A DNA stretch of 41,465 nucleotides from a virus. The stretch spans positions 1 to 41,465 of the IMG/VR virus record IMGVR_UViG_3300025648_000044; one strand, given 5' to 3'. Position 1 is the first letter of the stretch. Each line of letters starts with the position of its first letter. This document shows, one piece after another, positions 1 to 41,465 of this stretch. The position numbers and the translations under genes were made by a program. A model generated the notes under the pieces. That model saw nothing but the letters and a program-made list of their open reading frames with translations. It did no database searches and was not told where the DNA came from.

Positions 1-160
1 TGGGAACGCCTGACGCCGAGGCCAGCGGGCAAAGGACAGATAACAGGTGAAATCAACGGGAAACAGCGGGAATAGTGAATAAAGACGATGACTTTAGGAG
101 TTTCATTTCACCGGTTGCACTTGGAAGACCAACCCCACCTTGGACAACAGGTGAAAAGGG
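1..160. repeat. Left-terminal non-coding region with three copies of a 12-bp motif
   Basis: No gene is seen here. The motif AACMGRTGAAAW occurs at 42-53 (plus), 105-116 (minus, AACCGGTGAAAT) and 146-157 (plus, AACAGGTGAAAA). A fourth copy, AACAGATGAAAA, lies inverted near the right end at 40831-40842. The match between the last left copy and the right copy extends to 16 positions (146-161 against 40827-40842) with one mismatch. Mu-type phages carry several MuA-binding sites at each end, so these are candidate transposase sites (inference). TGAAAAGGGTT also occurs in the hairpin repeats near 14.65 and 15.02 kb, so part of the resemblance may be shared with a dispersed repeat. Confidence 0.5.
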
Positions 161-526
161 TTATTTTGGAGCGAGCGCCAACGAGTGGTTTTCCCGCATG
201 AACGCTTCGAAGCCTTCCTTGACCGGAACCCGGTAGAATGCACGACCGCTGCCGGTGAGCTGCGGCCGTTTTGCAGCGATCATGCCGAGGACGTTCTCGC
301 GGGTCACTTTCAAGCGGCGGGCCAGCTCGTCAATGGCGGCCATCGGCACCCGGACATAATCGTGACGGCCGGCAATATCGAAAGCCACGAGCTTGCCCTC
401 CTCGATCAGATCAATGACGTGCCGATCGGAAACCTCCCACCTGGCCGCGACCTCGCCCACGGTCAAGACCGTGCGATCCTTGGCAAACGCCAGGCTGGGG
501 AAGTCGAGTTGTTGGGGAGAAAACAT
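161..526 (-). CDS. Excisionase/MerR-like small DNA-binding protein
   Basis: A 121-aa protein at the distal end of the early operon. Residues about 16-50 (LTVGEVAARWEVSDRHVIDL, then a short wing) have the pattern of the excisionase/MerR-type winged helix-turn-helix. A second helical, basic stretch follows. The frame is open further upstream to 661. The ATG at 526 is preferred because the previous gene stops at 528-530 and the junction reads TAAAATG, a one-base gap typical of translational coupling. Being next to the putative left terminus, it could be an architectural or transposition accessory factor or a regulator; the family signature does not decide between these. Confidence 0.7.
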   Translation of the reverse strand: MFSPQQLDFPSLAFAKDRTVLTVGEVAARWEVSDRHVIDLIEEGKLVAFDIAGRHDYVRVPMAAIDELARRLKVTRENVLGMIAAKRPQLTGSGRAFYRVPVKEGFEAFMRENHSLALAPK

Positions 527-527
527 T

Positions 528-1070
528 TTAAAAGGGTTGTCCGGCCATCGCCGGCGCGTTGGCTTTGACCTTACGCAAGAGACCGAGGAGCGCGGCGGCG
601 TCCAAGTCCTGCCAATAAATCGTGCCCCAGATATCGGCCGAGATTTTCGACACGTAATCATCGCCGGCAGCCGCGAGGATGGACCGGATCAAACCTTCTT
701 TTTTCTGCATGTCCGGGTTGTCCCAAAAAGTCTGGGCCCGGATGTCGTCGGGGTAGACCAGCAAGCCGCGAATCTTGCGTTCATCGCCCCACAACAAAAG
801 CAGCCGGTTGAACTGGTCATTATTAAAACCGGTGTGGCTCATGTCCCGGCCTAGGGCGTGGATGTGGCAGGCGTGGCGCAAATCCTCGGCTTCGATCGCC
901 CGGCAACCCTGATCGGCGATTGTCTGGGCCAGCCGCCAGACCGCCTGGTGATGAGGGCCGGCATCCTGGACGGCCTCGGCGACCAGCCGGCCCTTGATCC
1001 AGCGCCATTGATTTGCCCGGACCACCTTGCCCCAGCAGCGCCAATATTTGCTATTCTGGTTGTCGTTCAT
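528..1070 (-). CDS. Hypothetical early protein
   Basis: A 180-aa protein without a family I can name. It is rich in Trp, His and Asp/Glu, with several amphipathic helices (for example around ADQGCRAIEAEDLRHACHIH and FNRLLLLWGDERKIRGLL). No signal peptide or membrane segment is present. The ATG at 1070 overlaps the stop of the upstream gene by four bases (ATGA at 1067-1070). An in-frame ATG at 1088 would add six residues but lies inside the previous gene. It is co-transcribed with the whole early operon, and a role in replication or host take-over is only a guess from position. Confidence 0.65.
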   Translation of the reverse strand: MNDNQNSKYWRCWGKVVRANQWRWIKGRLVAEAVQDAGPHHQAVWRLAQTIADQGCRAIEAEDLRHACHIHALGRDMSHTGFNNDQFNRLLLLWGDERKIRGLLVYPDDIRAQTFWDNPDMQKKEGLIRSILAAAGDDYVSKISADIWGTIYWQDLDAAALLGLLRKVKANAPAMAGQPF

Positions 1071-1273
1071 GGATTGAGTTTCATCCAATCACGGATAAAT
1101 GCTTCGCATTTGTCCGGCTCGTTGGTTGCCAGCAGTAAAACGGCCGGGCGCATCTTGCGGAGATTCTCCTTGCTGGCCGGCGACGTTTTCGTATCGGCGT
1201 CAGAAATTCTGAAGTCGTAGCTTTTCAGAAACGCATCTGTGACCGGATTTCCAGTTGTTGGAGTTTTGCTCAT
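1067..1273 (-). CDS. Hypothetical small early protein
   Basis: A 68-aa protein, hydrophilic at the N-terminus, with a C-terminal stretch (PAVLLLATNEPDKCEAFIRDWM) that looks like a beta strand followed by a helix. No recognised family. It overlaps its neighbours by four bases on both sides (ATGA at 1270-1273 and 1067-1070), which supports both the start and its reality as a member of the translationally coupled early operon. Confidence 0.6.
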   Translation of the reverse strand: MSKTPTTGNPVTDAFLKSYDFRISDADTKTSPASKENLRKMRPAVLLLATNEPDKCEAFIRDWMKLNP

Positions 1274-1692
1274 AGGTTGACCAAGCGAATGGTTTTGCCG
1301 GCGAACTTCATGGCCTTGACGACGGCGTCGCCGTGCATGGCGCAGTAGCGCAGCCGGCCGGGTTCACAGCACGTTGCCGGCTCATTGCAGCGACGCTGCG
1401 GGCCGCCCTCGTCGCGCACCAGGTATTCGCAGCCGGTCGGATCGGCGTCGGCGATTGCCGGGCGCTCGGTCACGTAGTCGAGCGGATGCGGCCAGTTGAT
1501 CTCCGGACCGTAACGCATCCAAATTCGATCCGTGGCCACGCGCCGGCCATCGGTGAAAAATCTGGCTGATGCAAATCTAATGAAGCTGGCGACGAAGTTG
1601 TTTTCCCATTCCGGCAATACGAGACCGTTCTTACCGCGCACGGCGGCGACAAGCTTGTTCAGGAACTCCACGCGCTGTTGGTCGGTGATCAC
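1270..1692 (-). CDS. Hypothetical early protein with Cys-rich, zinc-finger-like C-terminus
   Basis: A 140-aa protein. The N-terminal half is predicted helical. The C-terminal half contains Cys residues in GCEYLV, RRCNE, TCCEPG and the end motif YCAMHG, which together could bind a metal ion (inference from spacing). The start is a GTG at 1692-1690 that overlaps the TGA of the preceding gene (GTGA), the same coupling pattern as at 5210 and 12882. No family assignment. Confidence 0.65.
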   Translation of the reverse strand: MITDQQRVEFLNKLVAAVRGKNGLVLPEWENNFVASFIRFASARFFTDGRRVATDRIWMRYGPEINWPHPLDYVTERPAIADADPTGCEYLVRDEGGPQRRCNEPATCCEPGRLRYCAMHGDAVVKAMKFAGKTIRLVNL

Positions 1693-3044
1693 AGTTTTGA
1701 TTTGATGGCTTCCACGCCGCGACGCTGTTTGAGGGTCATCGCCGACAATGGCTTGAAAAGGTTGCGGACCACGTCCACCGACTTTTTCAGCACGGCGGCG
1801 ACGGCCTCTTCCTTGTGTCCGGATTCAAGCGCAAAATGCACGAACACGATCCGCGCCGCGTCAATATCGGGATCGCTGCCACGGCCGGTGATGATGAAGC
1901 GCGAAATCTTGAAGTGGCTTTCCACCTTGCTGAAAATTTGTTCCAGCGTCGGTCGGGCCTTCCCCATCGGCGGAAATTTATTAACCGGGATATCAGCCGC
2001 CGGTTGAGGTTGAGCCGGCGTTCCAGGTGCAGCGGATTTTTCTTCCGCCACCGGCTCAACCTTTGCCGCCACCGGCAATTTGAAAATCTTCGCCACCTTC
2101 TCCACGCGCTCGCGTTGCAGGTTGCGGAAATGTTCGACGGCCTTGAACCAGTCGGCCGGTTCCTTGGCGAGTTCCACGCAGGCGACATGATTCATGTCCT
2201 GCCAGATCGCCCACACGGTCAGCTCCGCGATGCCACGGTTCATCGAGGTGAGAATCAATGAGGCATTTTCGCCGGTCAGAAATTCACGGAGTTTTTTAAG
2301 GCTGGAGGTTTCATTCAACACATCGCCGGAATTAAGATGGTTGAACATCTCACCAACCGGTTTCCCGTTAAGTGAATAGGCAAACGCAAACGCGCCCAGC
2401 ACGCCGGCGCTCTTCAATCCCGTCGCCTTGCTCCGGTTGGCGATGACGAAATCCACACCGGCCTTGAACTCGCGGTAGATATCTAAAGTCTGGCCCACAC
2501 TTAACCGGCGCATCCGCTCACCCACGCACAGATGCGCCAGCGTCGAGCAGACCTGCGCGATCTGGCTGCCGTTCTTCAGGCCGTGCTGAATCTTGAGCTG
2601 GTCGGCCACGCTGCGCGTCGCGCCGCGATCCACACAGTCCATCGTCGTCATCTGGCTGCCTTCGATCTTCGCCGGCAGGTTGAACGTCACCATCATGCGC
2701 ACGGTCTTGTCCGCCTTGACGACGCCGAGCAGCCGGTGCTGGCCGTCGATCAGCTCGTCGTGGTCGTTGAAGGCGATTCCCTGGTGCGTCGGCTGCCAGA
2801 CGCCGTTGACCATGTCGCGCGCATAGGCCGCGACGACGTCGTCCTTCACCGGCCGGTTGCGGAAGTTGGCCTTGAGCCAGCGCCGGGCCATGTCCGGCGT
2901 CACGTTAATCCACTGGCTCAAGATGCCGGCCTTGGCCGTGGCCGCCGCGCCCGCGCTTTTGTCGGCGTCGGTGGCTCCGGGCTTGGCGGTGAATTTTTTG
3001 ATGATGGCCGGGTCGATGCCGGCGATGGTCATGGATTGGTTCAT
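1689..3044 (-). CDS. DGQHR/ParB-like domain protein with possible DnaA-domain-IV-like tail
   Basis: A 451-aa protein. Residues about 46-150 show a ParB/sulfiredoxin-like fold signature: helical VTPDMARRWLKANFRNRPV, THQGIAF, then LIDGQHRLLGVV with the DGQHR motif at 100-104 and the later DCVDRGATRSVADQL. Proteins of this kind occur in phages and in DNA-modification loci; DNA binding or nucleotide hydrolysis is plausible but unproven. A Pro/Ala-rich linker (about 325-360) leads to residues about 365-440 (LEQIFSKVESHFKISRFIIT, then GRGSDPDIDAARIVFVHFAL), which resemble the helix-turn-helix domain IV of DnaA. If that is correct, the protein could bind specific DNA sites. ATGA overlap with the HNH gene upstream; stop overlaps the GTG of the next gene. 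Confidence 0.75.
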   Translation of the reverse strand: MNQSMTIAGIDPAIIKKFTAKPGATDADKSAGAAATAKAGILSQWINVTPDMARRWLKANFRNRPVKDDVVAAYARDMVNGVWQPTHQGIAFNDHDELIDGQHRLLGVVKADKTVRMMVTFNLPAKIEGSQMTTMDCVDRGATRSVADQLKIQHGLKNGSQIAQVCSTLAHLCVGERMRRLSVGQTLDIYREFKAGVDFVIANRSKATGLKSAGVLGAFAFAYSLNGKPVGEMFNHLNSGDVLNETSSLKKLREFLTGENASLILTSMNRGIAELTVWAIWQDMNHVACVELAKEPADWFKAVEHFRNLQRERVEKVAKIFKLPVAAKVEPVAEEKSAAPGTPAQPQPAADIPVNKFPPMGKARPTLEQIFSKVESHFKISRFIITGRGSDPDIDAARIVFVHFALESGHKEEAVAAVLKKSVDVVRNLFKPLSAMTLKQRRGVEAIKSKL

Positions 3045-3652
3045 TTGGTCCTCCGTAGGTTGGTTGCCAGCGAAGATTCGCTGACATTGGTTTTTAACAG
3101 GCTGGAAACCATGTTCCGCGACTGGCGGGCCCAGCGGCGTCCGGCGATTTTGGTGCGCTCCTCGTCGGAAATCTGGGGCACTTCCCCCAGCTCAAAGCAG
3201 CGCTGGTGTAAATCGGCTTTCGACAGCAACTCCAGATTTTCAATTTGAAAATTGTGGTGGTCGCGGTCGCGGAAAAATATCTCATGCCCCTTCGACACGC
3301 TGCGTTGGTGATGATGCTCCCAAATCGAATGCTGCAACAGCTGTCGGTGCTCGCGGTCTTTGCCGCCGCGATAATAACCCTTGGCGCTCCACCAGAATGC
3401 CCGGTTGTTCCAGACCACGCCGCGTGAATTGCGCTTTGGCTTTACGCGGTATTTTCCAAACGTGGCAAACAGTTTCAATATGGCCGGATCGCCGGTTCCT
3501 TCACCTGCGGCGTGATAGGAATCAAAAGTAATCTCCACCACGTTTCCGCGCAGCAATGTTGTCGGCTGTGGCACTGGAAATTCCATCGGTGTGCGGATGC
3601 CGGCGGCGCGGCGTTGGATGCGCCGGAGAGTTCTGCGTTCACGCCAGTTCAT
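3041..3652 (-). CDS. HNH endonuclease
   Basis: A 203-aa protein with a homing-type HNH module in the middle: HRQLLQHSIWEHHHQ, HEIFFRDRDHHNFQIENL and the following LELLSKADLHQR, where paired His residues and the Asn of NFQIENLELL fit the HNH_3-type pattern. The N-terminus is very basic. It lies next to a second, different HNH gene and overlaps both neighbours by four bases (ATGA at 3649-3652 and 3041-3044). Such genes can be selfish homing endonucleases or packaging/recombination nucleases; being embedded in a coupled operon suggests it has been kept as a regular phage gene. Confidence 0.85.
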   Translation of the reverse strand: MNWRERRTLRRIQRRAAGIRTPMEFPVPQPTTLLRGNVVEITFDSYHAAGEGTGDPAILKLFATFGKYRVKPKRNSRGVVWNNRAFWWSAKGYYRGGKDREHRQLLQHSIWEHHHQRSVSKGHEIFFRDRDHHNFQIENLELLSKADLHQRCFELGEVPQISDEERTKIAGRRWARQSRNMVSSLLKTNVSESSLATNLRRTK

Positions 3653-4215
3653 CGCGTCCTCCGCAGTTGGGGCAGGCCGCTGCCGTTGCCCTGCAACAGC
3701 GCCGCCAGGCGTGCCGGCGCGACCTTGGTAAAATGGTTTGCACCGGTGGCGTGGCGCTTGACCTGATCGGAATTGGTGAGCAATTCCAGGTTGCTGACGT
3801 CCCAGTTCAGGTGGTTGCCGTCCTTGAACACCACTTTGTGGCCGGGCGGAATCGGGCCGTTGTGCTCGATCCAGACGACGTGGTGCAAATAATACGGCGG
3901 CTCACGGTGGATCGTGTCGCGCAGATATCTGTGCCGACCGCAAACCTTCTGGCTGGTATATTTGCGGCCCTTGTATTCCACCACCGGCTGGAAACTCCGG
4001 GAGCGCAGCTTCAAGCCGCGCCGCTTGAAAATGTCAAAGAGGCTCTGCCGGGTGCGGCCGTATTTGACAGCGACTTCCGACAGCGACAGGCCGGCCTGAT
4101 AATCGGCATACATCGCCGCGATCCATTCGCGCGGCATTCCGCGCCGGCCACACCAGCAAGCACCCATGCCGGACATCTTCGGGAATTTTTTGCAAGTGGC
4201 GGTTTTGGGAAACAT
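3649..4215 (-). CDS. HNH endonuclease with N-terminal helix-turn-helix
   Basis: A 188-aa protein from the ATG at 4215. The frame is open to 4467, but that extension reads as Arg/Pro/His-rich out-of-frame sequence and overlaps the neighbour. Residues about 28-70 contain a resolvase/sigma-like helix-turn-helix (AAMYADYQAGLSLSEVAVKY, then GRTRQSLFDIFKRRG). The C-terminal half has the HNH_3 pattern: YYLHHVVWIEHNGPIPPGHK, VFKDGNHLNWDVSNLELLT. The DNA-binding domain plus HNH nuclease architecture is typical of free-standing homing endonucleases. The N-terminal Cys residues (TCKKF, CWCGRRG) may be incidental. Confidence 0.82.
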   Translation of the reverse strand: MFPKTATCKKFPKMSGMGACWCGRRGMPREWIAAMYADYQAGLSLSEVAVKYGRTRQSLFDIFKRRGLKLRSRSFQPVVEYKGRKYTSQKVCGRHRYLRDTIHREPPYYLHHVVWIEHNGPIPPGHKVVFKDGNHLNWDVSNLELLTNSDQVKRHATGANHFTKVAPARLAALLQGNGSGLPQLRRTR

Positions 4216-4229
4216 GGTGGCGTCCAGTG

Positions 4230-4670
4230 TCACGCTGGTTTGAGTTTGGTGATGAGGCCGGCCTTGCCGGTGATGAGGACGGTCAGCGCCGTCCGGGCGC
4301 GGCGGTGCTTGAGCACATGATAAGTCTGGCGGCTGTATTCGGATTTGTTCCTGGAGGCCAGACCTTGGAGTTCGGGGAACCGGCGGTTGACGCGCACCGT
4401 GCCGCGTTCCGTAAGACCGGCGGCGAGATTGCGGGCCCGGCGGGTCTGATATCCGGCATACGACCATTTGCGCTGCGCTGCGCGCTTTGCGGCCCTGGTT
4501 AAATACTTTTTGAAGGGCCGTTTGCGCGGCTGGCCTTTGACGGTGAGACCTTGTGCCAGAAATAATTTCTTACGCCGATGATAGCAGCGCAGCGACGGCG
4601 AGCGCCGGCCGACGGGAACCGTGCCCCAGTGGGCGCGTTCGCGTTTCAATTTTTTGGCGCGGTTGATCAT
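4230..4670 (-). CDS. Hypothetical highly basic protein
   Basis: A 146-aa protein dominated by Arg and Lys (for example RAKKLKRERAHWG, RKRPFKKYLTRAAKRAAQRK), with an expected very high pI. It has no recognised domain. The composition suggests nucleic-acid binding. It starts by ATGA overlap at 4667-4670 with the ASCH-like gene and ends 14 bases before the start of the HNH gene. Because it sits directly upstream of a homing-type nuclease, it could be a companion DNA-binding protein, but this is only a positional inference. Confidence 0.6.
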   Translation of the reverse strand: MINRAKKLKRERAHWGTVPVGRRSPSLRCYHRRKKLFLAQGLTVKGQPRKRPFKKYLTRAAKRAAQRKWSYAGYQTRRARNLAAGLTERGTVRVNRRFPELQGLASRNKSEYSRQTYHVLKHRRARTALTVLITGKAGLITKLKPA

Positions 4671-5032
4671 AAATCCTCCGCCTTGATCAGGATGCCGGTG
4701 AACGGCAGGCCGTGGGTTAGCTCGAACCAGATGAGCATTTTAATCGGCAATTCAAAACCATCCGCCTTGGCGATTTCCACCTGTTGCTTCGGCGTCTGAA
4801 TGACGCCATTGATCACCATCATGAAGCGGCGAATCTGAATGTGTTCCACCGCCGTGATGCGCACCTTCACCAGCTCGCCTTGCGGGCTGCGGTAGGGCCG
4901 GCCAGTCCATTCCCGCCAGCTCTCGCTGCTGCCGACCGCCGGCAGCCGCTTGGGCATGGGCCGGATCGTCTGGCGCTTCGTGCCGTTCAACACGAGCGGC
5001 GCGAACTGGGGTTTGAACATGCGGACTCTCAT
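4667..5032 (-). CDS. ASCH/PUA-like domain protein
   Basis: A 121-aa protein with the hallmarks of the ASCH (PUA-superfamily) domain: the start MFKPQFAPLVLNGTKRQTIR, a middle segment GELVKVRITAVEHIQI, and the end LIWFELTHGLPFTGILIKAE. ASCH proteins are thought to bind RNA or modified bases, and some are nucleases or deaminase partners; the substrate here is unknown. The ATG at 5032 follows the stop of the upstream small gene by one base (TGAAATG). An alternative ATG at 5020 has a better Shine-Dalgarno (GAGAG). An upstream extension to 5119 is unlikely because it would overlap the 58-aa gene at 5034-5210. Confidence 0.72.
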   Translation of the reverse strand: MRVRMFKPQFAPLVLNGTKRQTIRPMPKRLPAVGSSESWREWTGRPYRSPQGELVKVRITAVEHIQIRRFMMVINGVIQTPKQQVEIAKADGFELPIKMLIWFELTHGLPFTGILIKAEDL

Positions 5033-5033
5033 T

Positions 5034-5210
5034 TCAGTGGCAATCAATTTCCAACTTGACCAGCCGCGCCATTTCCCGCGCGCCGGCCTTGATGTATTCG
5101 CCGCGAGTTTTTCCTTCATGGCGCTTTTCCAACTGGAAATTATTAACCGCGCCTTGAAGCAGAACGGTGAATTTCTTTTTCTCGGCAGTGGTAAGGATAA
5201 TGGCGCTCAC
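5034..5210 (-). CDS. Hypothetical small early protein (58 aa)
   Basis: A 58-aa reading frame starting with GTG at 5210 and ending with TGA at 5034-5036. The encoded protein begins VSAIILTTAEKKKFTVLLQG and ends EMARLVKLEIDCH; it is mainly helical, charged and without a known domain. The start overlaps the upstream stop (GTGA at 5207-5210) and its own stop is one base from the next ATG. It fills what would otherwise be the only real gap in this part of the operon, which is why I call it a gene despite its length. Confidence 0.65.
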   Translation of the reverse strand: MSAIILTTAEKKKFTVLLQGAVNNFQLEKRHEGKTRGEYIKAGAREMARLVKLEIDCH

Positions 5211-5671
5211 GGCTGCACCTCCTTGGCCTGCGCGCGTTGCAGGCGATCAATCTCGGCGGCGATGAGCGCGCCGGCCTTGACCAGGTTGCGGATCGGATCG
5301 TCGGACGGCTTCCACCATTCCTTTGACCAAGGCCAATCACTACTCGGTGCGGGTTGTGTTCCGTGTTCAGCAGCCCACTCGTCTGGCAGAGCAACGACGT
5401 CGATATAGCTGCCGGCAGCTAAAATAAGTTCATATTTACTGTGCTTGTCGTCATGCTCCGGCGACCAGCCTTCGTCGGCGACCTGGCGCGTGCGTTCGGC
5501 GGCGATGAGCTGCACGCCGTTTAATGAAGTTGGTTGGGGAAGCTCTTTTATCAACCGATCCACGCGATTGACTTCGCAGAGAATATCGGAGACCGGGTCT
5601 TTATGTTTATTTGACCGGCAGATTTTCCGAATCATGTCCAAGGCGTCGGCCTGAATGGTGAGAATATTCAT
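5207..5671 (-). CDS. Phage-conserved hypothetical protein (ERxRQ...EGWxxEHDDxH type)
   Basis: A 154-aa protein belonging by pattern to a family common in temperate phages of Proteobacteria: LIAAERTRQVADEGWSPEHD, then DKHSKYELILAAGSYIDV, a Trp-rich DWPWSKEWWKP, and the terminal DDPIRNLVKAGALIAAEIDR. Its function is unknown; the compact all-helical look and acidic motifs have led to occasional comparison with nucleotide hydrolases, which I cannot confirm. ATGA overlap at its start (5668-5671) with Gam, and GTGA overlap at its end. Confidence 0.78.
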   Translation of the reverse strand: MNILTIQADALDMIRKICRSNKHKDPVSDILCEVNRVDRLIKELPQPTSLNGVQLIAAERTRQVADEGWSPEHDDKHSKYELILAAGSYIDVVALPDEWAAEHGTQPAPSSDWPWSKEWWKPSDDPIRNLVKAGALIAAEIDRLQRAQAKEVQP

Positions 5672-6210
5672 GATTGCACCTCCGTGTCAGTGAGTTTGGG
5701 TTCGACGAAAAATGATTCGTCCTGCACGACCTTGACGCCGATGGGCGCGAGCACCTTGGCCTCGACGGCCGCCTTGTCCTGGCTGGAGGTGTAGAACGTG
5801 ATGATGGCTTCCTTGTCCACTTCGGGCGTGGTGCGGATGAAGTTGAACGCACGATCCTGAATTTCCGCCAGCACGCGAATCCACGTCCAGCGCGGGAGCA
5901 ACTTGAGCTTGGGCGTGCCGGTGCGGAAGCCGAGCGTGCCGGCGGCGAAGTCCAGGGACTTGCGCTTGCCGAACTCGGCCGGGTTGGCCTCGGCCCACGC
6001 GCGCAGCGCCTCGGACTGAATCTTGATATCAGCGTCGCAGGCGGCGATGCCGTCGGCGTATTTTTTTTCGACGGCCAGTTTCTCGGCATCGAGTTTGGTG
6101 ATGAACTTGCGGCGATTGTTGGCGGTGAGCGCCAGATCGTTCATCGCGGCCTCGGCTTCGATACGGCTGGCGATCAGTGGAGTCTCAATTTTGATGCGGT
6201 CTTTTGACAT
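5668..6210 (-). CDS. gam: Mu Gam-like host-nuclease inhibitor protein
   Basis: A 180-aa protein with the Mu Gam pattern: an N-terminal long helical/coiled region (DLALTANNRRKFITKLDAEK), ALRAWAEANPAEFGKRKSLD, FAAGTLGFRTGTPKLKLLPR, then VDKEAIITFYTSS and a C-terminal IGVKVVQDESFFVEPK. Mu Gam binds the ends of linear double-stranded DNA as a Ku-like dimer and blocks exonucleases, protecting infecting or transposing phage DNA. Length agrees with the family. The ATG is about 50 bases downstream of the 43-aa gene, so it does not overlap its upstream neighbour; its stop overlaps the next gene. Confidence 0.88.
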   Translation of the reverse strand: MSKDRIKIETPLIASRIEAEAAMNDLALTANNRRKFITKLDAEKLAVEKKYADGIAACDADIKIQSEALRAWAEANPAEFGKRKSLDFAAGTLGFRTGTPKLKLLPRWTWIRVLAEIQDRAFNFIRTTPEVDKEAIITFYTSSQDKAAVEAKVLAPIGVKVVQDESFFVEPKLTDTEVQS

Positions 6211-6260
6211 ATTCGTTTTGATTGATGAGTTGATGTTGGGTGGATGCAGGCTGTGCCTGC

Positions 6261-6392
6261 TTAAACGAGCTTGTGCCGGGTCCAGCCCATCTTGCGGATT
6301 TTGAGCGCAGATTTGTGGGCGTGATTGGCGTGATGAATCTCGTGGCGGTTCTGGCCGCGTTCGCGGCGCATTTTCTTTCCGGTGCTGGTCAT
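6261..6392 (-). CDS. Hypothetical small basic protein (43 aa)
   Basis: A 43-aa frame beginning MTSTGKKMRRERGQNRHEIH and ending WTRHKLV, very rich in His, Arg and Lys. No Shine-Dalgarno is obvious. It occupies the gap between the membrane protein gene and gam on the same strand as the operon. The His/Arg-rich composition suggests nucleic-acid contact, but no family is recognised, and a non-coding spacer with a chance frame is possible. A short palindrome (GCAGGC TGT GCCTGC) sits just beyond its stop, around 6246-6260. Confidence 0.45.
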   Translation of the reverse strand: MTSTGKKMRRERGQNRHEIHHANHAHKSALKIRKMGWTRHKLV

Positions 6393-6419
6393 GGTGTTTT
6401 TGTGGTTAGGGGTTGAGGT

Positions 6420-6596
6420 TTACTTTGTGAAAATGAGGACGAGCAGCCAGACGATCATCGCGCCGACGATCATGCCGGTGCAGAACGGCCTGGTGACATC
6501 CATGACGCGGCGCGGCCGGCGGCTGCGCGCGTCCAGGTTGGCGATGCCGCTGCATTCGTTGTGCAGCGGGAGATGTTTGGTGGTGGTGATGCTCAT
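6420..6596 (-). CDS. Small single-span membrane protein (58 aa)
   Basis: A 58-aa protein starting MSITTTKHLPLHNECSGIAN. The cytoplasmic part contains a run of Arg residues, and the C-terminus is a transmembrane helix (GMIVGAMIVWLLVLIFTK), so it is probably tail-anchored with the N-terminus inside. The ATG at 6596 overlaps the stop of the upstream gene (ATGA at 6593-6596). Small membrane proteins in early phage operons can be superinfection-exclusion or host-modifying factors; nothing here decides the role. Confidence 0.6.
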   Translation of the reverse strand: MSITTTKHLPLHNECSGIANLDARSRRPRRVMDVTRPFCTGMIVGAMIVWLLVLIFTK

Positions 6597-6853
6597 GGTT
6601 TCTTTCCGAACGTGCCCATTGGCTTGGGCGGTTCTAAAAAACGAAATTCCTTTTTGAAATCTGCCATCGGGTAGAGGCCGGATTCACCGGCGCCGTGTTC
6701 GCCGCAGTCCAGTTTCTCCGAGCACGTGATGTAGCAATCATCCGCCTCGGTCTCGCCGGCGTCGTCGTGATGCTTCTGAAAATAGGCGTGAACGCGCTTG
6801 CCGGTGGTGATCTCAACAAACAAGCCCTTGGGAACTGGTAGTGGTGCGCTCAT
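6593..6853 (-). CDS. Hypothetical early protein
   Basis: An 86-aa protein (MSAPLPVPKGLFVEITTGKR at the start), acidic in the middle (HHDDAGETEADDCYITCSEK) with three Cys residues spaced DDCYITC and LDCGEH, plus His residues that could coordinate a metal. No family is recognised. It overlaps its neighbours by four bases at both ends (ATGA at 6850-6853 and 6593-6596), which fixes the start. Confidence 0.6.
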   Translation of the reverse strand: MSAPLPVPKGLFVEITTGKRVHAYFQKHHDDAGETEADDCYITCSEKLDCGEHGAGESGLYPMADFKKEFRFLEPPKPMGTFGKKP

Positions 6854-7122
6854 GATTTTAAGCGGCGACAGGTTAGGTTTGGATTTGCCTGGGTGACTTC
6901 CGTAATCAAGGCATTGGCTTCCTTGCGGGAACCGAGATACAAAACGACCGGGAAAAGTTTCCGGGTCTCTGGCAGCGCCTTTGCCTGAAGCGCCATAAAC
7001 GGCTCGACGCAGTTACTGCAAACACCGGCGTCGCCGTGGTTGAATTTAAGCGCCCACGAGCATCCGCCGGGACAGGCGCGATAATCAGTGCAGCCGCAAA
7101 TGACACAGGTTGATTCTTCCAT
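6850..7122 (-). CDS. Small zinc-ribbon-like phage protein
   Basis: A 90-aa protein. The N-terminus contains CVICGCTDYRACPGGCSW followed by VCSNC, the Cys-rich pattern of a small zinc-finger family recurrent in temperate phages (CxxCGCTxxxACPGGCxW ... CxxC). The C-terminal half is predicted alpha/beta (LFPVVLYLGSRKEANALITE). The start at 7122 has the clearest Shine-Dalgarno of the early region (AAGGAGGG, with about seven bases to the ATG) and follows the upstream stop by one base. The frame is open to 7164, but that part overlaps the neighbour and is not needed. Confidence 0.75.
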   Translation of the reverse strand: MEESTCVICGCTDYRACPGGCSWALKFNHGDAGVCSNCVEPFMALQAKALPETRKLFPVVLYLGSRKEANALITEVTQANPNLTCRRLKS

Positions 7123-7123
7123 G

Positions 7124-7657
7124 TTATTTGCCCTCCTTGGTGGCCGCACCGCTAGGTGCTTCAAGCGCTTCGAGCCAGGCCACGCAGACGGCCGCGACCT
7201 GGATCAGTTCGGTGACGAAGTGTTTTTTCAAGATGCTGGAGCGCGGATTCCACTCCAGCCGGTCAATGGCCTGCGCGACTTCGCCGACTTCCTCCAGGAG
7301 CACGCGCAGCTTGCGCTTCCAATCCACCACCGGCGAGTCGGTGCGGAAATGGTGGATGCGATCGGCGAAGAGTTGTTTCTGGCGCAGCCGCTCGTCGGCG
7401 ATCCTGGCGATGAGGTCGGTCCGGTTGAGGTGCAACGACTCCAGCCAGGCGAACGCGCAGCAGGCCACGGCATAAACCTTGTGGGACCGGCATTCATGGA
7501 TTTCGGTGTTGGTGATGTCGCCCACCTTGTTGGTGAGCCACACGAGCTTGGTGTCGAGGTTGAACTCGCGCGCGGTCTCGCGCGCGCCACCCTGGGCGAG
7601 GCGGTCGAAGATGTTGCCGATGACGGTCAGCATGGCGGGGGAATTGGTGGCGCTCAT
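7124..7657 (-). CDS. MazG-like nucleotide pyrophosphohydrolase family protein
   Basis: A 177-aa protein. The C-terminal half carries the MazG-type pattern: KLRVLLEEVGEVAQAIDR and HFVTELIQVAAVCVAWLEAL, with Glu and Asp residues in the metal-binding positions (EExGE ... ExxQ). Such enzymes hydrolyse NTPs to NMP and PPi, and phage versions can alter host nucleotide or (p)ppGpp pools. The N-terminal half looks like a degenerate second copy (KLVWLTNKVGDITNTEI ... VYAVACCAFAWLESL) lacking the acidic set. The extreme C-terminus is encoded by a dispersed repeat element (7139-7160). It starts two bases beyond the stop of the MuB gene. Confidence 0.68.
   Translation of the reverse strand: MSATNSPAMLTVIGNIFDRLAQGGARETAREFNLDTKLVWLTNKVGDITNTEIHECRSHKVYAVACCAFAWLESLHLNRTDLIARIADERLRQKQLFADRIHHFRTDSPVVDWKRKLRVLLEEVGEVAQAIDRLEWNPRSSILKKHFVTELIQVAAVCVAWLEALEAPSGAATKEGK
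7139..7160 (-). repeat. Dispersed GC-rich repeat, copy inside the MazG-like gene
   Basis: A 22-base stretch whose reverse complement is identical to 25491-25512 after the major capsid gene. Its core is CTAGCGGTGCGGCCACC. Here it encodes the last residues of the MazG-like protein. A near-identical shorter copy lies at 18250-18266, and a related form with core ACTAGCGTTGCGGCCACC occurs at 8916-8939, again with one mismatch at 13165-13188 (inverted). Confidence 0.75.
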
Positions 7658-7660
7658 AGG

Positions 7661-8743
7661 TCAGTCCTCGCCGCGTGCGGCGCGAATGTGGCTGATGGTG
7701 AGTTCGCGTTTGCCGGCCTGAACCTTCGCCTCCTGCAACGCTTCGAACAGCACGCGCACGCGGCCGGCCTCGCGCACGATCTTGGCGAGTTCGACCTGAT
7801 GCTTGGCAGCATCGGCCAAGGCAAAACTTTTGGCGATGGCCAGCACATCCTCGTCGCTGGGAAATTCCTCCAGCGTGAGGATGTCCTTCTCACCGCCGGC
7901 GCGGCCGATGAACTGCTCGAAATATCCCTCGGCGATGCTGCGCTTGAGTTTCTGGACGAAGACGGGCGTTAGCGTGAGGATGACGGTGCAGTCGGTGTCG
8001 TCCTGCAATTTCTGGAGGTAGGAGAAAACCTTCTGGTTGCTCCCCTGGCGCTCGTCGTAAAGGCGCTGGACGTTTTCCACGACGACGGTGCGGCGTTCGT
8101 TCACCGACTGGCGGATGGTGTTGCGCTTGCGGTCCCAGGTGGCCTGCCGGCTGCAACCGTATTTCTCGGCGAGGTCGGTGATGAACTGCGTGTGGCTGGC
8201 CGTCTCCGGCGCTTCCACGCGCACGCAGGTGCCGTGGTTGTTGCGGCGGCAGTATTCCTTCAGCGTGGCCGTCTTCTGCGTGCCGGTGTGGCCGACGATC
8301 ATGCCGAACTTGTTCACGCGGTCCGGGGCGCGCTTCTTGTCCACGAAGTTGAAGATCATCTCCGCCGTGGGCGTCATGACGAAGGGCACCTTGCCGGCCT
8401 GCTCGCGCAGCGCGGCGTCCTTGCGGAGCTGCTCAATGGCGCGGGTGAGTTTGGAGAGCGCCACGATCGGCGAATCCGTCGCGTTGCCGGCGGCGTCTCG
8501 GTTCCAGCGGCCGCGCAGGACTTTTCCCCAGGTGGTCTTGTCGAACGCGATGCCAAGTTTTTTGGCGGTGTCCACCAGGATGTCGAGTTCGCGCGCGCAT
8601 TCCTCGCGTACGAAATTGGCGAGCCATAAAACCGGCTCGCGGATTTCATCGGGGTAATGGGCCGTGCGCGCCTGGATGGTCGGCACGTCGAGGCGCAGGG
8701 CGGTGTCGTTATCCGACGTGGTGGGAACGGAATGTTGATTCAT
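7661..8743 (-). CDS. MuB-like AAA+ ATPase, transposition target selector
   Basis: A 360-aa protein. Residues about 70-110 resemble the N-terminal helix-turn-helix part of MuB-type proteins. The ATPase core starts near 146 with the P-loop GHTGTQKT (151-158). The Walker B position is TVVVENVQRLYDE (219-231) and a sensor-like VILTLTPVF follows near 254. The usual Gly before the P-loop Lys is Gln, and the usual Asp-Glu of Walker B is Glu-Asn, so nucleotide handling may be atypical. MuB binds DNA non-specifically, captures target DNA and activates MuA; the gene follows the transposase as in Mu. The leader AAAAGGACGCCAGCCT before the ATG has a usable Shine-Dalgarno. Confidence 0.88.
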   Translation of the reverse strand: MNQHSVPTTSDNDTALRLDVPTIQARTAHYPDEIREPVLWLANFVREECARELDILVDTAKKLGIAFDKTTWGKVLRGRWNRDAAGNATDSPIVALSKLTRAIEQLRKDAALREQAGKVPFVMTPTAEMIFNFVDKKRAPDRVNKFGMIVGHTGTQKTATLKEYCRRNNHGTCVRVEAPETASHTQFITDLAEKYGCSRQATWDRKRNTIRQSVNERRTVVVENVQRLYDERQGSNQKVFSYLQKLQDDTDCTVILTLTPVFVQKLKRSIAEGYFEQFIGRAGGEKDILTLEEFPSDEDVLAIAKSFALADAAKHQVELAKIVREAGRVRVLFEALQEAKVQAGKRELTISHIRAARGED

Positions 8744-8776
8744 AGGCTGGCGTCCTTTTGCAGTTGTGTGGTTTGT

Positions 8777-10969
8777 TTATGTGACTAACTCCGCCAGCTC
8801 GCGCGCCCGCGCCGCACTCGCGGCCAGACGATCACGTTTGCTGGCAAATTCTTTTGGTGTCGGCGCGTCGAGCGGCGTACGTCTCGAGACGGGCCGGGGC
8901 GGCAGCGCGGCTGCCGGGCAACTAGCGTTGCGGCCACCTGCGGCTTCGCCGCCATCGGTTTGCAGCCCCGCTGCATTGGTGATCTCCACGACGTTGCCGC
9001 GACCGTCGCGCGCCGAGGCGCTGCGCACGGAAGGCTGGCCCGGACGCGGCATGGACCGGAAGGCCGTGGCGACAAACCTGTCCTGCTTGCGCCGCACCAG
9101 GTCGCCGCGATCCACCGCGCCGGCGCCGTAGCGGTCTTCGACCGTCTCGACGCGGACGCCGGCGGGCGCGCTGGCGACCTCAAGCTTGGGCCCGGGAATC
9201 TCGCGGGGCGCGACGAACATGAATTCATCCATCTGCCAGCCCTGAAAATTCGCGGAGTTGTTCGGCGAGGTGCGGTTGAAGATGGCCGCGCCGAGATTGG
9301 GATCGGTCTCGTCGAACTTGTAATAGAGTTCGTAGCCGTCGCCCAGGTGCGCGAATTCCTCCGCGCGAAATTGATAGGCGGTGCGGCGGTATTCGACGTT
9401 GATGTAACCGCCGGTAACGGTGGTCTTGCGCAGCTCGCCCGGCAGGCACGCGGCGAAGAGGCGCGGCGTGAGCGGCAGCAGGCCGACCCGGCTCAAATCA
9501 TCATGGTGCGCCTCGTAGCGTGATTTGCCGGGAGTGGCGCTGGGCATCTCCCATGTCCGGCGGAACGCCTCGGCGATGCAGTCGGCGAGCTGGGCCTGCG
9601 AGGCAAAATGAAGGTCGCGCGGGGTGTGACTACCGGCGCGCACGCGACGAAGTTGTTTGCCCGGCAGTTCAAATTCACCGGCGTAGCGGCCGATGCACTG
9701 ATACTGCCGCGCGACGATGGCAAGAATGTTTTGCAGCGAATTGAAGTGCGTCTCGATGTGCTTCTGGTGGGCCTTGGTCTTGTAGAGCACCTTGACGCCG
9801 CACAGGCCGAGACCGGCGCTGATCGTGTTCATCTGGTCTTTGGCCATGCCGGGCCGCTCCAACTGCTCCTCGACCAGCCAGTCGCCGTCGCGCTGCCAGC
9901 CGGAAATCTTGTTCGCCTTCCAGATGCCCTGCTCAAACTCGACGAACGGCGGCACGCCGCCCAGCGACTGGCACATCTTGTAAAACGTCCGGAGGATGTC
10001 GGCGGCGGTGTAGCTTTCGCGCAGGCGCGCGACCAGTTCCACGGCCTGCCAGACCTTGTGCTTGGCCCAGAGCGCGTAAAGTCCCTGGCGCGACAAAATC
10101 ACCTCGCCGTCGTGTTCCACGTAGAACGGATGATTGGCGCTCATGTCGTCCATCGATAGCGTGTAGGCGGCGGGCATCTCGAAGCGGTCGCCGTTGGGCA
10201 GGCGGCAGGTCCAGTCGCGCACGGAGGAATGACCGTAGAGCTGCGAATGTTTCGGGCCGCGCACCCTGGCTTCCATTTCGGGCGTGACCTGCCGCAGGAA
10301 ATTCACGAAGGGCACCGGCTGATAACCGGCGCGAAGTTTTTCGCCGAGCTTGGCCGGGCATTCCGGCTCGTAGGCGAAGTTTTGCAGCGCGGTGGCGATC
10401 TTGGCGGTTCGGCGGTCGTTGGCGGCGCGGGCGCTGCTAGCGCCCATCGTGGCGAGATAGATTTCCACCAGCTTGGTGCGCACCGGTTCCTGCACCAGCA
10501 AAAATTCCCATTCACATTCGCGGCCGCCATCCTTGATCGGCGCGAGCCGTTCGGGCGTGAGTTCGCCATCGGCGAGCTTGCCGAATTTCTTCACGAGCCG
10601 GTGCAGCGTGGGTGCCGACGTGCCCACGATCCGGGCCACTTCGTCCAGGCTGAAGCGGTCGAGGTAGGATTTGCCGCTTTCATCCCTGGCCCGCGCCTCG
10701 CGCAGGATGCGGCACCAGGCCGCGCCCTTGTCCAGCGCCAGGCGTTTCATCGCCGGCATGGGTTCGGGCGTCAAAAGAACAGCCGGGCGGGCATACGCTT
10801 CCGCGCTTCGAGAGAGTGCCTTGTTCGGGGACTGACTAGCCGCTTCCGCAGTGTCGCCACTTTTGCCCCTGCCGTTGTCTCGCTCGTCGGCCCGCGCCGG
10901 CTGAAAGTCAGAGCTTGACGGGCCATTGAATTTGGCGACAGGCTTGATGGTGTAATTGAGGATGCTCAT
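8777..10969 (-). CDS. MuA-like DDE transposase
   Basis: A 730-aa protein that carries out strand transfer during integration and replicative transposition. A helix-turn-helix lies at about 105-130 (FSLDEVARIVGTSAPTLHRL). The RNase-H-like catalytic core runs from about 260 to 410: LSMDDMSANHPFYVEHDG with Asp 274/275, FVEFEQGIWKA at about 342-352, and the helix HQKHIETHFNSLQ with Glu 406. The spacings (about 71 and 60 residues) are close to those of MuA, but the second acidic residue appears to be Glu 346 in EQG instead of Asp in DN/RG. A beta-barrel-like region follows (about 500-590). The C-terminal 130 residues are low-complexity and partly encoded by dispersed repeats (8916-8939, 8960-8974). 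ATGA overlap with the upstream gene. Confidence 0.92.
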   Translation of the reverse strand: MSILNYTIKPVAKFNGPSSSDFQPARADERDNGRGKSGDTAEAASQSPNKALSRSAEAYARPAVLLTPEPMPAMKRLALDKGAAWCRILREARARDESGKSYLDRFSLDEVARIVGTSAPTLHRLVKKFGKLADGELTPERLAPIKDGGRECEWEFLLVQEPVRTKLVEIYLATMGASSARAANDRRTAKIATALQNFAYEPECPAKLGEKLRAGYQPVPFVNFLRQVTPEMEARVRGPKHSQLYGHSSVRDWTCRLPNGDRFEMPAAYTLSMDDMSANHPFYVEHDGEVILSRQGLYALWAKHKVWQAVELVARLRESYTAADILRTFYKMCQSLGGVPPFVEFEQGIWKANKISGWQRDGDWLVEEQLERPGMAKDQMNTISAGLGLCGVKVLYKTKAHQKHIETHFNSLQNILAIVARQYQCIGRYAGEFELPGKQLRRVRAGSHTPRDLHFASQAQLADCIAEAFRRTWEMPSATPGKSRYEAHHDDLSRVGLLPLTPRLFAACLPGELRKTTVTGGYINVEYRRTAYQFRAEEFAHLGDGYELYYKFDETDPNLGAAIFNRTSPNNSANFQGWQMDEFMFVAPREIPGPKLEVASAPAGVRVETVEDRYGAGAVDRGDLVRRKQDRFVATAFRSMPRPGQPSVRSASARDGRGNVVEITNAAGLQTDGGEAAGGRNASCPAAALPPRPVSRRTPLDAPTPKEFASKRDRLAASAARARELAELVT
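8916..8939 (+). repeat. Dispersed GC-rich repeat, copy inside the transposase gene
   Basis: A 24-base element with core ACTAGCGTTGCGGCCACC, matched with one mismatch by the reverse complement of 13165-13188 inside another early gene. A second shared word, GCAGCGGGGCTGCAA, lies close by on the opposite strand (8960-8974) and again at 20561-20575 between the large terminase and portal genes. The region encodes a low-complexity part of the transposase C-terminus. Confidence 0.65.
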
Positions 10970-11190
10970 GACTTAATAGTCGGGCTGGCGTCCTTAAAAT
11001 TGGTTTTGCTGGTGGCCGTAACGCAGTTACCGTCCTTCGAAATAAGCCAACGGATGTTGTCGGGATGCATCCAGTTTTCCTTGCAGCCATTCCAGTTCCG
11101 ATCCGTGGCGGCGTGGCCGTAGACCCGGTCGCGCAGCGCGCGCACCTCGGCCTCGGTGTATTGCTCCGGTGGTTTGATGGTGGCGTTCAT
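10966..11190 (-). CDS. Hypothetical small early protein
   Basis: A 74-aa protein starting MNATIKPPEQYTEAEVRALR. It has a helix near the N-terminus and a Trp/Asn/Cys-containing middle (NWNGCKENWMHPDNIRWLI) and is not recognised. The open frame extends upstream to 11328, but that part is Arg/Ser-rich shadow sequence inside the ParB-like gene, so the ATG at 11190, 17 bases after the upstream stop, is chosen. Its stop overlaps the transposase ATG (ATGA at 10966-10969), so it may be translationally coupled to transposase. Confidence 0.6.
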   Translation of the reverse strand: MNATIKPPEQYTEAEVRALRDRVYGHAATDRNWNGCKENWMHPDNIRWLISKDGNCVTATSKTNFKDASPTIKS

Positions 11191-11206
11191 ATTGATGGTG
11201 ATGCAG

Positions 11207-12109
11207 TCACTTGTCCTGGCGTTTGAGTTCGGTGGCGATGAGCTTGCCGAAGGCGACCAGCAGTTCGCGCGGCATCTTCTCGATGACCGGCGGCAGCGCC
11301 TTGATGGCCTCGGTGCGCGTGTCCTCATCCCACTTGGTCCAATAGACGAACTTGTTTTGCAGGCCGGTCATGGCCGTGCCGAAGAGTTGAAGCTGTTTCT
11401 CGACGCGCTCCGGCCGGCCGCCGCCGTGCGCGCGGCCCGCACCCTCGCGCTGCTCCAACGTGAGGATCTGCTTGATGCCGGCCAGCACCGCGCCCAGGCC
11501 GTAGGCGCGCGTGCGCGGCGCCTCGGGATCTTCCACCAGCAAAATGCGCGGCTCGAAAAATTCCTTCAGCGTGACATTCTTCTCGGTCACCTCGTCGCGA
11601 TCCGTGAGCGTGCGCTTGGCCTTGTCGGTGTCGAAATAATCGTGGATCTCGCGAGCCTGGGCCAAGACCCGGTAACTGATGCCGAGGCCAGCGGCGATGG
11701 TTTCCGGAGTCTCTGCATTTGCCGGCGCCGAAACAGTGCCAACAATCATCCGTTTCTTCGCCTCGGCGAAGACGTTTGCGATCATCGGCGCGATGATGTA
11801 AGCGAGCTGGCTCTTGGAGTAATGCCGGCGATTCGCAATGGTCTCGAAAATGATGGAATAAATTTCATCATCCTTCACCACGATGGCGGGAATGGTTTTC
11901 CAGCCGAGCTTTTTCGCGCACCAGAACCGGTGCCGGCCGTCCACGATCTGGTTGTCGGCGGTGACATAGATCGCCGGCGTGGCACTCTCGCCCCGGCGCT
12001 TCATGCCCTTGCGCCAGGACAACAGTTCGTCATCGGACAGGCGCGGCTGCGATTTCAGGGCGGGATGGATTACCAGGTCGTCAAGGTTTCGGATTTCGAT
12101 TTTACTCAT
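11207..12109 (-). CDS. ParB/Spo0J-like nuclease-domain protein
   Basis: A 300-aa protein with an N-terminal ParB domain: LDDLVIHPALKSQPRLSDDE, PAIYVTADNQIVDGRHRFWC with DGRHR at 57-61, and the following AKKLGWKTIPAIVV. A helical DNA-binding region follows (YSKSQLAYIIAPMIANVFAE; TIAAGLGISYRVLAQAREIH, a helix-turn-helix). Phage-borne ParB-like proteins occur beside transposases in Mu-like phages; roles in DNA binding, CTP hydrolysis or transcription control are possible. It is distinct from the DGQHR protein at 1689-3044, so the phage carries two unrelated-looking ParB-fold genes. Confidence 0.82.
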   Translation of the reverse strand: MSKIEIRNLDDLVIHPALKSQPRLSDDELLSWRKGMKRRGESATPAIYVTADNQIVDGRHRFWCAKKLGWKTIPAIVVKDDEIYSIIFETIANRRHYSKSQLAYIIAPMIANVFAEAKKRMIVGTVSAPANAETPETIAAGLGISYRVLAQAREIHDYFDTDKAKRTLTDRDEVTEKNVTLKEFFEPRILLVEDPEAPRTRAYGLGAVLAGIKQILTLEQREGAGRAHGGGRPERVEKQLQLFGTAMTGLQNKFVYWTKWDEDTRTEAIKALPPVIEKMPRELLVAFGKLIATELKRQDK

Positions 12110-12121
12110 AAATAATGTGGC

Positions 12122-12556
12122 CTAGACAAAGGCCGGTCGCGGTGGCGCGAAAAATTCGGTTTGTTCGGGAACGGTGGCCCTCCGCAAGGAGTGGCGGCGC
12201 AGGAACTCGCGGGCGATGCTCGCGGAGGTCAGGCGATAGACGCACAGGTGCGCGGCGTTGCGGCCTTCGCGCGTGCTGACGACCTTGTCCGGAAAGAATT
12301 TGCCAGCGTGCTCGTGGCCAACGTGTTCGATCACGCTCGCGGTTTTCAGGATGTGCGCCGCCGAGCCCGCGATGCCCGTGCCCGGCGAGCCGCCGGTGGC
12401 CACGGCGCTGCGCGCGGAATCAGGAACGATGTCGGTCGTGAAGGTTGGCTGATCACTGGCCAGCGCGGCTTGCACCAGCTCCACGCAGAAGTTTTTCAGC
12501 TCGTCATTTTTCCAGACGATCTCGCGCTCAATGGCGGTTTGGAAGCCGGCGCTCAT
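12122..12556 (-). CDS. Hypothetical early protein
   Basis: A 144-aa protein. The N-terminus is helical (IEREIVWKNDELKNFCVELV); a Gly/Ala/Ser-rich linker separates it from a C-terminal part (HAGKFFPDKVVSTREGRNAA, HLCVYRLTSASIAREFLRRH) that could be a winged-helix-like fold. The ATG at 12556 is preceded by the Shine-Dalgarno GGGAGGG and overlaps the stop of an upstream leftward ORF. It starts a sub-block ParB-like, small protein, transposase, MuB, so it may have a regulatory function, but this is positional inference. Confidence 0.6.
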   Translation of the reverse strand: MSAGFQTAIEREIVWKNDELKNFCVELVQAALASDQPTFTTDIVPDSARSAVATGGSPGTGIAGSAAHILKTASVIEHVGHEHAGKFFPDKVVSTREGRNAAHLCVYRLTSASIAREFLRRHSLRRATVPEQTEFFAPPRPAFV

Positions 12557-12882
12557 TGCTTCCCTCCCGCGCCGGGTTTAGAATTTGCGGATGACGCCAG
12601 AACAGCAGTTGGTATTTGAGACTTGGATGACCGACATTCATTGCCAGCTTGTGGGACTCCGTTCCCAGATCCATAAAGAATTCGCCTTGCGCCAAGCCCA
12701 AGAGATTTTAGCCAGCGAGAAAATCGCCCTGACTCCTGAACAGGGAAAAAAACGCCTCGCGGAGTTAGAGACATATTTCTTCGAGAAATACCAACAAGAG
12801 TTCGAGCATATCGCTCAAGTTGCTCGCGCCGCGCATCAGAGAAGATTTCCGCCACCGCCGGGTCAGTCGAATTAGTTTTCAC
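12553..12882 (-). CDS. Possible early protein (109 aa), antiparallel to another ORF
   Basis: A leftward ORF with GTG at 12882 that overlaps the TGA of the membrane-protein gene (GTGA at 12879-12882), has the Shine-Dalgarno GGAGGTG four bases upstream, and ends in an ATGA overlap with the next gene (12553-12556). Both junctions match the operon's coupling style. Against it, the product is Ser/Arg-rich, uses codons such as TCT, CGA and ACT that are rarer in neighbouring genes, and lacks any recognisable fold. The opposite strand has a more protein-like ORF (12591-12875). Both cannot be equally constrained. Confidence 0.45.
   Translation of the reverse strand: MKTNSTDPAVAEIFSDARREQLERYARTLVGISRRNMSLTPRGVFFPVQESGRFSRWLKSLGLGARRILYGSGNGVPQAGNECRSSKSQIPTAVLASSANSKPGAGGKQ
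12591..12875 (+). CDS. Possible rightward gene embedded in the early operon
   Basis: A 94-aa ORF starting MTPEQQLVFETWMTDIHCQL. It is Glu/Gln/Lys/Leu-rich and strongly helical (EFALRQAQEILASEKIALTP, then RLAELETYFFEKYQQEFEHI), with a realistic protein composition and a short Pro-rich tail. It reads against the surrounding operon and would need its own promoter; no clear promoter or Shine-Dalgarno is seen. It could be a moron inserted in the opposite direction, or the shadow of the leftward ORF at 12553-12882. Confidence 0.48.
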   Translation: MTPEQQLVFETWMTDIHCQLVGLRSQIHKEFALRQAQEILASEKIALTPEQGKKRLAELETYFFEKYQQEFEHIAQVARAAHQRRFPPPPGQSN

Positions 12883-13121
12883 TTGGCACCTCCGTGAGGT
12901 TTTTCCGCTTTCCGCTTTTGCCCCGCCCGCGCCCGGGCTTCGCGCTCCTCGTGGCGGTAATGGGCGATGATCCTCCAACGCTCCCAAATTTTTTCAGCCC
13001 AGTAGATGCGGAACAAAACAAACAACGCCGCCAGCGCCACTACAGCGACCACGATGGCCGCCGTCATAATCCAAAGAGGGTTGCGTGATGGAACAGTGAA
13101 AATGGCGGCGGCGAGGTTCAT
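12879..13121 (-). CDS. Small membrane protein with basic cytoplasmic tail
   Basis: An 80-aa protein with one hydrophobic helix (LWIMTAAIVVAVVALAALFV) followed by an amphipathic Trp/Arg-rich segment and a Lys/Arg/Glu-rich tail, so the C-terminus is likely cytoplasmic. The start shares one base with the preceding stop (TAATG at 13119-13123). Function is unknown; its early position suggests host modification or exclusion rather than lysis. Confidence 0.65.
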   Translation of the reverse strand: MNLAAAIFTVPSRNPLWIMTAAIVVAVVALAALFVLFRIYWAEKIWERWRIIAHYRHEEREARARAGQKRKAEKPHGGAK

Positions 13122-13375
13122 TAGTGGCAGCGGTTTGAGGTCGGGATGCGAACCAGATGGGGCGAGGTGGCCGCAACGCCAGTTGCCCAGCGCGGGGGTT
13201 GTTTGCCGACAGCCTTATGGTTCAGGGCGGCGAATTTTTTACCGATGGCGGCGTTGACCTGGGCGAGATCCGCGCTGGTCAGGTCGCCGTCCACCGTGGC
13301 CAGTTGCCGCAACTGGTGAATCTCACCAGCGCTGGTGGCGTCGTGAAGTTGAACAAAATAATCCGACTTGCTCAT
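13121..13375 (-). CDS. Hypothetical small early protein
   Basis: An 84-aa protein from the ATG at 13375 (MSKSDYFVQLHDATSAGEIH); a frame extension to 13399 exists but the ATGA overlap with the upstream stop at 13372-13375 favours this start. It has two predicted helices (EIHQLRQLATVDGDLTSADL and LAQVNAAIGKKFAALNHKAV). The last 20-25 residues are encoded across a dispersed repeat (13165-13188), so the C-terminus may have been replaced by a repeat insertion. Confidence 0.58.
   Translation of the reverse strand: MSKSDYFVQLHDATSAGEIHQLRQLATVDGDLTSADLAQVNAAIGKKFAALNHKAVGKQPPRWATGVAATSPHLVRIPTSNRCH
13165..13188 (-). repeat. Dispersed GC-rich repeat, copy at the 3' end of an early gene
   Basis: Its reverse complement matches 8916-8939 at 23 of 24 positions (core ACTGGCGTTGCGGCCACC). 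It lies in the C-terminal coding part of the small gene at 13121-13375. Confidence 0.65.
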
Positions 13376-13668
13376 GCGGCCTCCGGATACGGGTTCCAAA
13401 AATCAATGATCACCGTGTCATCAAGCGAGCTGGCCACCGACATGCCGTCGCTGATGAAATGCCAGCCTTCGTAGCCGCTGCCGTCTTTTACCCAGCGCAC
13501 GGCCGCGGTGAACGGATTAACGCTGGTCCAATCATCTTCCTTGATGATCACGCGACCGATAGCCACGATGGCGGAGCCGTCCTTCAGCGGCTCGTGGGTG
13601 GCCCAAAGGTTGCGGACCAGCTCCGCACGCGTCGGGGCCGCGCAAATAGGATCAGGGTTTGTATTCAT
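13372..13668 (-). CDS. Hypothetical early protein
   Basis: A 98-aa protein (MNTNPDPICAAPTRAELVRN) with a mixed alpha/beta pattern: an N-terminal helix, then strands SAIVAIGRVIIKEDDW and DTVIIDFWNPYP. No family is recognised. It has the strong Shine-Dalgarno CAGGAGGT just before the ATG, which itself overlaps the stop of the RHH regulator gene (ATGA, 13665-13668), so it is translated from the same mRNA as the regulator. Confidence 0.62.
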   Translation of the reverse strand: MNTNPDPICAAPTRAELVRNLWATHEPLKDGSAIVAIGRVIIKEDDWTSVNPFTAAVRWVKDGSGYEGWHFISDGMSVASSLDDTVIIDFWNPYPEAA

Positions 13669-13841
13669 GCGACCTCCTGGAGTTTTCTTTCGAGCGCCTT
13701 GCGGACAATTTTACTGCGGTCCGAATCTTCGCTTTGCACTACCGCTTCAATTTTTGAAATCCACGACGTAGGTATCCATGTCCCGATGAAGACGCAATCT
13801 GCTCGCCGGTACGCTCCGCGTTTCTGCTTCTTGCTTGCCAT
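13665..13841 (-). CDS. Ribbon-helix-helix regulator, first gene of the early operon
   Basis: A 58-aa protein starting MASKKQKRGAYRRADCVFIG. After a basic arm, the segment CVFIGTWIPTSWISKIEAVV followed by DSDRSKIVRKALERKLQEVA fits the ribbon-helix-helix fold (one beta strand, two helices). It closely parallels the divergent gene at 13920-14192 (VFVGIWISEALAKKIESA, PRSQFMRDAIADYL). It is the promoter-proximal gene of the whole early/transposition operon, the position of ner in Mu. No Shine-Dalgarno precedes the ATG, and a possible promoter lies so close that the mRNA may be leaderless. It likely binds the operator at 13856-13922 and sets the lysis-lysogeny choice (inference). Confidence 0.75.
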   Translation of the reverse strand: MASKKQKRGAYRRADCVFIGTWIPTSWISKIEAVVQSEDSDRSKIVRKALERKLQEVA

Positions 13842-13848
13842 GCCGGCA

Positions 13849-13878
13849 ATAGTTACACACAGTTTAACACCCAGTCAA
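13849..13878 (-). promoter_or_regulatory. Candidate early promoter (leftward)
   Basis: On the minus strand, TTGACT (13878-13873) and TAACTA (13855-13850) are separated by 17 bases. The -35 matches sigma70 well; the -10 is poor. The 17-base spacer contains the left operator arm, so bound repressor would block the polymerase. The expected transcription start is close to the ATG at 13841, implying a leaderless or nearly leaderless message. Confidence 0.35.
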
Positions 13879-13922
13879 CAAAAACTTGAAATTTATTTTC
13901 AGGGTGTTAAACAAGCTGTGTG
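13856..13922. promoter_or_regulatory. Divergent control region with paired inverted operator arms
   Basis: GTTTAACACCC (13862-13872) and GGGTGTTAAAC (13902-13912) are perfect inverted copies, with centres 40 bases apart (about four helical turns). Outside them CACACAG (13856-13862) and CTGTGTG (13916-13922) are again perfectly inverted, offset by four bases. Between lies an A/T-rich stretch (TTGAAATTTATTTTCA). The two RHH genes start on either side. The layout is that of a bidirectional operator allowing cooperative or looped binding. The GTG start of the rightward gene (13920) lies inside the right outer arm. TTGAAA (13886-13891) is a possible -35 for the rightward direction. Confidence 0.78.
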
Positions 13923-14192
13923 GCAAATCAGCGTGCATCTGATCAGGTCTTTGTTGGAATTTGGATTTCCGAGGCATTGGCCAAGAAAATAGAATCCGCC
14001 AGAGATGGTGTTCCGCGCTCGCAATTCATGCGTGACGCGATAGCTGATTATCTGCGACAAAAAGGTTTTTCAGTTGGTGAAGAAAAGAATGCACCGAGCC
14101 GGGTTAAACTTTTTAATTCCTCAAAAGTCCGAGCCGCCAGCAAAGCGGGTGCTGACAAGATTCGCAGGCGCCACATGCCTGCTGGCGAATGA
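13920..14192 (+). CDS. Ribbon-helix-helix regulator, divergent from the early operon (putative repressor)
   Basis: A 90-aa protein beginning MANQRASDQVFVGIWISEAL from a GTG. The RHH core (QVFVGIWISEALAKKIESAR, PRSQFMRDAIADYLRQKG) occupies residues about 8-45 and mirrors that of the leftward gene at 13665-13841, including the VF[IV]G.WI strand and the KIE and RS motifs. A basic C-terminal extension (KVRAASKAGADKIRRRH) is absent from its partner. By position it corresponds to the Mu c repressor opposite ner, but it is of a different fold from Mu c. No Shine-Dalgarno precedes the GTG. Its 3' end overlaps an antisense ORF (14113-14292). Confidence 0.75.
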   Translation: MANQRASDQVFVGIWISEALAKKIESARDGVPRSQFMRDAIADYLRQKGFSVGEEKNAPSRVKLFNSSKVRAASKAGADKIRRRHMPAGE

Positions 14193-14292
14193 TGCGCGCG
14201 ATCGCTCCAAACTCGTCTGCGACTTCCAGTTTTTCCTGCTGGCTCATTCCCGTGGTGGTTTCCACCGCAATTTTTTTAAGCCCTTTATCCAT
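14113..14292 (-). CDS. Possible antisense small Cys-rich protein
   Basis: A 59-aa ORF starting MDKGLKKIAVETTTGMSQQE with a later helix and ACGACESC Cys motif. Its composition is protein-like, and it lies on the strand of the early operon but upstream of the early promoter, overlapping the 3' end of the RHH gene by 80 bases. GGAG is only one base from the ATG, a poor spacing. The frame stays open to 14634 but that part reads like shadow sequence. Confidence 0.33.
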   Translation of the reverse strand: MDKGLKKIAVETTTGMSQQEKLEVADEFGAIARIIRQQACGACESCQHPLCWRLGLLRN

Positions 14293-14313
14293 GCTCCAGA
14301 AAAAGCAAATTAA

Positions 14314-14607
14314 ATGCCGGTTATGAAACAGATCATCTTCATTCCGCTCTGCCTGATTGCCGCCATTGTGTTGCTCTGCGGCTGCGCGGGCACTTACTTT
14401 ACTTTTGATCAGGCTCGCCGGGTGGAGGTTGGCATGACGGAGGCCGAGTTGCAAAATACCATGGGCAGTCCGAATCTGATCACCGCGCGTGGCAATAATT
14501 GTATCTGGGTTTATTCCTTCGCTGATGGCTTTGGCCGGGCTAGAAGCGTTTCTTTTGTTTTGTCTGGTGGAAAAGTTATTGAGGTTCCGAGCATCCCCTT
14601 CAAATAA
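14314..14607 (+). CDS. BamE/SmpA-like lipoprotein (moron)
   Basis: A 97-aa protein. The N-terminus is a lipoprotein signal (KQIIFIPLCLIAAIVLLCGC, lipobox LCGC with the second Cys as the likely lipidated residue). The mature part, FDQARRVEVGMTEAELQNTM followed by GSPNLITARGNNCIWVYSF, has the BamE/SmpA-OmlA fold pattern (VxxGMTxxEVxxxxGxP ... WxY). BamE proteins sit in the outer membrane; a phage copy expressed from the prophage may alter the envelope, as in lysogenic conversion (inference). An alternative ATG at 14323 gives a more standard signal peptide, but AAATTAAATG at 14314 resembles other leaders of this phage. Confidence 0.7.
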   Translation: MPVMKQIIFIPLCLIAAIVLLCGCAGTYFTFDQARRVEVGMTEAELQNTMGSPNLITARGNNCIWVYSFADGFGRARSVSFVLSGGKVIEVPSIPFK

Positions 14608-14622
14608 ATAGTCTTTCTTACC

Positions 14623-14663
14623 TACCCTCGGCACTCAGTGCCGAGGGTATTGAAAAGGGTTGG
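14623..14663. repeat. REP-like hairpin repeat, copy 1
   Basis: A perfect 13-bp inverted repeat TACCCTCGGCACT / AGTGCCGAGGGTA (14623-14635, 14637-14649) with a single-base loop is followed by ATTGAAAAGGGTTGG. Copy 2 (14994-15033) has the same 3' tail and a stem with compensating changes. The hairpin could also terminate transcription of the lipoprotein gene. Confidence 0.8.
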
Positions 14664-14765
14664 AACCTCTTGCCATTCGTTCCCGGTTGCAGGATAAAAA
14701 CAAGGTGAGCCGGAGCGCTACGAACGCACCGGCTCTGACAAACGAACCACATCCGCTTAAAGAGT

Positions 14766-14993
14766 ATGGCTCATCTGCCGCCAGAATTATTGCCCGCCGG
14801 CGCGGGATTTTCCAAGACGCTTTTTGCGGCGAATGGAAAAAGCGGCGTGGCGGCAGTACTGGTGCAGCAGCGCGGCAAACGGATGAGCAAGCTTGAAATG
14901 AAGTTCTCGGACGCGCACGCGGCGCTGGATTGGTGCCTGAAAAACCAGTCGGGATTTTATTGGTGCCCGGCGGTTGATCCGGCGCGGAACTGA
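14766..14993 (+). CDS. Hypothetical protein between two REP-like hairpins
   Basis: A 75-aa ORF (MAHLPPELLPAGAGFSKTLF). The last 36 residues (MSKLEMKFSDAHAALDWCLK, then NQSGFYWCPAVDPARN) look like a real small domain, with alternating hydrophobic pattern and Trp/Cys residues; a start at 14883 would give just this part. There is no good Shine-Dalgarno at either start. It is flanked by two direct copies of a hairpin repeat, so it may be a cassette gained as a unit. Confidence 0.45.
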   Translation: MAHLPPELLPAGAGFSKTLFAANGKSGVAAVLVQQRGKRMSKLEMKFSDAHAALDWCLKNQSGFYWCPAVDPARN

Positions 14994-15033
14994 ACCCTCT
15001 GCACTGAATGCAGAGGGTATTGAAAAGGGTTGG
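14994..15033. repeat. REP-like hairpin repeat, copy 2
   Basis: ACCCTCTGCA (14994-15003) and TGCAGAGGGT (15009-15018) form a perfect 10-bp stem with loop CTGAA, followed by ATTGAAAAGGGTTGG. The 21 bases 15013-15033 are identical to 14643-14663. Compared with copy 1, the upper stem differs on both sides while keeping pairing, which indicates selection for the hairpin. Confidence 0.8.
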
Positions 15034-15426
15034 CAAAAGTGATTTTTGCTGGGTTTTAATGTTGGCCAGTCCGTGCTACGGACAAAATTCTGGAATGGAG
15101 TGAACGGGCTGAACGGTGGGTTAGGGCTTCGGAAAGTCTTCTGCAATAGTCGGCGCGATGTTACGCGCCAGTCTCTCAACCAACCAAAAAATCAGCGGCG
15201 ATTCGCCGACGCTTTGTCGCTGCGGTGACGGTCAATTCAACCGAAGGGCTGGCGTCCTTCAACATCAACCTCATCGTAGCGGCTTTTTCTCCCGTTGCAA
15301 ACTCCGCCCATTCCTTTCCCGGGTAATGCCGGGATTCCTTTCTGGGCGGGAAGGCGTGGCCGCAACTCCGCGCCTCGGTGGGACTTTTCCGGCAGGCAGT
15401 GCCTGTATCCCATAAAAAACAAAACC
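15034..15426. other. Non-coding stretch between accessory genes
   Basis: No convincing gene is seen in this stretch. It contains a 6-bp inverted repeat GGCGCG/CGCGCC with a 6-base loop near 15153-15170, the word GGGCTGGCGTCCTT (15246-15259), which also occurs at 10982-10995 and, shifted by one base, before the MuB start, and a partial palindrome GGCAGGCAGTGCCTG near 15391-15405. These look like decayed dispersed repeats. Confidence 0.5.
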
Positions 15427-15864
15427 ATGAAACCTATGAAAAATAAAATCCGTTCGCTCCTCACCCTCGCGGCGATCGCCGCCGTGGCCGTCATCGGCAC
15501 TGCCTGCTCATCCACGAACACGCAGCAGTTCATCAACAGCACTTCCGGCGACGGTGTGCTGGGCAAGATCGCCGTGCCCATCACGCAATCCACTTCCATC
15601 GGCGCGAGCCTCTTTGTGGGACGGTTCAACAATTCCGTCGTCTTGCAGCCCACGTCCACGAATGGCGAAGTGCATTCACCCAATCTGGCGCTGGTGGTGG
15701 CCGGCGCGGGCAAGCAGGCCGTGAACGGTTCAGTGGGTAACACCAACAGCGGCTCGGCCGGGATCTCGGATGGCAGCCGCGATGCCAGCATCATTGTCAC
15801 CGGCTCGGCCCAGGCTGAATCCGCGAACGGCACGAACATGACCTATAAGATTTCCGGCCAGTGA
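15427..15864 (+). CDS. Putative secreted lipoprotein of unknown function
   Basis: A 145-aa protein starting MKPMKNKIRSLLTLAAIAAV with a signal peptide ending near VIGTACSST; the lipobox (GTAC) is not ideal but a Cys stands at the right place. The mature part is rich in Ser, Thr, Asn and Gly with alternating strands (IGASLFVGRFNNSVVLQP, RDASIIVTGSAQAES), suggesting a small beta-rich domain. The leader is A-rich (AACAAAACC) without Shine-Dalgarno. It lies between the regulators and the lysis/packaging genes, a typical moron position. Confidence 0.6.
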   Translation: MKPMKNKIRSLLTLAAIAAVAVIGTACSSTNTQQFINSTSGDGVLGKIAVPITQSTSIGASLFVGRFNNSVVLQPTSTNGEVHSPNLALVVAGAGKQAVNGSVGNTNSGSAGISDGSRDASIIVTGSAQAESANGTNMTYKISGQ

Positions 15865-15905
15865 CCAGCGTGACGCTGGACACAATTATTAAAACGCATT
15901 CCACC

Positions 15906-15992
15906 ATGAAAGCCGCCGACCTCTCCCAGCCAGTAGCGCGCAAGCGTGAAGGAAAAGTGCGCTGGTGCAAGTCGGCGGCAAAGATTTCCTGA
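15906..15992 (+). CDS. Small ORF upstream-coupled to the hydrolase
   Basis: A 28-aa ORF (MKAADLSQPVARKREGKVRW, ending CKSAAKIS). Its stop shares a base with the ATG of the hydrolase (TGATG at 15990-15994), so it may be a leader peptide that couples translation. It is basic, without a signal or known family, and evidence for expression is limited to the junction. Confidence 0.35.
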   Translation: MKAADLSQPVARKREGKVRWCKSAAKIS

Positions 15993-16627
15993 TGAACCAA
16001 CCGCGCACCATCTATCTCTTCGTGAACGGCATTGCCACTTGGCCGGGCAATTTCACGAACTGGAACAAACGCGCCGTGACGTTCACCCACACGCGCACGG
16101 AAAATCGCGCGGAGGCGTTTGAATATTTTTGCACGCCGCTCACACGGCCGTTCCGCGAGGATGAACGCGCCAAACATTTTGCGCGCGCCCTGCGGGATTA
16201 TTCCAGCGCCGGCTGGCAGATCGTCTGCGTGGGCCATTCCAACGGCTGCGATGTGATCCTGGACGGCCTGCGCCGGGCGGACTGGCCGAAGGTGGAAACC
16301 ATTCACCTGGTCTGCGGCGCGTGCGAGGCGGATTTCAACCGCAACCTTTTGAACCGGGCGCTGGAAAACAACCGCGTCGGAAAAGTTTTTGTCTATTGCG
16401 CGGAAGACGACTGGGCGCTGCCGCTGGCGAACACGGCCGCCGGCAAGCTGCTCGGCTACGGCGTGCTCGGTTTGAAGGGTGCGCTGCGCATCGACGACCG
16501 GGTCAAGGATCGCGTGGGCCAGATGTGGTGGCCGCGCTACGGCCACTCGACCTGCTGGCAGCCGGATCACTTCGTATCAACGATGAAATATTTCTTCACC
16601 GGTCCCATTGAAGGAGTCAGGCCATGA
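15992..16627 (+). CDS. Alpha/beta hydrolase (serine esterase/lipase fold)
   Basis: A 211-aa protein. The nucleophile elbow GHSNG is at 81-85 with Ser 83 after strand WQIVCV. A candidate catalytic Asp lies in VYCAEDDWALP (139-140) and His in PRYGHSTC (185) or QPDHF (193), so a full Ser-Asp-His triad is available. N-terminal strand IYLFVNGIATW fits the first core strand. There is no signal peptide. Phage hydrolases of this fold can act as lysis esterases (LysB-type) or modify host lipids; its place directly before a small hydrophobic protein suggests a lysis role, but the substrate is unknown. The start at 15992 is chosen by coupling. ATGA overlap with the next gene. Confidence 0.75.
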   Translation: MNQPRTIYLFVNGIATWPGNFTNWNKRAVTFTHTRTENRAEAFEYFCTPLTRPFREDERAKHFARALRDYSSAGWQIVCVGHSNGCDVILDGLRRADWPKVETIHLVCGACEADFNRNLLNRALENNRVGKVFVYCAEDDWALPLANTAAGKLLGYGVLGLKGALRIDDRVKDRVGQMWWPRYGHSTCWQPDHFVSTMKYFFTGPIEGVRP

Positions 16628-16842
16628 TTGACACAAATCAAATTGCGCAGGCCGCGCAGGATGTGGCCGTGGCGAAGGCCACGTTGGCCCCGTATGTGCC
16701 GGCGCTGGCGGTGGCCGCCGCGTGGGCCGGCCGCGAGATCCGCAATGTGAACCTCTATCTCGAAGCCGTGGCCGCAAAAATCATCGCGCACGGCGGCATC
16801 TGGCAGATCGTCCGCAAACTCTGGAACAACCCGGCCAAATGA
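16624..16842 (+). CDS. Small hydrophobic protein, possible holin-like
   Basis: A 72-aa protein with a moderately hydrophobic helix (ATLAPYVPALAVAAAWAGRE) and a more amphipathic second half (YLEAVAAKIIAHGGIWQIVR) ending in basic residues. Single-span small proteins with a basic tail next to a hydrolase are consistent with a holin or pinholin, but there is no family signature, and a structural or scaffold role is possible. Four-base overlaps join it to the hydrolase (16624-16627) and the methylase (16839-16842). Confidence 0.55.
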   Translation: MIDTNQIAQAAQDVAVAKATLAPYVPALAVAAAWAGREIRNVNLYLEAVAAKIIAHGGIWQIVRKLWNNPAK

Positions 16843-17615
16843 CCACGACCCGCACCAAACCAATTCTGCGCTGGCAGGGCGGCAAGAGCCGGATGCTCAA
16901 GGAAATCCTGCCGATGATTCCGGCGCATGAATGTTATTGCGAACCGTTTTTCGGCGGCGGGGCTGTCCTCTTCGCCAAGGATCGCGCCTCGACGGAAGTG
17001 ATCAACGACATCAACGGCAACCTGGTCGCGCTCTATCGCAACCTGCAATATCATCTGCCGGCGCTGCTCACGGAATTGGACTGGCTCTTTGCCAGCCGCC
17101 AGAACCTGCACGACTTCGTCCAGCAGCCGGGTATTACCGAGCTGCAACGCGCCGCGCGCTTCCTGCTGGTGAACCGCACAAGCTTCGGCGGCAACATGCA
17201 CAGCTTCGGTGTGGCCAAGTCGAAGGGCGGCGGCGTGGGCTTTGACCACGGGAAAGTTTCCAGCCTGATCGGCGAGGCCCATCAGCGGTTGAACGGCGTG
17301 GTGGTGGAAAACATCTCCTACGACCGCATGTTCAAGAATTACGATTCGAAGGACACGTTTCATTTCATCGACCCGCCGTATCAGAACGCGACGAACGGCG
17401 GCTACCAGGGCTGGGATGAAAAGCAGCTCCGTCAATTTCGCCAGGAGGTGGGCCGTTTGAAGGGCAAGTGGATTGTAACGCTTAATGACAGTCCGTTCAC
17501 GCGCGAACTCTTCAGCGGCTGCAACCTGAAACCCATCGTCACCCAAAACCGCGCCACCAACACGCGCACGCACGCCGCGCTGAAGTTCGGCGAACTCATT
17601 ATCACCCCAAAATAA
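16839..17615 (+). CDS. Dam-type DNA N6-adenine methyltransferase (D12 class)
   Basis: A 258-aa protein with the complete alpha-class motif set: RWQGGKSRML near the N-terminus (11-20), EPFFGGGAVLF (35-45, S-adenosylmethionine binding), DINGNLVALYRNL (57-69) and the catalytic DPPYQN (178-183). It transfers methyl to adenine N6, probably protecting phage DNA from host restriction or marking it for packaging or transcription control (as Dam does at mom in Mu). No cognate endonuclease is adjacent. The ATG at 16839 gives an ATGA overlap; the frame extends to 16722 only as shadow sequence. Length is typical for the family. Confidence 0.92.
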   Translation: MTTTRTKPILRWQGGKSRMLKEILPMIPAHECYCEPFFGGGAVLFAKDRASTEVINDINGNLVALYRNLQYHLPALLTELDWLFASRQNLHDFVQQPGITELQRAARFLLVNRTSFGGNMHSFGVAKSKGGGVGFDHGKVSSLIGEAHQRLNGVVVENISYDRMFKNYDSKDTFHFIDPPYQNATNGGYQGWDEKQLRQFRQEVGRLKGKWIVTLNDSPFTRELFSGCNLKPIVTQNRATNTRTHAALKFGELIITPK

Positions 17616-17618
17616 ATT

Positions 17619-17999
17619 ATGATGCTCGCTCAATCCACCGATCTGCCGGCTGTTCCCAGCGAAACGCTCAAGTGGGTGCTGATCATCCTAGTCTCCATTG
17701 TGCTGGTTGGTGCGATTGTCTATGCCGCCATAAAAAGCGGGGACGTGAAAAAAACCATTATCAGCGACGATCCGCCACCGCAATTCGACCGGGTGCCCAA
17801 GCGCTACAACCACGAAGCCACGCAGGAGCGTTTCGGCCGGGTGGAATCCCGCCTGCGTGATCATGATCAGAAATTTGAACGGCTACAGGCGGAAAAGCAT
17901 GAGGACGACAAAGTGGCGCAGTCGCGCAACTCCCGCGTGATGTTCGCCCTCGGCAAGATCGCCGAGAAGCTGAAGGTGGACATTGAACCCACCGAATAA
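17619..17999 (+). CDS. Membrane-anchored coiled-coil protein (Mu gp25/DUF2730-like)
   Basis: A 126-aa protein with one transmembrane helix (LKWVLIILVSIVLVGAIVYA, about residues 17-36) and a cytoplasmic or periplasmic coiled-coil region (ATQERFGRVESRLRDHDQKF, ERLQAEKHEDDKV). This is the layout of the Mu gp25-type proteins that precede the small terminase. An i-spanin-like role is an alternative. It starts three bases after the methylase stop without an obvious Shine-Dalgarno. Confidence 0.65.
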   Translation: MMLAQSTDLPAVPSETLKWVLIILVSIVLVGAIVYAAIKSGDVKKTIISDDPPPQFDRVPKRYNHEATQERFGRVESRLRDHDQKFERLQAEKHEDDKVAQSRNSRVMFALGKIAEKLKVDIEPTE

Positions 18000-18002
18000 T
18001 TT

Positions 18003-18254
18003 ATGACCGACCGCGAAACCAAAATTGCCAAACGCATCCTGGATGCGCTGCACGAACTTGACGGTGGTCAGGCGCACGCCTTGACGATCCACGGTGAAAT
18101 TGGCGGCTTGGGACTTTGTTCCAGCGTGGAGTTTGAATCCGTTCTGGCCGAGCTGGATAAACGCAAACTCGTGATGTTCATCGAAACCAAGTTCAAGGGC
18201 CGGATGTGGAACATCACCGACGCGGGCGAAGCCGCCCGCCTCCAAATGACCTAG
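18003..18254 (+). CDS. Winged-helix protein (Mu gp26-position)
   Basis: An 83-aa protein: helix RETKIAKRILDALHELDGGQ, then HALTIHGEIGG, a recognition-like helix VEFESVLAELDKRKLVMFIE and a wing KGRMWNITDAGEAARL. The overall look is of a small winged helix-turn-helix domain. In Mu-like phages a protein of this size sits between gp25 and the small terminase. It may assist packaging initiation or regulate late genes. Starts three bases after the upstream stop. Confidence 0.65.
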   Translation: MTDRETKIAKRILDALHELDGGQAHALTIHGEIGGLGLCSSVEFESVLAELDKRKLVMFIETKFKGRMWNITDAGEAARLQMT

Positions 18255-18266
18255 CGGTCGGCCACC
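18250..18266 (+). repeat. Dispersed GC-rich repeat, short copy before small terminase
   Basis: CCTAGCGGTCGGCCACC differs from the core of the copies at 7139-7160 and 25491-25512 by a one-base deletion. It overlaps the stop of the winged-helix gene and lies just upstream of the small-terminase start. Confidence 0.55.
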
Positions 18267-18273
18267 ATGAAAC

Positions 18274-18939
18274 ATGAGCACTTCCAAAAAATTAATCGGC
18301 ACGGCGAGCGGCAGGCCCGAAACCGCCTTGCAGCAGCTCAAGGCCGTCTGGCTGCGTATGTCCGATGCCACGCAGGAATACTGGCGGGAGCAATTCTCCT
18401 CGGCGCGCACGCAATCGGATTTGCGGGCGGAGATCGGCCGGAAACTTTCTGTGAAGCTGCCGAGCGATTCCCGGCTGTCGAAGTTCCGCGCCTGGCTGGA
18501 CGATCAGGATGCGCGGGACGAGCAGGCGGAACGGATGCAGGAAAATACGCGGCGGATTCAAGCCGAGCATCCAGAGTGGACGCTCGACCAGGTGCGCGAG
18601 GAGGTTTTGCGGCAATCCTATTTCGAGACGCTGGCCAGCGGGAATTTCAATCTCGGCTTGAAAACGGTCCGGGCGGATCAGAACGAACGGACGGGCAAGT
18701 TCAAGGCGACGCTGGAAACGGAAAAGCTGAAGCTCGCCCAGCAGGCGGAAGTCCGCGCCCAGCAGGAATTCAATCTGGCGCGGCAAAAATTCGAGTTCGA
18801 TGCGGCCAAGGCGGCGCTGGCGCAGGCGTCGAAATTGAAAACGATTTCTGCCAGCAAACTTTCGGATGTGGAGAAAATCACCCAGGCGCGCTTGGCGCTG
18901 TTTGGCGAGCTGCCGGCGGAGCCGGCGAAAACGAAATGA
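18274..18939 (+). CDS. Small terminase subunit (Mu gp27/DUF3486-like)
   Basis: A 221-aa, almost entirely helical protein. The N-terminus (LKAVWLRMSDATQEYWREQF, then SSARTQSDLRAEIGRKLSVK) could hold the DNA-binding helices, and the C-terminal two thirds is a long coiled coil (QAEVRAQQEFNLARQKFEFD). It lies immediately before the large terminase, which overlaps it by four bases (ATGA at 18936-18939). It recognises phage DNA and stimulates the ATPase/nuclease. An ATG at 18267 in another frame is not used. No Shine-Dalgarno is visible. Confidence 0.75.
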   Translation: MSTSKKLIGTASGRPETALQQLKAVWLRMSDATQEYWREQFSSARTQSDLRAEIGRKLSVKLPSDSRLSKFRAWLDDQDARDEQAERMQENTRRIQAEHPEWTLDQVREEVLRQSYFETLASGNFNLGLKTVRADQNERTGKFKATLETEKLKLAQQAEVRAQQEFNLARQKFEFDAAKAALAQASKLKTISASKLSDVEKITQARLALFGELPAEPAKTK

Positions 18940-20477
18940 CCCCACGCATCCAATCTGCCAAAACGAGCCTCGCGGTGAAAAATCCCACCGTAAAGTTTCG
19001 GGCTTATCAAAAGCCGGTGTTTGACGACCGAACCAGCGGCGTGATGCTGCTCCATTGGTCACGGCAGATCGGCAAAAGCTACACGCTCGCGGCGTGGGCG
19101 GTGGACCGCCTGCTGTCCAAGCTGCCGGAAAACAACAACTGGCTGGTCACGGTGCTCTCCAACTCGCGCGACAACGGCGCGGAGTTTGTCATCAAATGCC
19201 AGGAAGTCTGCAACAAGCTCGGCGTGGTGATGGAGCAGAGCGACGATTCTCCCGACCTGACCTATGACAACATGCGCATGGAAGTCCGTATCACCGTCAA
19301 GGTGGGCGGCAGCACCCACGTCGGCCGTATCAAGGTGCTGGCGGCCAATCCGCGCACGGCTCGCGGTTTTTCTGGCGATCTTATTCTCGATGAGTTCGCA
19401 TTTCACGAGGACTCGAATGCGATCTGGGAAGCCGCCGAGCCAATCCTGTCTAGTAATCCTGAATTCCTCTGCCGCATCGCCTCTACTGGAAACGGGAAAC
19501 ACAACATGTTCTATCGGATGTGCAGCGGAGTTGGCCCAAACGACGGAACTGTATTCACGAGCGCTGCGGGCTTCAAAGTCTGTCGCGTTACCCGTTCAGA
19601 GGCATGGAAGATGGGCGTCAAAGTATGGGACGCCAACACGCGGCACCCGATCACACCCGGCGAAGCGCGCGCCAAGGCGCTAGACAAACGCGCCTACGAC
19701 CAGAACTACGAGTGCCAGTTCAACGACGAGAACATGTGCCTGCTCACGCACGAGTTGATCCAGCAGGCCGAGCGCGAAGGCATCCCGATTGACGAGCAGA
19801 AATGGTCGCCAGTCTCCCTGGCGCGGATGTTCCGGGCAACGGGCGAATTATTCCTCGGCGGCGACATCGGCCGCAACCGCGATTTGTCCTGTCTGCCGGT
19901 CATCGAGAAGATTGGCCAGAGCAAGCGCGTCATCGCCTGGCTGCGGATGTCCGGGATGCGGCTGCCGGCGCAACAGGTGCAGTTGGATCTCGTCTGCGCC
20001 ATGCCAAAATTCCGCAAAGCGTGCATCGACATGACTGGCATCGGCCTCGGGTTGGTGGAATACGCCCAGGAGAAATGGGGCGACTACAAGGTGCAGGGCG
20101 TGAACTTCGGCACCACGGAACCGATCAGTGACCGCATCCGCGCCGAAGGCCGGAAAGCAGAGACCGCCCGCGTGACGGAAATCATGGCGACGGAGCTACT
20201 CGCGGTGTTCGAGGAAAAATCCATCACCATTGAAGTGGAGCTGGACGGCGACGCCCGCGACGATCTGCGCAAGCCGGAGAAAATCACTTCGCCCGGCGGA
20301 AGGGTGAGCATCGCGGCCACGCGAGACGAGGCCGGCCACGCCGACCATTTCTGGGGGCTGGCGCTGGCCGTGCGGGCAAGCCAGGACAATTCTGCGCCGG
20401 GGCAAATCTATGTCTTTGAAAAATCCCGCGCCGGGCGGGTCATCGCCAGCCGGCGGGATCGGAGCATCATCGGATGA
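18936..20477 (+). CDS. Large terminase subunit (Mu gp28-like)
   Basis: A 513-aa DNA-packaging motor. Walker A variant SRQIGKSYT at about 42-50; Walker B with catalytic Glu LILDEFAF at 149-155; coupling motif region ASTGNGKHN near 182-190. The C-terminal RNase-H-like nuclease shows FLGGDIGRNRD (Asp 310), ACIDMTGIGLG (Asp 365) and DHFWGLALA (Asp 470). The length is close to Mu-like large terminases, which package headfully from inserted copies including flanking host DNA. The start overlaps the small subunit; the frame is open back to 18267, but only as shadow sequence. Confidence 0.93.
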   Translation: MTPRIQSAKTSLAVKNPTVKFRAYQKPVFDDRTSGVMLLHWSRQIGKSYTLAAWAVDRLLSKLPENNNWLVTVLSNSRDNGAEFVIKCQEVCNKLGVVMEQSDDSPDLTYDNMRMEVRITVKVGGSTHVGRIKVLAANPRTARGFSGDLILDEFAFHEDSNAIWEAAEPILSSNPEFLCRIASTGNGKHNMFYRMCSGVGPNDGTVFTSAAGFKVCRVTRSEAWKMGVKVWDANTRHPITPGEARAKALDKRAYDQNYECQFNDENMCLLTHELIQQAEREGIPIDEQKWSPVSLARMFRATGELFLGGDIGRNRDLSCLPVIEKIGQSKRVIAWLRMSGMRLPAQQVQLDLVCAMPKFRKACIDMTGIGLGLVEYAQEKWGDYKVQGVNFGTTEPISDRIRAEGRKAETARVTEIMATELLAVFEEKSITIEVELDGDARDDLRKPEKITSPGGRVSIAATRDEAGHADHFWGLALAVRASQDNSAPGQIYVFEKSRAGRVIASRRDRSIIG

Positions 20478-20609
20478 AATTTAACCACCCAACCAAGGCC
20501 GCTGGCTGCCCGCAGGGCGTTTTGCCGCGCTCTCGCGTGCAGGTGGGGGGCATAAACGCCGCAGCGGGGCTGCAATGCGCTGCACCGGCCAAATTTTTTG
20601 GAGGTTACA
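20478..20609. other. Intergenic spacer with repeat-like GC-rich sequence
   Basis: A 132-base spacer in an otherwise tight block. It contains GCAGCGGGGCTGCAA (20561-20575), whose reverse complement occurs at 8960-8974 in the transposase gene. No gene is seen. It ends in the Shine-Dalgarno TTGGAGGTTACA before the portal ATG. Confidence 0.5.
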
Positions 20610-22811
20610 ATGGTTAAATCCGTCAAAAAGGGTTCACGTAAGGTGACCGCTGCCACGCCGCCCGCCAGTGCCCCGCCAGCCCCCATGTCCCTCGCTGATG
20701 CTTATGCCGCCTTCGGCACCGGCAAGACCGATGCTCAAATGGTCCGTAAGTCGAATCTCTGGCGGGACAATTATAATCCCCTGCGCGGGCTGGCCATGGG
20801 CCGGCTGGTCTCGATCATGGAGGCGGCGGAACGTGGCGCATTCGCCGAGGTGCAATTATTGCTGCGCAAGGCCGAGAAGCGCTATCCGGTGCTCAAGGGT
20901 TTTGTGGAGCGCCTCCTTTGCAGTGTCGAAGAGCTGGGTTGGGATGTGAAGGTTTTTAAAACGCTGCCGCCGGGTGCGACGCCGGCGATGGCGGAGAAAC
21001 AGCGCGCGTTTCTGAAACAGCGCTACGACCTCATCGGTAATTTAAACGAGGCCATCGGGCAGATCGCCCTGGCCGAGATTCGCGGCTACGCAATCTTGCA
21101 GAAGCACCGTTATGTTGGTGGTCCGAATGATGGGGCGATCCAGGAGCTTTACTGGCTCGAACCATGGGTTTGGTCGCGCGACGGTTATTATGGCGATTTT
21201 TATTATAACGAGATTTCCCGGTTTGGCGTCGGTCTGGGTGCCTGTGTCTCAACTTTTGGTGAGAAGAATCGGATTGGTAGCGAACAACTGCCGCGCGAGG
21301 AGTTTATTATCAGGGAAGTCGAGTCGCCCCTTTACGAGATCGCGCTCATCGCCTTCATCAACTGGCTGATGGGCCGCAAGGATTGGGCGGCCTTCGTGGA
21401 AATTTTCGGGCTGGCCAAGGGTGTGGTCATCATGCCGCCGAATATCGCGATCGGCAAGGAGGCGGATTACCAGGCGGCGGCGGAAAAGGTTTCCGATGGC
21501 GTGAGCGGCGCGTTGCCCGCCGGCAGCGACATCAAGTTTCCCACCGCCGGCGTCCGGGGCGAAGACCCGTTTGAAAAATATTGCGAGGCCAACAACCAGG
21601 ACGTGGTGATGGCGGCGACGAGCGGATTACTCTCCATGCTCACGGCTTCTGGTGGCGGCCTGAATCGCGGCCCCAACCAGGAACACCAGGACATCTGGGT
21701 GAAGATCGCGCGGATGAAGGGTAAGCGCGTGAATGAGACGATGAACAAGCAGTTCGACATTCCTGAACTTGCGGCGGCTTTCCCCAATGAACCAGTCTGC
21801 GCCTACTTCAACATCCCCACCGAGGATAACGAGGATATCGGCGAGTTGGCAGACACGGTCGTCAAATTTGAGGGGGTTAATTTGCAGACTGACGTGAAGG
21901 AAATTTCCGACCGCGCCGGGATGAAGCTCACTCGGGTAACGCCGGCGACCCCGCCGGGCGGAAATAATAAACCCGGTCTTCAGGATGAAGGCTTGGTGCG
22001 AAAAGACACACGCATCACGAATCGCGGTGTGGCGCACGCGCTGGCTGATGATTCGCAGTTCACCACGGCCGTCGCCGCCGATCTGCAACACCTGCGCGAT
22101 CGCGTCGCCGCCATCGAGTCGATTTCCGATCCGGATCTGCGCGCGAAGAAACTTCAGGCGCTGCTGGATGACTGGGACACGCTGGTCGCGGACATCACCG
22201 CCGATCCTGAATCCGCCCGCGTGCTGGAAACCATCAATGCAGAGGCATTGCTCGCCGGGCTGAAGGGCCAGCCGGTTAAGAACCGCAAGATTTTCAACGG
22301 TGGTCCCGGCAGCGGCCGTCATCCAGGTGGGGAGATACGTGAAACTCGCGTGCAAGTGCATCCCGAAGCCGCGCGCCGGCTGGGTTTAAAATCCCAAAGT
22401 GTTTTTGCGGATCATGCGGCGCTGGCTACCAAACACCCGGAACTATTCCATGATAGTCAAGAAGCCAAAGACTATGTGGATCATGTCATGGCTCATCCCA
22501 CACATATCCTGCCTGGAAATCAGGAGGATCACCGGCTGGTGGTTCGTCGGGAAGATGATAACAAAGCTGTCGCCTTGGAAATTGAACAGCACGGCGGAAA
22601 ATACCGGGTGCGGTCAGCACACACTATTTCGGAAGAACAGTTCCAGCAAAAATTAAAGACCGCCGGCCCAGACGCAATCCTGGGAGTCTCGCGTGTAAAT
22701 CCGAAAAACCGAGGCTCGGAAACACCTTCGAGGCTGCTAGGCGCATCTCACGATGCGCCTCCTGCGGTCATCCAGAGAATTCTCCAGAAAACCGATTCTG
22801 TCAACCCATGA
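20610..22811 (+). CDS. Portal protein (Mu gp29/DUF935-like) with C-terminal nuclease-like extension
   Basis: A 733-aa protein, well above the usual length of about 450-520 for DUF935 portals. Residues about 25-470 are the portal: NYNPLRGLAMGRLVSIMEAA, AFAEVQLLLRKAEKRYPVLK, the Trp/Tyr-rich WLEPWVWSRDGYYGDFYYNE, and GGLNRGPNQEHQDIWVKIAR. It forms the dodecameric DNA channel at the capsid vertex. Residues 564-574 are the linker GGPGSGRHPGG, after which about 575-733 form a separate domain (YVDHVMAHPTHILPGNQEDH, RLVVRREDDNKAVALEIEQH, GGKYRVRSAHTISEEQFQQK) that resembles phage-associated BECR-fold nuclease domains. The start has a clear GGAGG. ATGA overlap with the next gene. Confidence 0.9.
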   Translation: MVKSVKKGSRKVTAATPPASAPPAPMSLADAYAAFGTGKTDAQMVRKSNLWRDNYNPLRGLAMGRLVSIMEAAERGAFAEVQLLLRKAEKRYPVLKGFVERLLCSVEELGWDVKVFKTLPPGATPAMAEKQRAFLKQRYDLIGNLNEAIGQIALAEIRGYAILQKHRYVGGPNDGAIQELYWLEPWVWSRDGYYGDFYYNEISRFGVGLGACVSTFGEKNRIGSEQLPREEFIIREVESPLYEIALIAFINWLMGRKDWAAFVEIFGLAKGVVIMPPNIAIGKEADYQAAAEKVSDGVSGALPAGSDIKFPTAGVRGEDPFEKYCEANNQDVVMAATSGLLSMLTASGGGLNRGPNQEHQDIWVKIARMKGKRVNETMNKQFDIPELAAAFPNEPVCAYFNIPTEDNEDIGELADTVVKFEGVNLQTDVKEISDRAGMKLTRVTPATPPGGNNKPGLQDEGLVRKDTRITNRGVAHALADDSQFTTAVAADLQHLRDRVAAIESISDPDLRAKKLQALLDDWDTLVADITADPESARVLETINAEALLAGLKGQPVKNRKIFNGGPGSGRHPGGEIRETRVQVHPEAARRLGLKSQSVFADHAALATKHPELFHDSQEAKDYVDHVMAHPTHILPGNQEDHRLVVRREDDNKAVALEIEQHGGKYRVRSAHTISEEQFQQKLKTAGPDAILGVSRVNPKNRGSETPSRLLGASHDAPPAVIQRILQKTDSVNP

Positions 22812-23869
22812 AATCACACGTCGTCATTTTTAACCGGGCGCCGCTCGCCTCCCGCGATGGCTGGATTCACATCGTGCCCAAGGGCGAGCTGCCGAACGCC
22901 GAGGCCGGCATCGTGCAGGTGCTCGATGACACGGCGATGGATTCCATTCTCGCCGGCATCGCGAAAGACAAGAACCGGCTCGGTGAGCGATGGCCGGGCG
23001 TCTATGCCGGGCGCGAGCATTTTATTTACGACGAAACCAAGGACAGCGCGGCGCTGGCGTGGTTCAAGGATTTCAAAAAGGACGGCGACGGCATCTGGGC
23101 CAGGGACGACGGCCTGACGCCTGCCGGCAGCACGGCGGTGATGAACCGCGAATATAAATTCACCAGCTTTGTCTCCGATCCGAATCAGCTCCAAAAAATC
23201 GAGGGCAAGCGCTATCGCGTCACCGGCATCGAGACCATCGGCTTCACCAACCAGGCCAACGGCAAGGAACTTTTAACCCCGATCACCAACCGGGGCAGTG
23301 ATCTCGCTGACGCAAGTGCGTCGGCGGCAAACCAACAACAACAAACCAAGAACAAAATGAAAAACATCGCAACGAAACTTGGTCTCGCCGCCGAGGCAAG
23401 CGAAGACGCCGTCCTCGAGGCCCTGACCAAAATCATGAATCGCGCCACGACCGCCGAAGCGGAAGTGACGCCGCTCAAGAATCGCGTCACGACGCTTGAG
23501 ACGGAAAACCAAACGCTCCTGGGCGAGCAGGTGGACGGCATCCTGGCCGAACACAAGATCACGGACACCAAGATCATCAACCGCCTCAAGCCCGTCCTGA
23601 CCGGTTTGAAGGACCGCGCCGACCGCGTGGGCTATCTCACCGACTGCGGCTTCAAGCCCGGCGAACAGAAAGCCGGTGTCCGGATTCTGAATCGTGGTAA
23701 AGGTGACACCACCCAGCAGGCCGCCGCCAGCGACGATGAGGCCGCGCAAAAGGCCGAGCAGGCCCGCGCCACCAAGATCATGAACCGCGCCAAGCAGCTC
23801 ATGACGGAAGTCAAGCATCTGGACCTGGCCACGGCCACCCGGATGGCCAGCAACGAAATCCCCGAATAA
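22808..23869 (+). CDS. Prohead protease/scaffold (Mu gp32 I-protein-like)
   Basis: A 353-aa protein. Residues 1-150 follow the Mu I-type protease pattern: IHIVPKGELPNAEAGIVQVL, YAGREHFIYDETKDSAALAW, FKDFKKDGDGIWARDDGLTP and MNREYKFTSFV. A Gln/Ala/Ser-rich hinge (168-182) leads to a helical, scaffold-like C-terminal half. The short motif [I/V]-x-N-R recurs at 7-10, 111-114, 159-162, 209-212, 256-259, 293-296 and 324-327, usually followed by Gly or Ala; these could be self-processing or interaction sites. In Mu the same gene also yields the scaffold Z from an internal start; the ATG at 23357 (MKNIATKLGLAAEASEDAVL) after an A-rich stretch could serve that purpose here. Confidence 0.82.
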   Translation: MKSHVVIFNRAPLASRDGWIHIVPKGELPNAEAGIVQVLDDTAMDSILAGIAKDKNRLGERWPGVYAGREHFIYDETKDSAALAWFKDFKKDGDGIWARDDGLTPAGSTAVMNREYKFTSFVSDPNQLQKIEGKRYRVTGIETIGFTNQANGKELLTPITNRGSDLADASASAANQQQQTKNKMKNIATKLGLAAEASEDAVLEALTKIMNRATTAEAEVTPLKNRVTTLETENQTLLGEQVDGILAEHKITDTKIINRLKPVLTGLKDRADRVGYLTDCGFKPGEQKAGVRILNRGKGDTTQQAAASDDEAAQKAEQARATKIMNRAKQLMTEVKHLDLATATRMASNEIPE

Positions 23870-23915
23870 CCCGGCGCAATCCAGTAATAACCGCAACCAA
23901 TAACCAAAATAAAAT

Positions 23916-24359
23916 ATGAATGTAGCATTAAACCCCGGTCAGAGTGACACGCGCGTAGGCGACATCTCGCTGCCCGGAAATTCCAACCTGACCGGCAAGG
24001 AAAATTTGCTGGTCAAAATCGTGAACAACAACGGCGTGGCGAATTTCGATTTGCCCAACTCCGTGGATGACCAGGCCATCTTTGTCCTGGGTTCCGGCGA
24101 CGTGGCCGGCAACCAGTGCGCGGCGGAAGCGCCGAGCCTGAATGAAAGCTGCCGCGTGATGGTGGACAGCACCAACGCGATCGTGCCCGGCGACAAGCTG
24201 GCGCTCTCGCCGAACACGCCCGGCGCCCTCTACAAGCCCGTCGCGGGCGCGGGTGCGCACCGTTACACCTTCATCGCCGAGGAGGCCGTGGCCGCCGGCG
24301 CGGTGCTGGTCAACCCCATCCGCGTGCGCCGCATTTGCGACCTCGCGTTCAACCTGTAA
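23916..24359 (+). CDS. Head decoration protein (DUF2190-like)
   Basis: A 147-aa protein between protease and capsid, the usual place of the capsid decoration/stabilisation protein. It starts MNVALNPGQSDTRVGDISLP and has the DUF2190-type small beta-barrel pattern: KENLLVKIVNNNGVANFDLP, VMVDSTNAIVPGDKLALSPN, YTFIAEEAVAAGAVLVNPIR. The leader is AACCAAAATAAAAT without Shine-Dalgarno, like the capsid gene after it, suggesting strong A-rich-leader translation. Confidence 0.72.
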   Translation: MNVALNPGQSDTRVGDISLPGNSNLTGKENLLVKIVNNNGVANFDLPNSVDDQAIFVLGSGDVAGNQCAAEAPSLNESCRVMVDSTNAIVPGDKLALSPNTPGALYKPVAGAGAHRYTFIAEEAVAAGAVLVNPIRVRRICDLAFNL

Positions 24360-24404
24360 GACAATCGCTGAAACCTGAAATCAAACATCAAACACCAAAA
24401 TAAA

Positions 24405-25490
24405 ATGAAAAATAAATTAAACATTCGCGCGCTGTGCCTTGCAGCCGCGTTCACCGTCCTGCTGGCGATTTTCAGCCCGCAGACATTTATCATCGCCTCG
24501 ATTGGCATTTCGGCAGCGGCATTCGTTCTGAATCCCAAGCCTTATGCCCTCGGCGCAGAATCCCGCATTGCGCAGTTGGCCTCCAGCCCGCTGCTCACCA
24601 ACTACGCCATCACCGCCTCGCAGAACGCGATCCGGCCGGTGGGCCAGTTCATCGCCCCGCTCTGTTCGGTGCCGGGCCTCACGTTCCGTTACAAGAAATA
24701 CACGGACAAAAACCGCTACAAGGTGGCGGACACCCGCCGCAACGTCTCCGGCAAGGTCACGCGCATCGGCTTCACCGCCGACGACGTCGCGGCCATCCTG
24801 GAACCCAACGCCCTGGACTTCCCCATCCCGAACGTCGAAGGTTTGACGAACGAGGAACTGGGCTTTGCCATCCAGGAAGGCCAGAGCATCCTCGCGGATT
24901 CCTCCGCGCTGTCGCTTGAAAACGAGATCGTCACCACCGCCAAGGCGGCGGCGATCATCGCCCCCGGTTCCGCGAAGGTGGATTTCACCGACGACACGGT
25001 GGACCCGATCAGCATCCTCGACGACGCCATCCTCACGGTGATGAAAGCCGCGAAGAACGGCGCGCCGGTGAAAATCCTGTTCGGCACCACGAAGTTCAAA
25101 CAGTTCCGCAACAACAAGAACGTCAAGAGCCGCTTCATCGTCGGCAAGGGCGCTCCGGTCGGGGTGGTTTCGCCGGGCATCGAGGACGTGGGCAGCCTGC
25201 TCATGACCGCTCCGGAAGTGCAGTTGAGCATGATGGTGATCGACACGGCCGCCGCCGGCGTCGCGGAGAACATCCAGTTCCTGCTCGACGACGTGGTCAT
25301 CCTGTTTGCCAGCAATGGCACGCCGAACCGCATGGACCCGTCCTTCATGAAGACGTTTGCCCCTGTGGGCGGCTTCTTCAAGCCGGGCAGCTTCACCACG
25401 GAAGACCAGCGCGACCAGGTCCTGAAGATGGACTGGCTCACGTTACCCTCCGTCACCAACAGCTCCGCCGTTGTGGCGATCAAGAGCTAA
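24405..25490 (+). CDS. Major capsid protein with hydrophobic signal-like N-terminus
   Basis: A 361-aa protein. From about residue 55 it follows the HK97-type capsid of Mu/B3-like phages: PLCSVPGLTFRYKKYTDKNR, RNVSGKVTRIGFTADDVAAI, LEPNALDFPIPN, VTTAKAAAIIAPGSAK, APVKILFGTTKFKQFRNNKN. Residues 1-48 are unusual: KNKLNIRALCLAAAFTVLLA then FSPQTFIIASIGISAAAFVL, two hydrophobic segments preceded by basic residues, like a signal peptide or a membrane hairpin. The A-rich leader (CACCAAAATAAA) directly before the ATG is the same as in other late genes, so the N-terminal extension appears genuine. A strong hairpin follows the gene. Confidence 0.85.
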   Translation: MKNKLNIRALCLAAAFTVLLAIFSPQTFIIASIGISAAAFVLNPKPYALGAESRIAQLASSPLLTNYAITASQNAIRPVGQFIAPLCSVPGLTFRYKKYTDKNRYKVADTRRNVSGKVTRIGFTADDVAAILEPNALDFPIPNVEGLTNEELGFAIQEGQSILADSSALSLENEIVTTAKAAAIIAPGSAKVDFTDDTVDPISILDDAILTVMKAAKNGAPVKILFGTTKFKQFRNNKNVKSRFIVGKGAPVGVVSPGIEDVGSLLMTAPEVQLSMMVIDTAAAGVAENIQFLLDDVVILFASNGTPNRMDPSFMKTFAPVGGFFKPGSFTTEDQRDQVLKMDWLTLPSVTNSSAVVAIKS

Positions 25491-25512
25491 AGCACCTAGC
25501 GGTGCGGCCACC
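25491..25512 (+). repeat. Dispersed GC-rich repeat, copy after the capsid gene
   Basis: Identical in all 22 bases to the reverse complement of 7139-7160. Here it begins at the capsid stop codon's edge and forms the left half of a hairpin. Confidence 0.75.
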
Positions 25513-25526
25513 ATTGGCCGCACCGC
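25499..25526. terminator. GC-rich hairpin after the major capsid gene
   Basis: GCGGTGCGGCCA (25499-25510) and TGGCCGCACCGC (25515-25526) form a perfect 12-bp stem with loop CCAT. It is followed by TTAACCAAATTAAAA rather than a T-run, so it may act as an mRNA-stabilising or attenuating element setting capsid expression levels rather than as a full terminator. The left arm is a dispersed repeat. Confidence 0.6.
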
Positions 25527-25558
25527 TTAACCAAATTAAAAATCAATCGAATAAAAAT

Positions 25559-26008
25559 ATGAAATTCTCGAACTTGAAAAAAAGCGGGTTCACCCCGGTG
25601 CAAATCATGGTGTTGATCGCCATTATCGGCCTGCTGGCTATCTGCGCGATCCCGGCGCAGGCGGATCAGCAGGGTTATCCCAGCACCACCGGCACGGTCA
25701 CCAACCTGCCGGCGGCCGTTGGCACCAATTATTGGTCCGGTGCGACGAATTACATCCCGCTGCGCAATTACAGCGGCCTGTCCCTGCAGGCCAGTAATGG
25801 GGCGGCGGCCTCGCTGACGGTGTATCCGTCCATTGACGGCGCGAACGCGCTGCCGTGGTCGCTCGGCACCATCAGCGGTACCGGCGTCATCGGCACGAAC
25901 TGGAACGTGAATCAGCTTCGCGGATTCCAAGGTGTGTTTGTCAGTTACACCAACACCGCCGGCGCGTCCAACACGATCAGCACGTATTGGCTGCGACCAA
26001 ATCAATAA
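25559..26008 (+). CDS. Secreted protein with pilin-like N-terminus
   Basis: A 149-aa protein starting MKFSNLKKSGFTPVQIMVLI. KKSGFTPVQ followed by the hydrophobic MVLIAIIGLLAICAI resembles the type IV prepilin/pseudopilin site (G before FTxxE), with Gln where Glu5 is expected. The rest is beta-rich, Asn/Thr/Gly-rich (TNYIPLRNYSGLSLQASNGA, SLTVYPSIDGANALPW), possibly a small jelly-roll. Its position directly after the capsid gene would suit a head fibre or decoration protein; the signal is then hard to explain unless the phage uses the membrane in assembly. The frame is open to 25502, but the A-rich leader (AATAAAAAT) marks the start. Confidence 0.65.
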   Translation: MKFSNLKKSGFTPVQIMVLIAIIGLLAICAIPAQADQQGYPSTTGTVTNLPAAVGTNYWSGATNYIPLRNYSGLSLQASNGAAASLTVYPSIDGANALPWSLGTISGTGVIGTNWNVNQLRGFQGVFVSYTNTAGASNTISTYWLRPNQ

Positions 26009-26081
26009 CCCATCGCCGGCGGCGGTGTGGCGTTGAAAGCGCGCACCGCGAACGCATCGCCGCCGGCAACTCCTTTTGAAA
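26009..26081. other. Short spacer with inverted repeat
   Basis: GCCGGCGGCG near the left edge pairs with CGCCGCCGGC near the right edge (10 bp) around a loop of roughly 35 bases. It may limit read-through or fold the mRNA between the secreted-protein gene and the anti-CBASS-like gene. Confidence 0.4.
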
Positions 26082-26294
26082 ATGAATCCAGCCATCGAAC
26101 ATAATTTCAAATATCACCCGCCGGTCGGCAACGCGGCTGATAAGCACGCGGCCGTCCGCGCCAAAGCCAAGGAGCTGGCCTTGCTGATAGATGAATCTTT
26201 GCCGCCGAATGCGGGCCGTGAAAAAGCCACGGCGATCACCAAGTGTGAAGAGGCCATGATGTGGGCCTGCGCCGGCATCGCCCGCCACAGTTAA
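26082..26294 (+). CDS. Acb2/Tad1-hairpin family protein, putative anti-CBASS cyclic-nucleotide sponge
   Basis: A 70-aa all-helical protein: HNFKYHPPVGNAADKHAAVR, AKAKELALLIDESLPPNAGR, EKATAITKCEEAMMWACAGI, ending ARHS. The pattern [E/N]xxFxYHPP ... RxKAKELALLIDExxPxxxxREKxxAxTKxEEAMMWAxAxIAR is that of the Acb2-type hairpin family found in many tailed phages, whose characterised members bind and sequester cyclic di- and trinucleotides made by host CBASS enzymes, blocking abortive infection. The nucleotide-contacting Tyr and Lys appear in YHPP and KAKEL. The ATG at 26082 follows TTTTGAAA; a TTG at 26076 is in frame. It lies in the middle of the late operon, unlike most anti-defence genes, which are early. 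Confidence 0.85.
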   Translation: MNPAIEHNFKYHPPVGNAADKHAAVRAKAKELALLIDESLPPNAGREKATAITKCEEAMMWACAGIARHS

Positions 26295-26304
26295 TCCATT
26301 TCAA

Positions 26305-26433
26305 ATGAACCGTCTTAAAAGAATGCTGCGGTTGATCTGGTTCGGCGAAGCTGAATCCCGGCCGCGCTCGCTTTATGGACGGAAGGAAGCCCGCCGGCTC
26401 TCCTGGCGGCATCGCAGTTTTATCAATTTTTAA
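26305..26433 (+). CDS. Hypothetical small basic protein (42 aa)
   Basis: A 42-aa frame (MNRLKRMLRLIWFGEAESRP, ending WRHRSFINF), very Arg-rich, filling the gap between the anti-CBASS-like gene and the connector gene; its TAA is two bases from the next ATG (TAATTATG). The leader TTTCAA is A/T-rich. No family is recognised. It could be a small nucleic-acid-binding or head-completion peptide. Confidence 0.45.
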   Translation: MNRLKRMLRLIWFGEAESRPRSLYGRKEARRLSWRHRSFINF

Positions 26434-26435
26434 TT

Positions 26436-26885
26436 ATGGCTAACTGGGTTTCCATCTCCATTAACACGCTTTACGGTGCGAAAGTCGCCGCGTTGATTGA
26501 TGCCGCGGATGCGCGGGCGCTGAAGGCGGGCCAACCCAACCGTTCCGCTGGCATCATTTCCGATGTGGTGAATGAAATCCGCCGCAAGATTGCGAGTCAT
26601 CAGCGCAACCAACTGGACGTGGATGTGACCAAGATTCCGCAGGGGTTAAATGCCTTGGCGACGGACATGATCATCGCGCGGTTAAAAACCGCCATTGAGC
26701 AAGAGTTGAGTGAAGATGAACGCCGTAATTTAACCCGGCACACCGTAAATCTGGATCGCATCGCCGAGGGCAAAGATGTAGTGGACGCGCCGGATAATCC
26801 GATTGTCGCTCCGATGGAACCGCTCGTGCCTCCGCCGAGCTTCGGCCCCAAACCGCATCGTCGCGTCAATGAACTGAACGGATGA
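26436..26885 (+). CDS. Head-tail connector protein (Mu gp36/DUF1320-like)
   Basis: A 149-aa protein in the position of Mu gp36. Helices (LYGAKVAALIDAADARALKA, IISDVVNEIRRKIASHQRNQ), IPQGLNALATDMIIARLKTA and the end RHTVNLDRIAEGKDVVDAPD follow the gp36/DUF1320 scheme of helices ending in a helix plus G-rich tail. It probably forms the connector ring under the portal. ATGA overlap with the next gene (26882-26885). Confidence 0.68.
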   Translation: MANWVSISINTLYGAKVAALIDAADARALKAGQPNRSAGIISDVVNEIRRKIASHQRNQLDVDVTKIPQGLNALATDMIIARLKTAIEQELSEDERRNLTRHTVNLDRIAEGKDVVDAPDNPIVAPMEPLVPPPSFGPKPHRRVNELNG

Positions 26886-27730
26886 ACTTTTCCGATTCAT
26901 ATCCTTTTTCCGAGGCGCTCAAGTCATTGGGTGATCGGATCGTCATGCCTACCAGCCTGACGAGCGCCGAACTTCGCGCGCTGGATGCGAGTATCCGGCA
27001 GCAATCATTTTTTTCCGCGCAGAACTTGCTTGAGGATTATCTGACGACCGCCAAAGACAAAATCACCTCACTGTTAAACCCGGAAACCATGCAGCGTGCC
27101 GACCGCGTGACGGCCACTAATCCACAAGGCAATGTCACCGTGGGTTTGAATGACGCCTATGCGCGCGCCCAATTACGCGACCTATTGAAGGAGATGGGCT
27201 ATACGCCGGCCGCTGAAGACGCCGGCACCCTTCAGGATTTTTTCAGTGACGCGCGCATCAACCTGGTGCTGCGCACCAACAAGCAGCTCGCCCAGGGCGA
27301 AGGCTGGTGGGTGCAGGGACAAAACGCGGCCGTGCTGGACCAGTTTCCCGCGCAGGAATTATTCCGTGCAGAATCCCGCGTTAAGAAGCGCGACTGGCTT
27401 TCCCGCTGGCGGCTTGCCGGCGACCAGACGGGCGATCCCATTGGCACCGGCTGGACCATCACGCCGGACCTGCGGTTGATCGCGCTGAAGAATCATGACA
27501 TCTGGAACTGGATTGGATCTTCCGATTTGTTCGACGACGCGCTCGATGTCATCTGGCCGCCGTTCGCCTTCAACTCCGGCATGGACGTGCGCGACGTGGA
27601 TCGCGACGAGACCGAGCAGCTCGGTTTATTGGACAAGGGCGAAGCCGCTCCGGAACCGATGAACATCGTCAGCGCGCTGGAGAGCTTCACCCGGAAAATT
27701 TCAAAGTTCGCCGAGGAGGTGCTGGCATGA
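26882..27730 (+). CDS. Putative minor head / head-morphogenesis protein
   Basis: A 282-aa protein: an N-terminal helical part (TSAELRALDASIRQQSFFSA, LLEDYLTTAKDKITSLLNPE), a central RINLVLRTNKQLAQGEGWWV, and AESRVKKRDWLSRWRLAGDQ, RLIALKNHDIWNWIGSSDLF, DVIWPPFAFNSGMDVRDVDR. The WPPFAFNSGM segment resembles the conserved end of SPP1 gp7/Mu gpF-type proteins (PP-C-x-C/F-x-S). Mu gpF is normally placed next to the portal; here it would be shifted downstream of the capsid. The assignment is moderate. Overlaps both neighbours by four bases. Confidence 0.55.
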   Translation: MNFSDSYPFSEALKSLGDRIVMPTSLTSAELRALDASIRQQSFFSAQNLLEDYLTTAKDKITSLLNPETMQRADRVTATNPQGNVTVGLNDAYARAQLRDLLKEMGYTPAAEDAGTLQDFFSDARINLVLRTNKQLAQGEGWWVQGQNAAVLDQFPAQELFRAESRVKKRDWLSRWRLAGDQTGDPIGTGWTITPDLRLIALKNHDIWNWIGSSDLFDDALDVIWPPFAFNSGMDVRDVDRDETEQLGLLDKGEAAPEPMNIVSALESFTRKISKFAEEVLA

Positions 27731-28365
27731 TCACGTTCCATGTCCAACCCGACAACCTGGATGCGTTACAGCAGCGCACGGACGCGGCGATCAATGCCGA
27801 TGACGTGGCCGCAGTCGGCGGACGTGCAGCGGCTGGTTTCCTGCGGGATTATCTTTTTAATTTGGACGACGAGCGCCCGAACGCAATGGGCGGCCCGCGC
27901 ACCCATTTTTATGCGGATGCGGCGCGGTCGGTGCAAAACCCGGAAGTGAGCGGTGGCACGGCCACGGTGACCATCAATCATCTGGGCCTCGCCCAGCGGC
28001 TGCTCGGCGGCACGATCACCGCCGGCCACGGTATTTCCAGCAAGACGGGTCTGGCCACGCATTTGATCGCCGTGCCGGCCCGCGCCGAAACGCATGGCAA
28101 AACCCCTGGCGAATTTAACGACCTTGGCTTTGTACCCACGCGACGCGGCGGAATGCTGGTGCAGTTGTTGCAGACCGTCATCACGCGCGGCCGGCGCAAG
28201 GGCGATTTTCACACCACGACGGCCGGCGGCCTGGTGATGTATTGGCTCACGCCGGAAGTGCACCAGAATGCGGATGAAACCGTGCTGCCTTCCGAGCTGG
28301 CGCTCGTCGGCTGCGCGCGTGACGCGATGGAAAATTATATCGACCGGAAACTTTCCAACAATTGA
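27727..28365 (+). CDS. Phage virion morphogenesis protein (Mu gpG-like tail completion)
   Basis: A 212-aa protein with the family pattern VAAVGGRAAAGFLRDYLFNL, DDERPNAMGGPRTHFYADAA and RSVQNPEVSGGTATVTINHL, GLAQRLLGGTI, followed by a C-terminal strand/helix part. Members of this family (PF05069-type) help join heads and tails. The position between the minor head gene and the tail terminator agrees. Starts by ATGA overlap at 27727-27730 and ends one base before the next ATG. Confidence 0.78.
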   Translation: MITFHVQPDNLDALQQRTDAAINADDVAAVGGRAAAGFLRDYLFNLDDERPNAMGGPRTHFYADAARSVQNPEVSGGTATVTINHLGLAQRLLGGTITAGHGISSKTGLATHLIAVPARAETHGKTPGEFNDLGFVPTRRGGMLVQLLQTVITRGRRKGDFHTTTAGGLVMYWLTPEVHQNADETVLPSELALVGCARDAMENYIDRKLSNN

Positions 28366-28366
28366 T

Positions 28367-28861
28367 ATGCCCACCTTTGATAATTTAACCACTGGCATTG
28401 AAACCCGGCTTACCGCCGGGATGGCGGCCCTTAAGGCGCTGCCGGCCGATCTGAAGTTTCCGTGGCGCGGCAATCCTTCACTCACGGATATCGCCGTGCT
28501 GGTCCAGGATGCGGTGGACATCGAGAACAAGATTGACGAGGCTGTTCAAAAAATCGGGATGCTCTGCTTCATCAACATGCCGGGCTTCCGCAATCATGAT
28601 CCGCTGGGCGACCAGGTTAATGCCGTCATCAAGCTCATTGTGGAAGTTGGGGAAGAGCCGATTGTCTGGCGGGATAATCCCTTGACGAAACCCAAAGCCA
28701 AGGATGCGGCGCAAATCGTCGCCGCGTTGTTGCAGGGTTATGTCATCAACGGCTTTGAACCTTTGCGGGTCATGACCGGCGATTTCCAGAAGGACAAAAA
28801 GCGCCAGATTTATTTCGTGACCGTTGAGACCCTGAACATTTTCGACGCGATTTCCGTGTAG
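28367..28861 (+). CDS. Tail terminator protein (Mu gp37/DUF1834-like)
   Basis: A 164-aa protein: MPTFDNLTTGIETRLTAGMA, a mid region DIENKIDEAVQKIGMLCFIN, and strands VNAVIKLIVEVGEEPIVWRD, KRQIYFVTVETLNIFDAISV. Order and alternating alpha/beta pattern match the gp37-like terminator that caps the tail tube. The ATG at 28367 follows the previous stop by one base (TGATATG); an upstream open frame to 28268 is shadow sequence. Confidence 0.65.
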   Translation: MPTFDNLTTGIETRLTAGMAALKALPADLKFPWRGNPSLTDIAVLVQDAVDIENKIDEAVQKIGMLCFINMPGFRNHDPLGDQVNAVIKLIVEVGEEPIVWRDNPLTKPKAKDAAQIVAALLQGYVINGFEPLRVMTGDFQKDKKRQIYFVTVETLNIFDAISV

Positions 28862-28889
28862 CAACCTCAACCAACAACCAAAAAATAAA

Positions 28890-29429
28890 ATGAACTACGT
28901 AGATAAATCAATGGCAGTCGGTGCCGCCATCCTGGTGTTTCCTGAAGGCAACCCGGTGGCCGCCGGCGGAAACTGTTCCAGCGCGGCAATTCCCGATCCG
29001 AACGATCCCGGCTGGATCGACTGGCAGCGTGTCGAGTCCTGGGATTTCTCGCGCAAGGACGCTAAATACGAACCCGTCAAGGATGGCTCCACGGGTAAAC
29101 TCCGTCTCGTCGACGAGGAGGAAACGGACGGCCACAACGAATACAAATTCACGTGCAACGTGCTGAAGGCTTTGTTCTGGCGCGTGTTTTTCCGGGGCGC
29201 GGCCACCAATGCCGCCGGCCAGTTCGATCAGAACAAGGCTTCCAGCCCGCGCTGCTGGATCATCCTCGTCCAAAAGGATGCGCAGGGGAACATCGTGTTT
29301 GCCGCGAACATCTGGGGCCGGATCAAGCTCGATGCGTTGAAGGGCGGCGGCGGCGCGCTCGTCAAGCCGGACATCACCATCACGGAATACGATCTCGCGC
29401 TGCAAACCGCCCAGGTTGGCAGCAATTAA
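28890..29429 (+). CDS. Major tail tube protein
   Basis: A 179-aa protein in the tail-tube slot with a beta-rich pattern: GWIDWQRVESWDFSRKDAKY, DEEETDGHNEYKFTCNVLKA, RCWIILVQKDAQGNIVFAAN, IWGRIKLDALKGGGGALVKP, DITITEYDLALQ. It forms the tube of a long non-contractile tail; no sheath gene of about 400-500 codons is present before it, which distinguishes this phage from Mu. The A-rich leader CAAAAAATAAA replaces a Shine-Dalgarno, consistent with high expression. Confidence 0.75.
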   Translation: MNYVDKSMAVGAAILVFPEGNPVAAGGNCSSAAIPDPNDPGWIDWQRVESWDFSRKDAKYEPVKDGSTGKLRLVDEEETDGHNEYKFTCNVLKALFWRVFFRGAATNAAGQFDQNKASSPRCWIILVQKDAQGNIVFAANIWGRIKLDALKGGGGALVKPDITITEYDLALQTAQVGSN

Positions 29430-29466
29430 GGCGTGATCCCAACCATTAACTTCAACTCTTAAAAAT

Positions 29467-29613
29467 ATGGCCGATCAAATTAAAAACCCGCCTGTCATCC
29501 CGGATAGCCACAAACCCGCCGGCCAACGGCCGGTTAAAGTTCCGGTTGCTCCCGTGGGAACGCCGCCCGCCGGTTCGGTACCGCCCCCGAAAGCAACGCC
29601 CCCGAAACCGTAA
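29467..29613 (+). CDS. Small proline-rich protein (48 aa)
   Basis: A 48-aa frame starting MADQIKNPPVIPDSHKPAGQ; about a third of its residues are Pro, with Lys and Val (VKVPVAPVGTPPAGSVPPPK). The leader CTCTTAAAAAT before the ATG is like those of neighbouring late genes, which supports translation. Such a chain would be unstructured; a tail-tube companion or linker peptide is possible, but nothing is known. Confidence 0.5.
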   Translation: MADQIKNPPVIPDSHKPAGQRPVKVPVAPVGTPPAGSVPPPKATPPKP

Positions 29614-29667
29614 TAACCCAATGGCGCGCGCGGTTCCACGCCGCGCGCGCCTCCTAAAGAATTCCAA

Positions 29668-30861
29668 ATGAAAAAATACTTCCTGACCCTTGGTTTGATT
29701 TTATCGCTGTGTTCGCTCACGGCGTTCGCGGCCAATTTCAGCCTGACCAACAACACGGTTTATCCCGTGTATGCCGCGCTGTATGCCACCAACAGCGCCG
29801 GCCAGGCGGTGTTTTCTCCCCGCAACCTGGTGGGCACCAATTCCGTTTCCGTGCTGACCAATTCCGCGCCGGTCGGTGTGGCCGTGGTCGGCACCAATGC
29901 CGGCAACACGCTGGCGCGGCTCACGCTGTTGACGGCCTTGCCGGCGACGGGCGCAAAGCTGTCGGTTGTGCTCTCGAATTACTCCGCCTGGGCAACTTGG
30001 CCGATCAGCAGCGCCAACAGCCTGGTGTTAAGTTCCAATTCTTCCGGCGGCAATACGAATGTCCCGGTCATCAGCACAAATGCTCCCGGCGGCAGCACTA
30101 ATTCGCCGGTCATCAACACCAATGCTTACAACGGCAACACAAACGCACCGGTCATCGGCACCAATACTTATCACGGCGGCACAAATTCAGCTCCGGTGTT
30201 TATTCCGTTGCCGGTTTCGATTTTTGCCGGGACCAACGCCAACCCGAATGGATTGCTGATCTCCGGATTTGGTTCGCTTTACAACCAGTTCGACGCCGCG
30301 ACTGGCACCAACTATGTCCAGCAATGGGTGAAGCGCACGCGCAGCTCGAGTTCTGGTTGGGTGGTTATTGCCGGCGGGGGTGGCATCACGTCGGTTGTTG
30401 GTGATATCACTAACGGAGTCAGCGGCTCGACGCTCATCCTCAATACAAACTTTCTCGCGGATGCGCCCGGCGACGGCAATCAATACGCCCGCCAGAATGG
30501 AGCATGGAACGTGGTAACCAACTATGTGGACGCGCCGAGTGATGGTTTAATTTATGCGCGCTCGAATGCTATGTGGGTGGCAATCACACAGCCGCCATCA
30601 GTTGTCATATCCATTGATAGTAGTGGAACTATGACGTGGGTTGCCTCTGGTGTTACTGCAACTCAATTCAACGTGTATGAAACCTACGATCAGGATGTAA
30701 ACAACATGGGTTCTTGGTCGCTGGTTGGAACCGGTAACTTTTCCGATGGTTCATATGGTGGACTTCAAACAAATGGCCGCTGGTATATCCTGACACCGAT
30801 TGACGGCTCCAGTAATCCAATCCAGCCATTTAGCAATCAATTCTACTCCTTTGTCCTTTAA
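29668..30861 (+). CDS. Secreted Asn/Thr-rich repeat protein, candidate tail fibre or surface protein
   Basis: A 397-aa protein starting MKKYFLTLGLILSLCSLTAF with a clear Sec signal ending AFA-ANFS. The N-terminal mature part (about 20-125) is beta-rich. Residues 127-178 form an imperfect 14-residue repeat (GGNTNVPVISTNAP, GGSTNSPVINTNAY, NGNTNAPVIGTNTY, then a partial copy). The C-terminal region contains WVVIAGGGGITSVVGDITNG and DGNQYARQNGAWNVVTNYVD, the latter like the GxYARxNxxWxxV segments common in tail-fibre proteins, and a final fibronectin-like part. It sits between tube and chaperone genes. A signal peptide on a virion fibre is unusual; alternatively it is secreted by the lysogen. 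Confidence 0.68.
   Translation: MKKYFLTLGLILSLCSLTAFAANFSLTNNTVYPVYAALYATNSAGQAVFSPRNLVGTNSVSVLTNSAPVGVAVVGTNAGNTLARLTLLTALPATGAKLSVVLSNYSAWATWPISSANSLVLSSNSSGGNTNVPVISTNAPGGSTNSPVINTNAYNGNTNAPVIGTNTYHGGTNSAPVFIPLPVSIFAGTNANPNGLLISGFGSLYNQFDAATGTNYVQQWVKRTRSSSSGWVVIAGGGGITSVVGDITNGVSGSTLILNTNFLADAPGDGNQYARQNGAWNVVTNYVDAPSDGLIYARSNAMWVAITQPPSVVISIDSSGTMTWVASGVTATQFNVYETYDQDVNNMGSWSLVGTGNFSDGSYGGLQTNGRWYILTPIDGSSNPIQPFSNQFYSFVL
30046..30199 (+). repeat. In-frame tandem repeat, 42-base unit
   Basis: Three and a partial fourth copy of a 42-base unit start at 30046, 30088, 30130 and 30172, encoding G-G/N-x-T-N-x-P-V-I-x-T-N-x-x. The copies have diverged at third positions and some residues. Confidence 0.75.
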
Positions 30862-30897
30862 AACCACACCCAAACAACAACCCCGTAAATACAAATT

Positions 30898-31389
30898 ATG
30901 AAAAAACCACTTCTCTTCATCGGCCTCGCGCTTGTCGCGGGGATCACCTCGGCCCAGATATTGCAACCTGTTTTCACCCAGCGGCAGATTAATATCACTG
31001 TCACCAACGCGGTGACGGCCGCCGTCAGCGCGGCGCAGTTCGACGGTATTGTTGCGCTCGCTCAAGCGTCCGGCATTGGCGCGGCCGCGCCCATCCGTTC
31101 GACCAACACGGCTTCGTTCAGCGTCAGTCCTTATGATTCCGTGAACCAGGTCTATCATATCGCTGTCCGCGCCATCGCGCCGGTGAGTCCTGGCACGACG
31201 TTTGTGCCAACCGAGCAGCAGTTCTGCATGACGCCGGCGACCCTGCAAAGTTTTTGCAGCCAGTTGGGCACCGGCACGAATGCTATTGTGTCGCCCATCG
31301 TCATCGGCACGAACAACTTCAACGGCTGTTTCGGATTCAACACCAACCGCACCGAGAACAGTTTCTCGGTCCGCATTCAACTGAAATAA
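30898..31389 (+). CDS. Secreted protein of unknown function in the tail region
   Basis: A 163-aa protein starting MKKPLLFIGLALVAGITSAQ with a Sec signal peptide (cleavage near TSAQ). The mature part has helix/strand alternation (INITVTNAVTAAVSAAQFDG) and strands with three to four Cys (QFCMTPATLQSFC, NGCFGF) that could form disulfides, in line with secretion. The A/T-rich leader AAATACAAATT precedes the ATG. No family is recognised. Confidence 0.6.
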   Translation: MKKPLLFIGLALVAGITSAQILQPVFTQRQINITVTNAVTAAVSAAQFDGIVALAQASGIGAAAPIRSTNTASFSVSPYDSVNQVYHIAVRAIAPVSPGTTFVPTEQQFCMTPATLQSFCSQLGTGTNAIVSPIVIGTNNFNGCFGFNTNRTENSFSVRIQLK

Positions 31390-31393
31390 CGCC

Positions 31394-31855
31394 ATGAAAA
31401 AACTCGACGCCAAAACGGTCACTTTAAACGGCGGGGTCATGCTGACCGTAACCTTTGAACCACTGCTGGACGCCACTGTTCCGCCGCCGGCCGAAATCAA
31501 GATACGCCAGATCCCCGTGCGCGAATACGAAAACGGGTTCTCCTTCGTGAGTGACGAGGCGGCGCTGGTTGGTCTGCTGTGCGGCCGGGACAAAGCCTGG
31601 GCGCTAACGCTCACGCCGGCAGCCTTCGAAGAAATCCTCGAGACCGGGCGGGAGGTGAACGAGAAAGGTTTTTTTTCCTCCTGCCAGCGCCGTATGGAAC
31701 GAATCCAAAAAGAGCAGGCCGCTATGTATGGCGTTATGGCCAGCCTGCCGCCGGAGACACTGAAGCTGGTGATGGCGAAGGGGCAGGAGATGATGTCAGC
31801 CCCATCACCCTTGCCGACTTTATCGCCCGGATCTGTGCCGCCACTGGCCAGATAG
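31394..31855 (+). CDS. Tail assembly chaperone, upstream frame (G-like)
   Basis: A 153-aa frame starting MKKLDAKTVTLNGGVMLTVT, beta-rich at first and helical afterwards (LTLTPAAFEEILETGREVNE, RRMERIQKEQAAMYGVMASL). It stands between tube and tape measure, where tailed phages encode chaperones in two overlapping frames. The last about 18 residues (SAPSPLPTLSPGSVPPLAR) read like out-of-frame sequence of the second ORF, as expected if a fraction of ribosomes shift by -1 near 31.79 kb. A canonical T TTT TTT heptamer in this frame is at 31669-31675. Confidence 0.72.
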   Translation: MKKLDAKTVTLNGGVMLTVTFEPLLDATVPPPAEIKIRQIPVREYENGFSFVSDEAALVGLLCGRDKAWALTLTPAAFEEILETGREVNEKGFFSSCQRRMERIQKEQAAMYGVMASLPPETLKLVMAKGQEMMSAPSPLPTLSPGSVPPLAR

Positions 31856-32034
31856 ACCAGAAACTGGTCACGTCGCAGACGTTGGAATGGTTGCAGCTCG
31901 TCGGCGAGGCGGCGAACCGGCAGCGCACGCAGACGCTCCTGGAAAACACCCTCGCCGCCCGTGGAGGCCAGGTCACGGCTGACGGGTTTAAGGATATCGT
32001 ACGCCGTCTGGAAGCAACGTTGAAAAACAAATGA
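31789..32034 (+). CDS. Tail assembly chaperone, frameshifted extension (T-like)
   Basis: The -1 frame relative to the upstream chaperone encodes a convincing helical protein from about DDVSPITLADFIARICAATG through QKLVTSQTLEWLQLVGEAAN to FKDIVRRLEATLKNK. It has no start codon near its beginning (the frame is open upstream to 31579 but reads as shadow sequence), so it is probably made as a G-T fusion by programmed frameshift. Its stop overlaps the tape-measure ATG (32031-32034). The start given is approximate. Confidence 0.65.
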   Translation, partial: DDVSPITLADFIARICAATGQIDQKLVTSQTLEWLQLVGEAANRQRTQTLLENTLAARGGQVTADGFKDIVRRLEATLKNK

Positions 32035-34520
32035 ACACGACCACGCCGATAAAAATTGTGGTGACAGCGGAGACCGCGCAGGCGGCCGCCGCCTTGCGGA
32101 TGTTCGTGGACAGCGCTGGCAGCGGATTGAAATCCCTCGCGCCTGGTGCAGCCAGCGCCCATGTCGAGCTCACCAAACTGCGCGAGACGTCCATGCTCGC
32201 GCGGGAAAGTTTTCACGCGCTGGAACTGGGGGCGCTTTCCCTGGGCGCGGGCAAACTGCCGATGTTGGGTGAGGCCTTCATGGGCGCGCGGCTGACGATG
32301 AATGGCACGCGCACAGCAGCGATGCTTTTAGGCGTGACGCTTTCGGAAGTGATTTTGCCGTTGGGACTGATCGTCGCCGGCGTCGCGGCCGGCGCGTATG
32401 TCTGGCATGAATGGAACGCCGGTCAACGGGAGGCGGAAAAAGCCGCCAAGGATTTGGGCGAGGCGTGGAAGGCGCTGCCAGGGCTGCTTAAAGAAATTAA
32501 CGACGCGCAAAAAGCGGGACTATTATCGCCAACTGCGGCGAAAAATCTGACCGATATCGCCACGGGTAAAACAAAACTCTACCGCGATTCCGCCGGAAAC
32601 ATCACGCTGAACGCAACCGAAACCATCAAAGGCGGCCAGACAGTGATGCCAATGGATGAAGGCGGCCAGAGCTACCTTGCGCCGGATGAAGTTAAAAACA
32701 ACACCCCGTTGACTCCAGATGAACAGCAGAAGGTGGCGCAAGACAGGAAGGGATTAACCGCCGAGCAGATTGCCGCCCAGTTGCACCTTCATGAACTTGC
32801 GGAGCAGGCCACCAGGGATGAACTGACGGGCATTGAAAAAATCAAGGCGGCCAACCATGAAAAATACCAGAAGCTCCGCGATGAGGCGCAAGCCGCGTAT
32901 GATTTGGTAAGTGCCAGGGAAGGCGGTGTCGGATTGGACACCAATGGTAATAGGGCGAATTTATCCACGGCGTTGAATAAATTCAACCAAGCCGAAGCCA
33001 ATGATAATCTGGAGGCCAGCCGGAAATTTTACGAGGAGCAGGCGCGCAAGCAAACCGAAGCGGTGAAGCAGGCGGAGGAGGAGAAAAAGAAAATTGTCAC
33101 AGCGGAGGAGCAGGCGCTGGCCACTGCACTGGAGGCTTACGCCAACCAGACCACCAACAAGACAAAAGCGTATTGGAACAATGTCTATCAAGCCAAGTAT
33201 GACCAGGCCAAACACGAGCTGGACAATGAGTTGATCTCCGAAACCGAGTTTGAGAAAAAAGTGGCGGACGCGCGGAAGGAACAGATTGCCGGATTAAGGG
33301 AAGCCAATTTAAAACTGGTGGAGGCGCAAAAAGAATCGCTCCAGCTCATGCGCGACCAGTTCGCCGTCGAGCGCGATGCGGTCCAGAATGATTTCCGGCT
33401 CACTAACGAGGAGAAGCGCCAGAAGGAAATCAATCTGCTCATCGCCGAGAAAAAGGCCGTGGATGATTTGATCGCCAGCCTCCGGGAAAAACAGAAGCTC
33501 GATCCCGCCAACGCCGCACCGCTGGAAGGGCCGATTGTCTCCTTGAGCAACGAGAGCCGGGGGCTCGGTAGCCAGCTCGCCAAAAAAAACGACGGCCCGG
33601 ATGTCAACAGTTTTAGCGACAACTTCATCGCCAAAATGACGCAGATGCAAAACAGCATGGGCTCGATGGCGCAGAATCTGGCCGGCGTGTTCAGCTCGGT
33701 GTTTGAAGGCATTGATCAGGGACTCAACCAGTCGCTCACCCATTTCATCCTCTATGGCGGCACGGTGAAACAGTTCATGGGCAGCATCTATAAAAGCCTG
33801 GCGGAATCATTTGCCAGCTCGTTGAGCAAGATGGTGACCGACTGGATCATGCAACACACGGTTATGGCCGTGTGGGACGCCATCTTCGTCAACACATCGC
33901 TGGCAAGGCATGTCGCCGGGGAAACCGCCAAAACCGCAAGCACTGGTGAGCAATCCTTGTTACGCATGATGTGGCACAATCTGGTGACCATCGCGCATAA
34001 TATCGGCGTTGCGTTACGCACCTTGTTTCATATCAGCGGCGAGTCCACGGCCACGACCGCGACGGTTGCTGGTGCCACGACCCGAGTGGCCGCCAACGCG
34101 GCGGTGGCTGGTTCCGGGGCTGCCAGCTCCCAGGCGTCTATTCCCTACATTGGGCCCATTCTGGCGGTGGTGGCGATGGCGGCGATTGTGGCCGCCGTGA
34201 TGGCTGCGTGCGGCGCATTTGAAAAAGGTGGACGTCCCCCGGTCGGTGAACTTGCGCTGGTTGGCGAAGGTGGTCCGGAGCTTTGGGTGCCGGATTCCGC
34301 CGGCACCATTATTCCTGCCGGCGCGACGGCGGCCCTGCTGCAGGGTGGTGGCGCGAAGCGGGTTGGTGGCGGCGGCGATTCCCCGGACAGCAACCGCATC
34401 GTCTCCCACTATATTCATTACGACAAAAGTCAAATGCTTCGCGACATCGAACGCGATCCGGCGCATGAGATTTACGTCGCCAGCGTCGCCGCCAGGACGG
34501 TCAGCAAATTACGAGGATGA
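32031..34520 (+). CDS. Tape measure protein
   Basis: An 829-aa protein, the longest helical gene after the chaperones. The N-terminus (IVVTAETAQAAAALRMFVDS) resembles the start of many tape measures, with hydrophobic segments near 90-120 (AAMLLGVTLSEVILPLGLIV). A long coiled-coil region spans about 330-520 (EEQARKQTEAVKQAEEEKKK). The C-terminal part has further hydrophobic stretches (AVVAMAAIVAAVMAACG) and a Gly-rich end FEKGGRPPVGELALVGEGGP ELWVPDSAG typical of phage tape measures. At about 1.5 angstrom per residue the tail would be of the order of 120 nm. Confidence 0.88.
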   Translation: MNTTTPIKIVVTAETAQAAAALRMFVDSAGSGLKSLAPGAASAHVELTKLRETSMLARESFHALELGALSLGAGKLPMLGEAFMGARLTMNGTRTAAMLLGVTLSEVILPLGLIVAGVAAGAYVWHEWNAGQREAEKAAKDLGEAWKALPGLLKEINDAQKAGLLSPTAAKNLTDIATGKTKLYRDSAGNITLNATETIKGGQTVMPMDEGGQSYLAPDEVKNNTPLTPDEQQKVAQDRKGLTAEQIAAQLHLHELAEQATRDELTGIEKIKAANHEKYQKLRDEAQAAYDLVSAREGGVGLDTNGNRANLSTALNKFNQAEANDNLEASRKFYEEQARKQTEAVKQAEEEKKKIVTAEEQALATALEAYANQTTNKTKAYWNNVYQAKYDQAKHELDNELISETEFEKKVADARKEQIAGLREANLKLVEAQKESLQLMRDQFAVERDAVQNDFRLTNEEKRQKEINLLIAEKKAVDDLIASLREKQKLDPANAAPLEGPIVSLSNESRGLGSQLAKKNDGPDVNSFSDNFIAKMTQMQNSMGSMAQNLAGVFSSVFEGIDQGLNQSLTHFILYGGTVKQFMGSIYKSLAESFASSLSKMVTDWIMQHTVMAVWDAIFVNTSLARHVAGETAKTASTGEQSLLRMMWHNLVTIAHNIGVALRTLFHISGESTATTATVAGATTRVAANAAVAGSGAASSQASIPYIGPILAVVAMAAIVAAVMAACGAFEKGGRPPVGELALVGEGGPELWVPDSAGTIIPAGATAALLQGGGAKRVGGGGDSPDSNRIVSHYIHYDKSQMLRDIERDPAHEIYVASVAARTVSKLRG

Positions 34521-36550
34521 TCCCGCTTGTATTCAACGGCAACAATGTGTTCCTGCTCGACGACTGGCCGGAGTGGGGACGCGGCAATGTGGCGGTCGAT
34601 GCCACCATCCCGGTGGCTTATGAACGCGGCCTCACTGGCAAGGAGACACGGCGCAATACCGGAGACACGTTACGCCTGGCATTGTCATGGACATCATTGT
34701 TGAAAACACCGGTGCAGATCACCAGCCTGCGGAATTCCCTGCAAGCGATCGCCCAGCAACCGGTGCTCTGTCCGTTCTGGCCGGCGCGCTTTGCGCCCGG
34801 TCAAACGCCGCCGGCCACGACGGCGTATTACGTTTTATTTAATGCGGATTACACCTTCAATTCCATCGTGGCCGCCGCCGCCATCGCCGCGCAATCGGCG
34901 GCGCTCATCGCATTTCCGGTGCTGGTTGGAATTTTAACCACATTGCCTGATCCGTCATTGCTGACCTCCACCATCACGCCGGTGGATTTTCTTTTCGCAG
35001 AAAATGACAGCTCCTATCTCACGCCGCCGGCATTTGTGCCGCCGGCCGGCATTGCGGCTGCAGCCGGGGTGCGGCCGCTGTTTCCGTTCGTGGCCAACTG
35101 GGTGACTTCTCCCAAAAGTGGCATGGCGGAATTTGACATTGACCGGGTGCAGATCGGTTCCGGCCGTGGTTTGAGCCAGGTCTATTACAACCAGCGCAAC
35201 CGCCGTCGCGTGCAACAGGATTTGCTGCTGCGGAATGGCGACGCCCTGAACCTGCTTTCCTTCTTCACGCAGATGGGCGGTGAGGCGCAAGGTTTCTGGC
35301 TGCCGGCCAACTTGAAGGAATCGTGGCTCACGGCCGCAGTGCTCGCGACCGACACGGCCTTGCATGTGGATAACGGCGCGGCGCTCGGCACCAATTCTTT
35401 TGTTTGTTTGAACGACGGCCACAACCGTGTGCCGTTGGTGGTTTCTTCCGTGGTGGGCAACCAGTGGAATTTATCCGGCGCGGTCGGCACAGCCTTCGCG
35501 AGTGCCAACACCAATGTCGAGTCGCTCATGCTGGCGCGGTTCGATGAAATAAAGCTCACCTTGAATTTTCTGACGGCCACGGTGGTGAAGGCGTCGCTGC
35601 ACTTCAAGGAATTGCCATGGGAAACGGCGGCGGTCGCGGGTGAGACGATTGGAACGACGATGGGCACGCTGCCATCCACCGCGCAGCTGTATGTGTTGAC
35701 GCTCACGACGCCCGGCGCAGCCACGGTCTGGCGATTTACCAATTTTGAGCGCAATCTCACGAATGGTGGTAATACCTACACCAGCGCACCGATTGAACAT
35801 AATGACATCACCTCCGAGCCAAACCTAAAGCGGCAAAATACGGAGCTGAAGATGCGGAATTTTCCCGGCAACCCGCTGGCGTTGTTTTTCCCATTTCAGT
35901 TGGAGTTTCCAATGACGCTGGATATTTACGAAGCGGATGTGGCCGGCAATGCCGCCAGCAATCTCCGCTGTTATTTTTCCGGCGAAGTCGGTGATGTTGA
36001 TTTGGATGGACCGATCATGCGGGCAAGCTGCAGCACGCTCTCGTGGATTTTTGAACGCGCCACCGCCCGGCGCATTTACCAGCCGGACGACAACTGGAAT
36101 CTTTTTGAGCCGTCCAACGGACTGACCGCCAGCGACTGGCAATGGAATGCCCTGGTGGTGAGTTACAACGCCGCCAGCGCCACGCTGGTCATCGGCACCA
36201 TCGCCGCCAACAACGTCGGAATGAATGGCGCGGCGGTGCTGGTGGCAAATTATTTTGCCGCCGGCTATGTGTCGGTCGTCAGCGCCGGTGGCACCCAATA
36301 TCGCATGGTCGCCGCCAGCACGGCCTTGGCCGGCGGACAAATCATGGTGCACCTTTCCACGCCGCTGGTGAATGCGCCAGCCGTGGGAGACGTGGTGGCC
36401 ATCTTCGCCGGGTATGACGGACAATACGAAACCTTCATCACGAAGTTCGCCGCCGGCAACGGCAAGTTTGGCGGTTTTCCCTTCATGCCGATCGGCAATC
36501 CGTTTGTGATGAAGATCACCCAGAACCCGAATGGAGCAGGCAAGAAATGA
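34517..36550 (+). CDS. Tail tip protein with C-terminal DUF2163-like domain
   Basis: A 677-aa protein. The first about 370 residues form a baseplate-like beta domain (GNNVFLLDDWPEWGRGNVAV; FDIDRVQIGSGRGLSQVYYN). The second half corresponds to DUF2163-type distal tail proteins: WRFTNFERNLTNGGNTYTSA, PIEHNDITSEPNLKRQNTEL, CYFSGEVGDVDLDGPIMRAS and the end KFGGFPFMPIGNPFVMKITQ. The conserved Cys pair of the family near the C-terminus appears to be missing (YQPDDNWNLFEPSNG). Two genes that are often separate seem fused. ATGA overlaps at both ends. Confidence 0.78.
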   Translation: MIPLVFNGNNVFLLDDWPEWGRGNVAVDATIPVAYERGLTGKETRRNTGDTLRLALSWTSLLKTPVQITSLRNSLQAIAQQPVLCPFWPARFAPGQTPPATTAYYVLFNADYTFNSIVAAAAIAAQSAALIAFPVLVGILTTLPDPSLLTSTITPVDFLFAENDSSYLTPPAFVPPAGIAAAAGVRPLFPFVANWVTSPKSGMAEFDIDRVQIGSGRGLSQVYYNQRNRRRVQQDLLLRNGDALNLLSFFTQMGGEAQGFWLPANLKESWLTAAVLATDTALHVDNGAALGTNSFVCLNDGHNRVPLVVSSVVGNQWNLSGAVGTAFASANTNVESLMLARFDEIKLTLNFLTATVVKASLHFKELPWETAAVAGETIGTTMGTLPSTAQLYVLTLTTPGAATVWRFTNFERNLTNGGNTYTSAPIEHNDITSEPNLKRQNTELKMRNFPGNPLALFFPFQLEFPMTLDIYEADVAGNAASNLRCYFSGEVGDVDLDGPIMRASCSTLSWIFERATARRIYQPDDNWNLFEPSNGLTASDWQWNALVVSYNAASATLVIGTIAANNVGMNGAAVLVANYFAAGYVSVVSAGGTQYRMVAASTALAGGQIMVHLSTPLVNAPAVGDVVAIFAGYDGQYETFITKFAAGNGKFGGFPFMPIGNPFVMKITQNPNGAGKK

Positions 36551-37053
36551 AACCTTTTTTTTCAACCCCGGAACGGCTGGCCTTGTTGGTCAGCGTGGAG
36601 GCAAGCTGGCATGGCACACCCTTCATGCCTAATGCGGCCATCAAAGGCGTGGGAGTGAGCTGCCAAAAATATGCCGGTTGTTTTTACATGGAATGCGGCC
36701 TGATTTCCGCCAGCTTTAAAATACCCGATGAGCCGATGAATTGGAGTCACGCGCACACCGACTCCTTGATTGAAAAATTCATGGCCGAGCAGGTGGCGGC
36801 CGGCCGCTTCGCGGAAATCCCACTGCCGGTGGGCAATGCGCTGCCGGGTGACATGGTGGGGATTCTTTATGGTGGTTGCGTCCATCATTGCGGCGTGGTT
36901 TTCAAGGAAACGAAATTTACCCATTGTTACCGGCCGTCTGGCAATCCGGGCCGGGGTGCCGGCCAGACTCACGGCGTCATCATCAGCAACCTGCTGGAGC
37001 CGGTTTACCGGCGGATGATAAAAAAAATCTGGCGGCCGCTCGATGTGAATTGA
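36547..37053 (+). CDS. Tail-associated NlpC/P60-like cysteine peptidase
   Basis: A 168-aa protein. GVGVSCQKYAGCFYMECGLI carries the likely nucleophile Cys 39 (family pattern GxDCxxLxxxxY, with Ser in place of Asp). PGDMVGILYGGCVHHCGVVF follows the family pattern PGD ... HxGI with candidate His 113/114. In siphophages and gene-transfer agents this enzyme lies between DUF2163 and the hub gene and cleaves peptidoglycan cross-links for DNA entry. Length agrees with that family. ATGA overlap at its start; it ends three bases before the next ATG. Confidence 0.78.
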   Translation: MKPFFSTPERLALLVSVEASWHGTPFMPNAAIKGVGVSCQKYAGCFYMECGLISASFKIPDEPMNWSHAHTDSLIEKFMAEQVAAGRFAEIPLPVGNALPGDMVGILYGGCVHHCGVVFKETKFTHCYRPSGNPGRGAGQTHGVIISNLLEPVYRRMIKKIWRPLDVN

Positions 37054-37056
37054 CTT

Positions 37057-37245
37057 ATGTACGGCAACCATAATTCACCCCAACCCCAGCCGTTTGGCCT
37101 CCAGGATCAGATGACCAACTCGGCGCAAAAAACGGTGCCCGTCATCATGTTTGGCGGCACGCGCAAGATTGCCTTCACGGCCATCAGCAAGGTTTACAAC
37201 CTGCGCTCGGCCCCCGCTCCTAATTCGCGGCCCGGCAAAAAATGA
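37057..37245 (+). CDS. Small tail-tip-associated protein
   Basis: A 62-aa protein (MYGNHNSPQPQPFGLQDQMT) with a central strand-rich part (KTVPVIMFGGTRKIAFTAIS). It lies between the peptidase and hub genes, where a comparably small gene is common in Mu-like siphophages. No named family is recognised. The junction to the peptidase is 3 bases. Confidence 0.6.
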   Translation: MYGNHNSPQPQPFGLQDQMTNSAQKTVPVIMFGGTRKIAFTAISKVYNLRSAPAPNSRPGKK

Positions 37246-37278
37246 AAAATCACCTTTCAACTGGGAGGCCCGAATAAT

Positions 37279-40065
37279 ATGGGCAGCGGCAAATCCGGCA
37301 GCGCCGGCACCACGTATAACTATTATGGCACCATTGCCTGTGGTGCCTGTGTTGGTCCGGTGGGCGAGGTGGTTGGTTTCTCGCTCGCCGACAATGCGGT
37401 ATGGCCGCAGGGCAAGGCGTGGCCTTCCAATGGTGTGAGCTTCAATGTCAGCTCCGGCGACATGTATGTCTTCGACGCCCAAACCTGGGTGGCGCAACAA
37501 AACATGACGGTGCCGGCCAATCCGGCGGCGACCGACAATACCATTCCGGGAAACAACACTGCTTACTGGGTGGAATATACTTTTGTCCGTGGTTCGGAAA
37601 TGAACGACGATTTCACCATCACGACCAGTGATGGTACCTACTACGGTGTGTTGCGCTGGTATTGGGGCTTGCTCACGCAAACCACGGACTTCTTTTTGCA
37701 GGCGGCGAACAATGACGCGGGGGAAACGCATCCAAGCTATGCCGGGGTCGCGCTGGGAATTCCCATAGATTTTCTTCTGGGCCAGGAGGTGCAGGCCGCG
37801 CCGAACCTGAAGGCAATTCTGCGCATGAAGCCGGTGCAAACGGTGGTGGTGGGTGCGGCCGCCGGCATCACCGACGGTCAATTGAACCTCGCGGCGTGGT
37901 GCGCAATGGTGTTGACCCACTCCAACAGCATCGGCCTTGATCCAGCGCAGCTTGACGCCGTCTCGTTCAATAACGTGGCCACCATTCTCCAAAACAACCA
38001 GCTTCTTTATGGCGCTTCGCCGCTGATTGATACCGCTGATCCGCTGGAAAACGTCATCGATGAGATTGCGCAGATGATTGATGGTTATGTCCGGTTCAAT
38101 CCCGCGACCAGGCTGATTGAGATGGGGATTTACCAGCACGGGGTGACGCCGGCCGATGGCACGTATGTGACGCTGACGGAAGATTCCCTGACGGAACGGC
38201 CGCAATTAAAATCAGCAAGCTGGCAGAAAACTTACACCGCTGCCGTCGTTCGTTTTTGTGACCGGCAATTGAATTTTGAAAACAATTCTGTCAGGGCTCC
38301 CGATCCGCGTGCCTGGGCGGTGTTGAAATCCAACCGTGATCTTTCGCTGGACCGTCCGTGGATCACCCGCGCCTCGCAGGCGGTGCTGCACGGCTTGGAA
38401 ACATTACGGGTGATTGGTCATGCCCAATGCACGGGCACCTTGACGGTGCGGCGGGAGATCGGCCGCAATATCCGCGCCGGGGATTACGTCCTGCTCGACG
38501 TGGATATCGAACCGAACACCCAGACGATCTACCAATTTTTCCGCGTCACGAAACACACCATTCCCATGACCGGGCCGGTCAAGTTGAGCGTGTTGGCGGA
38601 TAATGCCTTGGCCATGATTCCCGCCAGTGCCCTTGGTGCGCCGGTGTATGCGAACAACCAAGTTGTGCCGCCGATTGTAAACTTCCGCATTCTGGAAGTG
38701 CCCACTGTGCTGGGTGGCCAGCGCGGAACCGTGGTGCCGCTCTGTCAACGCCCGAACAATATCATCAGTGGCTGCCAGTTCTATTTCGACACCAGTCCCA
38801 CCGGAACCTTTTCGAGCCTTGGTCTGTTTCCGTCTTTCGCGGCCAAAGCGACCTTGCATACGGCCGTGGCGGTCACGGATGGAACGCTTGACGTGGACGT
38901 GGACATCACGCAGGCCGACGCTGATTATTTCACGCAGGAATATTCCGCCAACGACGCGGCCAATGATGTCATGCTGGCATTTGTAGTTTCGGCTGTTCCG
39001 GTGGGGTCGGCTGATGCCGGCCAGGTTGCGGAGAACGGCGGTTACCAGGTTATGGAGATTTGCAGTGTTAGCACGCAAACGCTCGTAAGCGCCGGCCGCT
39101 ATCATCTAACTGTTTTGCGCGGCCGGCAAAACACGCTCCCATCGGCGTTTGCCACCGCCAACTCTGAGGTGTGGCTTATTCCCCGCGCTTTGGTGAGTTC
39201 ATTCTGGCACGCGCAGTTTGATCAGATTCGCGCCAACCGGCTGGTGGGAGCGACGCCGGCCTATGCGCAATTCCGGTTCTGCCCATTCACCTTCGTCGCC
39301 CAAACGCAGCTGTCGGCCGCCACCAGCAAACAGTTTCGTTTCCCGCTCAAATCCATTTCCGCTCCATCCCTGACCCTCACGGCGCCGGCGACGTATAATT
39401 TAACATTTGCCAACAACACGATTTGGCCGCTCAAGATTAAATTGACGGGAACGTGGAGTGATCCTGATGGTAATCTGGTTGAGGTAAAAGTGCTGCTTCG
39501 CAAATCAACGGAAACATCCGACCGGGCAATTTATGACAAGACCTTTGCTCCGACTAACAGCTTTGCGTTGAACTACAGTGTTCCCATCGAGGCCGCTGGC
39601 AGTTACACCATCAAACTGATTGCCCGTGACGCCACCAATCTTGTCACGGAACGGGATATTTCCATCCTCTGCACCGGTTCAGGAACCGCGTGCAGCGTGC
39701 CCATTATTTATGACCCCAACGGTATTGATATTTCCAGTGCGGCGACTTTTAACGGCACGTCCTGGTCAATTGCTATCAATAATCTTCCCAACGGAGCTTT
39801 GATTGCAAAATGCAGCACGCCTGGCGCGGTGATTTATTTCCAGACGAATGGAATGGTAAACAACAACGGTGCGATTCAAATGGGCGTTGGCAGCTCTGGA
39901 ACCTACACATATTTACAGGGTTCTGTTGAGCCATTGAATGCGCCGTTTCGCGCTGCGGGGTCGACTTATTTGGTGCAAAGTTTTGGCGCGACGTTTTGGG
40001 CAACGGCCCCCGGATTTGGAACTTCTGTGAAGATCTTCGTCAACTACGCACCCCCACAAGCCTGA
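37279..40065 (+). CDS. Tail hub/host-specificity protein (gpJ-like)
   Basis: A 928-aa protein with the Shine-Dalgarno GGGAGG. The N-terminus MGSGKSGSAGTTYNYYGTIA, CGACVGPVGEVVGFSLADNA, VWP is the hallmark start of central tail-hub proteins of Mu-like siphophages. Residues about 240-440 (LENVIDEIAQMIDGYVRFNP, DSLTERPQLKSASWQKTYTA) form the hub core. After about residue 470 come fibronectin/Ig-like beta domains (VNFRILEVPTVLGGQRGTVV; LTLTAPATYNLTFANNTIWP), with a C-terminal, Asn/Gly-rich receptor-binding-type region. It binds the cell surface and opens the tail. Confidence 0.85.
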   Translation: MGSGKSGSAGTTYNYYGTIACGACVGPVGEVVGFSLADNAVWPQGKAWPSNGVSFNVSSGDMYVFDAQTWVAQQNMTVPANPAATDNTIPGNNTAYWVEYTFVRGSEMNDDFTITTSDGTYYGVLRWYWGLLTQTTDFFLQAANNDAGETHPSYAGVALGIPIDFLLGQEVQAAPNLKAILRMKPVQTVVVGAAAGITDGQLNLAAWCAMVLTHSNSIGLDPAQLDAVSFNNVATILQNNQLLYGASPLIDTADPLENVIDEIAQMIDGYVRFNPATRLIEMGIYQHGVTPADGTYVTLTEDSLTERPQLKSASWQKTYTAAVVRFCDRQLNFENNSVRAPDPRAWAVLKSNRDLSLDRPWITRASQAVLHGLETLRVIGHAQCTGTLTVRREIGRNIRAGDYVLLDVDIEPNTQTIYQFFRVTKHTIPMTGPVKLSVLADNALAMIPASALGAPVYANNQVVPPIVNFRILEVPTVLGGQRGTVVPLCQRPNNIISGCQFYFDTSPTGTFSSLGLFPSFAAKATLHTAVAVTDGTLDVDVDITQADADYFTQEYSANDAANDVMLAFVVSAVPVGSADAGQVAENGGYQVMEICSVSTQTLVSAGRYHLTVLRGRQNTLPSAFATANSEVWLIPRALVSSFWHAQFDQIRANRLVGATPAYAQFRFCPFTFVAQTQLSAATSKQFRFPLKSISAPSLTLTAPATYNLTFANNTIWPLKIKLTGTWSDPDGNLVEVKVLLRKSTETSDRAIYDKTFAPTNSFALNYSVPIEAAGSYTIKLIARDATNLVTERDISILCTGSGTACSVPIIYDPNGIDISSAATFNGTSWSIAINNLPNGALIAKCSTPGAVIYFQTNGMVNNNGAIQMGVGSSGTYTYLQGSVEPLNAPFRAAGSTYLVQSFGATFWATAPGFGTSVKIFVNYAPPQA

Positions 40066-40066
40066 T

Positions 40067-40714
40067 ATGAAAATAAAACTCATCATCGCCTCATTGGCTT
40101 TGGCTTCAATTGCCTTGGCTTACATGCCGCCGGCTGGGTCATTTACATTGACTGACGCCTTTTTGACGCCGGGTGATTCAGTGACCTTTTATGGCAACGG
40201 CGCAGACAACTACACCGGCACAAACACTGGATATTTCACCCTCAATTTAGACGCGAATTATTTTTACTATGCCCCTGCTACGACTGGTAACAGCAATGCC
40301 TGGCAGTTTGTAGGCTCGCTGGTATGGGATGGCACGAATGTTTTTGGCTCCCTCCAATACACCACGGCCGACACGAATACCCCTAGTGACTACCAGTCAT
40401 TCACGCTCACAAACTTTGTGGTTGGAACAAACCTTTTCACGATCCACGTGCTTAATACAAATCTTTTCGCCGTGACTGGGTTTTCAGCGGTGCTCTCCAA
40501 TCAACCGACGAACACTATTGTTGGTGTGGCTCCCCATTTCGTGCCAGCACCGCCTATTTTATCGTTGGTATTCTTGACCAATGCACCGACCGTGGATCAA
40601 ATCGGCGGTGTTAATATCGTGAAGCTTTGGTTTAGCAATGACACCGCCGGCTGGCTTACCTACTACGATTCCGGTACCAACGCCCATTCAACGAACGTCT
40701 TCAGTCCGTTTTGA
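40067..40714 (+). CDS. Secreted Asn/Thr-rich protein at the end of the late operon
   Basis: A 215-aa protein starting MKIKLIIASLALASIALAYM with a Sec signal peptide. The mature chain is beta-rich and full of TN pairs (NYTGTNTGYFTLNLDANYFY, VVGTNLFTIHVLNTNLFAVT), resembling PEP-CTERM-like secreted proteins of Verrucomicrobia in composition but lacking the sorting tail. It follows the hub gene by one base and so may be the distal fibre or a lysogen surface protein. No family is recognised. Confidence 0.6.
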   Translation: MKIKLIIASLALASIALAYMPPAGSFTLTDAFLTPGDSVTFYGNGADNYTGTNTGYFTLNLDANYFYYAPATTGNSNAWQFVGSLVWDGTNVFGSLQYTTADTNTPSDYQSFTLTNFVVGTNLFTIHVLNTNLFAVTGFSAVLSNQPTNTIVGVAPHFVPAPPILSLVFLTNAPTVDQIGGVNIVKLWFSNDTAGWLTYYDSGTNAHSTNVFSPF

Positions 40715-40813
40715 CCGTCTGCAACCCTTTTGCAGTCCGGCTGCGTCGCCAATGCAGTGAGGATGCTTAACCCTTTTTGCCGGCCGGCGCGGCGATACCT
40801 AGATACCCATTTC
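40715..40813. other. Spacer after the late operon
   Basis: It contains the near-palindrome TGCAACCCTTTTGCA and GGCCGGCGCGG but no perfect terminator. Nothing coding is supported here. Confidence 0.45.
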
Positions 40814-40842
40814 ATGGTTATTCTCCACCCTTTTCATCTGTT
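40809..40842 (-). repeat. Right-end copy of the terminal motif
   Basis: The reverse complement of 40831-40842 reads AACAGATGAAAA, and 40827-40842 matches 146-161 in inverted orientation at 15 of 16 positions. A weaker copy (AACCATGAAATG, reverse complement of 40809-40820) is adjacent. Both are candidate transposase-binding sites near the right terminus. Confidence 0.45.
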
Positions 40843-41089
40843 AGACCGGCTTACCTCGAAAGACTTGCGTCGGAAGCTTGCCGACGGTAAGAGTTTCGAT
40901 GTTGCTCTCGGCGAGTTGCGAGCCGCAGGAGCTTCGATTATTGATTGCATTGTTTCGGTTCGTTCGTTTCAGCGGTGTGATATTGCAGAAGCCAAGCGGA
41001 TGGTTGAGTCGTCGTCAGCTTGGTCAGATGTTGCGGCAGCCACAGATAAGACTTGCCGCGATTTGAGCGATGACAAAACCGTGGCCTAA
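40814..41089 (+). CDS. Ribosomal L7/L12 C-terminal-like domain protein
   Basis: A 91-aa protein from the ATG at 40814 (MVILHPFHLLDRLTSKDLRR). The segment FDVALGELRAAGASIIDCIV, SVRSFQRCDIAEAKRMVESS, AWSDV matches the L7/L12 C-terminal fold pattern (ALxxLRxxGAxxxxxIxxVRxxxxxxLxEAKxxVxxSxxW), known from stand-alone bacterial proteins of unknown role. It is not a ribosomal L7/L12, which would have an N-terminal dimerisation domain. The frame is open to 40730, but that part resembles spacer sequence. It is convergent with the host gap gene; whether it belongs to prophage or host depends on the right end, and the putative terminal motif lies inside its first codons. Confidence 0.6.
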   Translation: MVILHPFHLLDRLTSKDLRRKLADGKSFDVALGELRAAGASIIDCIVSVRSFQRCDIAEAKRMVESSSAWSDVAAATDKTCRDLSDDKTVA

Positions 41090-41131
41090 TAAGAAGATAG
41101 GCTGCAAAGGTTAAACCAATTCTCCCAAACA

Positions 41132-41161
41132 AAAACGGCGACCCTTGCGGATCGCCGTTTT
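41132..41161. terminator. Bidirectional intrinsic terminator
   Basis: AAAACGGCGA (41132-41141) and TCGCCGTTTT (41152-41161) form a 10-bp stem with a 10-base loop. The A-run and T-run on either side let it work for both the rightward L7/L12-like gene and the leftward gap gene. It probably belongs to the host and marks the region just outside the prophage. Confidence 0.85.
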
Positions 41162-41178
41162 GAATTATTGCGGGCGTA

Positions 41179-41465
<287 letters not shown>

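Follow-up and report, generated by a model that had tools for sequence, protein, structure and literature searches.

Organization of the divergent gene pair and its source element

The window, i.e., the whole stretch of DNA that was analyzed, is an IMG/VR virus record of 41,465 bp. Two small genes, here termed P1 and P2, lie in it with the coordinates, the divergent orientation and the 78-base gap that an earlier reading made from the letters alone (the sequence-only reading) had given for them. Early genes run leftward from P1 and late genes rightward from P2, and the position proposed for a switch, between early and late genes, was borne out. The features of the region, including ribbon-helix-helix (RHH) and helix-turn-helix (HTH) assignments discussed below, are as follows:

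13665-13841, minus strand: P1, an RHH protein of 58 aa whose gene opens the leftward early operon, putative Cro/Ner analogue
13920-14192, plus strand: P2, a 90-aa RHH protein with a C-terminal tail, diverging from the early operon, putative maintenance-repressor analogue
13862-13872, plus strand: left operator arm (putative), GTTTAACACCC, within the -35/-10 spacer of the proposed P1 promoter
13902-13912, minus strand: right operator arm (putative), GGGTGTTAAAC (read as GTTTAACACCC on the minus strand), which overlaps the -10 of the proposed P2 promoter
13850-13878, minus strand: proposed P1 promoter, -35 TTGACT (13878-13873), 17-nt spacer, -10 TAACTA (13855-13850)
13886-13913, plus strand: proposed P2 promoter, -35 TTGAAA (13886-13891), 16-nt spacer, -10 TAAACA (13908-13913)
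12545-14619: block without a DNA match to the closest relative (the L002 prophage), with flanks 85% and 77% identical; L002 has an HTH/HTH pair at this site

From its gene content, we regard the element in the window as a Mu-like (transposable) phage of Verrucomicrobia, present as a prophage. Both a MuB-like gene (PHROG DNA transposition protein, E = 6.9e-19, plus a weak MuB_C match) and a Gam gene (Phage_Mu_Gam, E = 2.5e-26) were found, and the closest transposase relatives of the virus lie in genomes of Verrucomicrobia subdivision 3. The 730-aa protein at the MuA position (8777-10969, minus strand, just ahead of MuB) had no matches in Pfam, PHROG or PDB, and MuA was therefore assigned by position only; relatives 84%, 77% and 68% identical to this protein exist, and we take it to be a divergent transposase family. 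The early operon has the gene of an HTH_17 protein at its far end (161-661, minus strand). The gene next after P2 (14314-14607, plus strand) encodes a BamE-like lipoprotein, which is possibly expressed from the prophage. The C-terminal part of a glyceraldehyde-3-phosphate dehydrogenase at 41179-41418 (minus strand; E = 5.5e-11) is probably host flank past the right end of the prophage.

P1 and P2 are RHH proteins

Both proteins had been read as RHH regulators from a shared motif (VF[IV]G.WI / KIE / RS / R.A). The motif is real: in an hhalign comparison of the two profiles, P1 and P2 line up in the same register, with a probability of 97.4 and 32% identity. Taken alone, P1 gave no Pfam matches, and P2 matched RHH_1 with E = 0.001, just short of the Pfam cut-off. 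The assignment became firm once homologues were added: RHH_1 was matched by 22 of 32 P1 homologues (best E 5.1e-8) and 15 of 31 P2 homologues (best E 2.3e-7), and the profiles matched solved RHH proteins. Among PDB sequences, the P1 profile matched pRN1 ORF56 best (PDB 2K9I, E = 7.4e-5), and the P2 profile matched the CopG-family RHH chain 6xrw (E = 9.6e-5); neither Arc nor Mnt was among the PDB matches of the two profiles. ORF56, a plasmid copy-control repressor of the CopG family, resembles the window proteins in its strand, which reads G-x-Y. AlphaFold, run on single sequences, gave models of poor quality (pLDDT 55.5 and 63.3), with the two RHH helices present and the strand absent. The matches of their homologues to RHH_1 and of their profiles to PDB chains place P1 and P2 in the RHH/CopG family, which is defined by an N-terminal strand followed by two helices, and uphold the fold claimed for them.

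The divergent RHH/RHH pair recurs in Verrucomicrobia

A comparative search for the same arrangement found the divergent RHH/RHH pair at no fewer than 32 other loci, drawn from Verrucomicrobial genomes and IMG/VR contigs, i.e., 33 in total with the window. The gap between P1 and P2 at these 33 loci is 68-98 bp, with a median of 82. P1 turned up in 12 of the 320 genomes searched for the order and in 14 of the 384 searched for the class; a further 13 pairs came from viral contigs. First scans of viral contigs with P1, P2 and the transposase gave no matches, and a search of 50,697 phage records with P1 and with the P2 homologue from L018 was likewise negative. A phylum-wide P2 search drifted to general RHH proteins and was excluded from the results. 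A distant Mu-like prophage (L011/L018) keeps the pair, at 48% and 33% identity, together with arms (TTTAACGCCCA/TGGGCGTTAAA) closely similar to those of the window.

The two genes had also been described as duplicated paralogues. That they encode related RHH regulators sharing an operator region was sustained; a recent duplication in this phage was not. On a tree of the 66 RHH domains from the 33 loci (32 columns, low support), the P1/P2 label required 2 changes versus 22.3 in shuffles, with the window P1 nearest to the P1s of other phages and the window P2 nearest to P2s; constraining the P1s together was not rejected (p-AU 0.546). Recent duplication was thus rejected by the tree, and the split between P1 and P2 appears to be old and common to the family.

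Putative operator arms and proposed promoters in the gap

The inverted arms reported to lie 40 bases apart in the gap form a perfect 11-bp repeat, with 29 nt between them and 40 bp from start to start. When the gap was shuffled 20,000 times with its dinucleotides preserved, a perfect 11-bp inverted repeat arose in 35 cases, and the only exact matches to TTTAACRCCC in the 41 kb window are the two arms. Arms of the form TTTAAC[AG]CCC are present in L018, L019 and L020, spaced by 41, 40 and 43 bp, respectively, and L039 has a shorter AACACCCA pair with 41 bp spacing. Because similar arms recur at these loci, we consider the arms to be more than a product of chance. The outer CACACAG/CTGTGTG arms that had been pointed out as well are present (13856-13862 and 13915-13921), but their register is shifted by 4 nt from that of the inner arms, and they are not kept in relatives; as a second operator they were rejected on these grounds, and they look incidental. 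In many loci, inspection by eye also showed tandem half-sites, spaced by 10 bp, toward P1. By shuffling, they are significant at three loci alone (L028, L036 and L038), the window not being one of these, and we treat them as a lead only.

Both promoters were proposed by eye; a generic sigma-70 promoter scan of the region reported no sites, neither of the proposed promoters included. All but one of the 33 loci have a -35-like element, at a median distance of 32 nt from the start codon of P1, and a geometry similar to that of the proposed P2 promoter is found in L018. With the P1 ATG 8 nt past the proposed -10, the P1 transcript would be leaderless or nearly so. P2 starts with a GTG at 13920, 6 nt past its own proposed -10, and its transcript would likewise be leaderless or nearly so.

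P1 and P2 probably recognize the same half-sites

In RHH proteins, the element that reads DNA is a strand inserted into the major groove (PMC3325190). Both window proteins have F, G and W at positions -6, -4 and -2 of this strand. Counting back from the first residue of helix A, we take these three positions to be the outward-facing ones. To assess co-variation over 32 columns, each P1 was compared with the P2 from its own locus, with re-paired loci as the reference. In this small and unevenly related set of loci, with phylogeny only partly corrected, position -4, a predicted base contact, was the top co-varying of the 32 columns (z = 7.5 with 33 loci); its z fell to 6.1, 4.8 and 3.9 as near relatives were removed, the last value being that of 11 representatives, and several other columns co-varied too, less strongly.

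The residue at -4 also tracks the operator. A Gly at this position pairs with a TTTAAC/GTTAAA core in the gap at 9/9 loci versus 0/24, in a set subject to the same limits of size and relatedness and on whose weak tree 2 changes suffice for the Gly class. The pattern was first noticed in 11 loci; in the 22 loci fetched afterwards, it was seen in 4/4 versus 0/18 (p = 1.4e-4). Co-variation of the contact residue and the matching operator core together suggest that P1 and P2 probably read the same half-sites, in agreement with the sequence-only reading.

Co-variation extends to putative dimer-interface columns of helix B (B4, B8 and B10), as would be expected if P1 and P2 worked chiefly together in a heteromer and not as homodimers in competition. 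The same helix-B co-variation is predicted by shared phylogeny, and we regard a predominantly heteromeric pair, which would be compatible with a role as a switch, as unlikely.

P2 as the probable repressor and P1 on the early side

Where phage genes could be assigned positions around the pair, the ParB-like, MuA and MuB genes are on the side of P1, and TerL is on that of P2. Two P2 homologues are fused to a Peptidase_S24 domain (L033, E = 2.5e-12; L037, E = 3.9e-12); the fusion genes (643-1422 and 850-1470, respectively) each lie opposite a P1 homologue. Their S24 parts contain a serine within G-[DE]-S-M, a lysine within K-R and, as a candidate cleavage site, Ala-Gly; we take these features to be those of LexA/CI. 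The P2 of the window has no S24 domain and is not itself a repressor of the S24 type. PHROG repressor and CI-like families each match two P2 members.

Two relatives with transposases 84% and 68% identical to that of the window (L002 and L004) carry, at the syntenic site, an HTH_3 repressor in place of P2 and a protein of 56-59 aa in place of P1. The loss of DNA identity with the L002 prophage over 12545-14619, resuming on both sides, appears as in an immunity-cassette swap, with an RHH pair in one phage and an HTH pair in the other.

The polarity of the locus, the S24 fusions and the position of the HTH_3 repressor thus make P2 the most likely maintenance repressor, with P1 as the Cro/Ner analogue. 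The reverse assignment, with P1 maintaining lysogeny and P2 acting as the lytic regulator, might be entertained given that both proteins have RHH domains and probably share their sites. Nevertheless, P1 is predicted to be co-transcribed with the early genes, and both the S24 fusions and the HTH_3 repressors of L002 and L004 are on the P2 side, making such a reversal highly improbable.

Three pairs, those of L022, L024 and L025 (L053, L056 and L057), are chromosomal and lie beside a CheY-like receiver gene. In the same three genomes, an amino-acid kinase/acetyltransferase gene of the arginine-synthesis type adjoins the pair. As these pairs occupy chromosomal regions of the arginine-synthesis type, not every pair is a prophage switch; a chromosomal RHH/RHH pair is perhaps a domesticated one. 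RHH proteins are often antitoxins or segregation proteins, and homologues adjoining a receiver-domain gene in a chromosomal region could be taken to indicate a toxin-antitoxin or partition-type pair unrelated to lysogeny. We give this explanation very little weight: a toxin partner was not seen, both proteins are RHH, and the pair in the window sits at the early/late junction and has S24-fused relatives. With its layout recurring and two loci having a LexA/CI-type self-cleaving domain on the repressor, the arrangement looks like a recurrent immunity switch made of unusual components.

Discussion

We consider it likely that the locus controls the choice between lysis and lysogeny in a Mu-like Verrucomicrobia prophage, and that in it P2 would be the maintenance repressor and P1 the first early protein, both acting as RHH dimers on TTTAACRCCC half-sites. 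What the sequences themselves offer for this reading are the gene layout, the RHH family, the conserved arms, the polarity, the swapping of cassettes, the S24 fusions and the co-variation. P2 would take the place of Mu c or lambda CI, and P1 that of Mu Ner or lambda Cro. The dimers would read their half-sites through alternating residues of the N-terminal strand, i.e., F-x-G-x-W in both proteins. Occupation of the left arm by P2 would shut the early promoter, and occupation of the right arm by P1 or P2 would shut the P2 promoter, the outcome being mutual repression combined with autoregulation. Direct DNA binding, like the promoters and the leaderless transcripts, is something we infer, together with the winning protein and the induction signal.

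The immI region of P22 is the closest precedent, having, like the window with its putative regulators, two small RHH repressors of unequal length in one region. Arc has 53 aa and Mnt about 82 aa, and their promoters are divergent. Arc and Mnt reportedly have different operators; in the window, by contrast, a single core is repeated, and co-variation links the predicted contact residues of the two proteins. Both are established RHH proteins, Mnt having in addition a C-terminal tetramer domain (PMC3325190), and Mnt has been named a maintenance repressor (PMC2629481). In P22, however, the pair provides secondary immunity, controls the antirepressor gene ant and is located in the late operon (PMC8022706), whereas the pair in the window is at the primary early/late junction. 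By analogy, P1 and P2 might control another gene, such as an antirepressor, with the primary repressor encoded elsewhere, and the HTH_17 protein at 161-661 could be cited in favor of this. That protein, however, is encoded at the operon's far end, while the P1/P2 pair heads the early operon with its ParB-like, MuA and MuB genes, and HTH repressor pairs occupy exactly the same site in close relatives. No antirepressor-like gene was recognized in the operon, and no informative Pfam or PHROG match was found for the first genes behind P1. Secondary immunity of the Arc/Mnt type is, in our view, quite improbable.

As in Mu c/Ner and lambda CI/Cro, a divergent repressor and early regulator would share an operator region at the head of the early operon, the larger protein is on the repressor side and the cassette is replaceable. 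Mu c, Ner, CI and Cro are HTH proteins, unlike the regulators in the window, which are both RHH. An RHH lysogeny repressor acting on early genes is known from the archaeal virus SSV1, whose F55 silences early genes and binds tandem repeats, including at its own promoter (PMC5569661). F55 is described there as a single RHH repressor acting at archaeal promoters, with no divergent RHH partner mentioned, and differs in this from the pair in the window.

In a literature search of incomplete coverage, we did not find an RHH/RHH switch or RHH-S24 repressors described, and with such coverage this absence is weak evidence of novelty. A bolder proposal, i.e., an undescribed, recurrent class of lysogeny switch with RHH proteins in the CI and Cro roles, co-evolving strands, SOS-cleavable RHH-S24 repressors and P1/P2 mixed dimers taking part in the decision, is speculative, and we would grant it a modest chance.

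Textbook prophage switches are built from HTH proteins. If our preferred reading of P1 and P2 is correct, there would be a family of switches made wholly of RHH proteins, having traded places as a cassette with the HTH switches of close relatives, with some members joined to a LexA/CI self-cleavage domain. The paired recognition strands and changing operators of this family would then provide a natural data set on how competing regulators keep a common DNA specificity.

Follow-up and report, generated by a model that had tools for sequence, protein, structure and literature searches.

A short Acb2-type gene, apparently mobile, among the head genes of a Mu-like phage

The gene that is the subject of this account, acb2, lies in the rightward late block of a phage genome represented by the window (the whole 41,465-nt stretch of DNA analysed here). 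The order in this part of the block is: major capsid gene, pilin-like ORF, RNA stem-loop, acb2, adaptor-like gene (Table 1). Judged by its gene content the phage is Mu-like; beyond the entries in the table, a MuB-like ATPase (its AAA domain scores above the cut-off, its MuB C-terminal domain slightly below) and a Gam-like protein are encoded on the minus strand. A sequence-only reading had put acb2 "just after" the capsid gene of the late head operon. The late head block stands, but the adjacency does not: the pilin-like ORF intervenes, making acb2 the second ORF after the capsid gene. Homologues of that intervening ORF are found at the same place in three related contigs (L063, L004 and L005), and the adaptor-like gene likewise keeps its place in relatives. 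No σ70-like promoter was seen wholly upstream of the acb2 start (the σ70 consensus may not be the host's); with no evident promoter to itself, acb2 is probably co-transcribed with the head genes.

Table 1. Features of the rightward block of the window
Feature	Coordinates	Strand	Support
D12-class adenine DNA methyltransferase	16722..17615		PF02086 E 3.4e-26
Terminase large subunit	18267..20477	+	phrog_2 E 1.7e-28
Mu-type portal protein	20598..22811	+	PF06074 E 4.3e-23
Mu-like (Mu I-type) head maturation protease	22808..23869	+	PF10123 E 3.8e-11
Major capsid protein, hydrophobic N-terminal extension	24405..25490	+	phrog_1005 major head protein E 1.9e-15
Capsid N-terminal extension, about 50 aa	24405..24530
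149-aa ORF, prepilin/signal-peptide-like N-terminus	25559..26008	+	weak N-terminal PHROG pilin-like matches
RNA stem-loop, 15 bp, strong	26015..26073	+	fold -37 kcal/mol, z -2.8 to -3.5
acb2-type gene, Acb2/Tad1 hairpin protein, 70 aa	26082..26294	+	PF24729, phrog_1454, AlphaFold2 monomer
Possible 42-aa basic ORF	26305..26433
149-aa head-tail-adaptor-like gene	26436..26885	+	sub-threshold Phage_Mu_Gp36 E 0.024, phrog_132 adaptor E 0.083

Several features of this block merit a comment in their own right. The hydrophobic extension of the capsid protein (MKNKLNIRALCLAAAFTVLLAIFSPQTFIIASIGISAAAF...) is odd for a capsid; it is missing in the nearest capsid relatives (L063-L067), while the more distant L069 begins with a hydrophobic signal-like stretch. 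Signal-peptide-like starts recur among the late-operon proteins: in the pilin-like ORF and in those at 29668-30861, 30898-31389 and 40067-40714. In the pilin-like protein a prepilin-like motif, GFTPVQ, comes just before AQA-DQ; among the homologues of this protein the start is plain signal-like in L063 and prepilin-like in L005. The pilin-like gene and that of the capsid have A-rich leaders (25541-25559 and 24393-24405, respectively) with no clear Shine-Dalgarno sequence, possibly a hint as to the host group. The stem-loop behind the pilin-like gene may be a terminator, an attenuator or an mRNA-stability element. The possible basic ORF lies between acb2 and the adaptor-like gene, and the methyltransferase, whose gene opens the rightward block, is possibly a second anti-defence (anti-restriction) gene.

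Is so short a reading frame a gene? The acb2 ORF has no internal stop and translates as MNPAIEHNFKYHPPVGNAADKHAAVRAKAKELALLIDESLPPNAGREKATAITKCEEAMMWACAGIARHS. Compared with the copies in the four nearest phage contigs (L002-L005), it is 80-86% identical in nucleotide and 87-96% identical in protein sequence, and dN/dS is about 0.04-0.15 (dN about 0.06-0.11, dS about 0.5-1.6): it is a functional protein-coding gene under purifying selection. The FxYHPP ... KAKELALLID ... TK.EEAMMWA pattern, from which the sequence-only reading had assigned the product to the Acb2 hairpin family, is present as claimed, and profile searches bear the assignment out. The match to Pfam PF24729 (Acb2/Tad1, hairpin domain; E 6.7e-21) scores 74.7 bits, where the curated cut-off is 27 bits, and extends over the full profile (positions 1-58 of 58); phrog_1454 agrees (E 1.7e-22), and these two values place the match far beyond chance. 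Searches of NCBIfam and PADLOC with the protein gave no match. Relatives are plentiful: 280 phage records match by tblastn (E <= 0.01) and a profile-guided scan of IMG/VR locates at least 396 places, while a scan of bacterial genomes yields two matches, both in actinobacterial prophage. The gene is, then, a well-supported addition to a known anti-defence family, ordinary rather than surprising.

Acb2 protomers consist of a short helix and a helical hairpin (PMC12043709, PMC10419184). The AlphaFold2 monomer of the window protein (mean pLDDT 86.5) has a helix at residues 3-8, a helical hairpin at 19-39/45-69 and no strand, which is the architecture of a stand-alone Acb2: a short N-terminal helix and two long antiparallel helices, with no β-sheet. 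Identification of the protein as a Tad1 was considered and rejected: its 70 residues are all helical and only the hairpin segment aligns, while Tad1, with 120-140 aa, has an N-terminal β-sheet domain that the window protein lacks. What the two share is a C-terminal hairpin segment resembling SRENACALTHVEEALMW. Fold comparison adds little, since unrelated helical hairpins reach similar scores: Foldseek found nothing significant with the monomer, and VIA-align gave middling values, Z 6.2 for T4 Vs.4, one of the chains it aligned best, and Z 5.2 for Tad1, with Acb2 homolog 43 absent among the chains that it listed.

The single sequence finds nothing significant in the PDB (9ptq appears at E 1.2 only), which called for a profile. 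One built from the window protein and seven relatives, without any studied Acb2 (profile A2), reaches Acb2 homolog 43 (PDB 9ptq) at E 3.9e-9, the Tad1 hairpin at E 7e-4 and T4 Vs.4 at E 0.43. (A technical note: a second profile, A1, contains the T4 and JBD67 sequences and is therefore circular for T4 Vs.4 and partly so for the PaMx entries; A2 was used for that reason.) At the level of single residues, Tyr11 of the window protein aligns with T4 Tyr8 and Thr53 with T4 Thr68; in T4, Y8A abolishes cyclic dinucleotide (CDN) binding (PMC12657218, PMC12657230) and T68M reduces affinity (PMC12657230). Within the subgroup to which the window protein belongs, Thr53 and Arg26 are invariant and position 11 is either Tyr or Phe. 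Arg26 occupies the position of Lys26 in PaMx41, which we take to be a residue of the CDN pocket in the PaMx proteins. The position of the nucleotide-stacking Phe82 of T4 is Ala67 in the window protein, and is Ala in PaMx41 as well.

How does the protein compare with its better-known relatives? T4 Vs.4 (Acb2, PDB 7uq2) is a PF24729 member (E 7.1e-20) whose Tyr8, Thr68 and MWAC stretch align with the window protein; it differs in its length (88 aa), in having a hairpin insert and Phe82, and in being encoded in the vs region rather than in a head module, and identity is 28%. The Acb2 proteins of PaMx41 and PaMx33 (PDB 8h2j, 8ixz) are also PF24729 members (58.7 bits, above the cut-off, for the PaMx41 place) and share the placement of Tyr11 and the Ala at the T4 Phe82 position; they differ in a longer hairpin insert and in Lys26 against the Arg26 of the window protein. 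The PaMx41 copy, unlike acb2 of the window, is interrupted: its frame (L073, KU884563, 24069-24308) contains one in-frame TAG, with which the published short gp24 and the X37Q read-through escaper are consistent (PMC10419184). Acb2 homolog 43 is the closest solved sequence; it is of the short hairpin type and has the P.gREK....TKlEEAm motif, but its FxYHPP N-terminal stretch is not complete. By sequence comparison, the short subgroup defined by FxYHPP and Arg26 lies far from those Acb2 proteins of T4 and PaMx phages that have been studied; this distance, and the Arg in place of Lys26, speak against reading the window protein as an Acb2-type sponge.

The location of acb2 among late head genes had been offered as a departure from known cases. 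It is not one: the location is correct but already known from Pseudomonas phage JBD67, whose acb2 occupies the same interval and has been tested genetically. JBD67 is likewise Mu-like, with a leftward early and a rightward late block, and its gene order runs from the major head protein (gp32) through gp33 (64 aa) and gp34 to the head-tail adaptor (gp35). Gp34 (NC_042135) matches PF24729 at E 3.4e-16, the sole such place in the JBD67 genome. The gene count is thus the same as in the window: capsid gene and one small ORF precede, and the head-tail adaptor is directly next. Deletion of JBD67 acb2 is a published anti-CBASS experiment (Huiting 2023, cited in PMC13083879). The JBD67 protein itself differs from that of the window: it is 108 aa long, a long insert separates its two hairpin helices, the equivalent of position 26 is Lys in place of Arg, and identity is 26%. 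Among the best IMG/VR relatives, the neighbouring PHROGs that recur (upstream and downstream tallies, counted by family and not per locus) are portal, minor head/head morphogenesis, head maturation protease and small terminase, along with regulators and endolysins. The family also has members outside head modules: T4 vs.4, a gene in Paenibacillus phage Pahemo, at the genome's right end, and genes 101 and 102 of mycobacteriophage (PMC11953737).

Although its neighbours are head genes, acb2 does not travel with them. Of 41 loci whose terminase is related (several of these loci are fragments) and 7 whose capsid is related (two records belong to both sets), none contains PF24729; they include relatives whose capsid is 69-76% and whose portal is 75-79% identical. 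The most telling is L063 (capsid 76%, portal 79% identical), in which the pilin-like and adaptor-like genes stand 45 bp apart, an empty site; a scan of the entire record for PF24729 gave no match. Presence in one and absence from another of two close relatives, between adjacent core genes, is the mark of an accessory gene, and it is what the window and L063 display. Conversely, the contigs that do carry close copies have them elsewhere: at the portal/minor head junction in L002, at the junction of the adaptor-like gene with a homologue of the window gene g26882 in L003 and L004, and between the g26882 homologue and the next head gene in L005. Where comparison is possible, the head proteins that flank these copies are mostly 24-60% alike (L004 against the window: portal and adaptor 59-60%, capsid 25%; L005: 24-42%).

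The junctions are precise. Nucleotide homology ends with the ORF in all three blastn comparisons: L005 6001-6207 corresponds to window 26082-26288, L004 6001-6209 to window 26082-26290, and L002 5999-6200 to window 26080-26281. The 70 bp that lie upstream of acb2 in the window stand before the adaptor-like gene in L004 (5447-5516, 85.7% identical), with the stem-loop retained (L004 5447-5505, matching window 26015-26073); since this element precedes the adaptor-like gene there, acb2 has apparently been inserted or lost just behind it. Insertion of short accessory genes, anti-CRISPR genes included, into Mu-like phages has been described, under the name of regions of genomic plasticity (PMC4378225). 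In these comparisons, acb2 behaves as a mobile accessory gene. The present analysis contributes evidence that the gene moves with gene-level precision among four head-module junctions, and that there is a distinct short Arg26 subgroup.

What, then, does the gene do? Its most likely function is that of a cyclic-oligonucleotide sponge acting late in infection; sequestration is the best-supported function because of the hairpin monomer and the correspondence of Tyr11 and Thr53 with T4 residues. We put the probability at about 80% that acb2 of the window encodes a short stand-alone Acb2-type sponge, predicted to be an oligomer that sequesters host-made cyclic di- or trinucleotides late in infection, and that it is single-gene cargo. 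The phage would have acquired acb2 as such cargo moving between head-module junctions; the 70-aa protein would be made together with the head proteins and would form a small oligomer (the Acb2 proteins studied so far are hexamers), which would bind cyclic di- and/or trinucleotides that the host makes in a signalling defence, CBASS for instance, and so starve the defence effector of its activator. For this protein the hexamer, the ligand and the action against CBASS are inferred.

Other signals might be the ones soaked up. Membership in PF24729 alone leaves the ligand unfixed, because the Tad1 hairpin also belongs to the family, and Tad1 binds gcADPR as well as cyclic trinucleotides (PMC12043709). 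A sponge for a nucleotide signal outside CBASS (Thoeris gcADPR, type III CRISPR cA3 or a Panoptes-like decoy nucleotide) is accordingly a possibility of some weight, if not the probable one: window acb2 and Tad1 have the C-terminal motif REKA.AiT..EEAmMW in common, and four of the five PF24729-positive bacterial genomes gave no SMODS cyclase match, a small sample in which one cyclase family was searched. Against it, the N-terminal β-sheet of Tad1 forms part of its gcADPR pocket; the all-helical window protein lacks this sheet, and retains the two CDN-pocket residues, Tyr and Thr. In a single actinobacterial order (200 genomes), one of the four PF24729 carriers has SMODS, against 20 of 200 genomes overall, but the carriers are few. 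Within the limits of such small numbers and a single cyclase family, a PF24729 match seems to say little about whether the genome that carries it has CBASS.

The position among head genes invites two further explanations. That acb2 encodes a minor head or virion-associated protein with a borrowed hairpin fold, its late position reflecting a structural job, would fit its location in the window and L002-L005, but is very improbable: acb2 tracks no capsid or portal, being absent where these are 69-76% and 75-79% identical and present at four junctions with unrelated-looking partners, and T4 and Pahemo carry family members away from any head module. The virion-linked role once suggested for it finds no support: close relatives with a capsid 76% identical do without acb2. 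That the late position is selected, co-expression with the capsid timing the sponge to capsid-linked triggering of CBASS, is likelier, though still short of probable. Phages deleted for acb2 are reported to escape CBASS through mutations in the major capsid gene (PMC10419184), the tested JBD67 gene shares the interval of window acb2, and the subfamily repeatedly adjoins head or packaging genes. Yet wild-type capsid alone is reported not to trigger CBASS toxicity (PMC10419184), other phages have acb2 in non-structural regions, and Mu-like genomes take up other accessory genes, in the head region too (PMC4378225), so that position may reflect tolerance of insertion.

A bolder extension, which we consider doubtful, would make the FxYHPP/Arg26 subgroup a branch with a function apart and a ligand preference peculiar to it, residing preferentially in packaging/head operons and timed to capsid-linked CBASS triggering: a single gene hopping from one head-module junction to another in phages with little else in common around it.

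As it stands, acb2 of the window is a solid annotation rather than a surprise. It extends the Acb2 anti-defence family to the head-module niche in uncultured Mu-like phages, and its spread among several head-gene junctions is precise to the gene. Should the late position prove to be selected, it would provide a handle on what triggers CBASS, and when.
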